This document shows, one piece after another, positions 1 to 64,000 of a stretch of 64,000 bases of DNA; the first letter of the stretch is position 1; every line of letters starts with the position of its first letter. Under the pieces are notes generated by a model that saw nothing but the letters and a program-made list of their open reading frames with translations, had not been told where the DNA came from and did not search any database. The position numbers and the translations under genes are program-made. The stretch is from positions 124,001 to 188,000 of the forward strand of contig OW569351.1 in NCBI GenBank assembly GCA_937625935.1. The letters are read 5' to 3'. This DNA is from Tetramitus jugosus. Taxonomy: Eukaryota; Heterolobosea; Eutetramitea; Acrasida; Vahlkampfiidae.

Positions 1-330
1 CAAAGCTAAAAACCGTTGGTTCAACATTTGTAGTGCGTGAACTGTTTCTCCGCCTTGGAACACCTTACGGAACTCTTCTTGGAAAGTTTCGGCGGGAAGC
101 GGAGAATCTAATTGTTGCGCGTCTTCTATGCCATTGTTGGAGGTTACATTATGATTCGGAGGTGATGACTGAGAAGCCAACGATGAAGATGCATCGAGTT
201 GATAAATATGTGTCGCACCATTCACTGTTCCAATCTGAACATGAGTCAGATTGCTGTTGAATGAGAGAACAGAAATGTCTGCGGATTGGTCATGCACATG
301 AGATGATGATGATGATGATGGATCAATCAT
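1..330 (-). CDS. N-terminal part of a possible WD40/PROPPIN-type protein (partial, leaves window)
   Basis: An open frame on the minus strand runs from an ATG at 330 to the window edge. The first in-frame upstream stop is at 487-489 with no other Met between, which supports this start. The protein begins MIDP, then a Ser6 run encoded by the TGATGATGAT repeat. Next comes a stretch reading DISVLSFN...GTVNGATHIYQL, which has the feel of the first blade of a WD40/PROPPIN (ATG18/WIPI) propeller. A Ser/Asn/Gln-rich linker follows, then a helical segment ending NQRFLAL. Only about 110 residues are visible, so the family call is weak; that the frame is coding is more secure. Confidence 0.5.
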   Translation of the reverse strand, partial: MIDPSSSSSSHVHDQSADISVLSFNSNLTHVQIGTVNGATHIYQLDASSSLASQSSPPNHNVTSNNGIEDAQQLDSPLPAETFQEEFRKVFQGGETVHALQMLNQRFLAL

Positions 331-1356
331 TTCTATTGTTGTTGTTGTTGTTGATCTGGAGAACAACGGATGAGTTCGCAAGTGGTTGAATATTTGATGG
401 TGTTTGTTGTTGTTTTTGTTGTGGTGAACCAAATAGGTGCCGTGCGTGTTTGTGTCTGGACGATAGAAGCAAATGCGTTTTTGGGATCAAGTTCAACCAA
501 ATGTGCGTTCTTTTTTTCTGTCGTGACTGAACTCAAAACGGGCTCTCCGTAAAAGGAACCCACAGAAAATGTAACTGAGGAAGAACTGTTTTTCTGCTTG
601 GAAGGCGGAGACGTGGAGAATTTTCGTTTGGTTTGCAGAAAATCAGCACGTGAGGGAATGGACGATGGCGTTGAATGCAAACAGACACGGAGCTTGATAA
701 TTTTTGAATAGAGTCAAAGGCATGATGAAATCAGGCATTGAGCTTCTTAGCTTAGCCAAAACATTGAAACAACGCGGGTGTCGGCTGAATACCCCTGGCT
801 CTGATTTTTGAATGGATTTCCTAAGACGTTTGACACGTTGTCCCAAGATGGAGCGGAAGAAACAAATAAATCAAGAGTTCGGGCCGACTTCAAACAGCCG
901 TTTCTAGGGCCAGTCACAGCGCATATGTACCGGCAATCCGGAAACATAACGAAAGCAACTTATAACGCTGCACCTTGTACATTTTCATTTCTCCACTCTC
1001 CATTTCCAGCTTCGAGAACACTGTACTCTGCAACAAGCACACACCTGCAACAACCGTGTTGAAACTGATAGAATTCCACACAACTTATAAAAAACATATC
1101 ACCAAGACGACAACCAAAACAAACCTTCCTTCCTCACGTTGGAACTTCTCTCTCACCCAAGCCTAAAAAAGTCTTCATTCACACGCGCGTGAACAATTCT
1201 CAGGAGAAATTTCCCTTGCACCCCTGAAGGATCCAATCAAACAACGTGAGAGCAGCTTAGAAGAACGATCACCAAAAAAATACCCCCAAGAAGTGACACC
1301 AAACACCACCATCCATTTTTTAACAAACAAAAACACAACAACAACAAACAACAATC
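331..1356. other. Intergenic region and leaders of two divergent genes
   Basis: Open frames here lack ATG starts and show no domain that I recognise. 333-680 on the minus strand is open without a Met and is read as leader or shadow. The last ~100 bases before 1357 are A/C-rich with AACAACAAC repeats, the usual leader composition in this window. I see no RNA gene here. Confidence 0.5.
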
Positions 1357-3573
1357 ATGCTTTTCAAATCACCGAGTGAATCTTTGGTTACTGGAGAGGA
1401 AGAATTTCAGACTTTCAGAAGGCGTCGACAACAAAGCATCGACCACGACAGCAGCATCATTTCCAACACCAATGGTACCACTCCTACTTCCAACAACAAC
1501 ACGAGTAACAACAATAGCATAACAGGATCACCTACGAGAAGCTCTCCACCTCGGTCCACTCCCCCAAAAAAAACAACTCGTGTCTCCACCAAACGATCAT
1601 CCATGAGATTGACACAACAACAACAACAACAGCTATTACTCATGGAATCAACAAAACGAAAGAGAAAAAATACGTTAATCATACCCAAAAACAATAGTGA
1701 TGCTCAGTACATGACTGTCATGTGGACTCATTTACTCAAGAAACAGTTCATGAGCAACAACAATCCACTGGATTTGTTCACAGAGCTCATGAACGATCCT
1801 TTTCATCACACACCTTCTTCATCACCATCCTCACCATCGACAGCTGCTGCAAGTATGATGATGAATGGTAGTAAGCTGCACAGAGAGTATGATCCATGTG
1901 ACTACAGTCCATACTATGAACAATTTTATCAACAGCAAGTCACTGATTTTTTGTCGTCGTCGCCATCGTCATTGGGAACGAGCGCAGAGCAAGCAATGCT
2001 CCACAACAGTGAGAGTCCAGAGCTCATTCAAACATATTTGCAACAGCAACAAGAACAACAACAGCAACAGCAGCAACAACAACCCATCTCAAAAATACCT
2101 ACGCGGTATCTATCAGCCATTAGAGCAAGCACAGATAATGAAGATTCACCAGACCAAATGGTTTCATTGAAGCTCTATGGTGTATACAATGCTGACCATA
2201 TGCTCGTTTGTGAGAATGAGTGCCGTTTTTTGCATTTGCTCAACCATCAAAATTCTCCGACTGTGCGAACTGGCGCCAATTTCACTACGGTGGCCTCTTC
2301 GTCGCCACCAACGACAAAAATGTCGCAGCAAGCTCTGCTGGACAAGAATTTCTTTATTACGCACTATGCATCTCACTATATTGGTAACTCGATATGGATT
2401 GAGATGGAACCACATTTTGGCTCTCTCTACTCCATCATGAACGACAGAAGGAGAAGAGAACAAAAGGCAAAAATGGACCAACGAAGGGCAAACAATGATG
2501 ACACGACGATTACGACAGCTACCATGAACAAGACACATACGAATCGGAACAATAATCACACTCATCATAACGAAGAGGCAGATGATGATGATGATGATGC
2601 ACAGAGCAGCACAAGCACTGGTGTAGACTCTGATGAAGACGAAGTGGAGGAAGAAGAGGAGAGCATTTGTCTCTCCAAGATGCTCAGAGAGGATTATCAA
2701 GACTCACACAACCATACCAATCAGACGACAACTCATCACGGTGGTATCAATGAGTCAACAGATGCCGAGTTGGACAATGATGGTGCCGGTGCAATCAATG
2801 ATGCATCTCTGAGGAGAGATTGCAGTTTGATTGATGAGGTGTATCTGGCTGCTCTGTGCAAGCAAATCTTGTTGACGCTGTGTTCATTGCACTCCAAGGG
2901 TATTGTGCATCGGGATCTGAGACCAAGAAACTTTTGGATCACCAATGGTGTGCAGAATCAAGGTGTGAACGGAGAAGAAGATGTCATTCTGTCTTCATCG
3001 GTCGAAGAGGAAGCAGAGGAAGAAGCAAGAGAGAACAACAACAACAACAACAAGGAAAACAACAAGAAGCAGCATGTTGACAGGCAATACACACTCAAGT
3101 TGGCCAGTTTCACCTCCTGTTATCAGTTCCAGTGTACAGACAATGATGGAAAGATTCGAGATGTGTCCAGTCTAATGATCACTGATACCGATTGTCTCTA
3201 CTGGTTGGCACCAGAGATTATTGCAAGTGAGGATGAAGTTGTCGAGTACGATGCCAAGGCAGACATCTGGTCATTTGGTATGGTTGTTTGGAGCATGTTG
3301 AATGGTTGTGTTCCACCATTGGCTCATTTACACAATCCAGAAGATATTGTGTCGTGCATTGTTGACAGTGATTTTCAACCAAGACTGTCCGATTTTGAGC
3401 ACTACCATGACTATTCGCTTCTGTTTGATGACTTTTTGACCAAGTGCCTCTGCAGAGATGTAAATAAGAGATGGACCAGTGAACAGCTACTGAATCACGA
3501 GTTCATCACGAAAAGGATACCCAAGAACACCTCAGTTCAAGCTCTCATTACTGAATTTTTCAACTCTCAGTAA
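1357..3573 (+). CDS. Degenerate protein kinase with low-complexity insertions (probable pseudokinase)
   Basis: 738-residue single-exon protein. The N-terminal ~270 residues are Ser/Asn/Gln-rich, with a poly-Q run near residues 228-245. A kinase fold follows: VSLKL (candidate beta-3 Lys), ENECRFLHLL (alpha-C Glu), a long acidic insertion (DDDDDD, EEEEE), HRDLRPRNFW (catalytic loop with Asp and Asn), KLASFTSC where DFG belongs, LAPEII (APE motif) and DIWSFGMVVWSML (subdomain IX). The DFG Asp is replaced by Ser and the Gly by Thr. No glycine-rich loop is obvious. The metal-binding Asp is therefore missing, which points to a pseudokinase or an unusual metal-independent enzyme. The fold call is firm; the subfamily is unknown. 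Confidence 0.85.
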   Translation: MLFKSPSESLVTGEEEFQTFRRRRQQSIDHDSSIISNTNGTTPTSNNNTSNNNSITGSPTRSSPPRSTPPKKTTRVSTKRSSMRLTQQQQQQLLLMESTKRKRKNTLIIPKNNSDAQYMTVMWTHLLKKQFMSNNNPLDLFTELMNDPFHHTPSSSPSSPSTAAASMMMNGSKLHREYDPCDYSPYYEQFYQQQVTDFLSSSPSSLGTSAEQAMLHNSESPELIQTYLQQQQEQQQQQQQQQPISKIPTRYLSAIRASTDNEDSPDQMVSLKLYGVYNADHMLVCENECRFLHLLNHQNSPTVRTGANFTTVASSSPPTTKMSQQALLDKNFFITHYASHYIGNSIWIEMEPHFGSLYSIMNDRRRREQKAKMDQRRANNDDTTITTATMNKTHTNRNNNHTHHNEEADDDDDDAQSSTSTGVDSDEDEVEEEEESICLSKMLREDYQDSHNHTNQTTTHHGGINESTDAELDNDGAGAINDASLRRDCSLIDEVYLAALCKQILLTLCSLHSKGIVHRDLRPRNFWITNGVQNQGVNGEEDVILSSSVEEEAEEEARENNNNNNKENNKKQHVDRQYTLKLASFTSCYQFQCTDNDGKIRDVSSLMITDTDCLYWLAPEIIASEDEVVEYDAKADIWSFGMVVWSMLNGCVPPLAHLHNPEDIVSCIVDSDFQPRLSDFEHYHDYSLLFDDFLTKCLCRDVNKRWTSEQLLNHEFITKRIPKNTSVQALITEFFNSQ

Positions 3574-3826
3574 ATTTTTTATTTCGCTCCTAATCCAAAT
3601 GTAATGCATCTGTTGTACATATCGCGATTGTTCCAAGCTGGGAAGAAGCGACTTCCCTTGGAAGGAGATGCAAAGAGTTTTAGAGCCAACGCTATACACC
3701 CATTCGAGATAATATCAAGGTAAAATTCTCTTCTCCTGGGAACTTAAAGTCAGGCAACGAACTGTGGGACATTTTTTCCACTTCCCCACACCAATCAAGC
3801 CAACAACCTGAACACAACCGCAACAA

Positions 3827-4252
3827 ATGCAATCTTCATTCAAACTTGCTCAAGCTCCAACAACTCAACAAGTGTTAGTCACATTCGAGTTGTACAACAC
3901 ACATCCAACTCAGACTTACTTTGTTTGTCACTACTATACTCCTCTAGAATCAATCATGGGCTCAGACTCGGTTCAAGTAACCAATGTGGAAACGAACACT
4001 CTGTTGCCCTATGCAGGAATCAAGGCCTCAAGGATTCTCCCTCAACCAAAGAGTTACTTGCAGGTCGATACAGGCAAGGTCATCAAGAACACGCTCAACC
4101 TTGCGAGTGGATACCGATTTGGTCGAGGTCGCTTCAGCGTTACAGTTGGAGCAGCTTGCAAGAAACTAAATGTTCGATTGGATCCTCAGAATGATTCTAC
4201 GAACCAGAGAGTGGATCACCAATGCGAACCACTGGAGTTTATCATTGAATGA
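3827..4252 (+). CDS. Small protein like the N-terminal domain of M35 metalloproteases, copy 1
   Basis: 141 residues starting MQSSFKLAQAP. The core reads YFVCHYYTPLES, then VQVTN, LLPYAGIKASR, SYLQVDTGKVIKNTLNLA and GRFSVTVGAA. This pattern (N...TPLE..., PY.G...KR, pG-type turn, Y.V strand) resembles the beta-sandwich N-terminal domain of deuterolysin/peptidyl-Lys metallopeptidases (M35). There is no HExxH catalytic domain and no signal peptide, so it is a free-standing domain, perhaps a cytosolic inhibitor or binding module; that role is inference. A clear paralogue lies at 8814-9251, on the other side of the Fanzor element. Confidence 0.75.
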   Translation: MQSSFKLAQAPTTQQVLVTFELYNTHPTQTYFVCHYYTPLESIMGSDSVQVTNVETNTLLPYAGIKASRILPQPKSYLQVDTGKVIKNTLNLASGYRFGRGRFSVTVGAACKKLNVRLDPQNDSTNQRVDHQCEPLEFIIE

Positions 4253-4466
4253 ATGATTAGCGGACAAACATAGGCACGAACATAGAGCAGTCATGACCAA
4301 GTGTATATTAAAGTTGACCACAGGTCTGTCACTCAACCGTGCTGACACTTGACAACTTTTTTCAATCAGATTGGAAGGCGATGATCCCTCGTGTTTTTGT
4401 GTCCGAAACTCGGGTGTAAAATTCAGTGCAGGATTTTGTGGTGTTTCCTGCTCGAGCTGGGAGATC

Positions 4467-4486
4467 TTTAAGGTGGCCGTCCACTG
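4467..4486 (+). repeat. Left terminal inverted repeat of the Fanzor element
   Basis: TTTAAGGTGGCCGTCCACTG. It is complementary to 8733-8752 with one mismatch (position 12). Confidence 0.75.
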
Positions 4487-4487
4487 A

Positions 4488-4520
4488 AGAAATCGTATAA
4501 ATAGGAGAAATCGTATAAAT
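4488..4520 (+). repeat. Subterminal direct repeat just inside the left end
   Basis: AGAAATCGTATAAAT occurs at 4488-4502 and again at 4506-4520 (period 18). It may be a transposase-binding repeat. The second copy also supplies a TATA-like TATAAAT about 65 bases before the next ATGs. Confidence 0.6.
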
Positions 4521-4593
4521 TTACACATCGGACAACAAGTCAAACAACGAGAAACACATCAACTCGCTTTCCTATTATAATGAATACTGCCTC

Positions 4594-5295
4594 ATGGTTC
4601 TGTTGGTGTTGGTTGTGTCACAAATTGTCACAGGAGACTGCGAAGGTGATGTGCCCGTGCACATTTCATTGTTGATGGATTCAGAAGAGGATATCTCTGT
4701 GATGTCCTCTGTTTCGTGAAGACCTCGCATCAGTTTCTCAAGATCGTTTGTTTCTTCCTCAGTGTTGTTGCTGCTGTTGTTCTCAACTTCCCTTGGTGTT
4801 TGTGTTTTTTAAGGGCATATCGTGAAGCTGCAAAAGAAGGATTTATATCCGTTGCACGTGCAATCTATTCAAACGCTCTATCGGAATTCCCCACTAAAGC
4901 CATACAACTTGATCATCTGAATCTTTGCCTCCCTCGTCTTCTCATCAGGTATATTCTTCACCCAACTACATCATTTGTCAACAACATCACATACACAATT
5001 ATACTCAAAAACAACAAGTATGGGCAATTGCAGCTATATACATACTCTGGAACGAAAAATCTTGACTTCCTATCAATGTACTTTTGTGTCCGATTCACTA
5101 ATCGTTCACTCATCAACTGTGAGCATTCTGATTTTTCAACCCACCACAGTGTACACATCGGGCACTGTTGCATTCGACGATAACTTGACTTCACAATTGG
5201 CAGGCAACCCCGCAACCACCTTCTTCACACTACAATTAAAAAAACATATACAAAACAATAGTTTAACTTTACAAAAACATTCTTACAAATTGTAA
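4594..5295 (+). pseudogene. Decayed secreted-protein region (uncertain)
   Basis: An ATG at 4594 opens a 41-residue frame starting MVLLVLVVSQIVTGDCEGD, a good signal peptide, which stops at 4717-4719. Overlapping frames then stay open: 4716-5183 (hydrophobic, ending in a Thr/Tyr-rich strand-like stretch NITYTIILKNNKYGQLQLY) and 4975-5295 (SILIFQPTTVYTSGTVAFDD). Neither has a convincing ATG start. The simplest reading is a secreted beta-rich protein broken by frameshifts; an unrecognised intron is possible. No family recognised. Confidence 0.3.
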
Positions 5296-5339
5296 TACAC
5301 AAAACAAAAAATACATACGCCTTTAACAAATCATTCTGT

Positions 5340-5783
5340 TTATTGATTAACAACTCTCCACCCTCCAGGGACCAATTCAAATTGTTCCCATGAACATGCC
5401 AAGTAGAATCCCTTCCACTTCACATAACCATACCAAGAACCATTTTGATACTTCCAATCCAGAACATCATCAATTTGATAGAACTGTCCATTGGAGGTAT
5501 AGTTTTGGTGAATGTGACAGTACTGGGTTCCACGTTTCCTTTGCAATTTGCACGGTAAGCCTGACTTGCAAACGGCCAAACAGTGTGAGTACAAATTGTC
5601 CATATAAGACCTTATTGTTGATAGATTATTGGCCATCGAAGATCGAAAATCCCGACACGTCAATACCAAATTCAACATTGTTATTCTTACTTTTCTTTTG
5701 ACTCCAAACTTTACCAATTGTTGGTTATGTCTTCTTTTGGCGCCTTTTCCTTGTTTTCCCATTTGTTCATTGATTTTTTTCAT
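5340..5783 (-). CDS. Small chromodomain protein with a Cys/His motif
   Basis: 147 residues from the ATG at 5783 (an alternative ATG at 5762 also fits). The C-terminal ~50 residues read IDDVLDWKYQNGSWYGYVKW, then KG and SWEQFEL. This is a chromodomain with its aromatic residues (Y/W cage candidates) and the KWKG signature. Before it lies CKSGLPC...YCHIHQ, a small Cys/His pattern like short zinc modules (C..G..C...YC..H). The N-terminus is basic. Chromodomains occur in histone readers and at the tail of chromovirus integrases; no integrase core is present. A GTAAG donor-like site near codon 30 leaves a spliced form possible. It lies inside the Fanzor element and is divergent from the VPS35 fragment. 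Confidence 0.65.
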   Translation of the reverse strand: MKKINEQMGKQGKGAKRRHNQQLVKFGVKRKVRITMLNLVLTCRDFRSSMANNLSTIRSYMDNLYSHCLAVCKSGLPCKLQRKRGTQYCHIHQNYTSNGQFYQIDDVLDWKYQNGSWYGYVKWKGFYLACSWEQFELVPGGWRVVNQ

Positions 5784-5907
5784 CAAAAAAAACTTGCAAA
5801 AAACAGAAAACAAACACTCTGAAGGACATCGTGAGAGCGAGTGACCTGATGATGAGTGTGAGTTTTCTGAAGTTTGTCAAATTCTGTCCTACTATTGATA
5901 CCATTAG

Positions 5908-6555
5908 AGAGGTGTTGAATTGTCCGATAACTTGAGTATTCAGATCTCATTGATGACACTTGCTCTTCAAACATATCCTGATAACACTGACTATGTCAAC
6001 AAGATTATTAATAACATTGCTAGTCAATTGAATAGCACTGCACTTGCTTCAGATGAAATTGTAGACATGTTGAAGCGATTGTTGTTGGTGCCACTCGAGT
6101 CATACAACAATGTGCTAACAGTTTTGAAGTTGGAGAAGTATGGTGATATTATTCATTCTCTTGGATATGAACAGAGAAAGTTTATTGCACTGAGCATTGT
6201 GAGATGCGCACTTGACAATGGACACAAGATTTCAACATTTGAACAAGTGAACAAACTGTTTGATTTGATTCGTCCACTGTTGAAGGATGAGGAAGACCAG
6301 ACAACATTCTCACCTTCTGACGACTCACCAATAGCTGCAACATTGCTCGAAGATTTCGAAGAAGAACAGAACTTGATTGCCAGATTGGTTCATTTGTTTG
6401 ATAATAGCGATACTGATCAATTGTTTAAAGTTTTGGCCGCAGCCAGAAAGCACTTTGGTCAGGGTGGTGTCAAGAGAATTCAATACACATTGGTACCGCT
6501 TGTATTCTCCTACTTGAAACTTGCTCAGAGAATCTACAATGCACACTGCAAATAG
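5908..6555 (+). pseudogene. VPS35 (retromer) internal fragment
   Basis: The open frame follows a TAG at 5905. Its first ATG is eleven codons after a TTG at 5920. The translation matches the middle of VPS35, the retromer alpha-solenoid: LVPLESYNNVLTVLKLEKYG, STFEQVNKLFDLIRPLLKDE, DFEEEQNLIARLVHLF and RKHFGQGGVKRIQYTLVPLV. Normal VPS35 is about 750-800 residues. Here only ~210 remain, with no N-terminal VPS26-binding part and no C-terminal half. The frame ends in a clean stop (NAHCK) followed by an AATAAA near 6690. It is most simply a captured, doubly truncated copy inside the transposon; expression as a short dominant retromer fragment is speculative. Confidence 0.8.
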
Positions 6556-6881
6556 ACACCTCTTGTCGACTCTCCATCTTTTTGATTGATTTGATTGTTG
6601 TTGTTGATGTTCGTTGTGCGACTTGTGTTTTTCGTTGTTGTTGTCGCGTTCAAGATTGGATAGATAGGTGGATATATTATAAAAAAATACAATAAATGTT
6701 GTATCAGTTTCCTCTAAGCTGCGGAATTGGTGCAGTTGTAAAAATTTCCGTTGAGACTGTCTTTACAACGGCAACGGCCATCTACCTCGGTTTAAAAAGC
6801 GCTGTCTTTTTCGCTGTTTGATTCATCTCACACAACAAATACAACACAACAAATACACCACACAACAAATACAATAACATT
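6556..6881. promoter_or_regulatory. Intergenic: VPS35-fragment 3' end and Fanzor leader
   Basis: Contains an AATAAA near 6690 for the upstream frame, an 8-bp inverted repeat GTTGTAAA/TTTACAAC (6735-6742 and 6762-6769), and an A/C-rich leader with a 13-base tandem repeat directly before the Fanzor ATG. ACGGCCATC near 6776 weakly resembles the inner part of the element's terminal repeat. Confidence 0.4.
6831..6873 (+). repeat. Three copies of CACAACAAATACA in the Fanzor leader
   Basis: Identical 13-mers at 6831-6843, 6845-6857 and 6861-6873, immediately upstream of the ATG at 6882. Confidence 0.75.
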
Positions 6882-7814
6882 ATGCCACGAGGCGTGCCTA
6901 AGGACGGTAAGAGAAAGAGAAAGAGAGAGACTGTCAAAAAGAATGAATACTCATCACATTACGTGGTCAAGGTCGGTCTGAAGTCTCTGTTGTTGCATCA
7001 TCCAACTCTGTTACCAATCATACAAACTCAAGCTCTGGAGATTACAAGGATTGCTCTTCGACTCACAAGATTTATAAACATATTTGTTTTGAGGCACTTG
7101 GAGAACAATTGTGATATCCCTCTCTTGAATCAAGGATTTATTCAACGAATCGGTTCAGTGTTGTTTGGACGCAAGTCGAAGACAAGAGACGATAATGTCA
7201 ACCTCATCAACGGGTCAGTCAACATGGATGACGTAATAATCAAGCTAAGGAAGATTTGTGAGAAGTTATCCCAATCCATCAATTACGTTGCCAAGTCTCT
7301 CAATGTCAATATTTCTAACATGCTCAAGTTCACATTGGAACAAAGACTGAGAAAGTACTTGAGAGTGAGGATGGCTCAATTGCACAATGGTCAATCAATC
7401 CCCAGGTCTGAATACAGAAGAGTAGTAGAATACATCATCAGAAAGTTGACATTTGTCACTCCAGTTTATGATTTTGTCAAACTGCCTCCAAAAGAGTTGA
7501 TAGAGACTATTCCTGTGTTGATCCAAGAGGTTCGAACATTTGTTGGTGCTGAAACCGACGAAGTGGTTGATGAATCGTTTGTGAACAACAACACCAATAA
7601 CATGCTGAAGTTTTACTGGCATGTTCAACAGTTTCTGATTGTCAATGGAACAAAATCATTTGCATTGTTGCCCTTGTCCCACTTTAAATGTAGATGCATG
7701 GAGATAGGTACAACGGACCTGATAGACATGCTCCAACAGAAGAAGAAGGGAAATGCATCCACAAGAACAATAAGGCAAAGGTATCCAAGGGCCAGAAAGA
7801 AGCAAAGAAGATGA
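6882..7814 (+). CDS. Fanzor RNA-guided nuclease, N-terminal part
   Basis: 310 residues starting MPRGVPKDGKRKRKRE, a basic nuclear-localisation-like leader typical of Fanzor proteins. It continues as a helical REC-like region and reaches FALLPLSHFKCRCMEIGTTD, the LLP...I..(D/T)T..L signature that precedes the RuvC domain in Fanzor proteins. The frame then degrades into a Lys/Arg-rich tail and stops at 7814. The RuvC half continues in another frame (7694-8662). The segment normally found between these parts (an F...TDG.SVS-type beta region) is absent in both frames. One formal intron, 7708-7847 (GTACAA...AATGCAG), would rejoin the frames as a 546-residue protein but would remove the conserved TTDLIDML. 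A frameshift plus deletion is the simpler reading. Confidence 0.8.
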   Translation: MPRGVPKDGKRKRKRETVKKNEYSSHYVVKVGLKSLLLHHPTLLPIIQTQALEITRIALRLTRFINIFVLRHLENNCDIPLLNQGFIQRIGSVLFGRKSKTRDDNVNLINGSVNMDDVIIKLRKICEKLSQSINYVAKSLNVNISNMLKFTLEQRLRKYLRVRMAQLHNGQSIPRSEYRRVVEYIIRKLTFVTPVYDFVKLPPKELIETIPVLIQEVRTFVGAETDEVVDESFVNNNTNNMLKFYWHVQQFLIVNGTKSFALLPLSHFKCRCMEIGTTDLIDMLQQKKKGNASTRTIRQRYPRARKKQRR

Positions 7815-8662
7815 AGAAAGAAGCAACCATTGTTGATCAAAATGCAGATTACTTGATTGGTATCGATCCTGGTATTGTCACATTGATGAGTTGTGCAGAT
7901 TCAGATGGTAAAAAGTGGGAGTTCTCCAATAAGGCATACAGACGACTGTCTCATCATTCACAGAACGCCAAACGTTTGTTGAAATACAAAGCAAAATGGA
8001 ACACGAAAACTGGAAAAGATTTAGATGAACTCCATAACTCGATCAAACAAGCCAGTGTATCGACAAGTGATCTGTTTATCGAACACATTGATTCTGTTTT
8101 GAAAGTCGAAGATGACTTGCTTGGTTTTTATTGCACTCCAAAGGTGAAGAGACTGAATTGGGACAGCTATATTATGAGAGACAAAACAATTGCTGGAGTA
8201 ATGAATGATTTTCACAAAAGAGCAAATGGAAGAAAGATGGTCATTGGCATGGGCAATGCTGGTTTCAAAAATAGTTACAGAGGACATGCTTCAACGCCCA
8301 AGGGCAAGCTGTTGAAGAAACTGAATGAACGATTTGAAGTGAAAATGATTGACGAATTCATGACCAGCCAAAAATGTTGTGCTTGCCATTCCCATTTGAA
8401 GCCAGTCAAGCACAAACGAATGGACAAGAAGGGTGTATCGGCAATCTCTATTGTACGAGGAGTTAAGCAGTGTGCAACCACTAAATGTTTAGTGACTCAC
8501 AACAGAGACATCAATGCGGCCAAGAACATGCTCCATCTACTGAGAACAGAAATGGATGGACAGTCACGTCCCAATGCCTTCAAGAGGAAGAAAAAGGTCG
8601 CAAAAGAATTAATCAAAATGGTGGAACACCTCCAAGGCTCACTCCATCAAGCTGCTATGTAA
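7694..8662 (+). CDS. Fanzor nuclease, RuvC and zinc-ribbon part (frame-shifted from the upstream ORF)
   Basis: 322 residues from the ATG at 7694. The real domain begins near residue 40. RuvC-I is YLIGIDPGIV (Asp58). The RuvC-II region is KMIDEFMTSQKC (Glu221, the rearranged glutamate used by Fanzors). The zinc ribbon is CCAC...C....C. RuvC-III is THNRDINAAKN (Asp272). All three catalytic acids and the zinc cysteines are retained, so this is a recently broken gene or one that depends on frameshifting or splicing. Fanzors are eukaryotic relatives of TnpB that cut DNA with a guide RNA made from the transposon's own 3' end. The stop codon lies only 70 bases from the right terminal repeat, which fits a guide RNA running out of the element. 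Confidence 0.85.
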   Translation: MHGDRYNGPDRHAPTEEEGKCIHKNNKAKVSKGQKEAKKMKKEATIVDQNADYLIGIDPGIVTLMSCADSDGKKWEFSNKAYRRLSHHSQNAKRLLKYKAKWNTKTGKDLDELHNSIKQASVSTSDLFIEHIDSVLKVEDDLLGFYCTPKVKRLNWDSYIMRDKTIAGVMNDFHKRANGRKMVIGMGNAGFKNSYRGHASTPKGKLLKKLNERFEVKMIDEFMTSQKCCACHSHLKPVKHKRMDKKGVSAISIVRGVKQCATTKCLVTHNRDINAAKNMLHLLRTEMDGQSRPNAFKRKKKVAKELIKMVEHLQGSLHQAAM

Positions 8663-8752
8663 GTCCCGATTATGTAGGAGCGTTAAGGTGTCTTATCGGG
8701 AAATCATAATTTTTTTATTATGGTTTGATCGACAGTGGACCGCCACCTTAAA
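8663..8752 (+). ncRNA. Candidate Fanzor guide RNA scaffold (3' end of element)
   Basis: Between the Fanzor stop and the right end are two strong hairpins. TCCCGAT (8664-8670) pairs with ATCGGGA (8695-8701). AATCATAAT (8702-8710) pairs with ATTATGGTT (8717-8725) around T6, with one G-T wobble. In the loop of the first, TTAAGGTG (8683-8690) is complementary to CACCTTAA (8743-8750) inside the right terminal repeat, giving a pseudoknot-like long-range pair. Known Fanzor and TnpB guide RNAs overlap the ORF's 3' end and read past the transposon boundary; here the guide would start about 8753. That transcription occurs is inference. Confidence 0.45.
8733..8752 (-). repeat. Right terminal inverted repeat of the Fanzor element
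   Basis: CAGTGGACCGCCACCTTAAA. Its reverse complement matches 4467-4486 at 19 of 20 bases. Confidence 0.75.
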
Positions 8753-8813
8753 AGAAATATGTTGCCCCTTTAAAAGAACAACAATACCATAACACACATA
8801 ATACCAATAAAAC

Positions 8814-9251
8814 ATGCAAGCATTCCAATCCACATTCAAGCTCGCTCAAGCCCCAGCAACCCCAGAGGAAGTGTTCGTCACTTTTGAACTTCGCAACACG
8901 CATCCAACTCAGACGTACTATGTGTGTCACTACCACACTCCACTGGAATCACTCGCAAGTTCTCGTGCTGTCGAAGTCACCAATGTCAACACAAGAACAG
9001 TGTTGCCATACAGGGGAGTCATGCGCAAGAGACTGGCTCCTCAACCACACAATTACTTGCAGATTGCACCAGGAAGCACCATAGTGAACACACTCAACAT
9101 TGCAGGTGGATTCCATTTTGGCAAAGGTCACTACAGCCTCACGATTGGATCAGCTTGTAGACAATTGGATGCAAGATTGAATCCTCAGGACGATACGACA
9201 AGTGAAAGCATAGATCTCGAATGTGAACCACTTGAATTTAGCATTGAGTAA
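8814..9251 (+). CDS. Small protein like the N-terminal domain of M35 metalloproteases, copy 2
   Basis: 145 residues. It aligns along its whole length with the protein at 3827-4252 (shared FKLAQAP, NTHPTQTY, VCHY, TPLES, VTNV, EPLEF). Conserved strands read VCHYHTPLES, VLPYRGVMRKRLAPQ and HYSLTIGSA. As in copy 1, there is no catalytic domain and no signal peptide. Its ATG is 61 bases past the right end of the Fanzor element, so the insertion appears to have landed in this gene's promoter or leader, separating a tandem pair. Confidence 0.75.
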   Translation: MQAFQSTFKLAQAPATPEEVFVTFELRNTHPTQTYYVCHYHTPLESLASSRAVEVTNVNTRTVLPYRGVMRKRLAPQPHNYLQIAPGSTIVNTLNIAGGFHFGKGHYSLTIGSACRQLDARLNPQDDTTSESIDLECEPLEFSIE

Positions 9252-9416
9252 ATACGACTGTTCAATAAACACTTGGTTTTATGCTTTCTTGTCATAGCCA
9301 AACCACCACTCTCTGGGTGTGAAATTTCGCAACTTCATTTTCCTCCCGAACAAAAACATCCCTTGCAAAGAAACAAAATTCACAACAACACAGTTAACCA
9401 AAACAATAACAGTGTC

Positions 9417-10889
9417 ATGGGTGTCATTTCCAGCACTAGCAGTCAAATTACAAGGACAGCATTTGTTGTTGTTGTTTTGCTTTTCATGACGACAACCATG
9501 TTGTTAATGACCCTTTTCAATGACCTCCAGGCTGGTTTTGTTGTGGCTGCTGATCCAACCACCATTCTTCAATTGCCTTCCAAGACTCAATGGCGCATCT
9601 ATTTGATGCAAACATCGGATCAGGTGCATCACCTGAACAGCAATGAGTATGCTGTTGGTTTCATTCGTGAAGATTATTTTGGTCGCGAAGCGCAGAGCTT
9701 ACAGTCAAAAGAGCTGATGCAGTTTCATGTGACGTACAAGGCAAAAAACGCTGTTTTTTACAGTTTGGTGCCCAATGTTTTTTCGTGGAGCGAGAGGAGT
9801 AATAGTAGTGTTGTGGAACCGAGGATTGAATTTGGATCGAGTGAAGCAAGTGTTCAACTTGTTCAAGAAGCTATCAATGGAACTGTTTGGAAGAGTGTTT
9901 CGTTGGTGTATACGGCGACTGGAGAGCAGGTGAATCGTTTCTTGTGTTGGTATCCAACGTACACTCGTTCGAAGCCTCAATACTCACTGGTTCACTCGTT
10001 GAATGCTGCAACGTCCAGTGAGCTCGTAAAGTTGGTGACTCCACCGTACGATTCGAACAAGCCCATTTTGGAGAACAAGGAATGGCGAGTCAATGCAAAA
10101 AATAGTGCCATATCAAGTTCTACGGGAGCAGATTTTGTGTGGAGTGCGTTTCGTGCCTTGTATTCACTCGGTGCAAAGAATGTAGCTGAGAAAGCAACTG
10201 TATATGCCTCGAGAGACACAATGATGTTGGTCATGCAAGAAACTGTTCGTGATTCTTCGTCGTACCTAATGAAGACTATGAACATGAGTGATACCGCCGA
10301 AAGAGATATGGTTTTCGACTTTTATAGTGGACTTTATGATTGGTTAAGAGTTGAGAACAGAGCAGATGGTAGCATGTCAATGTCTAAATCTTGGCTAACA
10401 GACTATAGAGATTACATGGACATTTTGGTCGGGTCAGACTCTCCCATTTTCTATCACATGAATGGTAAGTTCTATTTGCTCAATCTCACTGCTCCCTATG
10501 TGTTGGTTGAGTCAATGCCGATGACCATACCGAACCCAAATCCTGAACACTTGTATGAGAAGGAAACAATTGAGTACAGCCATGCACATGTGTGCCTCAA
10601 GTATGGTCCCTCATTGCCAAAGAGAGCTGTCATTACCAAGGATTTAATTATTGTACTGAGTGTGATCTTTGGAACGTGTTTCATCGTTTCGTTTGTGAGT
10701 GCAGCTGGTTATGCAATCAGAGAGATTCTTCGAAGGAGACGTCTGGGCAAGCGCATGGACTCGATGAGGAGAGAGGCTCATTACAAGGTCAGCAAGAAAG
10801 CCATACCATCAGATGACAACTTGAAGGAGAAACTGTTGGATCTGGACGAAATGTCGAGTGACATTTCAGATGATCCATATCCACTATAG
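9417..10889 (+). CDS. Membrane protein with large ectodomain, function unknown
   Basis: 490 residues from the ATG at 9417; upstream in-frame codons are leader-like. The N-terminus has a long hydrophobic segment (FVVVVLLFMTTTMLLMTL) acting as signal or anchor. A ~400-residue ectodomain with several N-x-S/T sites follows, including a repeated Trp/Tyr-rich region. Near residues 410-440 is a second membrane span (LIIVLSVIFGTCFIVSFVSA). The cytosolic tail begins RRRRLGKRM and carries an acidic/dileucine stretch (DDNLKEKLLDLDE) that looks like an endosomal sorting signal. Topology suggests a type I or two-pass surface or endosomal protein. I do not recognise the ectodomain family. Confidence 0.8.
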   Translation: MGVISSTSSQITRTAFVVVVLLFMTTTMLLMTLFNDLQAGFVVAADPTTILQLPSKTQWRIYLMQTSDQVHHLNSNEYAVGFIREDYFGREAQSLQSKELMQFHVTYKAKNAVFYSLVPNVFSWSERSNSSVVEPRIEFGSSEASVQLVQEAINGTVWKSVSLVYTATGEQVNRFLCWYPTYTRSKPQYSLVHSLNAATSSELVKLVTPPYDSNKPILENKEWRVNAKNSAISSSTGADFVWSAFRALYSLGAKNVAEKATVYASRDTMMLVMQETVRDSSSYLMKTMNMSDTAERDMVFDFYSGLYDWLRVENRADGSMSMSKSWLTDYRDYMDILVGSDSPIFYHMNGKFYLLNLTAPYVLVESMPMTIPNPNPEHLYEKETIEYSHAHVCLKYGPSLPKRAVITKDLIIVLSVIFGTCFIVSFVSAAGYAIREILRRRRLGKRMDSMRREAHYKVSKKAIPSDDNLKEKLLDLDEMSSDISDDPYPL

Positions 10890-11107
10890 TTCTAATAAAG
10901 TTATTTTGTTCACCCATATATGTGACTGTTGTATTCCTGAATCAAGATCTTGACATTCATGTCCATCAAACAAAACAACAAATTGCGCCGACATCCAAAA
11001 AACAAGTCTGTCGGCGTTTCGGAACATCAATAGCTCTCTTGAACAAGCGCGCGAACAAAAACAAGCAAAAACAACAAAAAAACAACACTCACAAACAAAC
11101 AATATCA

Positions 11108-12181
11108 ATGTCCGACGACCGAACATCCATTCTCCAAAAGTCCAACTATGGCTTCTCCATCACTGATGAAGATGACACGGAAGACATGCAACAACACATT
11201 GTCACACTGCACCGCAAATATCAATCACTGGTCGAGTCCAAGATTGAAGCACAGAGAAAGAGATGGAAAAATCAGATATCCAACAAGGGACTCGTACGAA
11301 CACTGGAACAAATGAACACAATGGCCATTGTTCATGCAAGAGACAACAATAGCACTCTGAAGCAATTGACAAGAAAGGGCATACCACCAGAGTACAGAGG
11401 AAACATGTGGTTTTTGATTAGTGGAGCTCATGCAAAAATGAGAGCTCAAGAAGACAAGAAGCTCTACTATACACTGTTGGCCAAGCATAGAGACAGGAGA
11501 ACAGATGAAACAAAGCAAGTGGACGCTGATATTGATCGAACGTTTCCAGGGCATCCATTTTTTGCAAACAAGGAAAATCAAGAGTCGCTGAGAAATCTCC
11601 TGTACACGTACAGTTTTTTTAATCCAAAAATTGGCTACTGTCAGTCGATGAATTTTTTGGCGGGCATTTTGTTGCTGCACATGCCAGAGGAACACGCGTT
11701 TTGGACGTTGGATGTGATATTGACGGATTATTTGCCTCATGATTTGTATGATCCGACAATGAACGGACTAAAGTGCGAAATTCATGTCTTGTCCGTCATG
11801 GTCGCAGAGAGATTACCCCGGGTGTCGCAGCACTTGAAGCAAATGGGCATTGATTTTTTGTTTTTTAGCACGCGATGGTTCATGTGCCTGTTTGTGAACT
11901 CGGTGCCCGTCGAGACTGCATTCCGCATATGGGACGCCTTTTTCCTCGAAGGATACAAGATTCTGTTCCGCATCTCTGTTTGCATGCTACAGATGATGCA
12001 GAATGACTTGTTGGCTTGTACGAACATGGGTGACGCACTCACATTCCTCAACAAGCATCCAAAAGAGTTGTTTGATTGCAGGAATTTGATGAAAACGAGC
12101 TTCAAGATTCGTGCCTTTAGTCGAGACACCATTGAAAAGGCAAGGAAAGACTTTAGAAGCTCCATACAACAACAACAATAA
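11108..12181 (+). CDS. TBC-domain Rab GTPase-activating protein
   Basis: 357 residues from the ATG at 11108 (MSDDRTSILQ). The TBC fold starts at KGIPPEYRGNMWFLISGA. The arginine finger is in DADIDRTFPGH and the glutamine finger in IGYCQSMNFLAGILLL, both intact. Later motifs (FAFWTLD-like region, FSTRWFMCLFVNSVP, RIWDAFFLEGYKILFRI) complete the domain. It should accelerate GTP hydrolysis on a Rab and so act in membrane traffic. The short N-terminus holds no extra domain. Which Rab it serves cannot be told. Confidence 0.93.
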   Translation: MSDDRTSILQKSNYGFSITDEDDTEDMQQHIVTLHRKYQSLVESKIEAQRKRWKNQISNKGLVRTLEQMNTMAIVHARDNNSTLKQLTRKGIPPEYRGNMWFLISGAHAKMRAQEDKKLYYTLLAKHRDRRTDETKQVDADIDRTFPGHPFFANKENQESLRNLLYTYSFFNPKIGYCQSMNFLAGILLLHMPEEHAFWTLDVILTDYLPHDLYDPTMNGLKCEIHVLSVMVAERLPRVSQHLKQMGIDFLFFSTRWFMCLFVNSVPVETAFRIWDAFFLEGYKILFRISVCMLQMMQNDLLACTNMGDALTFLNKHPKELFDCRNLMKTSFKIRAFSRDTIEKARKDFRSSIQQQQ

Positions 12182-12367
12182 ACTATCCACCCAGCCATCT
12201 TTTTTGCCCAACCACCAGATGTTGTTCGCTCCTGCTGTGATTCATGCCATCTCTCTCTCTTAAATCGAACTGTCGATCGATTCGTTCGCAGATTATTGGT
12301 ATTCTTGTCAGTCAGCCCGCCAACCGCGGCGCCCTTCCTCAACAAGCAGCAGAGAAAAAACACAATC

Positions 12368-13609
12368 ATGTCTCAACAACAACAACCACCAGTACCATTC
12401 AAGAGATCACTCACGGATCACGGTCATCATGTTGATAATGATGATAGTAGTAGTGGTGATCAAGCATTTGTTGTTGACATGACTTTATCAACCACTGATG
12501 ACAATGACAACAATAATAACAACAACACGAATACGAATACGAACACGAACAACAACAATAATAATAACAATCATAGTGCAGCAAGTCACAAGAATCACCT
12601 GCCATTGACTTCGAGTGATGACTTGAAAACATCACTCATCATTGTGTGCAACATTGTGAGCTCCGTCTCTCTCATCATGATCAACAAAATCATCATGAAG
12701 ACGTATGGTTTCTCATTTGTCTTGTTTCTCACGTTTTGTCACTTTGCCATCACAGCTCTATTGTTGGAATTGTGTGGCAGTGTGCTAGGAATGTTCATTG
12801 TAAAGAGATTGCCCATGCGTGATGCCGCACTGTGTGCACTGGTCAATGTAGGATCCATTCTGTTTATGAATTTGAGTTTGCAGACAAATTCTGTTGGATT
12901 TTATCAGATTACAAAATTGTTGTGCATACCGGCGACAGTGTTTGTTCAGAGTGTGTTCTATGGCATGAAATTTACGTGGAAAGTCAAAGTGTGCTTGACT
13001 GTCATTGTGTTTGGTGTCGGTGTTGTGACGGTGACTGATTTAGAGCTGAATACGTTGGGAACAGTGTATGGTGTGTGTGCCATTTTGTGCACATCAGTGT
13101 CTCAGATTATGCTAGGTGAGGGCCAGAGTCGATTCAAGCTGTCTCCGTTGCAAATGCTTCATTCGATTCTGTTTCCTCAGGCAGTGTTTGCCTTGTTTGT
13201 CACTCTACCAGTGGAGTTGATACCCAAGATGAGTCTGTTGATTGAAGAGTTGTCCAATGTGCCTCTGCTGCTGTACATTCTCTTGTCGTGTATCGTGTCT
13301 GTCTCGGTCAACTTTTTCACCATTGCGTTGATTGGAGCCACTTCAGCGGTTACTTCACAGGTCATTGGTCATCTCAAAGTGATTTTGGTGCTCGTGTTTG
13401 GACACTTGTTGTTCGATGCATCTCAGTTGAGTCATGCAGCCATCTTGAAGGAGGTTATTGGTGTTTCAATTGCACTTACAGCTGTCACGTTCTATAGTCA
13501 TCTCAAGAAGAAGGAAGCGTCAAAGGAAACAGATTTGTGTGATCAATGGTTTGGTGTCTATATTGGATCCAGAAACATTCACTCATCTTCTCTGCTACAC
13601 AGCGCATAA
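12368..13609 (+). CDS. Triose-phosphate/nucleotide-sugar translocator family (DMT superfamily)
   Basis: 413 residues. The first ~85 are Gln/Asn-rich and disordered (AAC/AAT and ACGAAT-type repeats at about 12510-12570). About ten membrane helices follow. Diagnostic stretches are SSVSLIMINKIIMKTYGFSF, NVGSILFMNLSLQTNSVGFY and QITKLLCIPATVFVQ, as in TPT/SLC35E-type carriers. A Golgi or ER nucleotide-sugar antiporter is most likely; the substrate cannot be assigned. There is no plastid in this lineage, so a plastid triose-phosphate role is unlikely. Confidence 0.87.
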   Translation: MSQQQQPPVPFKRSLTDHGHHVDNDDSSSGDQAFVVDMTLSTTDDNDNNNNNNTNTNTNTNNNNNNNNHSAASHKNHLPLTSSDDLKTSLIIVCNIVSSVSLIMINKIIMKTYGFSFVLFLTFCHFAITALLLELCGSVLGMFIVKRLPMRDAALCALVNVGSILFMNLSLQTNSVGFYQITKLLCIPATVFVQSVFYGMKFTWKVKVCLTVIVFGVGVVTVTDLELNTLGTVYGVCAILCTSVSQIMLGEGQSRFKLSPLQMLHSILFPQAVFALFVTLPVELIPKMSLLIEELSNVPLLLYILLSCIVSVSVNFFTIALIGATSAVTSQVIGHLKVILVLVFGHLLFDASQLSHAAILKEVIGVSIALTAVTFYSHLKKKEASKETDLCDQWFGVYIGSRNIHSSSLLHSA

Positions 13610-13832
13610 ACGATTGCGAGGTTCTCCTATCTCAAATTTCTTCGCTCTCAAGTGTACTCCTGTTTTGCACTGACTATTGGTAAATCCAGACATTAACAAT
13701 TGCGATGAAGAACACACTGTAGTCACGACATCGCCAGCCCATTTGTTTTGGGAACAGAAACGAGACGGAATAATTCACAAGAAAGTAAAATCCCCGATTC
13801 CACTTGTGAGGCCAAACACCCAGATTTTCAAA

Positions 13833-15695
13833 ATGAAATCAATTTCGATTGTTTGTTTGTTGCTGCTGTGCCAAGTACTTGTTGTGTGCTGTAGTAGTGT
13901 TACAACGACGACTCTCAGTGGTGTCTTATCGCTTGACAGGAATGCTGTTTTAGCGGGAGAGCCACCATCTACGATTCTTGTTCAACTGTTCCAGTATGGC
14001 TTGAATGATTCTCCTCCATCGATTTCACAGGTACACACTGTGTCTCCATTCGCATCAGTTCAAGTCAACAATGTGACCTCTGCTTCACGTTCCTACGTGT
14101 TTTACTTTAATAACGTACCTGTTGAGAACTATCAGTACAGTGTCTTAGCTTATGTGCTACAACCTGCAGCTCAAAAAGCAAAAAGCAGTTTCATGAAAGC
14201 TCAAGCAAACAAATTGATAAACGTAGCTGGTTGGTACAAGAGTGATCCTTGTGGTTGGTTAGGCTCGTTCAGAGCTGATGCTTCCTTTGCAAAGCAATTG
14301 GTGATTGATCTCACTGGTGTGCGTCCATTCCGCACCTCAAACAGCAATATCAAGAGCAAAAATGGTGCTGTGAATGGAAGACTGCAAATCAAGAAGGGTA
14401 TTCCAGTGTTAGAACTGTGGGGAACACCAGAAGAGAGAGGATATGCTCACGGGTACTTGATTGCTGAACAAATCTTGGACTTTTTTGCCTACTTCATTCT
14501 AGAGGGAACTGCTGCTTCCTGTCATGTCTATGAAAACAAGTGGATACCAATGTTTGAGCAATCGGTCGCCGGTGGATCTGATACGGCATACTACTTTGAA
14601 CCAGAGCTATTGACAGAAGCACGTTCTGTGATCTCTGGTATGCGTGACTCTGGTGTCAACCTCTACGTTCCACTATTGAACAGAGAGTTGAATGTTTTGG
14701 ATATTCTAGCCATTAACTCGTATATCGAGTTGGAATTCCTAAAGAGAGATATTGAAGACTCGACAGCCAAAGACCAAGAGCCACAGGTTGCTTGTACTCA
14801 ATTTGCTTTCTGGAATACACAGACAATGAAAGTACCAGGAGTCTATGGCAATACAGTTGCAGGTAGAAACATGGATGGAGAATTAGACTTTAGACGTTCA
14901 ACTGTGACAAACTTTATGGTTTTCGCCGTTAGTCCCAAGAATGGAAAGAAGTATGCTTCTATGATGTGGCCAGGCTTCTTGGGAACCTTGTCCGGAGTCA
15001 ATGAAGATGGTCAATACTTGATGATGAATTATGGTGTGAGCAGCAATGAGAAACCTGAGTGGGATCAAGTAGTACCTGTCAATTGGATTGTGAGACAGCT
15101 GTTGGCGTATCCAAGTGTGCCAATCGAAAAGGCCAATGCTCAAAGCACTCTAGCTCACATTCAACAATTCAATGCCAAGACTGGAGGACCTTGCATCACA
15201 GGTTGTGTTCTCTTCTTTGCTAAACCATATGTTAACGGAAGTTCAGATTCACCTGCCTATGTGTATGAAGGTGACTACAAGAGTGGATTGATGAGATTGC
15301 CAACCCAAGCCGACCCAACGTACATTAATGATGCCATCCTTGCTTCTAATCATTACCACAAGTATGGTGTCGATCCAAAGGTTGGTCCACATTACAACTT
15401 TGGTCGATTAATGTACTTTGATACCTTGGTGAGATATCAAGCTGGCAGCTACAAGGTCAAGTCCTACGATGACGTACTGTATCTCAAGGGTAACGTGAAT
15501 GAAGTCCTCGTCGAGCAAGTGCTACAAAGTGTGGCCCATGGGACGACAGAGCACTCCATTGTTGTCAAGAACTCTGGCAAGGACAAGTGGATCTATATTG
15601 CCGTGGCCAGACATCAGGACATGAATGTTGGTTGGGATGCACCTTACTTGGAGTGGCAACCATTCCAATTCGAAGACTTTTTCTCTCAACCATAA
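13833..15695 (+). CDS. Secreted Ntn-hydrolase of the C45 acyltransferase/phospholipase B-like type
   Basis: 620 residues with a signal peptide (MKSISIVCLLLLCQVLVV). Residues ~195-225 read VLELWGTPEERGYAHGYLIA, the entry motif of C45/acyl-CoA:6-aminopenicillanate acyltransferase-like proteins. A Cys in VACTQFAFWN is the expected N-terminal nucleophile after self-cleavage, followed by NTVAGRNMDGELDF (the grN.Dw-type motif) and GFLGTLSGVNEDG. Mature enzymes of this group hydrolyse or transfer acyl groups on amides. A lysosomal or secreted amidase is likely; the substrate is unknown. Confidence 0.8.
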   Translation: MKSISIVCLLLLCQVLVVCCSSVTTTTLSGVLSLDRNAVLAGEPPSTILVQLFQYGLNDSPPSISQVHTVSPFASVQVNNVTSASRSYVFYFNNVPVENYQYSVLAYVLQPAAQKAKSSFMKAQANKLINVAGWYKSDPCGWLGSFRADASFAKQLVIDLTGVRPFRTSNSNIKSKNGAVNGRLQIKKGIPVLELWGTPEERGYAHGYLIAEQILDFFAYFILEGTAASCHVYENKWIPMFEQSVAGGSDTAYYFEPELLTEARSVISGMRDSGVNLYVPLLNRELNVLDILAINSYIELEFLKRDIEDSTAKDQEPQVACTQFAFWNTQTMKVPGVYGNTVAGRNMDGELDFRRSTVTNFMVFAVSPKNGKKYASMMWPGFLGTLSGVNEDGQYLMMNYGVSSNEKPEWDQVVPVNWIVRQLLAYPSVPIEKANAQSTLAHIQQFNAKTGGPCITGCVLFFAKPYVNGSSDSPAYVYEGDYKSGLMRLPTQADPTYINDAILASNHYHKYGVDPKVGPHYNFGRLMYFDTLVRYQAGSYKVKSYDDVLYLKGNVNEVLVEQVLQSVAHGTTEHSIVVKNSGKDKWIYIAVARHQDMNVGWDAPYLEWQPFQFEDFFSQP

Positions 15696-15794
15696 AACAC
15701 AGTGTGAGATCTCTGTCAGTCATACGTAGTCCCGTTTTCATTCTTCAGTTTCAATTGGCCGCTCTTCACACAAAAAACAACAGACCGAGAAAAA

Positions 15795-16181
15795 ATGACA
15801 TCATCACGACCAAACAACAACAAGAATGAAAACGACAAGAAAGATCAATCCCTTCTGCAAAAGGTGATCTTCAGAAGCGCTCCACTCGATAAAACTGAAG
15901 CTCTTGAGGCACTATACTGGTTGAAGCAAATTGTTGGTCTGATCATGGGTGTTGTGTGTGGTGTCGTTCCGTTCATGGGTGCCACTGGTATTGCTCTCTT
16001 TTTGATCACTGCTGCTGCTCTGTCTCACATTTTGGCCTTCTTCTATTTGAAGGTGGATGAGAATGAAGTGGGATTGAGTGCTGCGCTGACTGAAGGTGGA
16101 ATGACTGCTCTTGCCATGTTTTTGTTGACTTGGATTGTTACGTTTACAGTTTTCCATCACTCTGAGCTATTGATGCAATAA
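15795..16181 (+). CDS. RAB5IF: RAB5IF / OPTI-like membrane protein
   Basis: 128 residues starting MTSSRPNNN. After a short polar N-terminus come DKTEALEALYWLKQIVGLIM, GVVPFMGATGIALFLI, then YLKVDENEVGLSAALTEGG and a final span. This order (D/E..YW.(K/R)QI..., G.PL.G..GI..F, DE.E.G....(T/L)EG) is that of RAB5IF (C20orf24), a three-span ER protein that partners TMCO1 in the multipass translocon and has also been tied to respirasome assembly. Length matches the family. It converges with PEX11, with 98 bases between their stops. Confidence 0.85.
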   Translation: MTSSRPNNNKNENDKKDQSLLQKVIFRSAPLDKTEALEALYWLKQIVGLIMGVVCGVVPFMGATGIALFLITAAALSHILAFFYLKVDENEVGLSAALTEGGMTALAMFLLTWIVTFTVFHHSELLMQ

Positions 16182-16279
16182 AGTAGATGATAAATTATAT
16201 GATTAAAAGTCATGATTTTGATGACACATTTCGCAAGATTGGTGGTTGACTGACTTGTTGTTTGTTGTGTGATGGAATT

Positions 16280-17233
16280 TTACTTTTTTGGCGTTGTGGC
16301 TGCTGTTGTTGTCGTACTGGTGGGAGTGCTGGTTGTTTGTACAGGAGGAGGAGCAACAGCAGCAGGCGGCCACAGATCATAAATGAGAAACAAAGCAGGA
16401 ATGACACCGCAGAGACCAACAACCCACTCTTTCGTCTTCCAATAACCAGAGAAGGAAGAAGCAACACCCACATCACACACACCAACAATCAATTTTCGAA
16501 TCAGTGCATTCCGTTCAGTTACAATCTTGTTCTTCTCTTGCTCAAAGTACTCTGGCTTGTTTGAAGCGATTCTCATGGTTTGCTTGAGCAAATCTTGATC
16601 GCGCTTATAGTTGCCCTTTAGCTCAATCGAATTGGCAATGAGTCCAGCCAACACACCAAACAGCCAAAACTTGCTGCTCTTGACATTGTATTCTGCTGTT
16701 CTCGCATTGTTGAACAAGTATTGTGCAAGAGATATTTTGTGATTTGTGGTGACCGTAGTGGTTGTTGTGGCGGGAGTACAATAGCCCGACAGCGGCTCAT
16801 TGGAGAATAGCCCTATTTTTCCTGCCCAGTTCAAATGGTCAAACAAGAAATAGTGAGCCAAGCAAAATTGTTCAATGACTCGCAAGAGCTCCAACAGAGA
16901 CACTGATCGTATTCTCGAAATAAATGATGACTGTTGCTGCTGAGAAGAAGCTATTTTGACAAGGAAACGAATGAGCACCAAATAACCGGCGATTGGTCTC
17001 CAAAAACGAGCCACTTTACGTGCAGTGGCGACAGCAGCACCCATGGCTTGCACACGCTTAATCAGTTCAGGGTGATTGGTCTGTGGCGAAACTCGGAGTG
17101 CATCATCAGCAATTTTACTTCCATATTGAATGAGACGATTGCATTGGTCTCTACCTAATGATGAGTTTAATAACTTGAGAAAAGTATCAATCGTATCCAA
17201 CAATCGTGGTTGATAGTGATGATTGAGTGACAT
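16280..17233 (-). CDS. PEX11: Peroxisomal membrane biogenesis protein PEX11
   Basis: 317 residues. The N-terminus has DTFLKLLNSSLGRDQCNRLI and QYGSKI, then ARKVARFWRPI, a lipid-binding amphipathic helix region typical of PEX11. The middle has LLRVIEQFCLAHYFLFDHLN. A C-terminal membrane segment reads EWVVGLCGVIPALFLIYDLW. A proline/threonine-rich tail (VQTTSTPTSTTTT) ends the protein. PEX11 elongates and divides peroxisomes. The ATG at 17233 is certain and the gene is divergent from acetyl-CoA carboxylase. Confidence 0.88.
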   Translation of the reverse strand: MSLNHHYQPRLLDTIDTFLKLLNSSLGRDQCNRLIQYGSKIADDALRVSPQTNHPELIKRVQAMGAAVATARKVARFWRPIAGYLVLIRFLVKIASSQQQQSSFISRIRSVSLLELLRVIEQFCLAHYFLFDHLNWAGKIGLFSNEPLSGYCTPATTTTTVTTNHKISLAQYLFNNARTAEYNVKSSKFWLFGVLAGLIANSIELKGNYKRDQDLLKQTMRIASNKPEYFEQEKNKIVTERNALIRKLIVGVCDVGVASSFSGYWKTKEWVVGLCGVIPALFLIYDLWPPAAVAPPPVQTTSTPTSTTTTAATTPKK

Positions 17234-17946
17234 AATTCAATGGGAAGGAAGAGTTTTTGTTTTTTTTCGGCCTTTTTCCCCGAGTGGATTTTTCGCCGGA
17301 ATCAGAAATCTACAGTGTGTTCTGGTTTTCTCAGTCAACACCATTCTGCCAAAACTGAAAGAAACCTGATCATACTCGAGCTTGCATTTGATAAGGTTTC
17401 TGTTGGGTGGATATTATTTGTTGTAATGACAATGTCTGGCGCGTCTCTTCATTCTCCAATCTTGGTGGCTCGGTCTGGAGCCAATAAGGCAGTGTTTGCG
17501 TAGACCCGCATAAAAATATTGGCGGGATGACGTCACTTGATCGATAATTCATACATTGGAATTTCTCCTGCAGACGTCAGATATCACGTGGGGGTGACAC
17601 TGCTCTTTGTTTTACAAAGATTCAACGGGAGAAAAACTCTTACTCCGACCTTGTGAAATTTTGTTCATGTTTGGGGTTTGGTTGTGCTTGGGCACAGCAC
17701 GAGGCCTCTAGTCGTACGCACGCTTTTTCTCACTCCTGTGAAAAAGAACAACAAAGAAGGGATACACACCACTCACTCTCCACGACCAACAACAACAACA
17801 ACTTTCTCCACACACCTTCACACAACAAACAAACCAACAACAACATTTGTGTCCTTGTGTGTCTCAACAAAAATCATCAATCAACAACAACAATCACAAT
17901 AGCAACAAAATAGCTACACAACAAAGATAACAAAGATTTTTCAATC
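17234..17946. promoter_or_regulatory. Divergent promoter region of PEX11 and acetyl-CoA carboxylase
   Basis: 713 bases without a gene. It holds a cluster of recognisable motifs: TTGGCGGGA (17519-17527, E2F-like) overlapping a perfect CRE palindrome TGACGTCA (17528-17535), a second GACGTC (17573-17578) and CACGTG (17585-17590). The last ~200 bases are a CAA/ACA-rich leader for the carboxylase. Motif matches are seen; binding is inferred. Confidence 0.45.
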
Positions 17947-20900
17947 ATGACTAGCACAGATACAACTCAATTTTCATCTGTCTCTGAATATGTCAAATCA
18001 CTCAACGGTAACAGAGTCATTCAAAAGATTTTAGTGGCCAACAATGGTCTTGCTGCCGTCAAGGGCATTCGATCAATGAGAAGATGGGCAGTTGAAACAT
18101 TTGGATGCAACGTATTACAATTTGTTGTCATGGCAACACCAGAGGACATTCAAGCGAATGCAGAGTACATACGATTGGCTGATGAACTCGTTCAAGTTGC
18201 TGGAGAAGGCAACTCCAACAATTATGCAAATGTTAAGCTTATTGTAGATACCGCTGAGAGAACAGGATGTGATGCAGTGTGGCCTGGATGGGGTCACGCC
18301 TCTGAAAATCCAGAGCTACCAGAAACACTCTCAAAAACTAAGAACAAGATTGCCTTTATCGGCCCAGGTGCTGTTGCGATGGATGTGCTCGGTGACAAGA
18401 TTAGTTCTTCCATTTTGGCCGAGTCTGCCGGTGTGCCAACCATGGCATGGAGTGGATCTGGTCTGAGATGTGACGGCGTCAACATTTCTGAAGAGCTCTA
18501 CGACAGAGCATGTGTAAAGGATGAAGAAGGTGCCCTCCAATCTGCTCATCAGATTGGTTATCCTCTGATGATTAAAGCATCAGAGGGTGGTGGTGGCAAA
18601 GGTATTCGTAAGGTGTCAAATGACGCAGAGTTGAAACTAGGCTTTGCTCAAGTCAAGGCAGAAGTGCCTGGTTCCCCCATTTTCTTGATGAAATTGGCCT
18701 CTCAAAGTCGTCATTTGGAAGTTCAAGTCGTGGCTGATCATTTTGGAAATGCAGTTGCACTGTATTCAAGAGATTGCTCCGTCCAAAGAAGACATCAAAA
18801 AATTATTGAAGAAGGTCCTGTATGTGTTGCTCCAAGAGAAATTGTCGAGGAGATGGAACAAGCTGCAGTAAGACTGACAAAGAGTGTTGGTTATGCTGGT
18901 GCTGGTACCGTTGAATATCTATATGATTCTGGAAAGTATTACTTTTTGGAATTGAACCCTCGTTTGCAAGTGGAGCATTGCGTTTCCGAGTGGATTACAA
19001 ACTGTAATATTCCTGCCATTCAGCTCAATATTGCTATGGGTATTTCATTGGATAGAATTCCTGATATTAGAAGATTTTATGGACGTGATGCCGCTGGAGA
19101 TGACACTATCGATTTTGACAATTCCAAGCCAATTCCACCAAATGGACACGTGATTGCATGCCGTATTACTGCAGAAAACCCAGAAGAAGGTTTCCAACCT
19201 ACTTGTGGATCCGTTGTTGAGCTAACATTTAGAAATACGCCGAGTGTTTGGGGTTACTTCTCCATTCGCTCTCAGGGCGCGATCCATGCTTTCTCTGATT
19301 CTCAATTCGGACACATCTTTGCTCACGGACCAACACGTGAGGATGCTAGAAAGGCCATGGTTACAGCCTTGGCTGAATTACAAATTCGTGGTGATATCTG
19401 TACAACGGCTGAATATTTGCAAACACTGATACATTTGGATGACTATGTAAGAAATGATTTTACTACATCATGGTTGGATGCATTGATTGCACAGAAACTC
19501 CAGTTGGAGAAGCCGGACAAGTTTTTGACCGTCTTGTGCGGTGCTTTGCACACTCTCCAATCCATTTGCAGTGAAAACATTGAAAAATGGTTGTTGGGCA
19601 TGGAAAGAGGTCAACAACCTACTGCTGATTTGCTCCAAGTTACATTCCCAATTTCTCTAATTTATGACAATACTAAGTACAGCATGACAGGTACTATGAG
19701 CGGACACAACAAGTTTACTCTATTTATGAATGGTTCCTTCATAGAGGCCGAGATCAAGGTGCTGAGAGATGGTGGATTGCTTGTTTTGACAGAATCAGGT
19801 GAAACATATGTGACCTACGCAACAAAAGAACCAAACGGTTTGAGAGTGTCTGTCAACGGAAAGATTTGTCTGTTCTCAAAGGAGTTCGATCCATCTCAAA
19901 TCCGAACGAATGCATCAGGTAAGTTGGTGAGATACTTGGTAGAAAATGGAGCTCATGTCGCAGCCAATGCACCTATTGCAGAACTCGAGGTTATGAAGAT
20001 GATTATTACAATGTATGCACCTCTTGGTGGTAAGATTCAACTCCAATTGGTTGAAGGAACAACTATCAACCAAGGTGACATCATCGCCACAATGGATCTT
20101 GATGACAAGACTCAAGTCAAGAGAGCAGTTTTGTTTGAGGGTCAATTCCCAGAGCAAAAGGTTAAGTCTTCTCTGTTGCCTCATCAAATCCTCGATAGTG
20201 CTCTTTCCCTTTCGAGCTCAATTCTTTCCGGTTACGACTTCCCAGATAGACTCTTCGAGCAAAAGTTGACTCAGGCTCTGAACGGAATTAGACTGCTCTC
20301 AGATTCCAATGTACTTGTACACAAGTTTGTTGAGCAAATGTCTGTATTGAGAAAGGCTATTCCATCTTCCTTGTTCCGTGATGTGAATCATGTACTCGAT
20401 GAAAAGTTTTATGTTCAACAGAAGGACCCTCAAGTCATGGTTGAGCTCGAAAGACTCTTCAAAGAACAAGAGGAGTCCCTTCAAGGTGTCAAGAGGACTG
20501 AATTCAGCACAGTGATCAAGCCACTGCTTGAACTTTGTCGCCTACATGCTGCGGGACCATTGAAATATGCATCCATTGTTTTGCTAGGCCTATGTGAAGA
20601 GTATTTATCTGTCGAAAAGATATTTGACAAGGGAAGAAAGCAAGAATCTATCTGGCTTCAACTCAGAGAGAAGCACAGAGATGACTTGGCAAAGACTTAT
20701 CTTATTGGTTTGTCTCAAAGCAGAATCTTAAAGAAGAACAAGATTATCTGTGGTATTTTGGATGAAATCGAGAAGCTCGATCTAGTGAACGATTTCACCG
20801 GTCCTTTGAGTGATCTCTCTGGTTTGGTCAATAGATGCTACAGTGATGTGGTTCTCAAGGCAAAACAAATCTTGATGCGATCCAGACTTCCTTCTCTGCA

Positions 20901-23900
20901 AAAGATGACTCGAGAAATGGAAACAGTTTTCCTTAACACTGTTGAGTTGTCTGATGCCAGACAACGTACTGAAGCTTTAAGAGAAGTCATCAGTCGCTCC
21001 AATTACAGTTTTGATGTCTTGTTGCAATTCTTCTCCCATCAAGATGAGAGAGTTAGAAATTTGGCAGTTGAGGTGTACATTCGTAAGGCATATTGTACCT
21101 TTGATGTCCACATCCTTGATATCTCCAATAGGGATTCAATCAAGACTGTTCAATTTAGATTCTTGGGTAATGAAACTGGTCAATCATCCCCTACTTTGAG
21201 TAAGAGTGATGGTATTGTTGGATCTATCTCATTCGATAATTTGACAACAATGGCCACCGAATCTGAGGATAATGTTGGTTTTGGTGTGATGAGCATTTTC
21301 AATTCTATTGAAGATGTAAAGAACAATCTTGAATCGGCAATTAAGACCTTTGCAGACAATGATGACACCGATCATACCAATATTTTGACCATCTTCTTGA
21401 ACTGGGTTGGCCAAGACAAGCCAAATGATCAGGAGTTGATGAAGGAGTTGGGAGCTATTTTGAAGAGTAGAAGTTCTCTCTTGCACAAGTATGATGTCAA
21501 GCGTGTTACCTTCGTTATCGACATGAATGCACAAATTCCGTTCTACTTTACATTCAGACAAAGATTTGACTATGATGAGGATCCAATGTACAGACACATT
21601 GAGCCTACTCTAGCATTCCAGTTGTTCCTTAGAAAGATGAGTAACTACGATATTCAACCTGTCCCATACAAGGATCCAGCTGTTCACGTCTACTTTGGCT
21701 CAAAGAAGAAGAAGCTTGGCATGAGCAGAACTGATTTCCTGAACAAAAGATTCTTTGTCAGAACTCTTGTCTTGTCAGGTGACATCTTCACTCAAGAAAA
21801 TCCTGAGGAATTCCAAGTTTCTGAAGCTGAGAGATATTTGGTCGCCTCTTTGAATGCTCTTGAACTTGCTATGGCTGACAGCAGATACCCAAGTACCTTT
21901 GCTAATCACATCTTTGTGAATGTCTTGCCAGAAATTATTGGCAGAGCAGACATGGTCAGTGAAATCATCAACAGATTCCAAAACAACTATGCTCACAGAC
22001 TCTGGAACCTAAGAGTCACCGAGGTTGAAGTGAAGTTGAATGTGAGAACATCCCCAATGTCCACCGTCACACCACTAAGATTTGTGGCAACCAACAAGAC
22101 TGGTTATAACTTGATTGTTGACATTTATCAGGAAGTGAAGGACCCTGTGAGTGGAAAGCAAAAGTATGCTGCATTCTATGGTAAGCAAGATACATTGCAC
22201 GGACAAGATGTGAACACTCCTCACGCACTCTTGCAAGGCGAGCACATTAAGAGAAGGATTGCGCATAACAATGATACTTCTTATGTGTACGACTATCCTT
22301 ATCTTTTCGAAAGAGGATTGAAGCAAGTCTGGAGAACATACTCTGAAGAGCGCAATCTCAATGCAAGAGTAACAACACCAAAGAACTTCTTCACTGCCAC
22401 AGAGTTGGTTCTTGATGCGAATGGAGAACTAGTTCCTTCTCAAAACTCTGTTGTTGGTGACAACAAGGTTGGTATGATTGCATGGAGAATGACAATGAAG
22501 ACTCCTGAATTCCCTGAAGGAAGAGATGTGATTGTCATTGCTAACGATATTACATTCCAAAGTGGATCTTTCGGTCCTTTGGAAGATGATGTTTTCCAAA
22601 AGGCTTCCGAACTCTCCAGAAGAGAGAAGTTACCAAGACTCTACATTGCTGCCAACTCTGGCGCAAGAATCGGACTCGCACAGGAAGTTCAATCCCTATT
22701 CAAGGTTGAATGGAATGATGCCGATGAGCCAAGCAAGGGCTTCAAGTATCTGTACTTGTCTGAAAGGGATTACCATGAACTTTCTTCAACTAATTCAGTT
22801 AACGCTGTTCTTATTGAGGAGAGTGGAGAGAAGAGATACAAGATCATTGATATTATTGGTAAGGACAATGGTATCGGTGTTGAAAATCTCAGAGGTTCTG
22901 GTATGATTGCTGGAGAAACTTCAAGAGCATATGAGGAAGTGTTCACTTTGAACTATGTTGCTGCCAGAAGTGTTGGTATTGGTGCATACTTGAACAGACT
23001 CGGTCAAAGAGTTATTCAAAACAGAAAGGCGCCAATTCTTCTGACAGGAGCATCTGCACTGAATAAGGTGCTGTCTAAGGAGGTATACTCATCCAATTTA
23101 CAATTGGGAGGTACTCAAATCATGCATCCTAATGGTGTTACTCACTTGGTATGCAATGACGACATGAAGGCCATTCACAAGATCATTCAATGGATCAGTT
23201 TCGTTCCAAAGTATGCTGGTGGTCCTCTCCCAATTTTATCCTCCACAATTGATCCAGTCGAGAGACAAATAGAGTGTGTTCCAAAGCCTGATGCTCCTGC
23301 TGAGATTAGATCTATGCTCGCCGGTGAATACATTGAAGATGCCTCAGGTGCAAAGGTGTGGCGTGCTGGTTTGCTCGATAAGGATTCATTCTTTGAAACT
23401 CTCTCTGGTTGGGCCAAGAATACAGTTGTTGGTCGCGGAAGACTCGGCGGTATTCCATTGGGTATTATTGCTGTCGATACCAAGATTGTTGAGCAAGTGA
23501 TTCCTGCAGATCCAGCTGACTCATCTTCTCGAGAAAGAGTCATTCACAAGGCTGGTCAGGTGTGGTTCCCTGATTCAGCATACAAGACCGCACAAGCCAT
23601 TAGAGATTTCAACTATGGAGAGGAACTTCCATTGATGATTTTCGCAAATTGGAGAGGATTCTCTGGTGGTCAAAGAGATATGTTTGATGAAATTTTGAAG
23701 TTTGGTTCCTTCATTGTGGATGCTCTCAAGGATTACAAGCAGCCAGTGTTCGTGTACATTGTACCAAATGGTGAACTCAGAGGAGGTGCATGGGTTGTTG
23801 TCGATCCAATGATCAATCCTGATGTGATGGAAATGTATGCTGATGAGCAATGCAGAGGTGGTGTCTTGGAGCCAACTGGTATTGTCGAAATTAAGTACAG

Positions 23901-24546
23901 AAAGCAAGATATCATCGATACTATTCGTCGTTTGGACAAGAAGTATATCTCACTCTCGCGAGAGCTTGGTAGATCCGATATCAACGACGAACAAAAGCAA
24001 GAAATTACTCGCCAAATGGCAGAGAGAGAGCGTCAATTGCTCCCAATTTATACTCATGTTGCCATTCAATTCGCTGATCTGCATGATACACCTGGAAGAA
24101 TGAAGGCTAAGGGTGTTATCTCAGATACTGTCTCATGGCCAAGTGCCAGAAGCTTCTTCTTCTGGAGATTGAAGCGTAAGTTGGCTGAATTCGCCTTGTA
24201 CGATGAAATTTCTGTTGCCCAGAAAGGTATTAAGAAGGATGACAAGGTTGCTCTGTTGAAGAACTGGATCAGACAATCCCAGGTTGATGTCTCTGATGAC
24301 ATGTTGAGCAAGATTTGGTCAGATGATTCCCGTGTGGTAACATGGTTGGAACAACATAGACATGAAATTGAGCAATATCACTTAAAATCGTTGCGCCAGC
24401 AACAAATCATGAAGGACATTACCGCAATCTGCAACGATGATCCTGAGACAGCAATCGATTCTCTGTTGAACTTCATGAAGAGTGCTGATCCAACTTTAAG
24501 AATTGCCCTTCAAAAGAAGATACAAAACGGACTTTTCTTTGTGTGA
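17947..24546 (+). CDS. ACC1: Multidomain acetyl-CoA carboxylase
   Basis: 2199 residues in one exon, close to yeast and animal cytosolic ACC (2200-2350). Domains in order: biotin carboxylase (about 20-500; SEGGGGKGIRKV ATP loop, FLELNPRLQVEHCVSEW), biotin carboxyl carrier with ELEVMKM (biotinyl Lys684), the long central regulatory region (about 750-1450), and the carboxyltransferase halves (about 1480-2100; SGARIGLAQEV, LGGTQIMHPNGV, GFSGGQRDMFDEILKFG, ELRGGAWVVVDP). It makes malonyl-CoA for fatty-acid synthesis and elongation. No transit peptide is visible, so it is presumably cytosolic. Nothing is missing. Confidence 0.97.
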   Translation: MTSTDTTQFSSVSEYVKSLNGNRVIQKILVANNGLAAVKGIRSMRRWAVETFGCNVLQFVVMATPEDIQANAEYIRLADELVQVAGEGNSNNYANVKLIVDTAERTGCDAVWPGWGHASENPELPETLSKTKNKIAFIGPGAVAMDVLGDKISSSILAESAGVPTMAWSGSGLRCDGVNISEELYDRACVKDEEGALQSAHQIGYPLMIKASEGGGGKGIRKVSNDAELKLGFAQVKAEVPGSPIFLMKLASQSRHLEVQVVADHFGNAVALYSRDCSVQRRHQKIIEEGPVCVAPREIVEEMEQAAVRLTKSVGYAGAGTVEYLYDSGKYYFLELNPRLQVEHCVSEWITNCNIPAIQLNIAMGISLDRIPDIRRFYGRDAAGDDTIDFDNSKPIPPNGHVIACRITAENPEEGFQPTCGSVVELTFRNTPSVWGYFSIRSQGAIHAFSDSQFGHIFAHGPTREDARKAMVTALAELQIRGDICTTAEYLQTLIHLDDYVRNDFTTSWLDALIAQKLQLEKPDKFLTVLCGALHTLQSICSENIEKWLLGMERGQQPTADLLQVTFPISLIYDNTKYSMTGTMSGHNKFTLFMNGSFIEAEIKVLRDGGLLVLTESGETYVTYATKEPNGLRVSVNGKICLFSKEFDPSQIRTNASGKLVRYLVENGAHVAANAPIAELEVMKMIITMYAPLGGKIQLQLVEGTTINQGDIIATMDLDDKTQVKRAVLFEGQFPEQKVKSSLLPHQILDSALSLSSSILSGYDFPDRLFEQKLTQALNGIRLLSDSNVLVHKFVEQMSVLRKAIPSSLFRDVNHVLDEKFYVQQKDPQVMVELERLFKEQEESLQGVKRTEFSTVIKPLLELCRLHAAGPLKYASIVLLGLCEEYLSVEKIFDKGRKQESIWLQLREKHRDDLAKTYLIGLSQSRILKKNKIICGILDEIEKLDLVNDFTGPLSDLSGLVNRCYSDVVLKAKQILMRSRLPSLQKMTREMETVFLNTVELSDARQRTEALREVISRSNYSFDVLLQFFSHQDERVRNLAVEVYIRKAYCTFDVHILDISNRDSIKTVQFRFLGNETGQSSPTLSKSDGIVGSISFDNLTTMATESEDNVGFGVMSIFNSIEDVKNNLESAIKTFADNDDTDHTNILTIFLNWVGQDKPNDQELMKELGAILKSRSSLLHKYDVKRVTFVIDMNAQIPFYFTFRQRFDYDEDPMYRHIEPTLAFQLFLRKMSNYDIQPVPYKDPAVHVYFGSKKKKLGMSRTDFLNKRFFVRTLVLSGDIFTQENPEEFQVSEAERYLVASLNALELAMADSRYPSTFANHIFVNVLPEIIGRADMVSEIINRFQNNYAHRLWNLRVTEVEVKLNVRTSPMSTVTPLRFVATNKTGYNLIVDIYQEVKDPVSGKQKYAAFYGKQDTLHGQDVNTPHALLQGEHIKRRIAHNNDTSYVYDYPYLFERGLKQVWRTYSEERNLNARVTTPKNFFTATELVLDANGELVPSQNSVVGDNKVGMIAWRMTMKTPEFPEGRDVIVIANDITFQSGSFGPLEDDVFQKASELSRREKLPRLYIAANSGARIGLAQEVQSLFKVEWNDADEPSKGFKYLYLSERDYHELSSTNSVNAVLIEESGEKRYKIIDIIGKDNGIGVENLRGSGMIAGETSRAYEEVFTLNYVAARSVGIGAYLNRLGQRVIQNRKAPILLTGASALNKVLSKEVYSSNLQLGGTQIMHPNGVTHLVCNDDMKAIHKIIQWISFVPKYAGGPLPILSSTIDPVERQIECVPKPDAPAEIRSMLAGEYIEDASGAKVWRAGLLDKDSFFETLSGWAKNTVVGRGRLGGIPLGIIAVDTKIVEQVIPADPADSSSRERVIHKAGQVWFPDSAYKTAQAIRDFNYGEELPLMIFANWRGFSGGQRDMFDEILKFGSFIVDALKDYKQPVFVYIVPNGELRGGAWVVVDPMINPDVMEMYADEQCRGGVLEPTGIVEIKYRKQDIIDTIRRLDKKYISLSRELGRSDINDEQKQEITRQMAERERQLLPIYTHVAIQFADLHDTPGRMKAKGVISDTVSWPSARSFFFWRLKRKLAEFALYDEISVAQKGIKKDDKVALLKNWIRQSQVDVSDDMLSKIWSDDSRVVTWLEQHRHEIEQYHLKSLRQQQIMKDITAICNDDPETAIDSLLNFMKSADPTLRIALQKKIQNGLFFV

Positions 24547-25191
24547 AGACAATAAATACAACCCATTCATCATGAAAATTGAACTGTTGCAAAATCGAAA
24601 ACCCAACAGTGTGTGAAATGTTTCTGTTTTCGGCTATTTTTTTTCCATACAACGTGGGTTGCCTCTTTATTCATTTCACTTTGTTTCTGGGAGTGATGCA
24701 GCTCTGCACCGGCACGTGATTCCAGCTGTCTAATCACACTAAACTTACACCTCATAAATGAAAAATCAGGGACACCTCCCAAACACTCCTTTTGAATCCA
24801 CCACATCTTCTCCCAATTGAATCTCTGTACTGTCTGGTGAATACATTCCAGAGCTGTTTTTTACGTAACTTCAAAGTTATCCCCGTACATTAGTACTGGC
24901 GGAGCTGCGACCCTGTTCTCGTGCTTTTCATTGCACTGAAGCATTTCTGTGGAAGAGGATGCTCCTGTAACGCAATGCGCTGATTCCGAAGTTGCCGTGA
25001 ACTTTAACTTGCTCCCTGTGCTTAATCCACTTACCTTCTCTTGTCAGCTGTTTCCTCAGGCTGATACCCATCTCGAAGAACTTCTTGGTCCAAGTTTTCG
25101 GCGAATTTTTTTTTTCCATACAACATTTGTTGCCCCTTTATTCAAAACACTACAGTGAGACGTGTTGTCGCTCAGAACCGCAGGTTCTGAG
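24547..25191. other. Gene-poor stretch with LINE 3' tails
   Basis: Holds the carboxylase 3' end (AATAAA near 24550) and two copies of a ~48-base retrotransposon tail (24627-24673 and 25095-25143). A minus-strand open frame without domain (24928-25119) lies between them and may be body sequence of a second truncated copy. A perfect 9-bp hairpin, CTCAGAACC/GGTTCTGAG (25171-25191), abuts the stop of the reverse-transcriptase remnant. Confidence 0.5.
24627..24680 (-). mobile_element. LINE 3' tail, copy 1 (5'-truncated)
   Basis: Read on the minus strand: TGAATAAAGAGGCAACC, then GTTGTATGG and A8. This is the same polyadenylation signal, spacing and A-tail as the copy at 25095-25143. Two tails in the same orientation about 470 bases apart imply two insertions or a tandem arrangement. 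Confidence 0.55.
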
Positions 25192-26062
25192 CTATTGTTC
25201 ACATCTCTTCTCTACTGAGTCTCTCCAGACTTTATGTAACCGTTTGATGCAAGACCTCTTCATCGCATTCACCAGCCTTTTAACTTTTGTTTCCCTCTTC
25301 TTGCGACCGTGCACAACCAGCTCCTTCATCAACACATCCTTCTGATCATCCTCTTTTCCCATTAGCCCTGCTAAGATTTCTACAGTGGAACGACTTGGGC
25401 TTAGTGGTACCAATCTCCCGTCATCGTAAACCACATTATCGAACCATATCTTTAACTTGGCTGGTCTCATAAACTCCAACTTGTCCAATTTGGCCTTGAA
25501 TTCCTCAACCAGTTCCTTTCTTGCCCTTTTGGCTTCATCACATTCCACAAGTAAGTGGGTGATGGTCTCTGGTGCGCTCGCGCAGTGAGCACACATGACC
25601 TCCATCGACGGCTCATACAAGTCACGCAGTACGGTCTTTGTGTGGAGCGTACCACTTCTGACTTGGTGGTAGAACCACAGCTCATTTCTTTCTAGACCGA
25701 ACGGACATTTAAGGAATTCATTCCACTCATTATCCTTCTGTAATTCAGCCTCTAACACCCATTCAGCCTCAGATTCAATCGATTTTGTCCTCATCTGCAT
25801 GAAATGTTCCACTAGACCTTCTCTGACATTTGTGTTACTCAACGATTTATCACCTATCAACACTTCCAGAGTGTCATTCGGTGTACGCTGATCCTTCCAT
25901 CTCTTTTTGCACGGTCTGCCGAGAATTTCCAGGTAAGTCCTTATCCTTGAGTATCTTGATAGGCCTATGCCCTTCAACTTGAATTTCCTCTTTGCTTCTT
26001 CCAACGGCATCACCATTATCCCATCCTCATGAAGAGTTGGGAAGTTATCGGCGAAATAGTGC
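25095..26062 (-). mobile_element. 5'-truncated non-LTR (LINE) retrotransposon
   Basis: A minus-strand unit: a reverse-transcriptase C-terminal remnant (open from a TAG near 26062 to 25192), the 25171-25191 hairpin, GAATAAAGGGGCAAC (signal near 25137-25142) and a poly-A run at 25106-25115. This is the expected 3' architecture of a target-primed retrotransposon. Its truncated 5' edge is within ~20 bases of the start of the 5S rRNA gene at 26080. Confidence 0.65.
25192..26016 (-). pseudogene. Reverse transcriptase remnant with RVT zinc-binding motif
   Basis: 274 residues, open upstream of the ATG to about 26062. Near residue 140 is MCAHCASAPETITHLLVECD, the C..C....ET..HLL..C pattern of the zinc-binding region found after the RT domain in many LINEs. 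The preceding FLKCPFGLERNELWFYHQVRSG fits the same region (W..H..RSGTL). The palm domain with YxDD is missing, so this is the 3' part of a larger ORF lost by 5' truncation. It is not expected to be active. Confidence 0.75.
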
Positions 26063-26079
26063 TAAAACACCTTATCAAT

Positions 26080-26199
26080 GTCTACGTTCATACAATGGTG
26101 GAACCACCTCTTCCCATTTCGAATAGAGAAGTTAAGCACCATCTGGCTGAGTTAGTATTGAGATAGGAGACTACTCGAGAACCCTCAGTAATGTAGGCT
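26080..26199 (+). rRNA. 5S ribosomal RNA
   Basis: About 120 bases that fold as 5S. The 5' GTCTAC pairs with 3' GTAGGC (26193-26198). The internal promoter is present, with AGAAGTTAAGCACC (box A) and GATAGGAGACTAC (box C). Terminal T5 at 26199-26203 is a Pol III terminator. It is a single copy here, flanked by LINE remnants on the left and the RCC1 gene on the right. Divergent positions relative to textbook 5S are expected for this lineage. Confidence 0.88.
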
Positions 26200-26338
26200 T
26201 TTTACCTTTTGTGGATTGAACTAGAATTCTGGTTGTATTGTGCATCGGCGAGCTCATGCTTTGTTCGCAGCATTATGGCTCAAAGACTCGAGGTTTTTTT
26301 GTCGCCCATTTATAAAGTCAAACAAAAAAAGAACAAGC

Positions 26339-27758
26339 ATGATCCGGTCGTCTTCTGAACAACACCAAGTACCGCCCAAAATTGAAAGACTGTCCAATGT
26401 ATATGGTACTGGAACTTTGGATCACTATCAAACTGGATATAACCACCCGTACTATGCACAACAACGGTTGGGCAATTCAGCTGACAAGGATCAAACAACA
26501 TCGAGGAATGTTGCCAAGGAGTTTGTCCAGGTGGTTCAGTATGGCTCGGTTGGGCAAGAGTTTGCATCAGACGAAGAAATTTTGGCACTGAATGAACATG
26601 TGGTTCAAGTGTCGTGCGGTCTTCGTCATTCATTGTTCGTGACCAATCATCGACGAGTGTTTTGTTGTGGTGACAACAAGGGAGGAGCATGTGGTTTGTC
26701 AGTGTTGAAGATTGTGGAACAAATGACGTTGATACCAGAGTTGACTCATTGTAATATTGTGGAGACAAAGTGTGGAAGTAGTTTTTCGTTTTTCATTAGT
26801 GAAGGATATCAGTGCGTGTATGTAACTGGGAACAACTCTTATGGTGAGTGTGGATTTACGAGCACAGCAGTATCACCATTGATGAAGATGGAGAATGTTG
26901 ATGGGAAAAAGTTAAAGTTTGTCGAACCTGGTTCCTATCACACGGTATTTGTGACAGTCGATAATTGCGTTTACACTTCCGGGTTTTGTGGGTTTGGTTC
27001 CCTGGGTCAAGGCTATTCCGAGGGACAAAGTTTAATACCTGCCAAGGTGGATCACCCTGATCTTGGGAGTGGATCAGCGGTGATCAAGAGAGTAGCATGT
27101 GGTCAATGGCATTCCATTGTGATCACAGAGGAAGGATCAGTCTACTCTTGGGGGTATAATTTCCAAAACCAATGCGGTTTAAAAACTTCTTCATCTGACA
27201 TATTGAGTCCTGTGTTGGTCACAGGAGTTCTTTCATTGAAGAAAATTGTAGATGCAAGGTGTGGAGAAGCCTTTACCGTGTTTCGAACGGAATCAAACGA
27301 GTTCTATTGCTATGGAGAAGTTGATAACGATGCATACCTGTTGTCCACTCAAGTTCCTTTGTCAATGGGAACGGTGATTGACTATAGTTGTGGCAAAAAC
27401 TTTACTCTGTTTACGACAGAGGAGGGAAGGGCTTATGCATTGGGTGATCGAAAGTATGTTCTCTGTTCCATCGTTATTTTCTACTTTTTCTATAATCTCA
27501 CACTGCTTCTTGCTTAACACAATAAGAGGGATTTGCGTACCTTTCATTTCTATTCATGAACATGCATCTCATGATGGCTTATTGGTGGCTGAAGTTCAAT
27601 TGCCATGCACTTTTCACAATCAACTTCATGTTGCCTGTGCGAAAATCGGATCTCATGCATTCTTGTACAACCTAGCCAAGCGTAACTTTACATTTCCAAA
27701 CAACCTATTTGCTTCTCAACGAAAGGGTCAACTGTGTGATATCATTATTGTGAGTTAG
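26339..27758 (+). CDS. RCC1-repeat protein ending at the first strand of a BTB domain (two exons)
   Basis: join(26339..27453, 27527..27758), 448 residues. The 73-nt intron begins GTATGT and ends AATAAG; phases agree (AA|A). The protein has RCC1 propeller repeats: VQVSCGLRHSLFVTN, CGDNKGGACG, VTGNNSYGECG, VACGQWHSIVITEEGSVYSW, YSCGKNFTLFTTEEGRAYAL. The tail reads FPNNLFASQRKGQLCDIIIV, the standard lead-in to a BTB domain in RCC1-BTB proteins, then AGT and a stop. The bases at 27750 are GTGAGT, a good splice donor, so the annotated end may really be an exon end with the BTB part lost or displaced. RCC1-BTB proteins act as Cullin-3 adaptors. Confidence 0.85.
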
Positions 27759-27793
27759 TTAAATACAATCCGTTTATTGTGCATGCAGTTCAA

Positions 27794-28519
27794 TTAGTGT
27801 CCCAAGTATTCTTCGGGGAAAGCAGGTAAGTTGTCAGTATGATACTTGCATTCCTTATCATGTAAGCTATTATCTTCTCTTGACTTCTTATGATCCACTC
27901 CACATATGCCACAAAACTCCATTAGACACACACAACATGAGATATGGTCACATTGCTCCTCATCTTCCTTTTGCCATCCATTCTGACATCCAGGACATTT
28001 TCCTTTCACAATACTTGCAATATAGACTTCACTCATCTTGTTATAGAGAATGTTCATGTCATCATTCTCAATACGACGGTCATACTCATTGCAAGTCTCA
28101 CCTTCGTGCATCTTTGCTCCATGTTTTACACATGTCTTTTCTGCAGGAAAGTGATTCCTACAGGTAATAAATGTTGAGGTACTTGTGTCCACCGAGTACA
28201 TAGTTCCACATCGATAACACTGCACAAAACCATCTTCCTGACGGGTCAATTGATTAAGAGTTTCCATATCTCTCTTGTTTCTTAAATTGGTGTTCCAAAC
28301 AGACAACCAATTGATCAAGTCATCCTCCTTTATCTTTTTCCTACAATAGATACATGACACTTGACCGCATGTCACATGGATGCAAAAATTGATGTACTCT
28401 TCATAGCAATCACAACAAACAGTGTTGTGTGGAGTAGAAAGGGAACAAGAAGGAAATTCCACACTTGGGACAATTTTCTTGCCACTTGTCAAACAAATAG
28501 TACACTTTGAGAGGGACAT
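27794..28519 (-). CDS. RING-between-RING (RBR) ubiquitin ligase-like protein
   Basis: 241 residues, single exon. RING1: CTICL...CCDCYEEY...CGQVSCIYC. IBR-like: VQCYRCGTMYS...CVKHGAKMHEGETC. RING2: KCPGCQNGWQKEDEEQCDHI then SCCVCLMEFCGIC. The Cys in EEQCDHIS aligns with the catalytic Cys of RBR ligases, which form a ubiquitin thioester. The short size, with no other domain, suggests a minimal RBR. AATAAA for this gene lies about 27772-27777 on the minus strand. It is divergent from the otubain gene. Confidence 0.85.
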   Translation of the reverse strand: MSLSKCTICLTSGKKIVPSVEFPSCSLSTPHNTVCCDCYEEYINFCIHVTCGQVSCIYCRKKIKEDDLINWLSVWNTNLRNKRDMETLNQLTRQEDGFVQCYRCGTMYSVDTSTSTFITCRNHFPAEKTCVKHGAKMHEGETCNEYDRRIENDDMNILYNKMSEVYIASIVKGKCPGCQNGWQKEDEEQCDHISCCVCLMEFCGICGVDHKKSREDNSLHDKECKYHTDNLPAFPEEYLGH

Positions 28520-28659
28520 GACAGCTTTCTTTGGTTTGGTGACAACGTTCGAAAAAGAAGAACTTGTGCCAGGGTCCTGGACGACCGAAAAAATTTCGAA
28601 GGACCCATGTTCTATTTGTAATCTCGTATTTTACAAAACAAACACAAATCAGACATCAA

Positions 28660-29607
28660 ATGGAAAACAATCCCAACTTGCTACGAGAGTTTTTCCAAGC
28701 TCTTGGCATCTTCTTCACAGAGTATGCGAAGAAGGAATCCTTCACCAATCAAGAGAAGAAGGTTGAATTAAAGGAAAATGACACTCAAACACCAACACAA
28801 TCATCCTCAACTGTTCGAAAACCAAATGAAATAGTTCCATTATTTATTCAACCAAGAGAGCCTTTGTTTAAATTGTCGAGTGAGTACACCAATCCAAAAT
28901 TCCATCAAAATATTCGACTATTGAGAGAGAAGAGAGTCAATTGGCTGATGAGAATCAGAGGTGATGGAAACTGCTTCTATAGGGCATTTGCATTTCTGTT
29001 TTTGAATCATATTTTCAAGACTAAGGAAAGTCAAGGTGAGTCCATAATTCCAATAATGGACCGCTTGGATCTCCATAAGAGATGGGGTGAGGCATGCAAG
29101 AAAACCAATCAAACATCTGAAGACTATCAAAAGGTTTTCGTTCATTTGAACCTGATTGGGGAAGCCTTGAAACATTTTGATTCATTGAACAATGAGGATC
29201 AATTGATGCAGTTTATGAATGACCCTGAATTTTCACAGAGAATTGTGAACTTGCTGCGATTGATCACTGGGTTGGAAATGTTGGAGAATGGAAGCACTTT
29301 GGAACCATATATTCTATCATTGGAACCAAGTGTCTTTGCTTATGTTTCAAAACGAGTGTTGATTATGGGTGAAGAAGCAGAAGAGATGGAAATTCAATGT
29401 TTGACACGTTCCTTTTGCCAAAGAAACATACTCGATTCATCGAATCAAAGAAGTATCCCTCTGAGATTAGAGATCATGTACTTGGATAGTAGTGAAAGAG
29501 AGCTGATGATTTACAGTTATCCTCTATCATCTGACAACAAAGACAATGTATCAGAGGGAGGGTTTAGGATGCTTTACAGATCAGGGCACTATGATGTGTT
29601 GATGTGA
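28660..29607 (+). CDS. Otubain-type deubiquitinase (peptidase C65)
   Basis: 315 residues from the ATG at 28660. FKLSSEYTNPKFHQNI and RIRGDGNCFYRAFAFLFLNH are the otubain signatures: Asp102 and Cys105 of the triad. The His is in LYRSGHYDVLM at the extreme C-terminus (His310). Otubains trim ubiquitin chains, OTUB1 favouring Lys48, and OTUB1 also inhibits E2s through its N-terminus. The N-terminal ~80 residues here are polar and unlike that helix. It lies between two RBR ligase genes, with a shared promoter motif (TTCGAAGGACCC) with the downstream one. Confidence 0.9.
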   Translation: MENNPNLLREFFQALGIFFTEYAKKESFTNQEKKVELKENDTQTPTQSSSTVRKPNEIVPLFIQPREPLFKLSSEYTNPKFHQNIRLLREKRVNWLMRIRGDGNCFYRAFAFLFLNHIFKTKESQGESIIPIMDRLDLHKRWGEACKKTNQTSEDYQKVFVHLNLIGEALKHFDSLNNEDQLMQFMNDPEFSQRIVNLLRLITGLEMLENGSTLEPYILSLEPSVFAYVSKRVLIMGEEAEEMEIQCLTRSFCQRNILDSSNQRSIPLRLEIMYLDSSERELMIYSYPLSSDNKDNVSEGGFRMLYRSGHYDVLM

Positions 29608-29740
29608 CCGATTCTTCAATGAAGGGACAATCTCTGCTGGACCTTTACAAAATTTTCGAAGGACCCGTAAAAATTTTTCTGAAACTTGAAATTTGGTGCC
29701 AGCAACAACCAAAACTGAGAATAAACAAAACAAGATCGCC

Positions 29741-30352
29741 ATGAAGGAGTGTGTGGTTTGTTTAGAAAAGAAAGAATCATATCTATTCTCAGGATGTTCT
29801 TCTGATTGTTCCAATATTGTGTGTGACAATTGTGTTTGTGAAGATGTAAAGGCCAAGTTGAGCGATGGGGTTGCTGCAATTTATTGTTCGAGTTGTAGGT
29901 CCGTTAAAATCAATAAGGGGTTAACCTTGGATCACTTGAGAATTGTTCTTGCAACAGATAGAAATTTGTTGAACAGGTTGACAGATATCTTGACTCAACG
30001 CTCTTTGCAACCCGAGACGTATCACTGTCCATATGTTGACTGTAGTGCTGTCATGTACATCGACCCAGTCTCAGGCCAGAGTTACAACATTATTCGATGT
30101 CACAGTTGCACGAGAAAGAGCTGTTACACTTGCAAGGAGATTTGGCATGAGGCATACACATGTAATCAATGGAAGAATAGAGAATCAATTACTGCCCAAC
30201 AGTTCAAACTAACTGAGGAACATTTGAGACAGATCGGGGCAAAAATGTGTCCCGCGTGTACAATGAACACAATCAAGGACGGTGGTTGTGATCATATGGA
30301 ATGTACTAACTGCGGTACGGAATTTAGTTGGGTGAACGCCAAGTTAGCCTGA
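29741..30352 (+). CDS. RBR ubiquitin ligase-like protein, atypical C-terminus
   Basis: 203 residues from the ATG at 29741 (MKECVVCLEKKE). RING1: CVVC...CSSDC...CDNC...YCSSC. IBR: YHCPYVDCSAVM...IIRCHSCTRKSCYTC. RING2: MCPACTMNTIKDGGCDHMEC then TNCGTEFSW. The GGCDHM catalytic Cys is present. The last zinc pair expected after FCW is missing: the protein ends FSWVNAKLA. Either this is a reduced but functional RING2 or a truncation. AATAAA occurs right after the stop. Confidence 0.85.
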   Translation: MKECVVCLEKKESYLFSGCSSDCSNIVCDNCVCEDVKAKLSDGVAAIYCSSCRSVKINKGLTLDHLRIVLATDRNLLNRLTDILTQRSLQPETYHCPYVDCSAVMYIDPVSGQSYNIIRCHSCTRKSCYTCKEIWHEAYTCNQWKNRESITAQQFKLTEEHLRQIGAKMCPACTMNTIKDGGCDHMECTNCGTEFSWVNAKLA

Positions 30353-30499
30353 ATAAAGTTGGAATGGAATAAAGAGAAATTGAGAACTTTGGACACCTAT
30401 CCACAGTGCTTGAATTCGAAGAAGGAACACAAGTCAGCAGCGAACTTTTCAGAACATTTTTCTTCCGTCAACCCAAAAAACGAACACACAGAGGCATCA

Positions 30500-33259
30500 A
30501 TGGACAGAGTTAGGGGTTGGGATGCCCAAACATTTTGTTTGTTTGCCGCTTGTTGGCCAGCACTCGTTGTTGTCGCATGCATGATGTATCACAAGCCAAG
30601 AAGAGGAAGGCCTACACGTCGTGTCAACACAGAGTTGTTGCGTGCATTTCCTAATCTGGCCCATGACATGGGGTCCTACCATAGGCTTCAGACGACGATG
30701 CGTGAAAGTGTGGATCGAGGACAATATTGGTTACTGTCTGCTTTGAAACAAGCTGCACTGAAAGGTAGTTTGTTGGATGAGCACAAGAGTGAGAGTAAGC
30801 AACGATTCGTTCGAGATATGGATCGATTTTGGCGAGAGATGGTGCTGGGACAAGATGGAGCAGTATTGAAGGAGCAGTTGGACTCATTGATGGTTCAATA
30901 TAGGGGATCTAGTGATGATGGTAATGAGACAAGAGAGAGAAAGCATCGCTTGAGGTGTCACTTGTCAATCATTCGTTCCAATGTATCCAATGAGACGGCG
31001 TCTCGGATCGAATCAGTTGGGACGGACAAGGTCGAAGATAGTAATGAGTCCATCTCTAAATTTGTGTTGTATATGGATGATGATGTTCCATGCTCTGAAT
31101 TTGTGTTGGATGTCATTGTGCGAATCATGTACACTGGACAGGTTCGTACCGACTATTTTGGTGACTCATATTTCGATGCTTCAATGCTTCAGAGCCCAAC
31201 ACTGGTTGGTTCAACTGAGTTATCAAAAGAGGAAGAACATAGACTGGATGCATGGATAGGTACTTTACTCGAAATGTTTGCTGTTTATCAACATTTACAG
31301 ATGCACAATCATTTCATTGAATCATTCATCTATCTTCAATTGGATGAGTTGGTTCGTCATGGATACTCTCAGAATATTATTGCTCAGATTAGAAGATTTG
31401 CATCTACATTACTTGACTCATTAGTGTCACACATCAGTGCAGCATCACAATCCGAAGGACTTAGATCACTCATTCTCTCTGTGGCTCAACCTGAGTGGAA
31501 TTTACATGAACAAAGGGAAATTCATGGTGATATGATATTAGAGTTGGATATAGATGGCAAGACAGATTCTACAAACAAATCGATCAACTTACACAAATCT
31601 GTGTTGATGGCTCGCAGTGAATACTTCAGGAATATGTTTTTGTCACGAATGAGCGAGTCGAACATGCTGCGAGTGAAACTTCCATTGTGTCAGAGCTATT
31701 CTGTGCTAAAGTCATATGTGTTTTACTTGTATCATGGATATATGCGCAGTGAAGATCTTGGAGAGATTGGTGTCGAACTGATTGGTATAGCCAAGTTAAT
31801 GGATGATACTCATTTGATGTCCTTGTGTGAAGAAGCAATTGCTCGTAGAATCGACGCAACTAACATCATCTTGTTGCACAACATTGCAAAGAACATGTCA
31901 CTCAGTAGACTTGCATCAAGATGTGAAAAGATGTTGGTGTACTTGCGAGAAACAGGAGAAATGGAAGATATCCCTGCTTTTGACATGAATGAAATAACAG
32001 AACAGTATCTGCTTTCTTACAGGTTTCAACAAGCTGAGTGCTTTGCGGAGGACATTTGTAACTCGTCCTTGTCTCTGCGTTGTGTGTTCATTATCGATGA
32101 ATATCCTGACTTTTGGAAGATTCTTCATTCATTCTTGGTTAGGAACTGTGGGATTGAGGAAATGTTTGACCAAGAGTATCTCTCGACAGCATCACATACC
32201 ATCAGATTCAAAGATTCGAGTGAAAAAGAAGTTTTTATCACAGTGAAGTTTGATGCTATACTGACCTCTGAACTTGCTGTTGAGCATCGATTCAGTCTCT
32301 TCGAACCAAGTCACTTGTTTTTTGTTACCTCAGCTAGTTATGTCACAGAGGCAACACTGCAACAAGCAATAGAGCTATGTGATATGATACCTCATAGATT
32401 TGCAGATCGTGATCACTTTTTTACATTGGTGGTCGGTGATCGTCATATCAGTCCAGTTCATGCCCCAATACCCACTCGTCTGATCAATTATTGTGAACTT
32501 GGCCCAATAGAAGACTCGTCTGAAGTAATTGATCGAATGTTCTTCTCAGCTCTTCGGATGGGTATTTATCACGGATTGTCCAATCGAGTTGTTCGACAGA
32601 AGGCAATGAAGCCAATCCTGTATCTCTACAATACGGGAAGTTGTGACATGATTTCAATCTCACTAAAAGACAATGAAAAAGAGGATGTAGAAGCGGTGTA
32701 TCCTCACTATCATTGCCCGATAGAGAAGAGATGGCAAGTACGCACTGCAAGCGATGGAACTTTAATTGATGCAACAAACAACAGAAAACTGCAGTACATA
32801 TTTTGGGAAACAGCTCTTCATTATCAATTCTCAGAGGATATCAGAAGGGAGTTGTGGGAACACAGTAAGGGTGTGTTTTCAGTCTGTAAATCAGACTATA
32901 TTCCATTCTTGGAACAATGCTTGGAACAGTTGGGAATGTCTGAACGAGAGTCAAATGACTTCATTGTGTATTGGTTGACCCAGTTGAATCAGAAAGAGAA
33001 TTGTCTCATCAAATTCGAAACTGATCACATGCATTACCATCAATCAACTGAATTCTGCTCCAGTGTTGAGTGCTTGATCGAACCAACCCCAAATCAATAC
33101 ATTCGCGTCATGATGCTGTTCAAGGAAGGGCGTAACTCATTGTTCGATTGGTCGGAAGACAGAGTGAAAAAGGAACTGCCTACTATCCAAAGAATTGATT
33201 CAACCATGAACGATTGTCTATTAGCTGTCGAATGGGGTGGAAGAGAATCATTTGATTGA
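30500..33259 (+). CDS. Large double-BTB protein, partner of Cullin-3 type ligases (inferred)
   Basis: 919 residues from the ATG at 30500, the first Met; the frame is open further up without one. Residues 15-32 are hydrophobic (CLFAACWPALVVVACMMY), possibly a membrane span. The first BTB core is RLRCHLSIIRSNVS...DVPCSEFVLDVIVRIMYTGQ. The second is INLHKSVLMARSEYFRNMFL...YVFYLYHGYM, followed by BACK-like helices. The C-terminal ~300 residues hold RWQVRTASDGTLIDA and IFWETALHYQ, a motif set seen in proteins of unknown function. BTB domains usually recruit CUL3. There is no RCC1 domain here, although the gene two positions upstream ends where one of these BTBs could begin. Confidence 0.75.
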   Translation: MDRVRGWDAQTFCLFAACWPALVVVACMMYHKPRRGRPTRRVNTELLRAFPNLAHDMGSYHRLQTTMRESVDRGQYWLLSALKQAALKGSLLDEHKSESKQRFVRDMDRFWREMVLGQDGAVLKEQLDSLMVQYRGSSDDGNETRERKHRLRCHLSIIRSNVSNETASRIESVGTDKVEDSNESISKFVLYMDDDVPCSEFVLDVIVRIMYTGQVRTDYFGDSYFDASMLQSPTLVGSTELSKEEEHRLDAWIGTLLEMFAVYQHLQMHNHFIESFIYLQLDELVRHGYSQNIIAQIRRFASTLLDSLVSHISAASQSEGLRSLILSVAQPEWNLHEQREIHGDMILELDIDGKTDSTNKSINLHKSVLMARSEYFRNMFLSRMSESNMLRVKLPLCQSYSVLKSYVFYLYHGYMRSEDLGEIGVELIGIAKLMDDTHLMSLCEEAIARRIDATNIILLHNIAKNMSLSRLASRCEKMLVYLRETGEMEDIPAFDMNEITEQYLLSYRFQQAECFAEDICNSSLSLRCVFIIDEYPDFWKILHSFLVRNCGIEEMFDQEYLSTASHTIRFKDSSEKEVFITVKFDAILTSELAVEHRFSLFEPSHLFFVTSASYVTEATLQQAIELCDMIPHRFADRDHFFTLVVGDRHISPVHAPIPTRLINYCELGPIEDSSEVIDRMFFSALRMGIYHGLSNRVVRQKAMKPILYLYNTGSCDMISISLKDNEKEDVEAVYPHYHCPIEKRWQVRTASDGTLIDATNNRKLQYIFWETALHYQFSEDIRRELWEHSKGVFSVCKSDYIPFLEQCLEQLGMSERESNDFIVYWLTQLNQKENCLIKFETDHMHYHQSTEFCSSVECLIEPTPNQYIRVMMLFKEGRNSLFDWSEDRVKKELPTIQRIDSTMNDCLLAVEWGGRESFD

Positions 33260-33426
33260 GAATGGTCCAATAAAATGTAATTGACTACCGCAGCAGTGGA
33301 AAATTATAGTTCAAAATTTATTAAATTCGTTATGTATGTACAGAGATAATCGATATGGACCTAACAAAACTATCCGTAGATGCATCATATCCTTCTCAAA
33401 ATGTGACTCTAGTGGTTGAGGGCAGC

Positions 33427-34482
33427 TTAAAAGTCTGCAGACATGGAGAACTTCTTCTTGTCCTTTGAAGCGTTCATCACACCACTCTTTTGGTATTCAC
33501 CAACTCTTCTTTCGAAGAAGTTTGTCTTACCTGACAAGGAGATCAACTCCATCCAGTCAAATGGATTTGTGGAGTGGTACAACTTTTCATATCCTAGGGT
33601 CAACAGCAATCTGTCAGCAACAAACTCAATATATTGAGTCATCAATCTAGAGTTCATTCCAATCAAGTCAACAGGCAATGACTTGGAGATAAATTCAGTT
33701 TCAATTTCAACTGCTTCACTAATGATGGCAATAATCTTTTCCTTGGATAGTTTAGTGTATTGGAGCATAGAGTAGAGCAAGCAAGCAAAGTCAGTGTGCA
33801 AGCCTTCGTCTCTGGAGATCAATTCATTGGAGAAAGTCAAACCTGGCATCAGTCCCCTCTTCTTCAACCAGAAGACGGCACAGAAAGAGCCAGAGAAGAA
33901 AATTCCTTCAACAGCTGCAAAAGCAACCAATCTCTCAGCGAATGACGAGTCAGAGCCAATCCACTTCAGAGCCCAGTGAGCCTTCTTTTGAACAGCTGGG
34001 ACAGTTTCAATCGCATTGAAAAGCATGTGCTTCTCAGCAGAGTCCTTGATGTAAGTATCAATCAACAAGCTGTACATTTCAGAGTGAATGTTTTCAATGG
34101 CAATTTGGAAGCCATAGAAAGTTCTTGCTTCAGGGATTTGAATATCGCTCATGAATCTCTCAGCCAAGTTCTCATTGACGATGCCATCAGAAGCAGCAAA
34201 GAATGCCAACACATTCTTGATAAAGTGTTGCTCATTGGCACTGAGCTTTGCCCATTCCTTGATATCTTGAGAGAGATCAACTTCTTCAGCAGTCCAGAAG
34301 GAAGCTTGTGCCTTCTTATACATTTCCCAGACCTTTGGGTATTGGATTGGCAAGAGAACGAAGCGACCCTTGTTCTCTTTCAAGATTGGTTCTTGCTTCT
34401 CCAGTTCACTCAAGTCCTTCAAGTGATAAGTGGAGATTGGTTCAGTGTGCATTGGAGCAGTATATTGTTCAGCGAGTGTCAT
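33427..34482 (-). CDS. RNR2: Ribonucleoside-diphosphate reductase small subunit (R2)
   Basis: 351 residues from the ATG at 34482 ([10 protein letters not shown]). The frame is open to an ATG at 34608, but those codons read as leader. Di-iron ligands are all visible: [40 protein letters not shown] and [10 protein letters not shown]. The tyrosyl radical is expected in HSEMYSLL. The C-terminus FSMSADF is the tail that docks on the large subunit. It makes dNTPs with R1 in the cytosol. AT-rich 3' end; divergent from LST8. Confidence 0.96.
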
Positions 34483-34932
34483 TGTGGTGATTTCTATTTG
34501 TGTGTGATGTCTGTCAGTTGGCAGGGATAAGCTGGAGCTATGAATATCCTTTGAGTTGTTGGGTGGAGTCTTCTGTGGTGTTGTGTTTGGTTTTTGGTTC
34601 CATTGCATTTCAAGATTGCTGAGCTTAAATTCGGGTTGGGAGGAGCTGGATCGCCACTTCCTCCAATCTCTCGAAGTTCAGCCACTGGGATAACGGTTTT
34701 TTTCTATCCGTCGGTAGAATGCAAATTTTCGTTGATCAGGAGGTACACCCTACATAATTTCACCGAACCAGTCGGAGCGCAGAAACACCTAAAACACCGA
34801 ATAGCTTTTTTTCTTCTCAGTTCTGACAGCACAAAGCTTCCAACCTCCCGCGCATTGTTTTTTGTTCAAACTGCTTCAAATCGATTGTTGCTGTTTTTTG
34901 TCAAGTCGTAATCTTCACCTATCATCATCATC
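34483..34932. promoter_or_regulatory. Divergent promoter of RNR2 and LST8
   Basis: 450 bases. CCCGCGC at about 34850 is E2F-like on the minus strand, fitting S-phase control of a reductase gene (inference). A CAT/ATC repeat lies right before the LST8 ATG. No RNA gene is seen. Confidence 0.4.
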
Positions 34933-35178
34933 ATGCCAACAGGAGTCATCTTATGTACGGCGTCCTATGATCGAACCATTCGATTCTGGGAGGCCACCAG
35001 TGGTCTCTGTCAACACACCATTACACTCTCCGACTTTCAAATCAACACACTCCAAATCACGTACAACAAGAGCTTGGCCGCAGCAGCATGTCACCACGTG
35101 ATTCGTCTCTTTCGTCTCAACGAACCATCTGTTCCTCCACCTTCGAGCAACAACCGCCATCATCACTCGTATCAACAA

Positions 35179-35210
<32 letters not shown>

Positions 35211-35533
35211 ACAACAAATTCCTCAAGTTGCACAATTGGATGGTCACACTGCCAACGTACTCACACTAGGTTTTCCAGTAGATGATCAATGGATGTTCTC
35301 TGGAGGTGAAGACGGTTGTATCAAACTGTGGGATTTGGCCAGTATGACCTGTCAGAGAACATACAAGGTTAAATCTCATGTCAATTCACTGTGTTTGCAC
35401 ACGAATCAAGCAGAGTTGATATCTGGTGAGGAGAATGGTTGTTTGCGTGTTTGGGATTTGACGTTGGATCGATGTGTGTGCCTAGTGAATCCCATGATTG
35501 ATTCCATGGTGGCTGCTCAAGGTCTACAACCTC

Positions 35534-35565
<32 letters not shown>

Positions 35566-36303
35566 GTACAGCAACAGCGACAACAGCAACAAAAGGAGTC
35601 AAATGAAAAGAGAGATACTGCTCACTTACAGCAACAACAACAACAACAGCAACAGGATCATTGGACAAAAAATAATTTGTTAATGTATTCGGCGCAGACG
35701 GGTCATTTTTTGAAGGCAGGTATATCGAGTGTGAGTATCAGTGCTGAAGGAGACTTTATTTGTGCATCGAATCATCGTGGACAAGTGTTTGTTTATTTAT
35801 TGTGCAAGATGGATTCTCAATTGGTGTTGGATGGTCAAGATGAGTTGAACAATGGTGGTCAAAATGGGGAAGATGATGATCAGAGAGAGAATGGCACATC
35901 AGCAACAGGTGAAGCAACAAACAGAGGACAGACGCACAGTGTGCCTGTGACTCAATTGCGATTTGTAACGAGTTTCCAAGCTCACAACTCTTACATCTTG
36001 AAGATTCAAGTCTCACCAGACTCTTCTCAGTTGGCGACATGTGGAGCTGACGGCACTGTAAAATTATGGGACTTGACTGATGTGTTGACGGGCATCTCTG
36101 TACAATTAATTAAATCATTGAGTGCGCACAAGAAGTGGGTGTGGGACTGTTGCTACAGCAGTGATAGTGCCTATCTTGTGACGTGCAGCAGTGATGGTAC
36201 AGCAAAGCTATGGGACGTTGTTCGTGGTGAGTGCATCAAAGAGTACAAGGGACACCAAAAGTCTGTTGTTGCAATCGCGTTGAACGATCTGAGTATCGTC
36301 TAA
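34933..36303 (+). CDS. LST8: LST8, WD40 subunit of TOR complexes
   Basis: 456 residues starting MPTGVILCTASYDRTIRFWE, a near-signature of LST8. Seven WD repeats can be followed: DGHTANVLTLGFPVDDQWMF, GEDGCIKLWDL, GEENGCLRVWDL, ISAEGDFICASNHRGQVFVY, CGADGTVKLWDL and CSSDGTAKLWDV. LST8 binds and steadies the TOR kinase domain in TORC1 and TORC2. Usual length is about 310-330. The excess is poly-Q/low-complexity in at least two loops (35175-35217 and 35530-35655), plus an acidic Asn-rich loop near 35820-35920. Confidence 0.95.
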
Positions 36304-36622
36304 CGTCGCGATTAGGTAAGCACGACGAAATTACAGTCGTAATTTCTCCTATGAGGTTCCCCAACTACGATTACTTTTCACTCAATAAATTATTTAAATA
36401 TCCTTCAATCTTCAACTTTCGAAGGGACAGTACAAATTGTTCTGCGCCTCAACCAAAAGGTACATTGTGATGTTGAACGGTTCGAACTTCGCAGTTTGAC
36501 CTCTTCGCATGATCAATGTTCTCCGCCTTTTGAATCTTGCAAAAAAAACTCATCTCACCAAAAAAATACAATCATTTGTCCATTATCATCAACAGAACTC
36601 GTAGGTATTATCATTATCATCA
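36304..36622. other. Intergenic, LST8 3' end and leader of the fusion gene
   Basis: A perfect 8-bp hairpin, GAAATTAC/GTAATTTC (36327-36346, loop AGTC), lies shortly after the LST8 stop. AATAAA follows near 36385. TTTCGAAGGGACAG at 36417 resembles the TTCGAAGGACCC motif at 28594 and 29655. An ATCATTATCATC repeat precedes the ATG. Confidence 0.4.
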
Positions 36623-39600
36623 ATGAGTTCTCATCCAAAGTCAACAGGTCCACCATCCACACGTGGTGGTAGAGGAAGTCACCACCATGCATCCTCTCGC
36701 AGATCACAACCAAATCAACAACAAGCAAATCAACAGCAACCACAGCAACAGCAACAGCAACACAGTTCAGAATCTTCATCAAACGTCAACACCTCCACTG
36801 GTAGTAGTAGTAGTAGTAGCAAGCCATCCAAAAGCTTTTCTTCCTTCTCCAAAAAGAAAAAAACGTTCATGAAAGCCACTCCAACAACAACAACAACAAC
36901 AACTCAAGGAACCATATCCAGTGAAGCACATAAAATGGTCCAAGATGAACAAATGTTCAAGGAAAGACTATTGCAATTGTTGACTGCAGTCTATGGTAAC
37001 AACAGTGTTGTTCCTCTGGAGTCATATGTCAATCGCATCTATTCCATGCTCAAACCCAGATCAGCCACTGTTGATGTTGCCATGTCTCGATTATTCCATT
37101 TGGAGAAGCAAGTTTTTTGGGTGAAGCCACCACTGGATCAAAAAGAAGCATTTTGGAACTTTGTTTCCTCATGTATCAAGGAAGCTGATGCTCGTGCTGC
37201 TAATGACAAGAACAACAATACTGGAAAGATCACTCTGAACAACAAGAACAGGAATACAGCAAACAATGCTCGTAAAAATGTTATTGTTGATGATGATGAT
37301 GATGATGATAGCGATGAATTGAGCTATGATGATCTTGAAAGTGATGCGAGCGATGGTGAGATTGTGTCGCTCTCATCATCCTCTCAGGTCAACATTCAAG
37401 ATCTGAATTCCATTATTCAAAATTTGAAAAAATTGGAGAATGAAATGTTGGAGAAGGATAAGCGCTTGGAACAAGTGATGACTCAATGTAGCATTGAAAG
37501 AGCTGAAATTGCAAGTAATTTGAAGAATTTGCAACAACAGTTGCAGCAGAGTGTGAATTCATTGTCTGTCATGAGCTCTGTTCCTAGTCCTTCACCTTTG
37601 AGCACCAAGAGCTCAACTGCTGCCAAGAAGGCACCTAGAAAGCAAGCTGAGGAGCAAGACAAGAAGGCAAAAGCTGTACCAGTGAAGGCTGAAGCTCAAA
37701 CAAGTGCTCCAACTACTGCTTCTTCTTCTGTGATGCTCGTTTCAAAGCGAGAGGAAGAGACACCAGAGGCGCGCGTCGTTGATCAGAAGAAGGTGGATGA
37801 AGTGATCAAGATGATTAATGTTTGCTTGCTTGAAGCAAAGTTTGCTGATGCAGCAAGATTGGCACTATCCATTCCAGTTGGCCAAATCAGCAATGAGACT
37901 TTGTTTAGCATTTTCAAAGCACTTGAGGCACCAGAGTTGCTCCCACCTAGTGCCACTGATAATATTGTACAGCTAATCTTCTCTGCTTTGAAACATAAGA
38001 GAGGAGCTCAAAAGGACGAAGTTATTGACAGAGTACGAGTTCTCGTCAATTACTTTGCCAGACGCATGACCATTCGTCGATTCGAATATATTGTATCTCT
38101 TTTGAACAGATTGTACGCTGAGTGTCCTCTGTCATTCAGACAATTGATGCCTGTTGTTGCTCAAAAGGCACCAAAGTTGCAAAAGTTGCGTCAATTGTTG
38201 AAGTTCCAGACATACATTGCTGCAATGTTGGTCGGAAATCCAAAGGATAGTCGCAATATTCTCACTCTCTACAAGCCGGCATTTGATCAGTTAGTGAAAG
38301 AGGAGCAAGCAATGACATTTGCACTCCATGAAACATCACTTGAAGCGATCAGACAATATGATCTTTCGCTTAATTTGCGTGTGGAGGAAGACCAACCTGA
38401 TAAGGTTGAGCAAGCAATTGCATCCTCTGTCGCAAGCAGCAAACCATTGCAAACTACCGTTCATCCAGTTGAAAGTCAAGAGAGAGTTCAAATCGAACAC
38501 ACTATCAGTGAGTTTTCAACAAGTGCTCTAACTGAGGAAGCAAACCAAATCTTTGAGAGATTGGCTCCAACAAGCGAGGAGACCCACTTGAAGGCCGAAC
38601 TTGTTGAAGAGTTGTCTAATCTTTGTAAATATGTGATCCCAACTAGTGAGGTGTATGCCTACGGTTCTTCAGCCAGTAATTTAGGTATCAAGGGCAGCGA
38701 TATTGATTTGTGTATCAAGTTGGACCAGGATATCTCTGCTGACAACCACTTGCAAATGAGTTTGTTGAATTTGATTTACAAGGCCATGAAGGCAGAGGAG
38801 TTTGAGCATCTGACTCCTGCTGAACAACCTGTCACTCGTTCTCGTGTTCCAATTTTGCAAGTGAAGGATAACAAGAGAGGATTTGAGTGTGATATTTGCA
38901 TTGGTAATTTGCTTGGTGTGACCAACACCAAGATGTTGAAGCTGTACTCTGAGATTGATCCAAGAGTCAGACCACTCATCTATGTTGTGAAGCATTGGGC
39001 AAAGTTGCGCCATATTAACGATCCTCCATCTGGTTCATTGAGTTCATACTCTTATGTGATCTTGGTTATCAACTATTTGCAATCAATTAAGAATCCAATT
39101 TTGCCATCATTGCAGGCACTATTGACTCATCCTGAGATTGAACCATCAGATATTAGCGAACCGCACTTTGTGAATGCTTATGATTGCAGATATGTATGCA
39201 ACCTTGAGAAAGTTCAGAAAATCTGGACCGAAAATAAGAAGAATACCTCAACTCTTGGTCAATTAGTTCTTGGATTCTTCACTTACTATAATACCTCATT
39301 TGATTTTAATCATAAGACAGCCAGTATCAGACTTGGTCAAGCAACTGACAAAAAGTCTAATATTGTAATCTCTATTGAAGATCCGTTCGAAAAGAGAGAT
39401 CTCGGAGGTGTTGTTTCTGATACTATGGTTCCTAAGATTGTTGAAGAGTTTAAGAGAGCTTACAACATATTGAACAATGGTGGTTCTATTGCTGATATTG
39501 TCGAAGAGAGAAAAACAGAAACTGACGAAGTTAATATCTACAACATCAAACAAGATTATGAAGATCACATGACTATTGGTGAAGCAGAAAGATTGATTGC

Positions 39601-42268
39601 CTCAGGTGAATTGAAGAAGGGTGTCTTACGTGTCAATAAGCTCAAATTTAAGGAAGCGTATGTCACTGTTCCAGGATTTAAGAAGGATGTTTTTGTTGAT
39701 GGTTTTAAGGCAAGAAACAGAGCCTTGCATGGTGATCTTGTGGCTGTTAAGATTAGTTACGAACGAAAGGTTAAGGTTGATTTTGGCAATCAAGCCGAGA
39801 AGGGGCACTCTAGCAATTTGATCGAGCCTGTCAGTGAAGAATACACAGTCACAGGCTCAGTTGTCTGCATTCTGTCAAAGAAGTCTCCTACATACTTCCC
39901 TTGCACAGTCATGAAGCAGGATGATGAACAAAACAAAGGATTTAGATGGTTGCTTCCAATGGACAAGGCTTATCCAAAGATTATGGTCCAATTCGAGGAG
40001 TTCAGACAAGCATTTAATGCAAGAGCGGTAGATCTCGAAGAGGTAATCATCATTGGTGAAATGAACTTGCCATGGGCCAAGGGCAGACATTATCCAAAGG
40101 GTAAGGTTGTTGGTGTCTTGGGCTTAAAGAGAGACTTGTGGAGTCAGAAGCGAGCCATTTTGTTGCAGCATATGCCATCTTTGTTCGAGAATGTTCTGTC
40201 TACCAGTAAGGAGAACCGGGACAAGGAAAGAAAGGCTGTTTCATATGTGGAGGGTGCTAATGTCTCAAACGAAACAAAGAAGGCTGAAAACTTGTTGAAG
40301 AAGAGAGAGTCATGGGACATCAATAATATCGAAATTGATATTGAGAAGGAAATTGCCGATGGCTATGTCGATTGGAGAAAGAGAAGAGTGTTCACTATTG
40401 ATCCTCCTTCCTCCAGAGATTTGGATGACGCTCTTTCAATTGATCATGCTGAAGGGGAGTGGTATAATGTTACAGTGTACGTTGCTGATGTGACAAGATT
40501 TGTCAAGGAAGGCGATGAAACTGATTTGGAAGCACGAAAGAGAGCTACTTCTGTCTATTTGTTAGATACCGTAGATCACATGCTTGATCCATCTCTCAGT
40601 CAAAACTTGTGCAGTATTTTGCCAGGAGTAACTCGTTTCTCTGTGGCTGTTGAGTTCTGGATGAACACTAAGGGAGAAATTCGTTATGATACCGTTAATT
40701 TCACACGATGCATCATTCGTTCTTGCTGCCGTATGGATTATGATTCTGTTCAAGAAGTTCTTATGGGCAGACAAATTCCTGAGGATAAGAGAAAGATGTT
40801 TGACGGTTTTGAATGGAAAGATATTGAACAAGACTTGAAGATTTTGAATGAAATGACTCAATCTCTCAGAAAGGCTAGATATGAGAATGGTTCCGTTGAG
40901 TTGTCCAACCAAGAACTTCAATTTGAACTCGATGAAGATGGCTATCCTGTGAAGGTGACCAAGGCCGTTCACAACGAATCTCATCAGTTGATTGAAGAGT
41001 ATGCTCTACTTGCTAACAAACTTGCAGCCACTGTACTCAACGATTACTACCAGGACAACTGTTTGTTAAGACAGCACTCTCCACCATCAGCTGAGGGCTG
41101 GTCAGAGACTGTTACTCAAATGGCTGATGCAATTTCAAATATTCATAGAATTGTACATGTCGATGAGCCATCCAAGGGCTCAGTCGTCATTGAAATTGCT
41201 GCAATGTTGAAGGCTAACGCAGCTCCTCAAGAAGTCATGAATAAGCTTCAGAGCTACACTGAAAAGTATCCATATATGCAACAAGCAGTTCGTCATGCAT
41301 TACTCCGTGAAATGCAATTGGCCAAATACTGTAGAAAGGGTGATTGTGATGAGACATTTGGATCTCATCATTTTGCCCTAAACATGGAACTTTACACTCA
41401 CTTCACATCTCCAATCAGAAGATATGCTGATATCATTGTCCATAGACAACTTTTACAAATGATTGAGGAGAAGAAGAGAGGATCAACTGGAATTCGTCCT
41501 GTACCTTCCATTTATGATGGTGAGTTGACCAAGATTGTTGAAAACATTAACGAGCAAGCTTATCAAGCAAAGAGCGCCGAGGATATTTCCCAGAGACAAT
41601 ACCTCGCCTACTATTTGATGCCTATTGTCTCCGAGAGAGTCGAGCGTGTTGAGGCACTTGTGATGTCGCTCGGAAAGAGAGCATTCACCGTCTATGTTCC
41701 AAAGTATTGCATTGAAATTAAGTGTAATATTATGAAACAGTTTGTCCCTGCGCCTCAATCGATCACCGAGTCAGAGCACAATGCAGATGGAACCTCAAGA
41801 CAAATTGAAGAAAATGAATCTGACAAGGAAGGCCTAGTCATTGATGCACTGACCATCACATGGTCCAACCAGAACTCAATTTCTGAGAGTGCTTCTGCCG
41901 AAGAGAGAATGAGACATTTGGCTCTGAATCGTAGTCTCGAGTTGAGACCATTGAAGAGAATTCTTGTTGATCTTGACATCAACTATGACGCTGTCCCATT
42001 GGATGTCTTTGCATACAATGTCTGGGAATTCGAGGAACAGATTGAAGCTCACAGCGGTCGTACTTTGGCTTCCAGAAACCGTTTGGCTGTCTCCAGTGAT
42101 ACCGATATTCTCAACACACCTCAAATCAGTGAAAGCTATATCCGTGACCAAAAGGAGATTCAGCAACGAGAGAGAAGAGACAGAAGAGAGAACCAAAGGA
42201 AGAAGCAATTCGAAAAGGGCAAGAAGGGCGGCTTCTTCAATCGCAAAGCCAACAACAATCAAAAGTAA
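36623..42268 (+). CDS. Terminal nucleotidyltransferase (Cid1/TUT type) fused to DIS3L2-type 3'-5' exoribonuclease
   Basis: 1881 residues, one exon. N-terminus low complexity (Gln, Ser, poly-Asp near 37290), then a coiled coil and a helical region (about 390-560). Nucleotidyltransferase: YAYGSSASNLGIKGSDIDLC with Gly681-Ser682, Asp693 and Asp695, third Asp757 in FECDICIGN, and a PAP-associated region ending LGFFTYYNTSFDFN. From about 1000: cold-shock-like VFVDGFKARNRALHGDLVAV, then the RNB domain with TIDPPSSRDLDDALSI (Asp1260, 1266, 1268, 1269) and YTHFTSPIRRYADIIVHRQL. There is no PIN domain, as in DIS3L2. In animals separate TUTs add U-tails and DIS3L2 degrades U-tailed RNA; here both activities share one chain. 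All catalytic acids are present. Whether it adds U or A cannot be told. Confidence 0.93.
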   Translation: MSSHPKSTGPPSTRGGRGSHHHASSRRSQPNQQQANQQQPQQQQQQHSSESSSNVNTSTGSSSSSSKPSKSFSSFSKKKKTFMKATPTTTTTTTQGTISSEAHKMVQDEQMFKERLLQLLTAVYGNNSVVPLESYVNRIYSMLKPRSATVDVAMSRLFHLEKQVFWVKPPLDQKEAFWNFVSSCIKEADARAANDKNNNTGKITLNNKNRNTANNARKNVIVDDDDDDDSDELSYDDLESDASDGEIVSLSSSSQVNIQDLNSIIQNLKKLENEMLEKDKRLEQVMTQCSIERAEIASNLKNLQQQLQQSVNSLSVMSSVPSPSPLSTKSSTAAKKAPRKQAEEQDKKAKAVPVKAEAQTSAPTTASSSVMLVSKREEETPEARVVDQKKVDEVIKMINVCLLEAKFADAARLALSIPVGQISNETLFSIFKALEAPELLPPSATDNIVQLIFSALKHKRGAQKDEVIDRVRVLVNYFARRMTIRRFEYIVSLLNRLYAECPLSFRQLMPVVAQKAPKLQKLRQLLKFQTYIAAMLVGNPKDSRNILTLYKPAFDQLVKEEQAMTFALHETSLEAIRQYDLSLNLRVEEDQPDKVEQAIASSVASSKPLQTTVHPVESQERVQIEHTISEFSTSALTEEANQIFERLAPTSEETHLKAELVEELSNLCKYVIPTSEVYAYGSSASNLGIKGSDIDLCIKLDQDISADNHLQMSLLNLIYKAMKAEEFEHLTPAEQPVTRSRVPILQVKDNKRGFECDICIGNLLGVTNTKMLKLYSEIDPRVRPLIYVVKHWAKLRHINDPPSGSLSSYSYVILVINYLQSIKNPILPSLQALLTHPEIEPSDISEPHFVNAYDCRYVCNLEKVQKIWTENKKNTSTLGQLVLGFFTYYNTSFDFNHKTASIRLGQATDKKSNIVISIEDPFEKRDLGGVVSDTMVPKIVEEFKRAYNILNNGGSIADIVEERKTETDEVNIYNIKQDYEDHMTIGEAERLIASGELKKGVLRVNKLKFKEAYVTVPGFKKDVFVDGFKARNRALHGDLVAVKISYERKVKVDFGNQAEKGHSSNLIEPVSEEYTVTGSVVCILSKKSPTYFPCTVMKQDDEQNKGFRWLLPMDKAYPKIMVQFEEFRQAFNARAVDLEEVIIIGEMNLPWAKGRHYPKGKVVGVLGLKRDLWSQKRAILLQHMPSLFENVLSTSKENRDKERKAVSYVEGANVSNETKKAENLLKKRESWDINNIEIDIEKEIADGYVDWRKRRVFTIDPPSSRDLDDALSIDHAEGEWYNVTVYVADVTRFVKEGDETDLEARKRATSVYLLDTVDHMLDPSLSQNLCSILPGVTRFSVAVEFWMNTKGEIRYDTVNFTRCIIRSCCRMDYDSVQEVLMGRQIPEDKRKMFDGFEWKDIEQDLKILNEMTQSLRKARYENGSVELSNQELQFELDEDGYPVKVTKAVHNESHQLIEEYALLANKLAATVLNDYYQDNCLLRQHSPPSAEGWSETVTQMADAISNIHRIVHVDEPSKGSVVIEIAAMLKANAAPQEVMNKLQSYTEKYPYMQQAVRHALLREMQLAKYCRKGDCDETFGSHHFALNMELYTHFTSPIRRYADIIVHRQLLQMIEEKKRGSTGIRPVPSIYDGELTKIVENINEQAYQAKSAEDISQRQYLAYYLMPIVSERVERVEALVMSLGKRAFTVYVPKYCIEIKCNIMKQFVPAPQSITESEHNADGTSRQIEENESDKEGLVIDALTITWSNQNSISESASAEERMRHLALNRSLELRPLKRILVDLDINYDAVPLDVFAYNVWEFEEQIEAHSGRTLASRNRLAVSSDTDILNTPQISESYIRDQKEIQQRERRDRRENQRKKQFEKGKKGGFFNRKANNNQK

Positions 42269-42556
42269 ATTCTGAGGAAGTACTGGCAGGCATCTTTGTT
42301 TCTAACAACGCGATGTCATGAAACCAAATAAACAAATCTGATAATAATGAGACATAAAAGACCAAGTGTCGCTTCTGAAACAAAAAGCTTCTCCTCGGAT
42401 TCGTCTTGTCACCTGTCCTCACACGCCAAAACTCGTAGCAGTTCCCAGTGTTCCACAACCCCAGAGCAAAAAAAAACGATTTTCATGCTGAACAACGACA
42501 ACAAAACAGAAAAAAGCGCAAAAATCAAACCAATCAGACAGAAAAAAAAAGAAACA

Positions 42557-43135
42557 ATGACCACTCCTCTTAGCAACGAAAGCTTGGAAGATCTCAGAAA
42601 AACATTCAACTTGTTCGACGTGGACAATGACGGCAAGATCACTGCCGATGAATTGGAAAAAGTCATGGAAAAGTTTACTGGTGTGAAGCCATCGAGAGTC
42701 GATTTGGAAGATATGTTGAGAGAGGCTGACTATGATTCGAATGGAACGATCGAGTTCAATGAATTTATTAAACTCATGTCATCCAAGCACTTTGCTCTAG
42801 AGTCTGATGAGTCTGATTTGAGAGAAGCTTTTAAAATGTGTGTGTTTTATCTTGGTTGTTTGATTTGTTTGTTTGATTTGTTTGATTTGATTTATTTGTT
42901 TTAATTGATTTGTTTTAATTGTGATAAAATTGTTGTCAACTTACACTGTGAATGAAAAATTAGTTTTGATCGTGATGGTAATGGACAGATTGATCACAAT
43001 GAACTCAAGTCTGTCATGGCCAACCTGGGTGAAACATTGACCGATGATCAAATTCAACAAATGATGAAAGAAGCCGATATCAATAACGATGGTTTCATAA
43101 ATTTTGAGGAATTTTCGCGAATGATGTCAAAGTAA
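42557..43135 (+). CDS. Calmodulin-like four-EF-hand protein (two exons)
   Basis: join(42557..42837, 42964..43135), 150 residues, calmodulin size. The 126-nt intron starts GTGTGT and ends AATTAG; joining gives KIFDRDGNG. EF loops: FDVDNDGKITADEL, ADYDSNGTIEFNEF, FDRDGNGQIDHNEL and ADINNDGFINFEEF, each with Asp/Asn ligands and a closing Glu (third: E of NEL). The sequence differs from canonical calmodulin at many sites (for example GKITADELEKVMEKFTG), so it is a calmodulin- or troponin C-like relative. In-frame ATGs at 42347 and 42485 would add a Ser/Lys-rich N-terminal extension; I prefer 42557. Confidence 0.88.
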
Positions 43136-43246
43136 ACAGAAATGTGATCGATCGATACTGGATGGGCAACTTCATTCCACACAACATTGTATGATTTATT
43201 TAACTTATTATGATAAAATAAAATGACGAGTATTACTGAACTTGCA

Positions 43247-45274
43247 TTAGCTTGTTGCTTGGGCTTTGAGATCACTCTCACTTTTGACTGCATCACTGTT
43301 GCTGATTGTCCGAGGATTGGTGATGTTCGATACTCCAGTGTCTGTGCCTTCTTCAACAACCTGGCCTCCACTACTTTCAGTGGTTGGTGACATAGTTTTC
43401 TCTCCCTCTTCCTCGTTAGTCAACGGATGTTGATTGTTGGCAGGTTTTCGAGCTTTCTTTGGTTTCTTTGGTGAAGGAAGATATGGTGAATTCACAAAAG
43501 CAGGATGGGTGTCTGATCGATGGAGAAACTTTGGGGGAGCTGGGACTGAACCATAGAACTTGATCTTGGCCAGACCTTTGGCCTCAATGGTGGGAGTCAT
43601 CTCAGAAGGCGAGAGTTGAGTATTTCTTTCTGGCTTAGTTGGAGTAGGTTGGGAATTTACTCGCTCAATGGATCTATTCATCGAAGGAGTATCGCTGGAG
43701 AAAGAATTGGTTCTAGTTTTGCTCAATTGATTTTCGAACATGTAGGCGTAGTCATCCAGGTTAATATCAAGCCACTCTGGAGGTTTGAATACCTTCTTCA
43801 CTTGCATTTCGTATATGTACTCTCGAATTCTCATCTTTTGCATTACATTTGCTTGAGTATATTGTTTTCTCTTACTGACAATATTTTCTTTCTCTAATCG
43901 ATACTCTTCAAGCCGCTTCATATTGTCTGCTAGAGTCTTCGCGAATTGTTCTCTTTCGAATTCTTCAGCTCGTTGCCTCCGTTTCACTTGCTCTAACTTG
44001 CTCTCATTTTTCAACCGAAGGGTGATTGACTTCTTATGACTCTCTGTCCGTTTCTTCTCAATCATCGTGTGGAGAAGCAGTTCAGATTGCTTTTGTTTCT
44101 CGATCATGCAATTTCGTTTCTCTTCTTCGTCTTTCTTCTTCTTTTCGGCCACTTCTAACCTCTTCTTATCTTTTTCAGCTTGTATCCTACTCTTTTCTCT
44201 TTCATCCTTCTCTTTATCGGCTCTCATTATCTCAAATCGGTGGTTTGCTCTAGACTGTTTCTCAAGTGATTGCTGAAGTTTCTGTCGCTCTTCTAGGGCA
44301 GCGGCTTCGATAACTCTCTCTATTTGCTTCATTTTCTCTTCAGCCACCCTCTTCTGTAACTTTCGTTTCTCTTCTCTTTGCTCTTCAAAAATTCGTCGCT
44401 TTTCCTCGAGTTGATTCTGCCTGTCTTGATACTGTTTTCTCATCTCTTCTTCCTGCATCCTCTGTTGCTCCAATGCTTGTTCCATCTTCTGTTGAACTCT
44501 GCTTCTTTTTTCCATGTGAAACTTTTCGAGTTGTTTTCTCTGTTCCTCCACAACTGCTACTCTCTCCCTCTCTTTTTCCTCCATTCTCTTTAAAATCTCC
44601 TGTCCTTTCGTGTACTTAGCAATCTCAGACAGAATTGCTTGTGCAATTTCTACCTTTCTTCTTTCATCATACTTGGATAATTTTTCTTCTTCTAATTTCA
44701 ACAATTCTTCCTTATTGATGATCGGCTTAAACGAAGACCCTTTCTTGCTAGAAAGAGCATTCGACTTAATTGCTTCGTATATCTGAACAATAGCTTCCAA
44801 TTTTTCGTTTCTCGATTTTTCCATGAATTCATATCGAGCTTGTAAATTCTCATCAGACATCCCAATAATATAATAATCCTTCTTCTCCTTCTTCACTAAC
44901 TCAGATGGGGTGACTCCAAACCGTCGACAGGCCTCAACTGATCTTGCTGAGTTTACAGGACGTGCACCGACAACATCTCTTTCGAAAGTGACAAAGCTTA
45001 TACTTGGATGACTCTTGGTTACTCTAGTTTGACCGTTGCTATTCACCGATGTTGTAGATATGTTCAATGGTTCCTCATTACTCTGTTTCTCGGGCAATTG
45101 ACTCATTTTTGATTGATTCTCAGATTGTAGAGATATAGAGTTTTGATTTGTGCCCTCACTTGTGTTCTTGTTCACTTGCGATTTATCATCACTGGTAGTC
45201 GGGTTGGAGTGGACAACCATGCCGGGCTCTCCAGGTTCAGATTGAGATGGGGCCCGAATTTCTTTCTCTTCCAT
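43247..45274 (-). CDS. CCDC177-like coiled-coil protein
   Basis: 675 residues. The N-terminus is polar. Residues ~100-175 read RPVNSARSVEACRRFGVTP, then LQARYEFMEKSRNEKLE. This matches the conserved start of CCDC177-type proteins (SPRSLEAC.R.G..P.EL...YE..E..R..KL). A ~350-residue Glu/Lys/Arg-rich coiled coil follows (many EEK, KRR and EREK runs). A Pro/Ser-rich tail closes it. It is probably a cytoskeletal or flagellar scaffold; that role is inference. It is divergent from the transporter at 45537. Confidence 0.65.
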   Translation of the reverse strand: MEEKEIRAPSQSEPGEPGMVVHSNPTTSDDKSQVNKNTSEGTNQNSISLQSENQSKMSQLPEKQSNEEPLNISTTSVNSNGQTRVTKSHPSISFVTFERDVVGARPVNSARSVEACRRFGVTPSELVKKEKKDYYIIGMSDENLQARYEFMEKSRNEKLEAIVQIYEAIKSNALSSKKGSSFKPIINKEELLKLEEEKLSKYDERRKVEIAQAILSEIAKYTKGQEILKRMEEKERERVAVVEEQRKQLEKFHMEKRSRVQQKMEQALEQQRMQEEEMRKQYQDRQNQLEEKRRIFEEQREEKRKLQKRVAEEKMKQIERVIEAAALEERQKLQQSLEKQSRANHRFEIMRADKEKDEREKSRIQAEKDKKRLEVAEKKKKDEEEKRNCMIEKQKQSELLLHTMIEKKRTESHKKSITLRLKNESKLEQVKRRQRAEEFEREQFAKTLADNMKRLEEYRLEKENIVSKRKQYTQANVMQKMRIREYIYEMQVKKVFKPPEWLDINLDDYAYMFENQLSKTRTNSFSSDTPSMNRSIERVNSQPTPTKPERNTQLSPSEMTPTIEAKGLAKIKFYGSVPAPPKFLHRSDTHPAFVNSPYLPSPKKPKKARKPANNQHPLTNEEEGEKTMSPTTESSGGQVVEEGTDTGVSNITNPRTISNSDAVKSESDLKAQATS

Positions 45275-45536
45275 CAGTGTTCTTTCTTGTGTACACGGCC
45301 AATGGAGAATCCTCTTTCGGTTTATGAAATATGCTCGCGAACACGAACTTCCGTTTCTCGCTCGGCGATAATGGAAAATGACCGTTTTTCTGTAAAGGGT
45401 CGGTGATTCAATTGCTCCGGTCGATATCTCCGAATCCCTTGAATGTCAATATGATCTTTTTGTCGCTTGTCAGGTTCGTTTCCCATTGGGCTGCTATTCC
45501 CAAACAAAAAGAACCAAGATCATCCCGTGTGAAAAG

Positions 45537-47063
45537 ATGACTGACGATGCAAATGAAACGAGTCAGTTGGTCAAAGGCTCCACTGTGGCACAAAGCAGTA
45601 CTACGAGTGAAGGTACACCAAAGTTGTACAAGAGGAGATGGGTCATCTTGCTTCTGTTCTCCATCAGTGGCCTACTGTGTTCCACACTGCAGATGACTTA
45701 TGCAGCAATCGTAGATGTCGTCCTAGAGTACTACCACTTTCATAAAACAGAGACCTGGAAAGTGAATCTGATGAGTCTGTGTTATCTGGTGGCTTTTCTG
45801 CCAAGTAATTTTGTGGCTTCGTTGGCCATTCAGCGCAAGGGAATTCGCTTTGCTATCACTGTGGGAGCACTGTTCAATTTTTTGTGTTGTTGGGTTCGGT
45901 TGATTGGATTCCACAAGTCGAGTGATGTTCATGTTGCACACGTGCTCTATTGGATATCATTTGGAGGACAATGTCTGGGTGCGATTGGACAACCGTTTCT
46001 GGTGTCTTCGATTACTCAATTCAGTGTAAATTGGTTCGGAGAGAAGGAAAGGTCTCTAGCGACGGCAATTGCCAGTTTTTTGAATATCCTTGGCAGCGCA
46101 GTTTCATTTGGCCTTGCGCCTGTGATTGTTGGTAAAGGGTCTGAGGTCGGAATGACAATCTATCTCGGAAGTCAGGCACTTGTTTGCTCGTTGATGATGA
46201 TTTTAACTGTATTGTTTGTACGAGAACGTCCTCCCACTCCACCCAGTTGGTCAGAATACGAGAAGTGGAGTCAAGAGAGACACAGAAAGAACGAGCAGCG
46301 AGCTCAATCTCGCGTTTTGAATGAACGATACTATACACCTCACTCGGAGGAGAGGAGAAACGAAGAGAGCAATAGCATTCTGAAAGGGTATCTCCAGATA
46401 TTGACCAATTTTAACTTCATGATTCTGATGACGGCATTTGCTCTTGGATTCGCGGTGTTCATGTCCTTCACTACTCTGATCAATCAAATTATCATTCCCA
46501 AAGGTTATAGTGACAATGATGCTGGACTCTTTGGTACATTGATTGTTGCTTCAGGTTTGTTAGGTGCTCTAATATTTTCTGTTCTAGCAGACTTGACGAA
46601 GAGATACAAGCTTTTATTGCTGTTCTGTGGTGTGACAGCTTTAGGAGGTTTCGCTTGGTTCTGCGTTGTAATCATGTATCAGAAAACCCATGCAAACTAC
46701 ATCATGTGTTGCATATCGATTGCTGTCATGGGTATGCATGCAACGAGTGTTGTTCCTCTGGCTCTCGAACTGGCTGTCGAGATGACCTTTCCACAACCGG
46801 AATCTTTGGCCAATGGTCTTTTGTATGGATTTGGTACGTGTTTGAGCGTAATATGTCTCATAGTAATGAATGCTATGCAAAAGAGTGGTCCAGACCCGCT
46901 CCATCCAGGAAAAACTCATATTGTTTCCATGCAGAATGCGCTGTGGTTGGCTTTGGGTCTATTCGGCCTTGCTGTTGGACTAATGGTTATCTTTAGAGCA
47001 AAGTACAATCGACTGGAGCATGAAAGAGAGTTGAAAAAGAGTAAAATCCATCAGGAGTCCTGA
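45537..47063 (+). CDS. FLVCR-like major facilitator transporter (SLC49 type)
   Basis: 508 residues from the ATG at 45537. Twelve membrane helices are apparent. Family marks: KRRWVILLLFSISGLLCSTL, YLVAFLPSNFVASLAI, GQCLGAIGQPFLVSSITQFS, NWFGEKERSLATAIAS (the W.....R..A..I motif of FLVCR) and GYSDNDAGLFGTLIVASGLLGA. The animal relatives FLVCR1/2 move choline, ethanolamine or haem. The substrate here is unknown. The stop is only 16 bases from the convergent stop of the next gene. Confidence 0.85.
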   Translation: MTDDANETSQLVKGSTVAQSSTTSEGTPKLYKRRWVILLLFSISGLLCSTLQMTYAAIVDVVLEYYHFHKTETWKVNLMSLCYLVAFLPSNFVASLAIQRKGIRFAITVGALFNFLCCWVRLIGFHKSSDVHVAHVLYWISFGGQCLGAIGQPFLVSSITQFSVNWFGEKERSLATAIASFLNILGSAVSFGLAPVIVGKGSEVGMTIYLGSQALVCSLMMILTVLFVRERPPTPPSWSEYEKWSQERHRKNEQRAQSRVLNERYYTPHSEERRNEESNSILKGYLQILTNFNFMILMTAFALGFAVFMSFTTLINQIIIPKGYSDNDAGLFGTLIVASGLLGALIFSVLADLTKRYKLLLLFCGVTALGGFAWFCVVIMYQKTHANYIMCCISIAVMGMHATSVVPLALELAVEMTFPQPESLANGLLYGFGTCLSVICLIVMNAMQKSGPDPLHPGKTHIVSMQNALWLALGLFGLAVGLMVIFRAKYNRLEHERELKKSKIHQES

Positions 47064-47079
47064 TTAAATGAGTTTCATT

Positions 47080-50000
47080 CTACTCATTGGTTAAATGATA
47101 TAACAATCGTGGTCCAAATGTTCTTTCACAATACCATGTACTTAAAAACAGTTCGATAAGTAATGTCATGATCAGAATAAAGGAAATGATAAATGAAAGG
47201 CCAGCTGTTAGTGATCCAACAGTACCAATTGAATCGCGACCACGCAACATTACTCTCTGATGTCTTTGATCAAAACACAAGAGCTCTGCGGAGAATGCCG
47301 CAATGGTTGTGGGTTTAATCTGACCTGAGGATGGTACAATCGGCGAACTGCCTGAAAGGCAATAAGTGTTAGGACCGTTGTATTCAAAATTCATTGTATA
47401 GAGTGCGTTTGGAAGTCCTTTAAGATTATTTTGAAACACTCGAGCTCCTCTCTGACGACAGCAATTAATAGTAACGGATGAGTGTAAACTGATTGCTGCA
47501 GAGATACAAGCCATAATGATACCAAAACCTAGAATCAACAGAGCTGGGATCAAGAGTTGTAATTGCCTTGCCCCTCGACTTGACTTGTTTCCAAACAAGC
47601 TGAACCATAAAGAACAGGGAAAGCAAATAAGATCAGCCTCACTCAATTCGTCAAATGTAGTCAGTTGTTGTTTGACAAGTTTTTCATAGAACTTTACACT
47701 GAAGGATCCCATTATCACCAGCACAACTAATACATACAAGCATCCCAGAGATACAACCGACCAAGTAGTACTCGGAAGATATGTTGTTTCTATCGGAATG
47801 ATAACATTCTGAGTGATGTGAGCTGCCATTTGATATTGCATGCGAGTACTGTTGGAATTTCGTATCAGCATATCAGGTTGACTGAAATACAAGCCCACAT
47901 ATATCCTCGACTTATTTTGTGCAGTCTGCAGCAAATAAGAAAGGTCTACGTTGAGAAGCAATGTGATTACAGAGGAAGGATGATTCTTGTACAAGAATGG
48001 AGTAATTCTTTTGGTTACGTTCAAGACTAAAGGTTGCAGAATATCTGGAACGGGAATCGAATCCATCATAATATTAATACTTGCCATTGATAATATATCA
48101 TTCAAAATCATCCCATTGGTACTCGGCAAATCCCATATTGTGCATTCTATCTGGAGAATTGAATTATCCTTCATTTCTTTCCTCATCGCCTTAACGCTCA
48201 GATAATTTACATAAGCATAACTCTTCAATGATGCGGGAACTCCACCAGATGATGATATTATTGGGTATCCTAGATCTGAACCTGTTATATCTCCTAGTTT
48301 TGATTGTTGAGGATAAGTTACGAGAGACGAGGATAAAATAGAAGGATTTGTTGTATTGGTTGCATTGTTGCACCAACGTCGCTCAAGGAATACTGCAAAG
48401 TATATGTTCGTAGTAACTTCTCCATTGGTAACTCTTTCAATCTGATAGAAAGATGATGTTTGATTATCAGAGTAATGTCTCCAAATGATAGAATTTTCGG
48501 AAAAAATTAACTCTGTCTGCAGATCAAACATATCGATTCCTTCTCGTGTTGTTCTAAAATCGTACAGTTCTCTTGTTGGGATGCGACCCATACTCGTATA
48601 AACTTCAATTGTATCATTCAAGTTCAAGTCAATAACTTGAATATTAGAGAAGAACAATGTATCTTCCAGTGTGAGTGTTTCCACAGTGAAATATTGTACA
48701 TCCTGGAACTCGTCGAAAGTTGACACGCGCCTAGTACCATGATGGTTATCTATGATAACAGGTTCTACAATTGATGTTGTGATAGAAATCGTGTGAGGAT
48801 CACCACAACAGAATGAATAACCGAAATACCATTGCGAGTTCACTTCATCCAAATTAACTACGGTATTCTGTTCAATGTATCCACACTCTGATGTGTGAAT
48901 TTCGTCATACATATCTGCTGTAGGATAGTTACCCTTTCGTAAGTAGGTAGTGATCAGGAGAGTGTCTGCCGCATTTGAAGCACTAACAGTTATTCGCAGG
49001 GGATGATAAAGCTTTGCAGAACTTGCGAGACCACTTTCATCAATAAAACCTGAGATGTCGATCTTCGAGATGTAGTGAATCACTGAAGATGAGGGACTAT
49101 TATGCTCTGTCACAACTGTTGGTACTTCTGGTGACAAGCGTATGATGGTGTCATCTGATTGAAAATCTGTTAGAAAAACTCCACATAAACATGGTCAACG
49201 ATAAGGATCTTACCTACTAAGAGGGCTCGAACAGTGTACCAACACTTCAATGCGCATGAATGCCCGTAAACTGCAATGAAAACGTCATTACCTTGATTTC
49301 CATGATGATACACCCATTGATCCGAGTTAGTTCTCCTAGAACTAGAAAATGGAACAGCTGTGTGTGGGTCCCACAAGTGTAAAAACGAATTAGAAGCATA
49401 CGATATGAGTACAAGTGGTTGCATAGAGTCAATCAAAACCTTAATACTTGTTGTTGGAGATGATCCTTTGATAATGAAAAAGTTCCACTTGTATCTTAAT
49501 TGGATCGCTTCGGTAGGCTTCTCAGCACCTAGACTTAACTCTGAAAAGGAGGAAACCGAGGCTTTTACTTGTATGGGGGTGAAGTGGCTTTGATTGAGTG
49601 ATCTCAACGTGAGAATAAACCGATCGGAATCAGCAAAAATATGATCGGTATCTAATAGTGTAATAGTTGTTGTGTGCGTTTTGGAAACACTGACATCTAC
49701 GTAGGAATCGGTGGTCACATGTATTGTTCGATATAGAACGCCATCAGGAAACGATAGATACACTATCATTCCTATCCTATATTCGACAGATATCTCAATA
49801 ACAATTACTCTCCCATTAGTGCCATATGAATTAATAATTACAAACTCGTCACTGGAATTCGAAGAGATGAACCCGCTTAGCCAACTAGAACCCATAACAT
49901 ATACACTTTTTCTTGATTTTGAGAACACATCGACCAAACAATCATGTTCATTATTGCTCAATACAGGATCAATATAACCGTGATTTGTGTCCATCCTAAT

Positions 50001-51143
50001 TGATGCACGTGATGAAAGAAGACCTACAAACATCTTTTGCTGAATCTCAACCTCTATCACGATAGTCAATTTTTGATTGTGTGCATCTTGTCCTGCATAA
50101 GGCAATAGATAAAATGATGGTGAGAAAATCGGACAAGAGGCAGTAACATAAAACTCACCAAGATTAGTCTTGTCAAAAATACTGAACGAACAGTTCATTT
50201 GCTCATCATTACCACCATTCATGATGTAAATTGAAGTGTAACTTAACTGTGAACTTGTCACAAATGTTTGATTAAACAAAATATTTCCACTGGTGATATC
50301 GTCTGTACCATAGTTAACAATAGGCAAATTCATTTTGAACACAACCTTGTCAGCAACACTGCTCGCAGGAACAAAAATCTCACTTTGATCCTCCCAGAAT
50401 GCCAAATCTACAACACTCGTGCCCATGTCCACATGACAGAACTGTATCATAGCTTGACTGGCACAAATTTGTACATGATCTTCCTTCTTTTCCTGCCGAT
50501 ACTTCATGAAAAATCGCAGTCGTTCGCTCGTCAACCAATCACTTCGTGTCCGATTTGCAATAGATAAATCAAATGATGCCATTGCGCATCCACCACACTC
50601 GCATCCACCAGTCAACTGAACAGTCTCTGTCCATGGTGCATCATCAACATTGTCATCTTGTATAGACGAAATCGCAAAAGACATGTTACGCGTAGATGTC
50701 TTCCATCCCGCATCATCACACAAATCAAACTGATAAAACAAGGTTCCACTGACACTCCACACTCTTCTCGTTTGATTCACAAAATCATTCACAACTGGAT
50801 TCACCAATGACACGTTCATCAATCGTCCATAACGCACCTCCATCTCGAGGTCATTCACATTGCCTTCAATCAACCATTGATCAGAACACTGAAACGATGC
50901 ATTGTCACACACTGTGCACTCTCCCTGTGCTGTTGAATCATGATGCAGATGATCCACAAAAGACAGAGCAACAATCGACTGAGAAAATCCAGTTGGACAA
51001 AACAATTGTTGTTGTTGTTGCTGTTGTGATGATAACATGGAAGATGCATCAACAACAACAACAAAAACAAGCAATATCGTCCATAGTATCCAAATCATCA
51101 ATGTCGTCAATACTTGTTGCTTACTATTGTTAGAGCTCATCAT
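47080..51143 (-). CDS. Giant membrane protein with large ectodomain (two exons), function unknown
   Basis: complement(join(47080..49166, 49214..51143)), 1338 residues. The 47-nt intron has donor GTAAGA and acceptor TTCTAACAG; phase 1 joins cleanly to DFQSDDTIIRLSPEV. The N-terminus has a signal or anchor (TLMIWILWTILLVFVVVVDA). The ectodomain of over 1100 residues is Ser/Thr/Asn-rich with many N-glycosylation sites and Cys pairs near its start (FCPTGF, ECTVCDNASFQC). The C-terminal part has three spans: TWSVVSLGCLYVLVVLVIMG, LLIPALLILGFGIIMACISA and AGLSFIISFILIMTLLIELF. I recognise no domain. It looks like a surface receptor or adhesion protein. Confidence 0.8.
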
Positions 51144-51468
51144 CCCTGCGTATTAAGGTGATTTGGATAGTAATAAAAATAATAATCGTTGTTGGAAAAA
51201 GCTCGAAGACTAATCATTCAAAGAGTTATGATGTTGTTATCGTCGCGTGATTTTTCCAGATATCTTTTGTGTTGCTTGTTGTTGGTTGCGTATCTTTGGT
51301 CGAGCTCGACGGGATTCTATTCTTTTCGCGGTTCTCGGGCTTTTGTGCGCAGTTAGAATGGTATTCACCGCCCATCCTCACCAAACTTGTTGAAGTGAAG
51401 CGGAGAAGTGCAAAAATTTCACAACAACAAAAAGAACAAACAACACCCGCTACACAACAACAACAACC
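51144..51468. promoter_or_regulatory. Divergent promoter of the giant membrane protein and RPA12
   Basis: 325 bases. The right part is a CAA-rich leader (51420-51468) before the polymerase subunit. No other feature seen. Confidence 0.4.
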
Positions 51469-52015
51469 ATGACTCACTCTGGAGAAATTTCCGTTTCAGA
51501 ATACGCAGACAAGCACTTTTGTCCCTGCTGTGGATACCTCTTAAATTTTCAATCAAACACTCATCACGGTGTCATCACATGCATGAACGTCAAGTGTCAA
51601 TCTAGGTTTACTCTCAAAGGTATGTGCTGCTGACTGGATTGTCTATCGATATGTTTCTTTTTGATGACTTACTTGTTTCAACTCACTCACACACAACCAT
51701 AACGTTATTATCACACATGTGTGTGCGACACGAAACTGAAAATTTTGGTTCATTTGACGATGATGGAATGATATAGACATGAATCCATCCGTGTTTGTGG
51801 ATCGCGAAGAATTCGAGTACACGTCCAAATATCAAGAACTTCAACATGTTCAAAAGGATAATTCAGTTGAATTTGCACTTGTGAACGAAGAATGTCCAAA
51901 GTGCAAGAATCCACAAATGAAATTTTACACGTTACAGACTCGTTCTGCGGATGAAGGTCAAACAGTGTTTTATGAATGCCTCAAATGTAGTTACAAGACT
52001 AAAGTGGACACTTAA
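51469..52015 (+). CDS. RPA12: RNA polymerase I subunit A12 (two exons)
   Basis: join(51469..51619, 51777..52015), 129 residues. The 157-nt intron is GTATGT...ATATAG, phase 1, joining FTLKDMNPSVF. The N-terminal zinc ribbon is FCPCCGYLLNF...ITCMNVKCQ. The C-terminal TFIIS-like ribbon is ECPKCKNPQMKFYTLQTRSA, then DEGQTVFYECLKCSYK, with the DE acidic pair that stimulates RNA cleavage. Length and two-ribbon layout fit A12.2 (ZNRD1). RPB9 and RPC11 share the fold; the QTRSADEGQTVFY wording and TLQ favour Pol I. Confidence 0.85.
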
Positions 52016-52110
52016 TTATTTTCTCATCGTGCTCTGATTACTATCAATATTTTTTATATCATTGTTACATGTTGTCGTGTGGATGAATGATGCGAGCGAC
52101 TCTACCTTGT

Positions 52111-53364
52111 TTACTCCTCACCCAATTCCAACTTGCTGAGAAGCTGATTTTCTTCTGCCGAAAACTCGGTGGTGAGAAAGTCTTGTTCCGGTTGAATATC
52201 AGATACACTCAATTCCTCAGAGAGCTGTTGTTGATGGTCAAGGACATTTTCATCAACCTCTGGCATGAGATCAATAGGGAGTGACGGTGGTGGTGATAAT
52301 GGTACCTCAACCTTTGTTTCTTTCACGTCCTCTCCCTTCTTTTGTTCTTCTTCGTCCTTAAATTCAATTACTCTGGGTGTGGTTTTTGGTGTCTTCTTGG
52401 AGTGTGAAGGAGGTTTCGTTGGTGTGCTCTTTGGTGAAGAAAGGCGTGGAGTTTGGGTTCGAGGTGTTCTCGGTGATTGCATCGAGTTTGGAGATATCAA
52501 GTTAGATCGGGGAGCTCGAGGTGTATTTGGTGTCCCAGGTTTCGTTGGTGATAATGCGATCTCATCCTTCTTGGCGTTGTAGGAAGAAGGTCTGAATGGC
52601 TTCTCACAGATATTCTTCTTTCTTGCAGACTCCTTCTTCTCCTCTAGAATTTGACGAGGTGATTTCTCTTCAGATTTCTGAACATCCAAATACTTGCTCT
52701 TGACGTTGTCAAAGGGAGATTTGAACTTTAAATCTGGAGTAAAATTCCTGGGTGGTTGTGTCTTTGGAGGGGGTGGTGTCTCCAGATATCTGGCTTTGGC
52801 TTTCTCCTTGTATGGATCTTTTCTGCCTTCTCCAAGTTTTCTTGGAGTGGCAATTGTTTTCTTAGCTAATTGGACTGTTCGGTCGATCCCTTCAGCAATA
52901 TCCTCTTCCTCCAAGAGTTTCATTCTTTCGATAGCTTCCTTTCTCTTCTGGTAACAATCATCATTCATGGTTTCTCTCAAGCAATAGGTGGTTCTGCCTA
53001 ATCGTTCATTGGCTATCTGTCTATCCTTTTGCTTCTGTTCAAGCTCGGAAAGAAAATTTCTTACTGGTTCGTTCTTTTCCTTAATTTTGGTTCCTCGTTT
53101 ATAAGGAGATGAGATCAATCCCTTCTTTGGCCTCTCTTTCATTCGTTCCTGTGTAGTGGACAATTACAGGAGTTAAAATGAAAGAACTTGAATTAAAATA
53201 AAATCAAGAATCCAACTTACCATTTCTTCCTGTACTCTCTTTGAGAGTTCACTTGGTGGAGGAGCTAACAAGTTAGCCACAGTATCTTGATCAGTAATCG
53301 AAGAATGGCCTTGTTCAACAGATTCATTCTCCGGGAGAACTATTGTGTACTCTTCTTCGGCCAT
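52111..53364 (-). CDS. Proline-rich, Ser/Thr-Pro-rich protein of unknown function (two exons)
   Basis: complement(join(52111..53148, 53221..53364)), 393 residues. The 72-nt intron is GTAAGT...CTACACAG at phase 0. The N-terminal half is helical and charged (ERLGRTTYCLRETMNDDCYQ, KEAIERMKLLEEEDIAEGID). The second half has many (S/T)P sites (TPGTPNTPRAPRSN, TPRTQTPRLSSPKSTPTKP), which look like proline-directed kinase targets as in microtubule-associated proteins. No family recognised. Confidence 0.75.
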
Positions 53365-53585
53365 TGTCTCTTTTATTATTCACAAACTCAATCGCGTTCT
53401 TTTCCAAGCAAAATTGGTTGGGGCACGAACCACCTACTACAGTAGATCGAATCCGAAAATCCATTAGGGTTTGTCCGCCAAAAATGTGCTCCTTCAAGAA
53501 ACAATTTTCCTACCCTTCAAAGAAAACCACAAAAAAAGTATTTCTTCTCGAAAGGTCAAAGAAGAAAAAAGACACAAACACAACA

Positions 53586-54865
53586 ATGAACAAGTCGAAA
53601 TCAGCAGTCGACATACATCGCGTGACTCGCGACGCTTATCAACTCGTGATTGAAGATGTCATTCAAAACGTACAGGAAGATTTTGAGCGCGAGGGCGTTG
53701 ATGAGTCCATTTTAATGGAGCTCAAAAGTGTAAGCTTTTTTTTGTTTCGCGCGCTTTTTTTTTCTGTACGATCCTCCTCATGATGGCTAACCAACATCAA
53801 TGATGATAGATTTGGGAAAAGAGATTAGCAATGAGTGGAGCTGTTCCAGGCTATGTGCCCACTACTGGCACTAGTGGAGCTACGACAAGTGATGATCAAC
53901 AACAACAACAATATGCTGCATATGATTCATCACAACATGTTTCCAATGAATCTGCTTATCATCAACAACAACAACAACAACAGTATTATTCTTATCAAGC
54001 TGCATCATCATCGCACTATGATACAAGCTCTGCTGCTGCTGCTGCTCATCATTACTATTCACAACAACAAAATCATGAACAACAACAACATTACTATGCT
54101 ACACCGACATCTCATTTGACTCCTTCCTCAGAGTCATATGATGATTCATCAGCGCTTGCAACACCTCATTTGAATGACATTGGTGGATTGCAAGACACTT
54201 TCCTCAATTATCATCACCAACAACAACAACAACAACAACAGCCAGTGTCATTGCCATCCATGCATGCCACTTTTGCTGTGCCACTACCCAAGCAGGAACA
54301 ATTAGGAAGGCCACAGGACAAGATGGCACCTGTTTCCAACAGTTACAACACTTCACTTCAGACGTTTGAAGATCCATTTGCCACACCAACAATGAAACTC
54401 AATGAACAGCAACAACATCAACAATTGGATCAGAGGCGTCAGGGCGTCAGAACAACAAGAGACGACGACTCTTTTGCACTAGAGAATCAACCACCGACCA
54501 AGCGAGCAAGAACATTGGATACGGATCAACTACAACAGCAATCATATCACGACAACATTCCTCAGTACGATGGTACTGACAGTGCACTGTCTGCTCTTGC
54601 AAATATTAAGACCAATGAGTTTGATGATGATGATGAGTTTGGAGATGATGACGAAGAGGAGGAGAAGAGCGAGTATGGTGCATTGAATTCGGACGATGAT
54701 GTCGAAGGTGACGAAGAAACCAATATTTCAAACTTTGTCTTGTCTCAGTACGAGAAAGTAACTCGACACAAGAACAAGTGGAAGTGCACGCTCAAGTATG
54801 GTATTATGAATTTGAATGAGAAGGATTACTTGTTCCAAACAGCCACAGGTGATTTCCAATGGTAA
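53586..54865 (+). CDS. TOA1: TFIIA large subunit (alpha/beta) (two exons)
   Basis: join(53586..53729, 53810..54865), 399 residues. The 80-nt intron is GTAAGC...ATGATAG, phase 0, joining LMELKSIWEKRLAMSG. The N-terminal four-helix part reads QLVIEDVIQNVQEDFEREGV. The middle is Gln/His/Ser-rich. The C-terminal beta-barrel is NFVLSQYEKVTRHKNKWKC and YGIMNLNEKDYLFQTATGDF, ending QW. TFIIA steadies TBP on TATA. This is the usual split: conserved ends with a disordered linker that carries the acidic DDDDEFGDDDEEEE. Confidence 0.93.
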
Positions 54866-54913
54866 AAATATGAGAATAAAGCCACAATTCACCACAGTTA
54901 AATACATGTATCT

Positions 54914-56449
54914 TTACGATTGAATGACTTCTTTGTACAGGGAGCCAGTGTGGCATACGATCCGATCCAGAACCAAGTGTGGCGGTGAAGGACCTTGTTG
55001 CTGTTGTTGAACGAGCAACTCGTTGATTGATGTAGCAAGTTTTTGAATGTGAGCCTTGTTCAACAAGTGGCCCAATGGTGACTGATGTGGATCATGGTAC
55101 GCCAAGAGACCCACAACATCCGAAATGGACAACCAACTCTTTGTCTGTGGACCAGCCAACACTGAGGCAAACATTTGACCTTCTCTTTCCATGTAGACAG
55201 ACAAATTGGCTCGACCGTACTCTGCTGCCTCCACAACTTGTCCCTTGCTCACCAACTCGATAAACACTTGTGCGTGCATCAGGTAGAGTATCTGTGGATC
55301 GATTTCGTTCTTTAAACTATATTGTTGCTGCAGTAGAGCGAGGGCCGACCGTGTTTCGCCATTGGTGATCAACGTTCGAATCTGACTTCTCATTCGTAAG
55401 CTGTCCAACTCCTTGTCATGTTGTTGATCCGTCTGATGAGGCATCATTTGCTTATCTAAGGCAAGCACAGTGTTCAAATATCCTTCATGGACCAAGTATT
55501 GTCGTATCAACTGATAACACACTCCATTTAGTCCACTGCTCATGGCAATGTCATCCATTGATGTAGTAGCGACAACATCGTCCTCCATCTTATCTCTACT
55601 ACTGCTACCACCACTATTATTTACAGACAAGGACAAGAGTTCATTTTCCATATTCACATCACTTTCACTGTCCAATATACTTTGCATCATATTTTGCTTT
55701 GCTTCCTCTCTCATGGCATTCAATGAAAAAACAAATTGATCTTCATTGAAGAATACTTGTACACTGGCACTATCGAGTCCAATTGTGGGATACACTGCTC
55801 TCAAATCCACATTGGTAAACGCCACTCCTAAAAACTTTCCATTCTTCGTATAAAAAATCTCCTTGGTCTCATAATTCAAACCACAGCCCACGACGTCTCC
55901 CGCGCCAAAAACTTCTGCAACGGTTGAATTTGGCGCGCAAATCGGACCCAGCGGAGAACCTGAATTATGGAACTTCATACCATCATCCGAATGATAACCA
56001 TAAGAGTTTCGTTTCCAACCAGGTTGACTCGTATTGCTATAGTTCAAATCAGCTAAACCGACAGATACGAGTCCACTGCGACCACTTCCACTGCGACTCT
56101 TTTGCTTCACAGCCAACACCTTCATCTCAAAATAACCAATGCCATACAAGCGTTGAAGTGGTTGAGCGGATTGAATGGAGAGATCGGCATGTGTTCTGCG
56201 CTTTCGACTCGTCAAGTATGATACAATGTTGTGTCTGTGATTGACTTGAAGATGAGGATGACTCTCTCTTGTCAATTGATTGGCACCACCACTACTACCA
56301 CTACTACTACTTGTAGCAACATTTGCACTGCTGCTCTGATCACTCGTTGTTGAACTTGTGCATGATTGTTGTTGGGAAGGTCTGGTGCGTTCAGCGATAA
56401 CTTGCTGTTCAATTGTGTGGAACAGATCGAGATCTAAACGTGAAGTCAT
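54914..56449 (-). CDS. RanBPM/GID1-like protein (SPRY-LisH-CTLH-CRA)
   Basis: 511 residues from the ATG at 56449 (MTSRLDLDLF). The SPRY domain reads GIGYFEMKVLAVKQKS...GWKRNSYGYHSDDGMKF...GDVVGCGLNYETKEIFYTKN. LisH: LIRQYLVHEGYLNTVLAL. CTLH and CRA follow (IRTLITNGETRSALALLQQQ, QVVEAAEYGRANLSVY). This order is that of RANBP9/10 and yeast Gid1, the scaffold and substrate-receptor platform of the GID/CTLH E3 ligase. It is divergent, across 176 bases, from a UBE2J-type E2. Confidence 0.92.
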   Translation of the reverse strand: MTSRLDLDLFHTIEQQVIAERTRPSQQQSCTSSTTSDQSSSANVATSSSSGSSGGANQLTRESHPHLQVNHRHNIVSYLTSRKRRTHADLSIQSAQPLQRLYGIGYFEMKVLAVKQKSRSGSGRSGLVSVGLADLNYSNTSQPGWKRNSYGYHSDDGMKFHNSGSPLGPICAPNSTVAEVFGAGDVVGCGLNYETKEIFYTKNGKFLGVAFTNVDLRAVYPTIGLDSASVQVFFNEDQFVFSLNAMREEAKQNMMQSILDSESDVNMENELLSLSVNNSGGSSSRDKMEDDVVATTSMDDIAMSSGLNGVCYQLIRQYLVHEGYLNTVLALDKQMMPHQTDQQHDKELDSLRMRSQIRTLITNGETRSALALLQQQYSLKNEIDPQILYLMHAQVFIELVSKGQVVEAAEYGRANLSVYMEREGQMFASVLAGPQTKSWLSISDVVGLLAYHDPHQSPLGHLLNKAHIQKLATSINELLVQQQQQGPSPPHLVLDRIVCHTGSLYKEVIQS

Positions 56450-56625
56450 GACGATGATGATTGACGACGTTATATTTGGTGGAATTGTTTTTTTGAGAGA
56501 GATTTTTTGTACGGCTTTTAAGCCTGTTTCTCCGCTTTGCTTCAAATTAGCCCAAGGTCAAAAAACACCACGTGTTCAATTTGGTTGGCAACACACAACT
56601 CCTGAGAAAAAACAATCAAATCAAC

Positions 56626-57702
56626 ATGACGACGATCGCCACTGATATGACCAACAATGGGTCATCACCATCATCCTCCTCCAAATCATACAACAAGAGT
56701 CATAGTGCCATTAAGCGCATCATGAGTGAGATCCAAGAGCTTTCACGAAATCCTTCGAGTGACTACACGGCCCAGCCTCTCGATGACAACCTCTTTGAGT
56801 GGCACTTTACTGTTCGAGGACCTCCCGACACTCCATTCGAACACGGTGTCTACCACGGAAGAATTATCCTACCGTCGGAGTATCCTTTCCGACCACCGGA
56901 CATTATGCTGTTGACGCCGAATGGTCGATTTGAGACGAATAAGAAGATTTGTCTGAGTATTAGTAGTCATCATCCAGAGTCTTGGATGCCTGCATGGGGC
57001 ATACGAACAGTGCTCATTGGTCTCATTGGATTTCTACCCACGGAAGCCAAGGGAATCGGAGCAATTGATTACCCCGATGAGACAAGAAGAGAATTGGCCA
57101 GGAGATCATTGGAGTACAAGTGTGAGGTGTGTGGATGTGAAAATAGAGGTGCACTCCCATCGGTGACACCAGTATCTGACAGTACCACGTCAACTGCTGC
57201 AAGAGAGCAAGAGAATGCAAATGATGCGAATAAGGTGAATAATAATATGAAACAGGGAGGAAGCAGTGATGATGTGGTGACGAGTGCAAATGAACAACGA
57301 GAAGAAGTCATTTCGTTGGATGCCAATGAGAAGGATCAGACAATGACAAACGAAGTGAAGCACGAGAGTTCTGCATCATTGGCAACAGCCGAACATCAAA
57401 CTCAAATCATGGAGGATGCACAACCGCAACAACAGCAAGCAACGTCTGAATCCACTACGAGCGTGAATCATGTACATACTGAACGGATTTCACATGCCAA
57501 CCGAGCAACCAATCGAACTGTGTTGTCCCGGCAGAAAAGAACACGAACTTTGTCAATGAGCAGTAATCCTAGTTCGTTTAGAGATAACGCTGGCTTGACA
57601 CTCCTCAACGTTCTCATCTTTTTAGTTGCAATGGCAATTGGATTCTTCGTGTATAATAAGGTTTCAAACCCTGGCCGATATCGAGACTTTTCGAGCTTGT
57701 AA
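56626..57702 (+). CDS. UBE2J: Tail-anchored ubiquitin-conjugating enzyme (UBE2J/UBC6 type)
   Basis: 358 residues from the ATG at 56626. The UBC fold reads SAIKRIMSEIQELSRNPSSD, then FTVRGPPDTPFEHGVYHGRI and LPSEYPFRPPDIMLLTPNGR. Cys109 in KKICLSISSHHPESW is the active Cys; the HPN motif is replaced as in the UBE2J group (TPNGRF). A disordered ~150-residue linker leads to a C-terminal membrane anchor (LLNVLIFLVAMAIGFFVY). It works at the ER in ERAD. Confidence 0.94.
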   Translation: MTTIATDMTNNGSSPSSSSKSYNKSHSAIKRIMSEIQELSRNPSSDYTAQPLDDNLFEWHFTVRGPPDTPFEHGVYHGRIILPSEYPFRPPDIMLLTPNGRFETNKKICLSISSHHPESWMPAWGIRTVLIGLIGFLPTEAKGIGAIDYPDETRRELARRSLEYKCEVCGCENRGALPSVTPVSDSTTSTAAREQENANDANKVNNNMKQGGSSDDVVTSANEQREEVISLDANEKDQTMTNEVKHESSASLATAEHQTQIMEDAQPQQQQATSESTTSVNHVHTERISHANRATNRTVLSRQKRTRTLSMSSNPSSFRDNAGLTLLNVLIFLVAMAIGFFVYNKVSNPGRYRDFSSL

Positions 57703-57749
57703 ATAATGATGTAAATTTGACCTAATTGTTTTACTTGAAATGTTTCGAA

Positions 57750-59655
57750 TTAGAGAGACACTGTCAAATCGGCAGAGGATTCTGGGAGGTAATTGTCCTC
57801 ATCATCATCGTCTTCCAGCTCCATCATCAATGCTGTTGCGTCAGATTCAACAGTAGTGATGGGGGCGGCATATTCCTCAGAAGGTTGAATCTCATCCACT
57901 TTGAATGTCTTGTAGTATGCCTTCTTCTCCGAGATAATCTTCAATGCTTCTTCCACTTGTGCATGAGTGACTGGTGGCTTAACGGCAAGCCGTTGGAATG
58001 CAGAGAACTTGTCAATCGGATGACTAATTGCAATTGAATTTTTGCTGTTTTTCTTTGCTTGTCCCAGTATGGATGCCGTCTTTTGTTTCAGTTGTGCACT
58101 CTTCATGCTCTTTCTCAACTGTTCCAAATAGGTAATCAGATTACCACACAAGTGAATCTCTTGCTCGTAAGGATTCTTCTTCCTTTCAGCCTCATACTCT
58201 AACCATTGTCTATTGTACTCTTCTTGTCTCTTTTGTCTTTCTTCCTGTCTCCTCTTTCTCTCCTCCTTTCGTTCCTCCCACTCCTTCTGTTGTTTCTCTC
58301 TCTCTGCCTTTCTTTTCTCAAACTCTGTTTGTCTTTCTAAATCTTGTTGCAATCGCTTTAGTTTAGCCTCGACTCTTGCAAACTTACGATTCCCAATTCT
58401 TTGATCGTTTGCTGTTTGTTTGATCTCTTCAAAGTACTTGCTAATTAGGTTTCTGAGTTTCTTCTTGTTGTCCTCACACTTCTTCTTCTGCCCTTCTGCC
58501 AACTTTTTCTTCTGAGCAATCTTATCAATCACATCAAAATATTCCTGTCTCTTTGTCATTAATTCCTTGATTTCCTTTGCTTTTGCGCGAACCTTCTCCG
58601 ATGATGATCTAATCTTCTTGCTAATGACTTCGATGCGATCCTTAACCATATTCAAATCATCTATGAGTGATTTACTGGACTCTAACTTGGATATTTGCTT
58701 CACCAACAAATTTTCTGTCTTCTTGTCTCTTGTTTCATTCAGTTCATTCTCCAGGTCCCTACGGATGGATGGATTGATTCAACAATTGTTGGTTTAGTTG
58801 CTCTTGTTGTTAAAACTCACATTTAACTTACACAAAAAACACATACTTTTTCTTTTTGTCAATGGATTGAGCGTCCTTGAATGGACAATCCTTTTCGAGT
58901 TGATTTCTGTTTGCGGTTAAACTAATTCTCTCCTGTTCCAACAAATCAACCTTCTCCTGATACTCGTCTCTCTCGCTGTGCAACACCTTGAGTTGTGATT
59001 GAATTTCATTGATGTGTACGTAGACACCTACTCTCTCCTTTGCATACTTTTCCAACGATGCAGTACTTTCATCAATTTGCTTTTGCACATTTTGCAATTC
59101 CTCTTGCATCTTCTCAATAGAACAAGTCTTTTGTTTTACAGTTTCCTTTGTTTGATTTTCATCTGGTTTTTCAACCATTTGCTTCTTCAAATCTTCAATT
59201 TTCTTCAACAAGACTTCAGATGACTCAAATGTCTTCTTCTTCTGCTTCTTTTGTTGATTTTTGCTCTTGTCATCATCATCATCACCTCCTTTTTCTTCCT
59301 CCTTCTTCTTCTTGTCATTGTCCAAATTTTCGTGTTCCTTCTTTTTTTTGTTTGTCTGATTGTTCTTGTTCTTGTTGTTGTTGTTGTGCTTTGTTTGTGG
59401 ATCCTTTTTGTGTTCTTGTTCTTGTTGTTCAATGTTTTCACCATCAGCTGATTGCTCATCAGATGTTACAATTGTTGTTGTTGTTGTTGTTGCTGTAGCA
59501 TTGTTTTTGTTGTTTCTTCTATTATTGTTTCTTGTTCCTTTTTTCTTTTGTTGTTGCTCTTCTTCGGTGCCATTGGTTTTGTCGTCTTCAGCACATGATG
59601 GTAATTCCTCAACAGTCTTCTGTTGTTGCAATTGATCTTCTTCGGTATTGTTCAT
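57750..59655 (-). CDS. BFR1-like coiled-coil RNA/ribosome-associated protein (two exons)
   Basis: complement(join(57750..58758, 58847..59655)), 605 residues. The 88-nt intron is GTATGT...CCGTAG; phase 2/1 joins DKKKK to DLENELNETRDKK. The first ~150 residues are Lys/Asn/Glu-rich with long (K/N) runs. The rest is coiled coil: SSEVLLKKIEDLKKQM, YVHINEIQSQLKVLHSER, then KDRIEVISKKIRSSSEKV, KRRQEERQKRQEEYNRQW and NPYEQEIHLCGNLITYLEQL. Layout and the final ...EI..C..LI.YL.. region resemble yeast Bfr1, an mRNP factor linked to the secretory pathway. Moderate confidence in the family. Confidence 0.72.
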
Positions 59656-59740
59656 TGTTGTTGTTTTGATGTTGATGTTTTTGTTTGCGTCTTTGTTGAG
59701 TTGCGGATGAAAATGGCGCGAAGTACTACAGTCAAAAAAA

Positions 59741-60805
59741 ATGAGAAAATTCATCGTTGTGCCTAATCATTCAAGATGGATGCATAGAGCTCTTTACTTG
59801 ATTGTTTTGCTTGGAATGCTGCCTCTATTGTGGTTGTTACTTGGTAGCGGGCCAGAACTAAACCCGAATGAGGAGTTCACTTCCCTCATTCCTCGATCCA
59901 CAACAGGACGGTCCCTTGGTTGTCGTTGGCAGAAATCTAACCATCCAATCAATTGGGGAGCGATCAATCTAGGACTCAACACAAAAGAATCATACAACAA
60001 CTTGTTCTTTTATTTTTGGTCGGTAAATAAGGGATCAGACAAGAAAAGGATATCTAAAGTGAACATTGTGACTCAATTGTATGGCAAGATGAAAGTGGCT
60101 CAAACAACAAACATGTTAACAGCCCTTCAAATGAATTTATTGAATCCTTTTGTCAATCAGATTCATCTACTACAAGAGGACGATGACATATCCATGTACA
60201 AGTTACAGAATCTGTATCAGAGTGAAAAGATTGTGGTCCACAACATAAGATCTCGGTTGAAGATCTACGATGCTTTGAAATATGTTAATGAATATTTAGT
60301 AGAGAGCCCGTATCCTATTGCCCTAATGAATTCAGACGTGTACTTTGATTACACGATTCTGTTGGTATCCGAGCTCGAAAAGAACCAAGCATTCTTTATT
60401 TCGAGAAGGGAAACTGCGGCCGATCCCAGACATGTTGAGAGACAGGAAAACTCTGATTTGATCAAGGCTTACAATAGAGATCAATGTCGTACTGTGTATG
60501 TTGGCAGCCATGATGCCTTTATCTTCCGAGCACCTCTTCCCGAGGCAATGGTTGAAGAAGAATTGTGGAGGGGCAACTCACTCGGTATGATAGCGATAGA
60601 GAAGTTTATGCAAGATGTTTTTCAAGATTTCGGGTACCAGATCCTAAACCCTTGTACGAATATTAATGTGTGGCATTTGCATGACAAAAGAACCATCAGT
60701 GCTCATGCTTCCAAAGCACACTTGAGAGATGAAAAAGACACGGCCACTCTTCGTCCTGACCAAATAAGATGTCAAGGACACAAGGTGTTTAAAGATTCGT
60801 TGTGA
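59741..60805 (+). CDS. Type II membrane protein, probable Golgi glycosyltransferase
   Basis: 354 residues. A short cytosolic N-terminus is followed by a single anchor (LYLIVLLGMLPLLWLLLGSG) and a lumenal domain. IALMNSDVYFDYT carries a DxY/DxD-like metal site. Before it is SKVNIVTQLYGKMKVAQTTN with NPFVNQIHLLQEDD, as in glycosyltransferases that list residues lost to a donor site. GSHDAFIFRAP and NVWHLHDKR follow. The exact family is not fixed. Its start is 85 bases from the BFR1-like gene's start (divergent pair). Confidence 0.65.
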   Translation: MRKFIVVPNHSRWMHRALYLIVLLGMLPLLWLLLGSGPELNPNEEFTSLIPRSTTGRSLGCRWQKSNHPINWGAINLGLNTKESYNNLFFYFWSVNKGSDKKRISKVNIVTQLYGKMKVAQTTNMLTALQMNLLNPFVNQIHLLQEDDDISMYKLQNLYQSEKIVVHNIRSRLKIYDALKYVNEYLVESPYPIALMNSDVYFDYTILLVSELEKNQAFFISRRETAADPRHVERQENSDLIKAYNRDQCRTVYVGSHDAFIFRAPLPEAMVEEELWRGNSLGMIAIEKFMQDVFQDFGYQILNPCTNINVWHLHDKRTISAHASKAHLRDEKDTATLRPDQIRCQGHKVFKDSL

Positions 60806-60818
60806 TCAAAGTAAAAAC

Positions 60819-61286
60819 ATGAGCGCATTCTCCGAATTTTACGAGTTACTGGATGTTTCAAAAGAAGAAACAACATCAAAAAGAAAAATGAGTCGACCAA
60901 CTATGGATGTTCAAGCAAGCGAAGCTTACCGACAACTCATAAAGCAAGAGGAGTCGAGGAAGAAGGTTTGGATGGAGAAGTATGGAAAGGACTTGGCAGC
61001 TGAAGAAAGGAGGAGAATGGTACAGACCTTGCAACGAGAGAAGGAGAAATTAGAGACGTTGAAAACTTTGAGAAAAGACCCGGTGAGAGTTCTGTTGTAT
61101 GACGGAGTTTCGAAGGAAGGCAAAGGAAGGATGGCATACCTATGCGAACAGAGAAAGAAATCTCCTGTGAAAAGATATCATCGGCAGGTTACAAGTTCGC
61201 AGGAAGTCGGATGGCTCATAGATCCGGACAATGATTACCTCAAGCAACACGCCCTACCAAACAACAAAACACAAGTAAAGAAGTGA
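60819..61286 (+). CDS. CFAP144/FAM183-like protein (putative axonemal)
   Basis: 155 residues. The C-terminal half reads AYLCEQRKKSPVKRYHRQVT, then SSQEVGWLIDP. This resembles the FAM183/CFAP144 motif (P..(R/K)(Y/F)...T..QE(I/V)GW..(E/D)P) of a microtubule inner protein of cilia. The middle is a charged helix (EERRRMVQTLQREKEKLETL). Its ATG is 13 bases after the stop of the gene above, on the same strand, leaving almost no room for a promoter of its own. The cilia role is inference. Confidence 0.6.
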   Translation: MSAFSEFYELLDVSKEETTSKRKMSRPTMDVQASEAYRQLIKQEESRKKVWMEKYGKDLAAEERRRMVQTLQREKEKLETLKTLRKDPVRVLLYDGVSKEGKGRMAYLCEQRKKSPVKRYHRQVTSSQEVGWLIDPDNDYLKQHALPNNKTQVKK

Positions 61287-61294
61287 GTCAAAAA

Positions 61295-61365
61295 TGCATC
61301 TGCCGGGATTCGAACCCGGGTCGCAGCGATGGCAACGCTGCATGATACCCCTACACTACAGATGC
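61295..61365 (-). tRNA. tRNA-Gly (anticodon GCC)
   Basis: 71 bases on the minus strand with no intron. Acceptor GCATCTG pairs with CAGATGC, discriminator A. The D arm has TAGTGTAGGGGTATCA. The anticodon arm is CAGCG-TTGCCAT-CGCTG with anticodon GCC. The T arm is CCGGGTTCGAATCCCGG. T5 (61290-61294 on the complement) terminates Pol III. Confidence 0.97.
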
Positions 61366-61567
61366 TTGTTGACAACAATTCCTGCTTACAAAACGCCCCG
61401 CGTTGCGGGCGCTCCAGGATAAAGCATCCACAAAGTAGGAATTGTCTGACGAGATGCGTTTCTTTGTTCAAGATACTTTTTGTTTCGAAAATCAGAAAAA
61501 GGAATTATGCCTTGATGATTCAACAAAATTTGTGAGAAAGAAATAAGGCAACAAAACAACACAACGG

Positions 61568-62131
61568 ATGAATGAAGACCATGAGATGAACGGTGCAGTG
61601 ACATCACCAACAACCAACAACAACAACAACAACAGAAATGTTCACATCCAACGAGCAATTCAAGTCATGATCCAAAGAGGAGAAGAAAAAAGAAATGACG
61701 CCTTGATCCTCCTCACTCGACAACTACAACAACAACAACAACAGTCCAATGTTCTCCTACAAATGTACCTGAGCAATAGCACTGATACGACAGAGAATGC
61801 AAATGCCATCCGAATCGTGTTCACTGTTCTGTGTTGTCTGTTGACCAATGGAGCAAGCATTGATTTTCTATCGTTAAACATTGCGAGTGATGAACAATTG
61901 TTGCAACTCATGACTCAAGTGAACCCGCGGCACTTGACGACAGAGTGCTATGACAAACTCAACGCCTACTTTAATGTTCATTTTCACCCTGAGCTATTCC
62001 CGAGTGATGTGGAGACCATGAGAGAAACAGAGTTTGTGAGATATGGAGGAGTGTTGGGTCACTTCTTGTTCAACTATGTGGACAGTACATTTACGATATT
62101 GAAAGGACTGCGGCTGGCTGCAGAACAATAA
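61568..62131 (+). CDS. Hypothetical helical protein
   Basis: 187 residues. The N-terminus has Asn6 and a Gln run (QLQQQQQQSNV). The rest is a helical stretch (AIRIVFTVLCCLLTNGASID, RHLTTECYDKLNAYFNVHFH, GGVLGHFLFNYVDSTFTILK). It has no signal or clear membrane span and I recognise no family. The ATG at 61568 follows an A-rich leader. Confidence 0.65.
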   Translation: MNEDHEMNGAVTSPTTNNNNNNRNVHIQRAIQVMIQRGEEKRNDALILLTRQLQQQQQQSNVLLQMYLSNSTDTTENANAIRIVFTVLCCLLTNGASIDFLSLNIASDEQLLQLMTQVNPRHLTTECYDKLNAYFNVHFHPELFPSDVETMRETEFVRYGGVLGHFLFNYVDSTFTILKGLRLAAEQ

Positions 62132-62344
62132 GTGAAATCGTCAATGCTGTCCTGCATGCAAGTGATTGTATTGGATGATCACAAATAAATACCGACTAAT
62201 GACCAAACTTGACTTTTTGGCGGGCAATCAAAATTCGCTGTTGTAAAATTTTATTACAATGTGCGGAAAATTGGTGTGATTGCGAAAAACAATTTTATTG
62301 GTCTGAAAAAAAAGTAACAACTAATCAGAAATCACACACACAAA

Positions 62345-62452
62345 ATGAACACAAAGCTTATTGGTGCATTTGCTGCAGTTATCGTCGTTTCCTACTTCAT
62401 GAGTGGAGGTCCAGAAAAGGAGTACAAGAAGGAACAAGGCAAGAAGCATTAA
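62345..62452 (+). CDS. 35-residue single-span membrane microprotein
   Basis: ATG at 62345, A/C-rich leader, 35 codons and a TAA. One hydrophobic helix (LIGAFAAVIVVSYFM) is followed by GGPEKEYKKEQ and a basic end. This shape is common among tiny subunits of mitochondrial or ER membrane complexes. An E2F-like TTTTTGGCGGGCA lies ~125 bases upstream. No family recognised. That it is a gene rests on start context, composition and an otherwise empty 470-base gap. Confidence 0.5.
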   Translation: MNTKLIGAFAAVIVVSYFMSGGPEKEYKKEQGKKH

Positions 62453-62606
62453 ATTATCAAAGTTTGAAGAACATAAAACGACAACAGGGCACAAGAAGAG
62501 AAATCAATGAAATTTCGACTCTAAAGCCACTATGACACACTTGGACTTTAATAAATCGGAACCTATTTGTATAACAAAATAATGAAGTTTTTTTGTTTGT
62601 TTCATT

Positions 62607-64000
62607 TCAATGCATGTGGATTCTGACGGGTAGGCCGTAGCAAACCATGGCCGACCCCATGAGGTATCGCAGTTTACACTGATCTCGTGCGCTTGCGACA
62701 AGTTTCGTCAATTGTGTGCCTTCTTTGTGCTGGGCCAATTCGTCACACATCCCATCAATCATGTGTTGAGCCATGCGATCACATTCGTTGCTTGTTACAT
62801 CCCAGAGAGCACTGACCACACATGGACTGTTTGCAAATAAGAATGAATGCACAGTTCCAGATGGTTCATAGTGTCCATTCTCAGCCAGAGCGCCACTGCT
62901 GCATCCCAGAAGAAGAGACACGGAACAGTTGGACACTTGTCTTCTGAGCACATCTGAATTGTAATACTGATTTCCTGCTCCATGACCCATGTAACTAGCA
63001 AAAAGAAACAATTATTGTTGATTAGTTTGATGAATAGAGTTGGTGTGCATGATGCAGAGTCTACATACATTAATAAGGGGTAGTTCGAGAGGGCATGAAC
63101 AAATTCTTCATGAATGGGGGCTCGATCAATGATACCGCACCAGTCATTATTGCGCTCGAACTGAGGTTGAAATCTAGCTTGGGTTTTCTGTAAGTCCCCA
63201 CTCGGGTTCAGAATGTAGAAGCACTTGCTGATACTGACTGGCACTGAATAATGCAGTTGATCGCCACTCAATATTTGGATCTCATTCTTGAAGTGAGAGA
63301 GATGGCAATTGAGCAAATAAAGTGAAGGCATTCTTGTGATGCTTTGGTTACGAAGACAAGGGATCGATTCAATAGGCAACCTTTGGATAATTTTGTCCAA
63401 GATGAGGACGGTGTGATGACGTTGGAGATTGTTCTTTCGTACCTGGGTTTGTACTTTCTGGCCAAGATTAAAGAGGACATGATGTTTTGGCTTCTTGGCG
63501 AGAGGACTAGACAGACTTAATGAATCTTCTTGGGGCGAATTGGCGATACAATTTTCAACTATTGTAGTCGATGAATCGAGTCTTTGTCTTCTCCTCCTTT
63601 TGGCTAGTTGTGCGACTCTTGACACGACCGGGGTCACAACTTCCTCAGGATCATTGGGAAGAACAGACGATTCAGAGACGTTGCATGACTCATTAAATAT
63701 GGACAAAAATGACTCATAGAACAATTGGCACAGGTTGTCAATCTGTTCATCATCAACAATGTCGCTCAAATAATGTAGCCATTGCTTCAGTTCGCCGAGC
63801 GAAAGGCAGTCCACGTGAGATAAAATCAGACGGATCACATTGACGTTAACGCACTTGTTTGCTAACGATTGAATTTCGGTCTGTATCTTAGAGCAAACAT
63901 TTAAAAGGAAAGCATCCTTTTGTTCACTGAGTATTAAATTACCAGATAAAAGAATCTTCTTGAAACCCAAGAGCTCATTCTCCATGCTTAGAAGTAGTTT
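62607..64000 (-). CDS. ESP1: Separase, C-terminal catalytic part (partial, leaves window)
   Basis: complement(join(62607..62994, 63069..>64000)). The 74-nt intron is GTATGT...TTGCTAG and joins to IYMGHGAG. The frame stays open through 64000, so the N-terminal part lies outside. Catalytic His is in YMGHGAGNQYY and Cys in SLLLGCSSGALAENGHYEPS; also SALWDVTSNECDR. This is the C50 protease that cuts cohesin at anaphase. A second ATG at 63985 is in frame but is not necessarily the start. Confidence 0.93.

Follow-up and report, generated by a model that had tools for sequence, protein, structure and literature searches.

A single open reading frame of Tetramitus jugosus joins a Cid1/TUT-type nucleotidyltransferase to a DIS3L2-type exonuclease

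One uninterrupted reading frame in the genome of Tetramitus jugosus encodes a Cid1/TUT-type terminal nucleotidyltransferase followed by a DIS3L2-type exonuclease. The frame lies at positions 36623–42268 on the plus strand of the window, the whole stretch of 64,000 nucleotides that was analyzed, and its 1881 codons are free of stops and translate into a protein of 1881 amino acids (gene A, protein P0001). Elsewhere, RNA-tailing and RNA-degrading enzymes of these types are known to work as separate partner proteins. The protein is best understood, with a probability of about 60%, as a bifunctional enzyme that adds a tail serving as toehold to an RNA, which its tethered RNB half would then degrade. 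A frame of about 5.6 kb without interruption had already been claimed in a sequence-only reading of the same DNA and was recovered here. All features of gene A given below are on the plus strand of the window.

The tailing half comprises a nucleotidyltransferase core (residues 634–958; 38522–39496) that was recognized by two Pfam models and by the solved structures of TUT4, TUT7, URT1, GLD2, and Cid1, with TUT4 as best match in the PDB (203 bits). The MTPAP-like palm domain PF22600 matched residues 636–777 (3.5e-30) and the PAP_assoc domain PF03828 residues 877–923 (1.5e-6), both above the curated cut-offs. A check of individual residues located the Gly681-Ser682 signature (38663–38668), the catalytic Asp693-x-Asp695 pair (38699–38707), and the third catalytic Asp757 (38891–38893). 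G681, S682, D693, D695, and D757 align with URT1, TUT4, and TUT7; the column of the third Asp holds Ala in the two URT1 chains shown in the alignment. On sequence grounds, the tailing half of A belongs with the terminal nucleotidyltransferases of the Cid1/TUT/URT1 type.

The nuclease half starts with a DIS3L2-type cold-shock domain 1 (residues 976–1053; 39548–39781), which aligns with human DIS3L2 from residue 47 of the latter at 43.5 bits. The region of cold-shock domain 2 (residues 1078–1183; 39854–40171) was matched by the Pfam model OB_Dis3 at residues 1109–1183 (1.8e-9, 38 bits), and its alignment with human DIS3L2 is weak (2.8 bits). The RNB exonuclease domain (PF00773, 1.3e-84) spans residues 1250–1615 (40370–41467) and contains the catalytic DxxxxxDxDD motif, as defined in the available text of PMC8097288, with Asp1260, Asp1266, Asp1268, and Asp1269 (40400–40429), as well as the RNB end motif HFTSPIRRY at residues 1593–1601 (41399–41425). 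A possible S1-like/Dis3l2_C_term region at residues 1677–1764 (41651–41914) scored below the cut-off (E 0.092; 13.6 versus 31.6 bits). No PIN model was among the 13 Pfam families listed for A at E ≤ 1; PIN_4 was detected in another protein of the genome (P0006). In comparisons with the PDB, the rear half of A scored 224 bits with DIS3L2, 185 with DIS3L1, and 176 with RRP44, and within its own genome 712 with a free DIS3L2, 536 with a DIS3L1-like protein, and 524 with DIS3. These scores, the two cold-shock domains, and the missing PIN domain bear out the earlier classification of this half as DIS3L2-type. In RNB trees of 10 and 9 rows A formed a long branch that was not firmly placed, and no branch was starred. 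The sequence-only reading had further described a complete nucleotidyltransferase triad and a complete set of RNB Asp residues within one frame, combined with cold-shock and RNB domains, the RNB end motif, and no PIN domain. Pfam and the residue check agree with this description throughout, and all nine residue numbers given in it (G681, S682, D693, D695, D757, D1260, D1266, D1268, and D1269) are correct.

The part of A that precedes the tailing core begins with a low-complexity N-terminus rich in Ser, Gln, Thr, and Lys (residues 1–100; 36623–36922). Pfam yielded no match above cut-off in residues 1–624, and no non-self match to A before residue 634 was found in its own genome. The region of residues 385–625 (37775–38497) appears mostly helical in a model of very low confidence (mean pLDDT 37). 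Single-sequence AlphaFold models of residues 380–960 and 625–1800 were discarded as too poor (mean pLDDT 37 and 32, respectively). Downstream of gene A, 78 bases separate its end from an ORF at 42347–42904 (plus strand) that by eye encodes an EF-hand protein similar to centrin or calmodulin; the tail of this ORF resembles non-coding sequence and was probably read into an intron. The only tRNA gene found in the window is a tRNA-Gly (GCC) at 61295–61365 on the minus strand.

Whether the two halves really form a single gene depends on the junction between them. Homology to solved TUT/PAP structures ends in A at residue 943 (TUT4), 952 (URT1), or 957 (GLD2), and that to human DIS3L2 starts with residue 976, which leaves a stop-free join of 18–32 residues, with residues 959–975 (39497–39547) as linker between the TUT and DIS3L2 homologies. 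A splice or transcript break, or an assembly join near 39.4 kb, had been named beforehand as the findings that would speak against a fusion. Both appear unlikely, given a second locus with the same architecture and given that homology and coding signal run through the junction. Introns do occur in this genome, and a related gene (paralogue C, see below) is predicted from its sequence to contain a 61-nt GTAAGT...CAG intron. In principle, two neighboring genes might have been fused through faulty assembly, an intron that was overlooked, or the loss of a stop. Such an artefact nevertheless seems very unlikely, because an unlinked paralogue of the same assembly (paralogue B) has the same domain order in one frame and because paralogue C shares the tailing half. 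Moreover, in all four junction windows (residues 901–1050) a codon-usage score preferred the frame of A to both alternatives on its strand, and the signal is unbroken across the junction; the training set of this score consisted of eight further genes from the genome, including paralogue B. A scan of the ORF for intron-donor motifs found five donor-like sites and none in the linker; the sole site with frame-keeping acceptors, GTATGT at 39658, falls within the conserved cold-shock domain 1, which also argues against an overlooked intron.

Paralogue B is located on another contig (C36, 193885–198693, minus strand), is unlinked to A, and encodes 1602 amino acids in one frame with the same order of tailing and nuclease parts. 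In Smith–Waterman comparisons with 200 shuffles, the tailing halves of A and B gave a z of 86 and the nuclease halves a z of 28, the latter with an hhalign probability of 99.1%. When the C-terminal half of B was scanned alone, RNB (42 bits) and OB_Dis3 (33 bits) both exceeded the cut-off, although hmmscan of the whole length showed no RNB at E ≤ 0.1; the 43.3 bits obtained for B in the genome-wide RNB search are consistent with the value for the C-terminal half alone. The origin of this half from DIS3L2 rests on its relationship to A, because the rear half of B scored highest against A (194), followed by the DIS3L1-like protein (172) and DIS3 (145), and lowest against the free DIS3L2 (70). In the catalytic region of RNB, A reads FTIDPPSSRDLDDALSI and B FSICSSDSSTIAFSA; the DxxxxxDxDD motif, which according to the accessible text of PMC8097288 is conserved in all known active members, is gone in B, and HFTSPIRRY of A is replaced by EFTNPSLSF. 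As judged from its motifs, B thus combines a putative tailing enzyme with a dead nuclease, which may now only bind RNA.

Paralogue C (contig C38) has 1004 amino acids after in silico splicing of its single predicted intron, and its tailing half resembles that of A with a z of 61. The tailing triad is retained in both B and C. An assignment of the rear half of C to RNB could not be demonstrated, with no Pfam match and an hhalign probability of 0.9%. For this half, z was highest with A (4.7), followed by B (2.0), the free DIS3L2 (1.4), and DIS3 (−1.1), and A alone gave a score above all 200 shuffles (61 versus 53). By eye, an RRM-like fold can be seen in the N-terminal part of B (approximately residues 205–290 of P0002, L029) and at the N-terminus of C; Pfam gave nothing above cut-off in these two N-termini, and B versus C there had a z of 2.6. 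Homology of the N-terminal region of A to those of B and C was rejected (z −0.8 and −0.1, respectively). A tree of eight tailing domains, including the Trf4-like protein of the genome, united A, B, and C in one group (support 98/99), and a tree of seven rows with longer ends recovered the same split (99/98); these trees were midpoint-rooted for drawing only, and C is a long branch in them. A constraint joining A with the free TUT-type protein of the genome was rejected (p-AU 0.016). The string DCRY[VI] is common to A, B, and C and absent from the other four rows of the alignment. The grouping of the three tailing domains points to one fusion and later duplications, which would be the simplest reading.

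A search of the genome (26.35 Mb in 56 contigs) revealed seven places with RNB matches and at least 10 with MTPAP-like matches at E ≤ 0.001, at least six of which exceeded the curated cut-off. The latter fall into five genes, two places sharing one gene, and three of these five genes constitute the fusion family. A free DIS3L2 of 835 amino acids is encoded on contig C9 (367 bits to DIS3L2, all four Asp kept), and a free TUT-type protein of 847 amino acids on contig C8 (L030:2206–4746, minus strand), approximately 200 kb from A. The palm domain of this free TUT-type protein carries a long low-complexity insert. Since both free enzymes persist, the fusion is an addition to them and not a replacement. 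Two other RNB genes resemble organellar relatives of RNase II, namely P0007, whose RNase II domain is of the winged-helix type, and P0008. A protein of 863 amino acids (contig C42, L036:1391–3979, plus strand) has a partial RNB match (positions 4–145 of 326) preceded by a Ser/Thr-rich N-terminus, whose start, on visual inspection, resembles an organelle-targeting sequence; this protein may be one more RNase II relative that has decayed or acts in an organelle. On contig C23 (L033:2182–6027, minus strand), a protein of 1282 amino acids scored 715 bits to human DIS3L1 versus 541 to RRP44. It is worth noting that this DIS3L1-like protein occurs here although DIS3L1 was confined to metazoa in an analysis of opisthokonts and amoebozoans and in PANTHER, according to the available part of PMC8097288. 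The S-adenosylhomocysteine hydrolase of this genome reached 810 bits with the PDB entry 5v96 (Naegleria fowleri) and 806 bits with 6uk3.

Oligo-U tailing, which the sequence-only reading had cited for animal TUT4/TUT7, is not supported for A, as the alignments place no UTP-selecting His in it. At the position of Cid1 His336, A (EDPFE-KRDLGG) has no His when compared with URT1 (EDPFETSHDLGR) and TUT4/7 (EDPFDLNHNLGA), where the context of this residue is EDPFETSHDLG and EDPFDLNHNLG, respectively. Arg925 of A (39395–39397) falls into the His column of URT1, TUT4, and TUT7 through a one-residue gap. The same column contains Arg871 of B without a gap and Phe in the free TUT-type protein, and Arg539 of C is one column off. 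As far as the available text of PMC7498324 goes, His336 selects UTP in Cid1, which becomes a poly(A) polymerase when Ala or Asn takes the place of this His; CutA carries Arg557 at this position and prefers C, and replacement of this Arg by His raises U incorporation, yet does not make CutA a U-adder. CutA had no row in our alignment, and the position of its Arg557 was taken from that paper. U-tailing is thus unproven, since the UTP-selecting His is replaced and an Arg is found there or beside it in A, B, and C, as in CutA. From the residues at this position, a tail that contains C or A, or a mixed tail, would be at least as likely as oligo-U, and B may add a base other than U.

In the preferred reading, the nucleotidyltransferase of A would extend RNA 3′ ends that are exposed or structured by a few untemplated nucleotides, this short tail would act as a single-stranded toehold caught by the covalently attached RNB domain, and the attached DIS3L2-type half would then degrade the captured RNA, so that a two-step pathway of tailing and degradation would reside in one chain. 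We infer this activity of A, the order of its steps, and the hand-over of the tail in cis to the nuclease channel. The toehold model gains support from published systems because tailing enzymes and RNB exonucleases, in the parts of those reports that were available, cooperate or associate with each other. The free DIS3L2 and the free TUT-type protein argue against the fusion as sole route of tail-dependent decay. Tailing may also have a role of its own, because B has lost the nuclease motif yet keeps the tailing residues and because the rear half of C is not demonstrably RNB. A bolder proposal is a single-chain family of tail-and-degrade enzymes in which a CutA-like pocket makes a C- or A-containing tail, the nuclease channel is adapted to it, and the duplicate has turned into a tailing enzyme that an inactive DIS3L2-type domain guides; this version is tentative and, taken as a whole, rather doubtful.

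The two activities might also follow each other in the reverse order, with the RNB half trimming 3′ ends back to a fixed position and the nucleotidyltransferase tailing them afterwards, as when an exonuclease and a tailing enzyme together mature RNA ends. Precedent exists in the trypanosome MPsome, which, according to the accessible text of PMC6329795, contains DSS1 and RET1 and trims precursors, with RET1 tailing the ends of rRNA and gRNA, and the retention of the tailing residues in B without the nuclease motif implies that tailing can serve a purpose of its own. However, the nuclease half of A scores closest to DIS3L2, a decay enzyme, and the genome has with P0007 and P0008 two proteins that are more organellar RNase II-like than A, which makes trimming before tailing an unlikely main function. 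Less likely still is that the two halves act on different RNAs without any hand-over, the fusion securing only their co-location or equal dose. This would agree with the coexistence of free versions of both enzymes and with a possible mismatch between the added base and the U that known DIS3L2 enzymes prefer, as the UTP-selecting His is absent, but the linker is short (18–32 residues) and the same pair of activities forms a working partnership in other lineages, as far as the available reports describe it.

A literature search of titles and the starts of abstracts, with subscription papers mostly outside its range, revealed no fusion of a tailing enzyme and a nuclease among the matches listed, a result that is provisional. 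When viral contigs were scanned with A, none of six pattern matches was confirmed as a relative by tblastn, and the same was true for the 12 pattern matches in contigs of prokaryote genomes. A tblastn search of phages with A returned 41 records, none of which spanned 80% of the query; the best five of the 41 match only residues 986–1693, and the one annotated row among them is a ribonuclease R. A natural one-chain enzyme for tailing and decay would make hand-over in cis measurable on one purified protein, in which point mutations can inactivate each step separately, and paralogue B with its dead nuclease offers a built-in comparison for A. As A lacks the UTP-selecting His, it could also be used to test directly whether oligo-U is required for decay of the DIS3L2 type or whether a single-stranded toehold suffices.

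Several known systems pair the same activities. In mammals, TUT4 tailing stimulates DIS3L2 in vitro, as stated in the available text of PMC5069555, and the best PDB matches of A are just these two proteins, TUT4 and DIS3L2. The mammalian enzymes differ in being separate proteins, in that TUT4 and TUT7 keep the UTP-selecting His, and in that both carry a second, N-terminal copy of the transferase, whereas A has one palm match. The Drosophila TRUMP complex for tail-triggered decay consists of Tailor and Dis3L2 (PMC6344859, available part) and, as described there, resembles A in physically joining a Cid1/TUT-type tailing enzyme with a DIS3L2 exonuclease. TRUMP is made of two proteins from separate genes, whereas here both parts share one open frame in A and in B, and Tailor, according to the accessible portion of PMC7498324, has the UTP-selecting His522 that A lacks. 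In the trypanosome mitochondrial processome (MPsome), RET1 and DSS1 are subunits of one complex, and a tailing enzyme and a 3′–5′ exonuclease likewise act together; as far as PMC6329795 was available, this complex is multi-protein and organellar, in contrast to the single chain of A with its DIS3L2-type nuclease. Aspergillus CutA, a PDB match of the tailing domain of A (111.8 bits), is also a Cid1-type transferase in which Arg replaces Cid1 His336, but the available text of PMC7498324 mentions no nuclease domain for CutA, and the matching Arg of A follows a one-residue deletion, so that the equivalence of the two residues is not proven. Paralogue B finds its closest parallel in the fungal Ssd1 pseudonucleases, whose RNB domain of the Dis3L2 family has likewise lost the active-site motif. 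The accessible part of PMC8097288 mentions no tailing domain for these proteins, whereas B keeps the tailing triad in the same chain. The same part suggests that, after loss of a nuclease targeted to U, there may be pressure against retaining a TUTase that is still active, a proposal on which B has a bearing.
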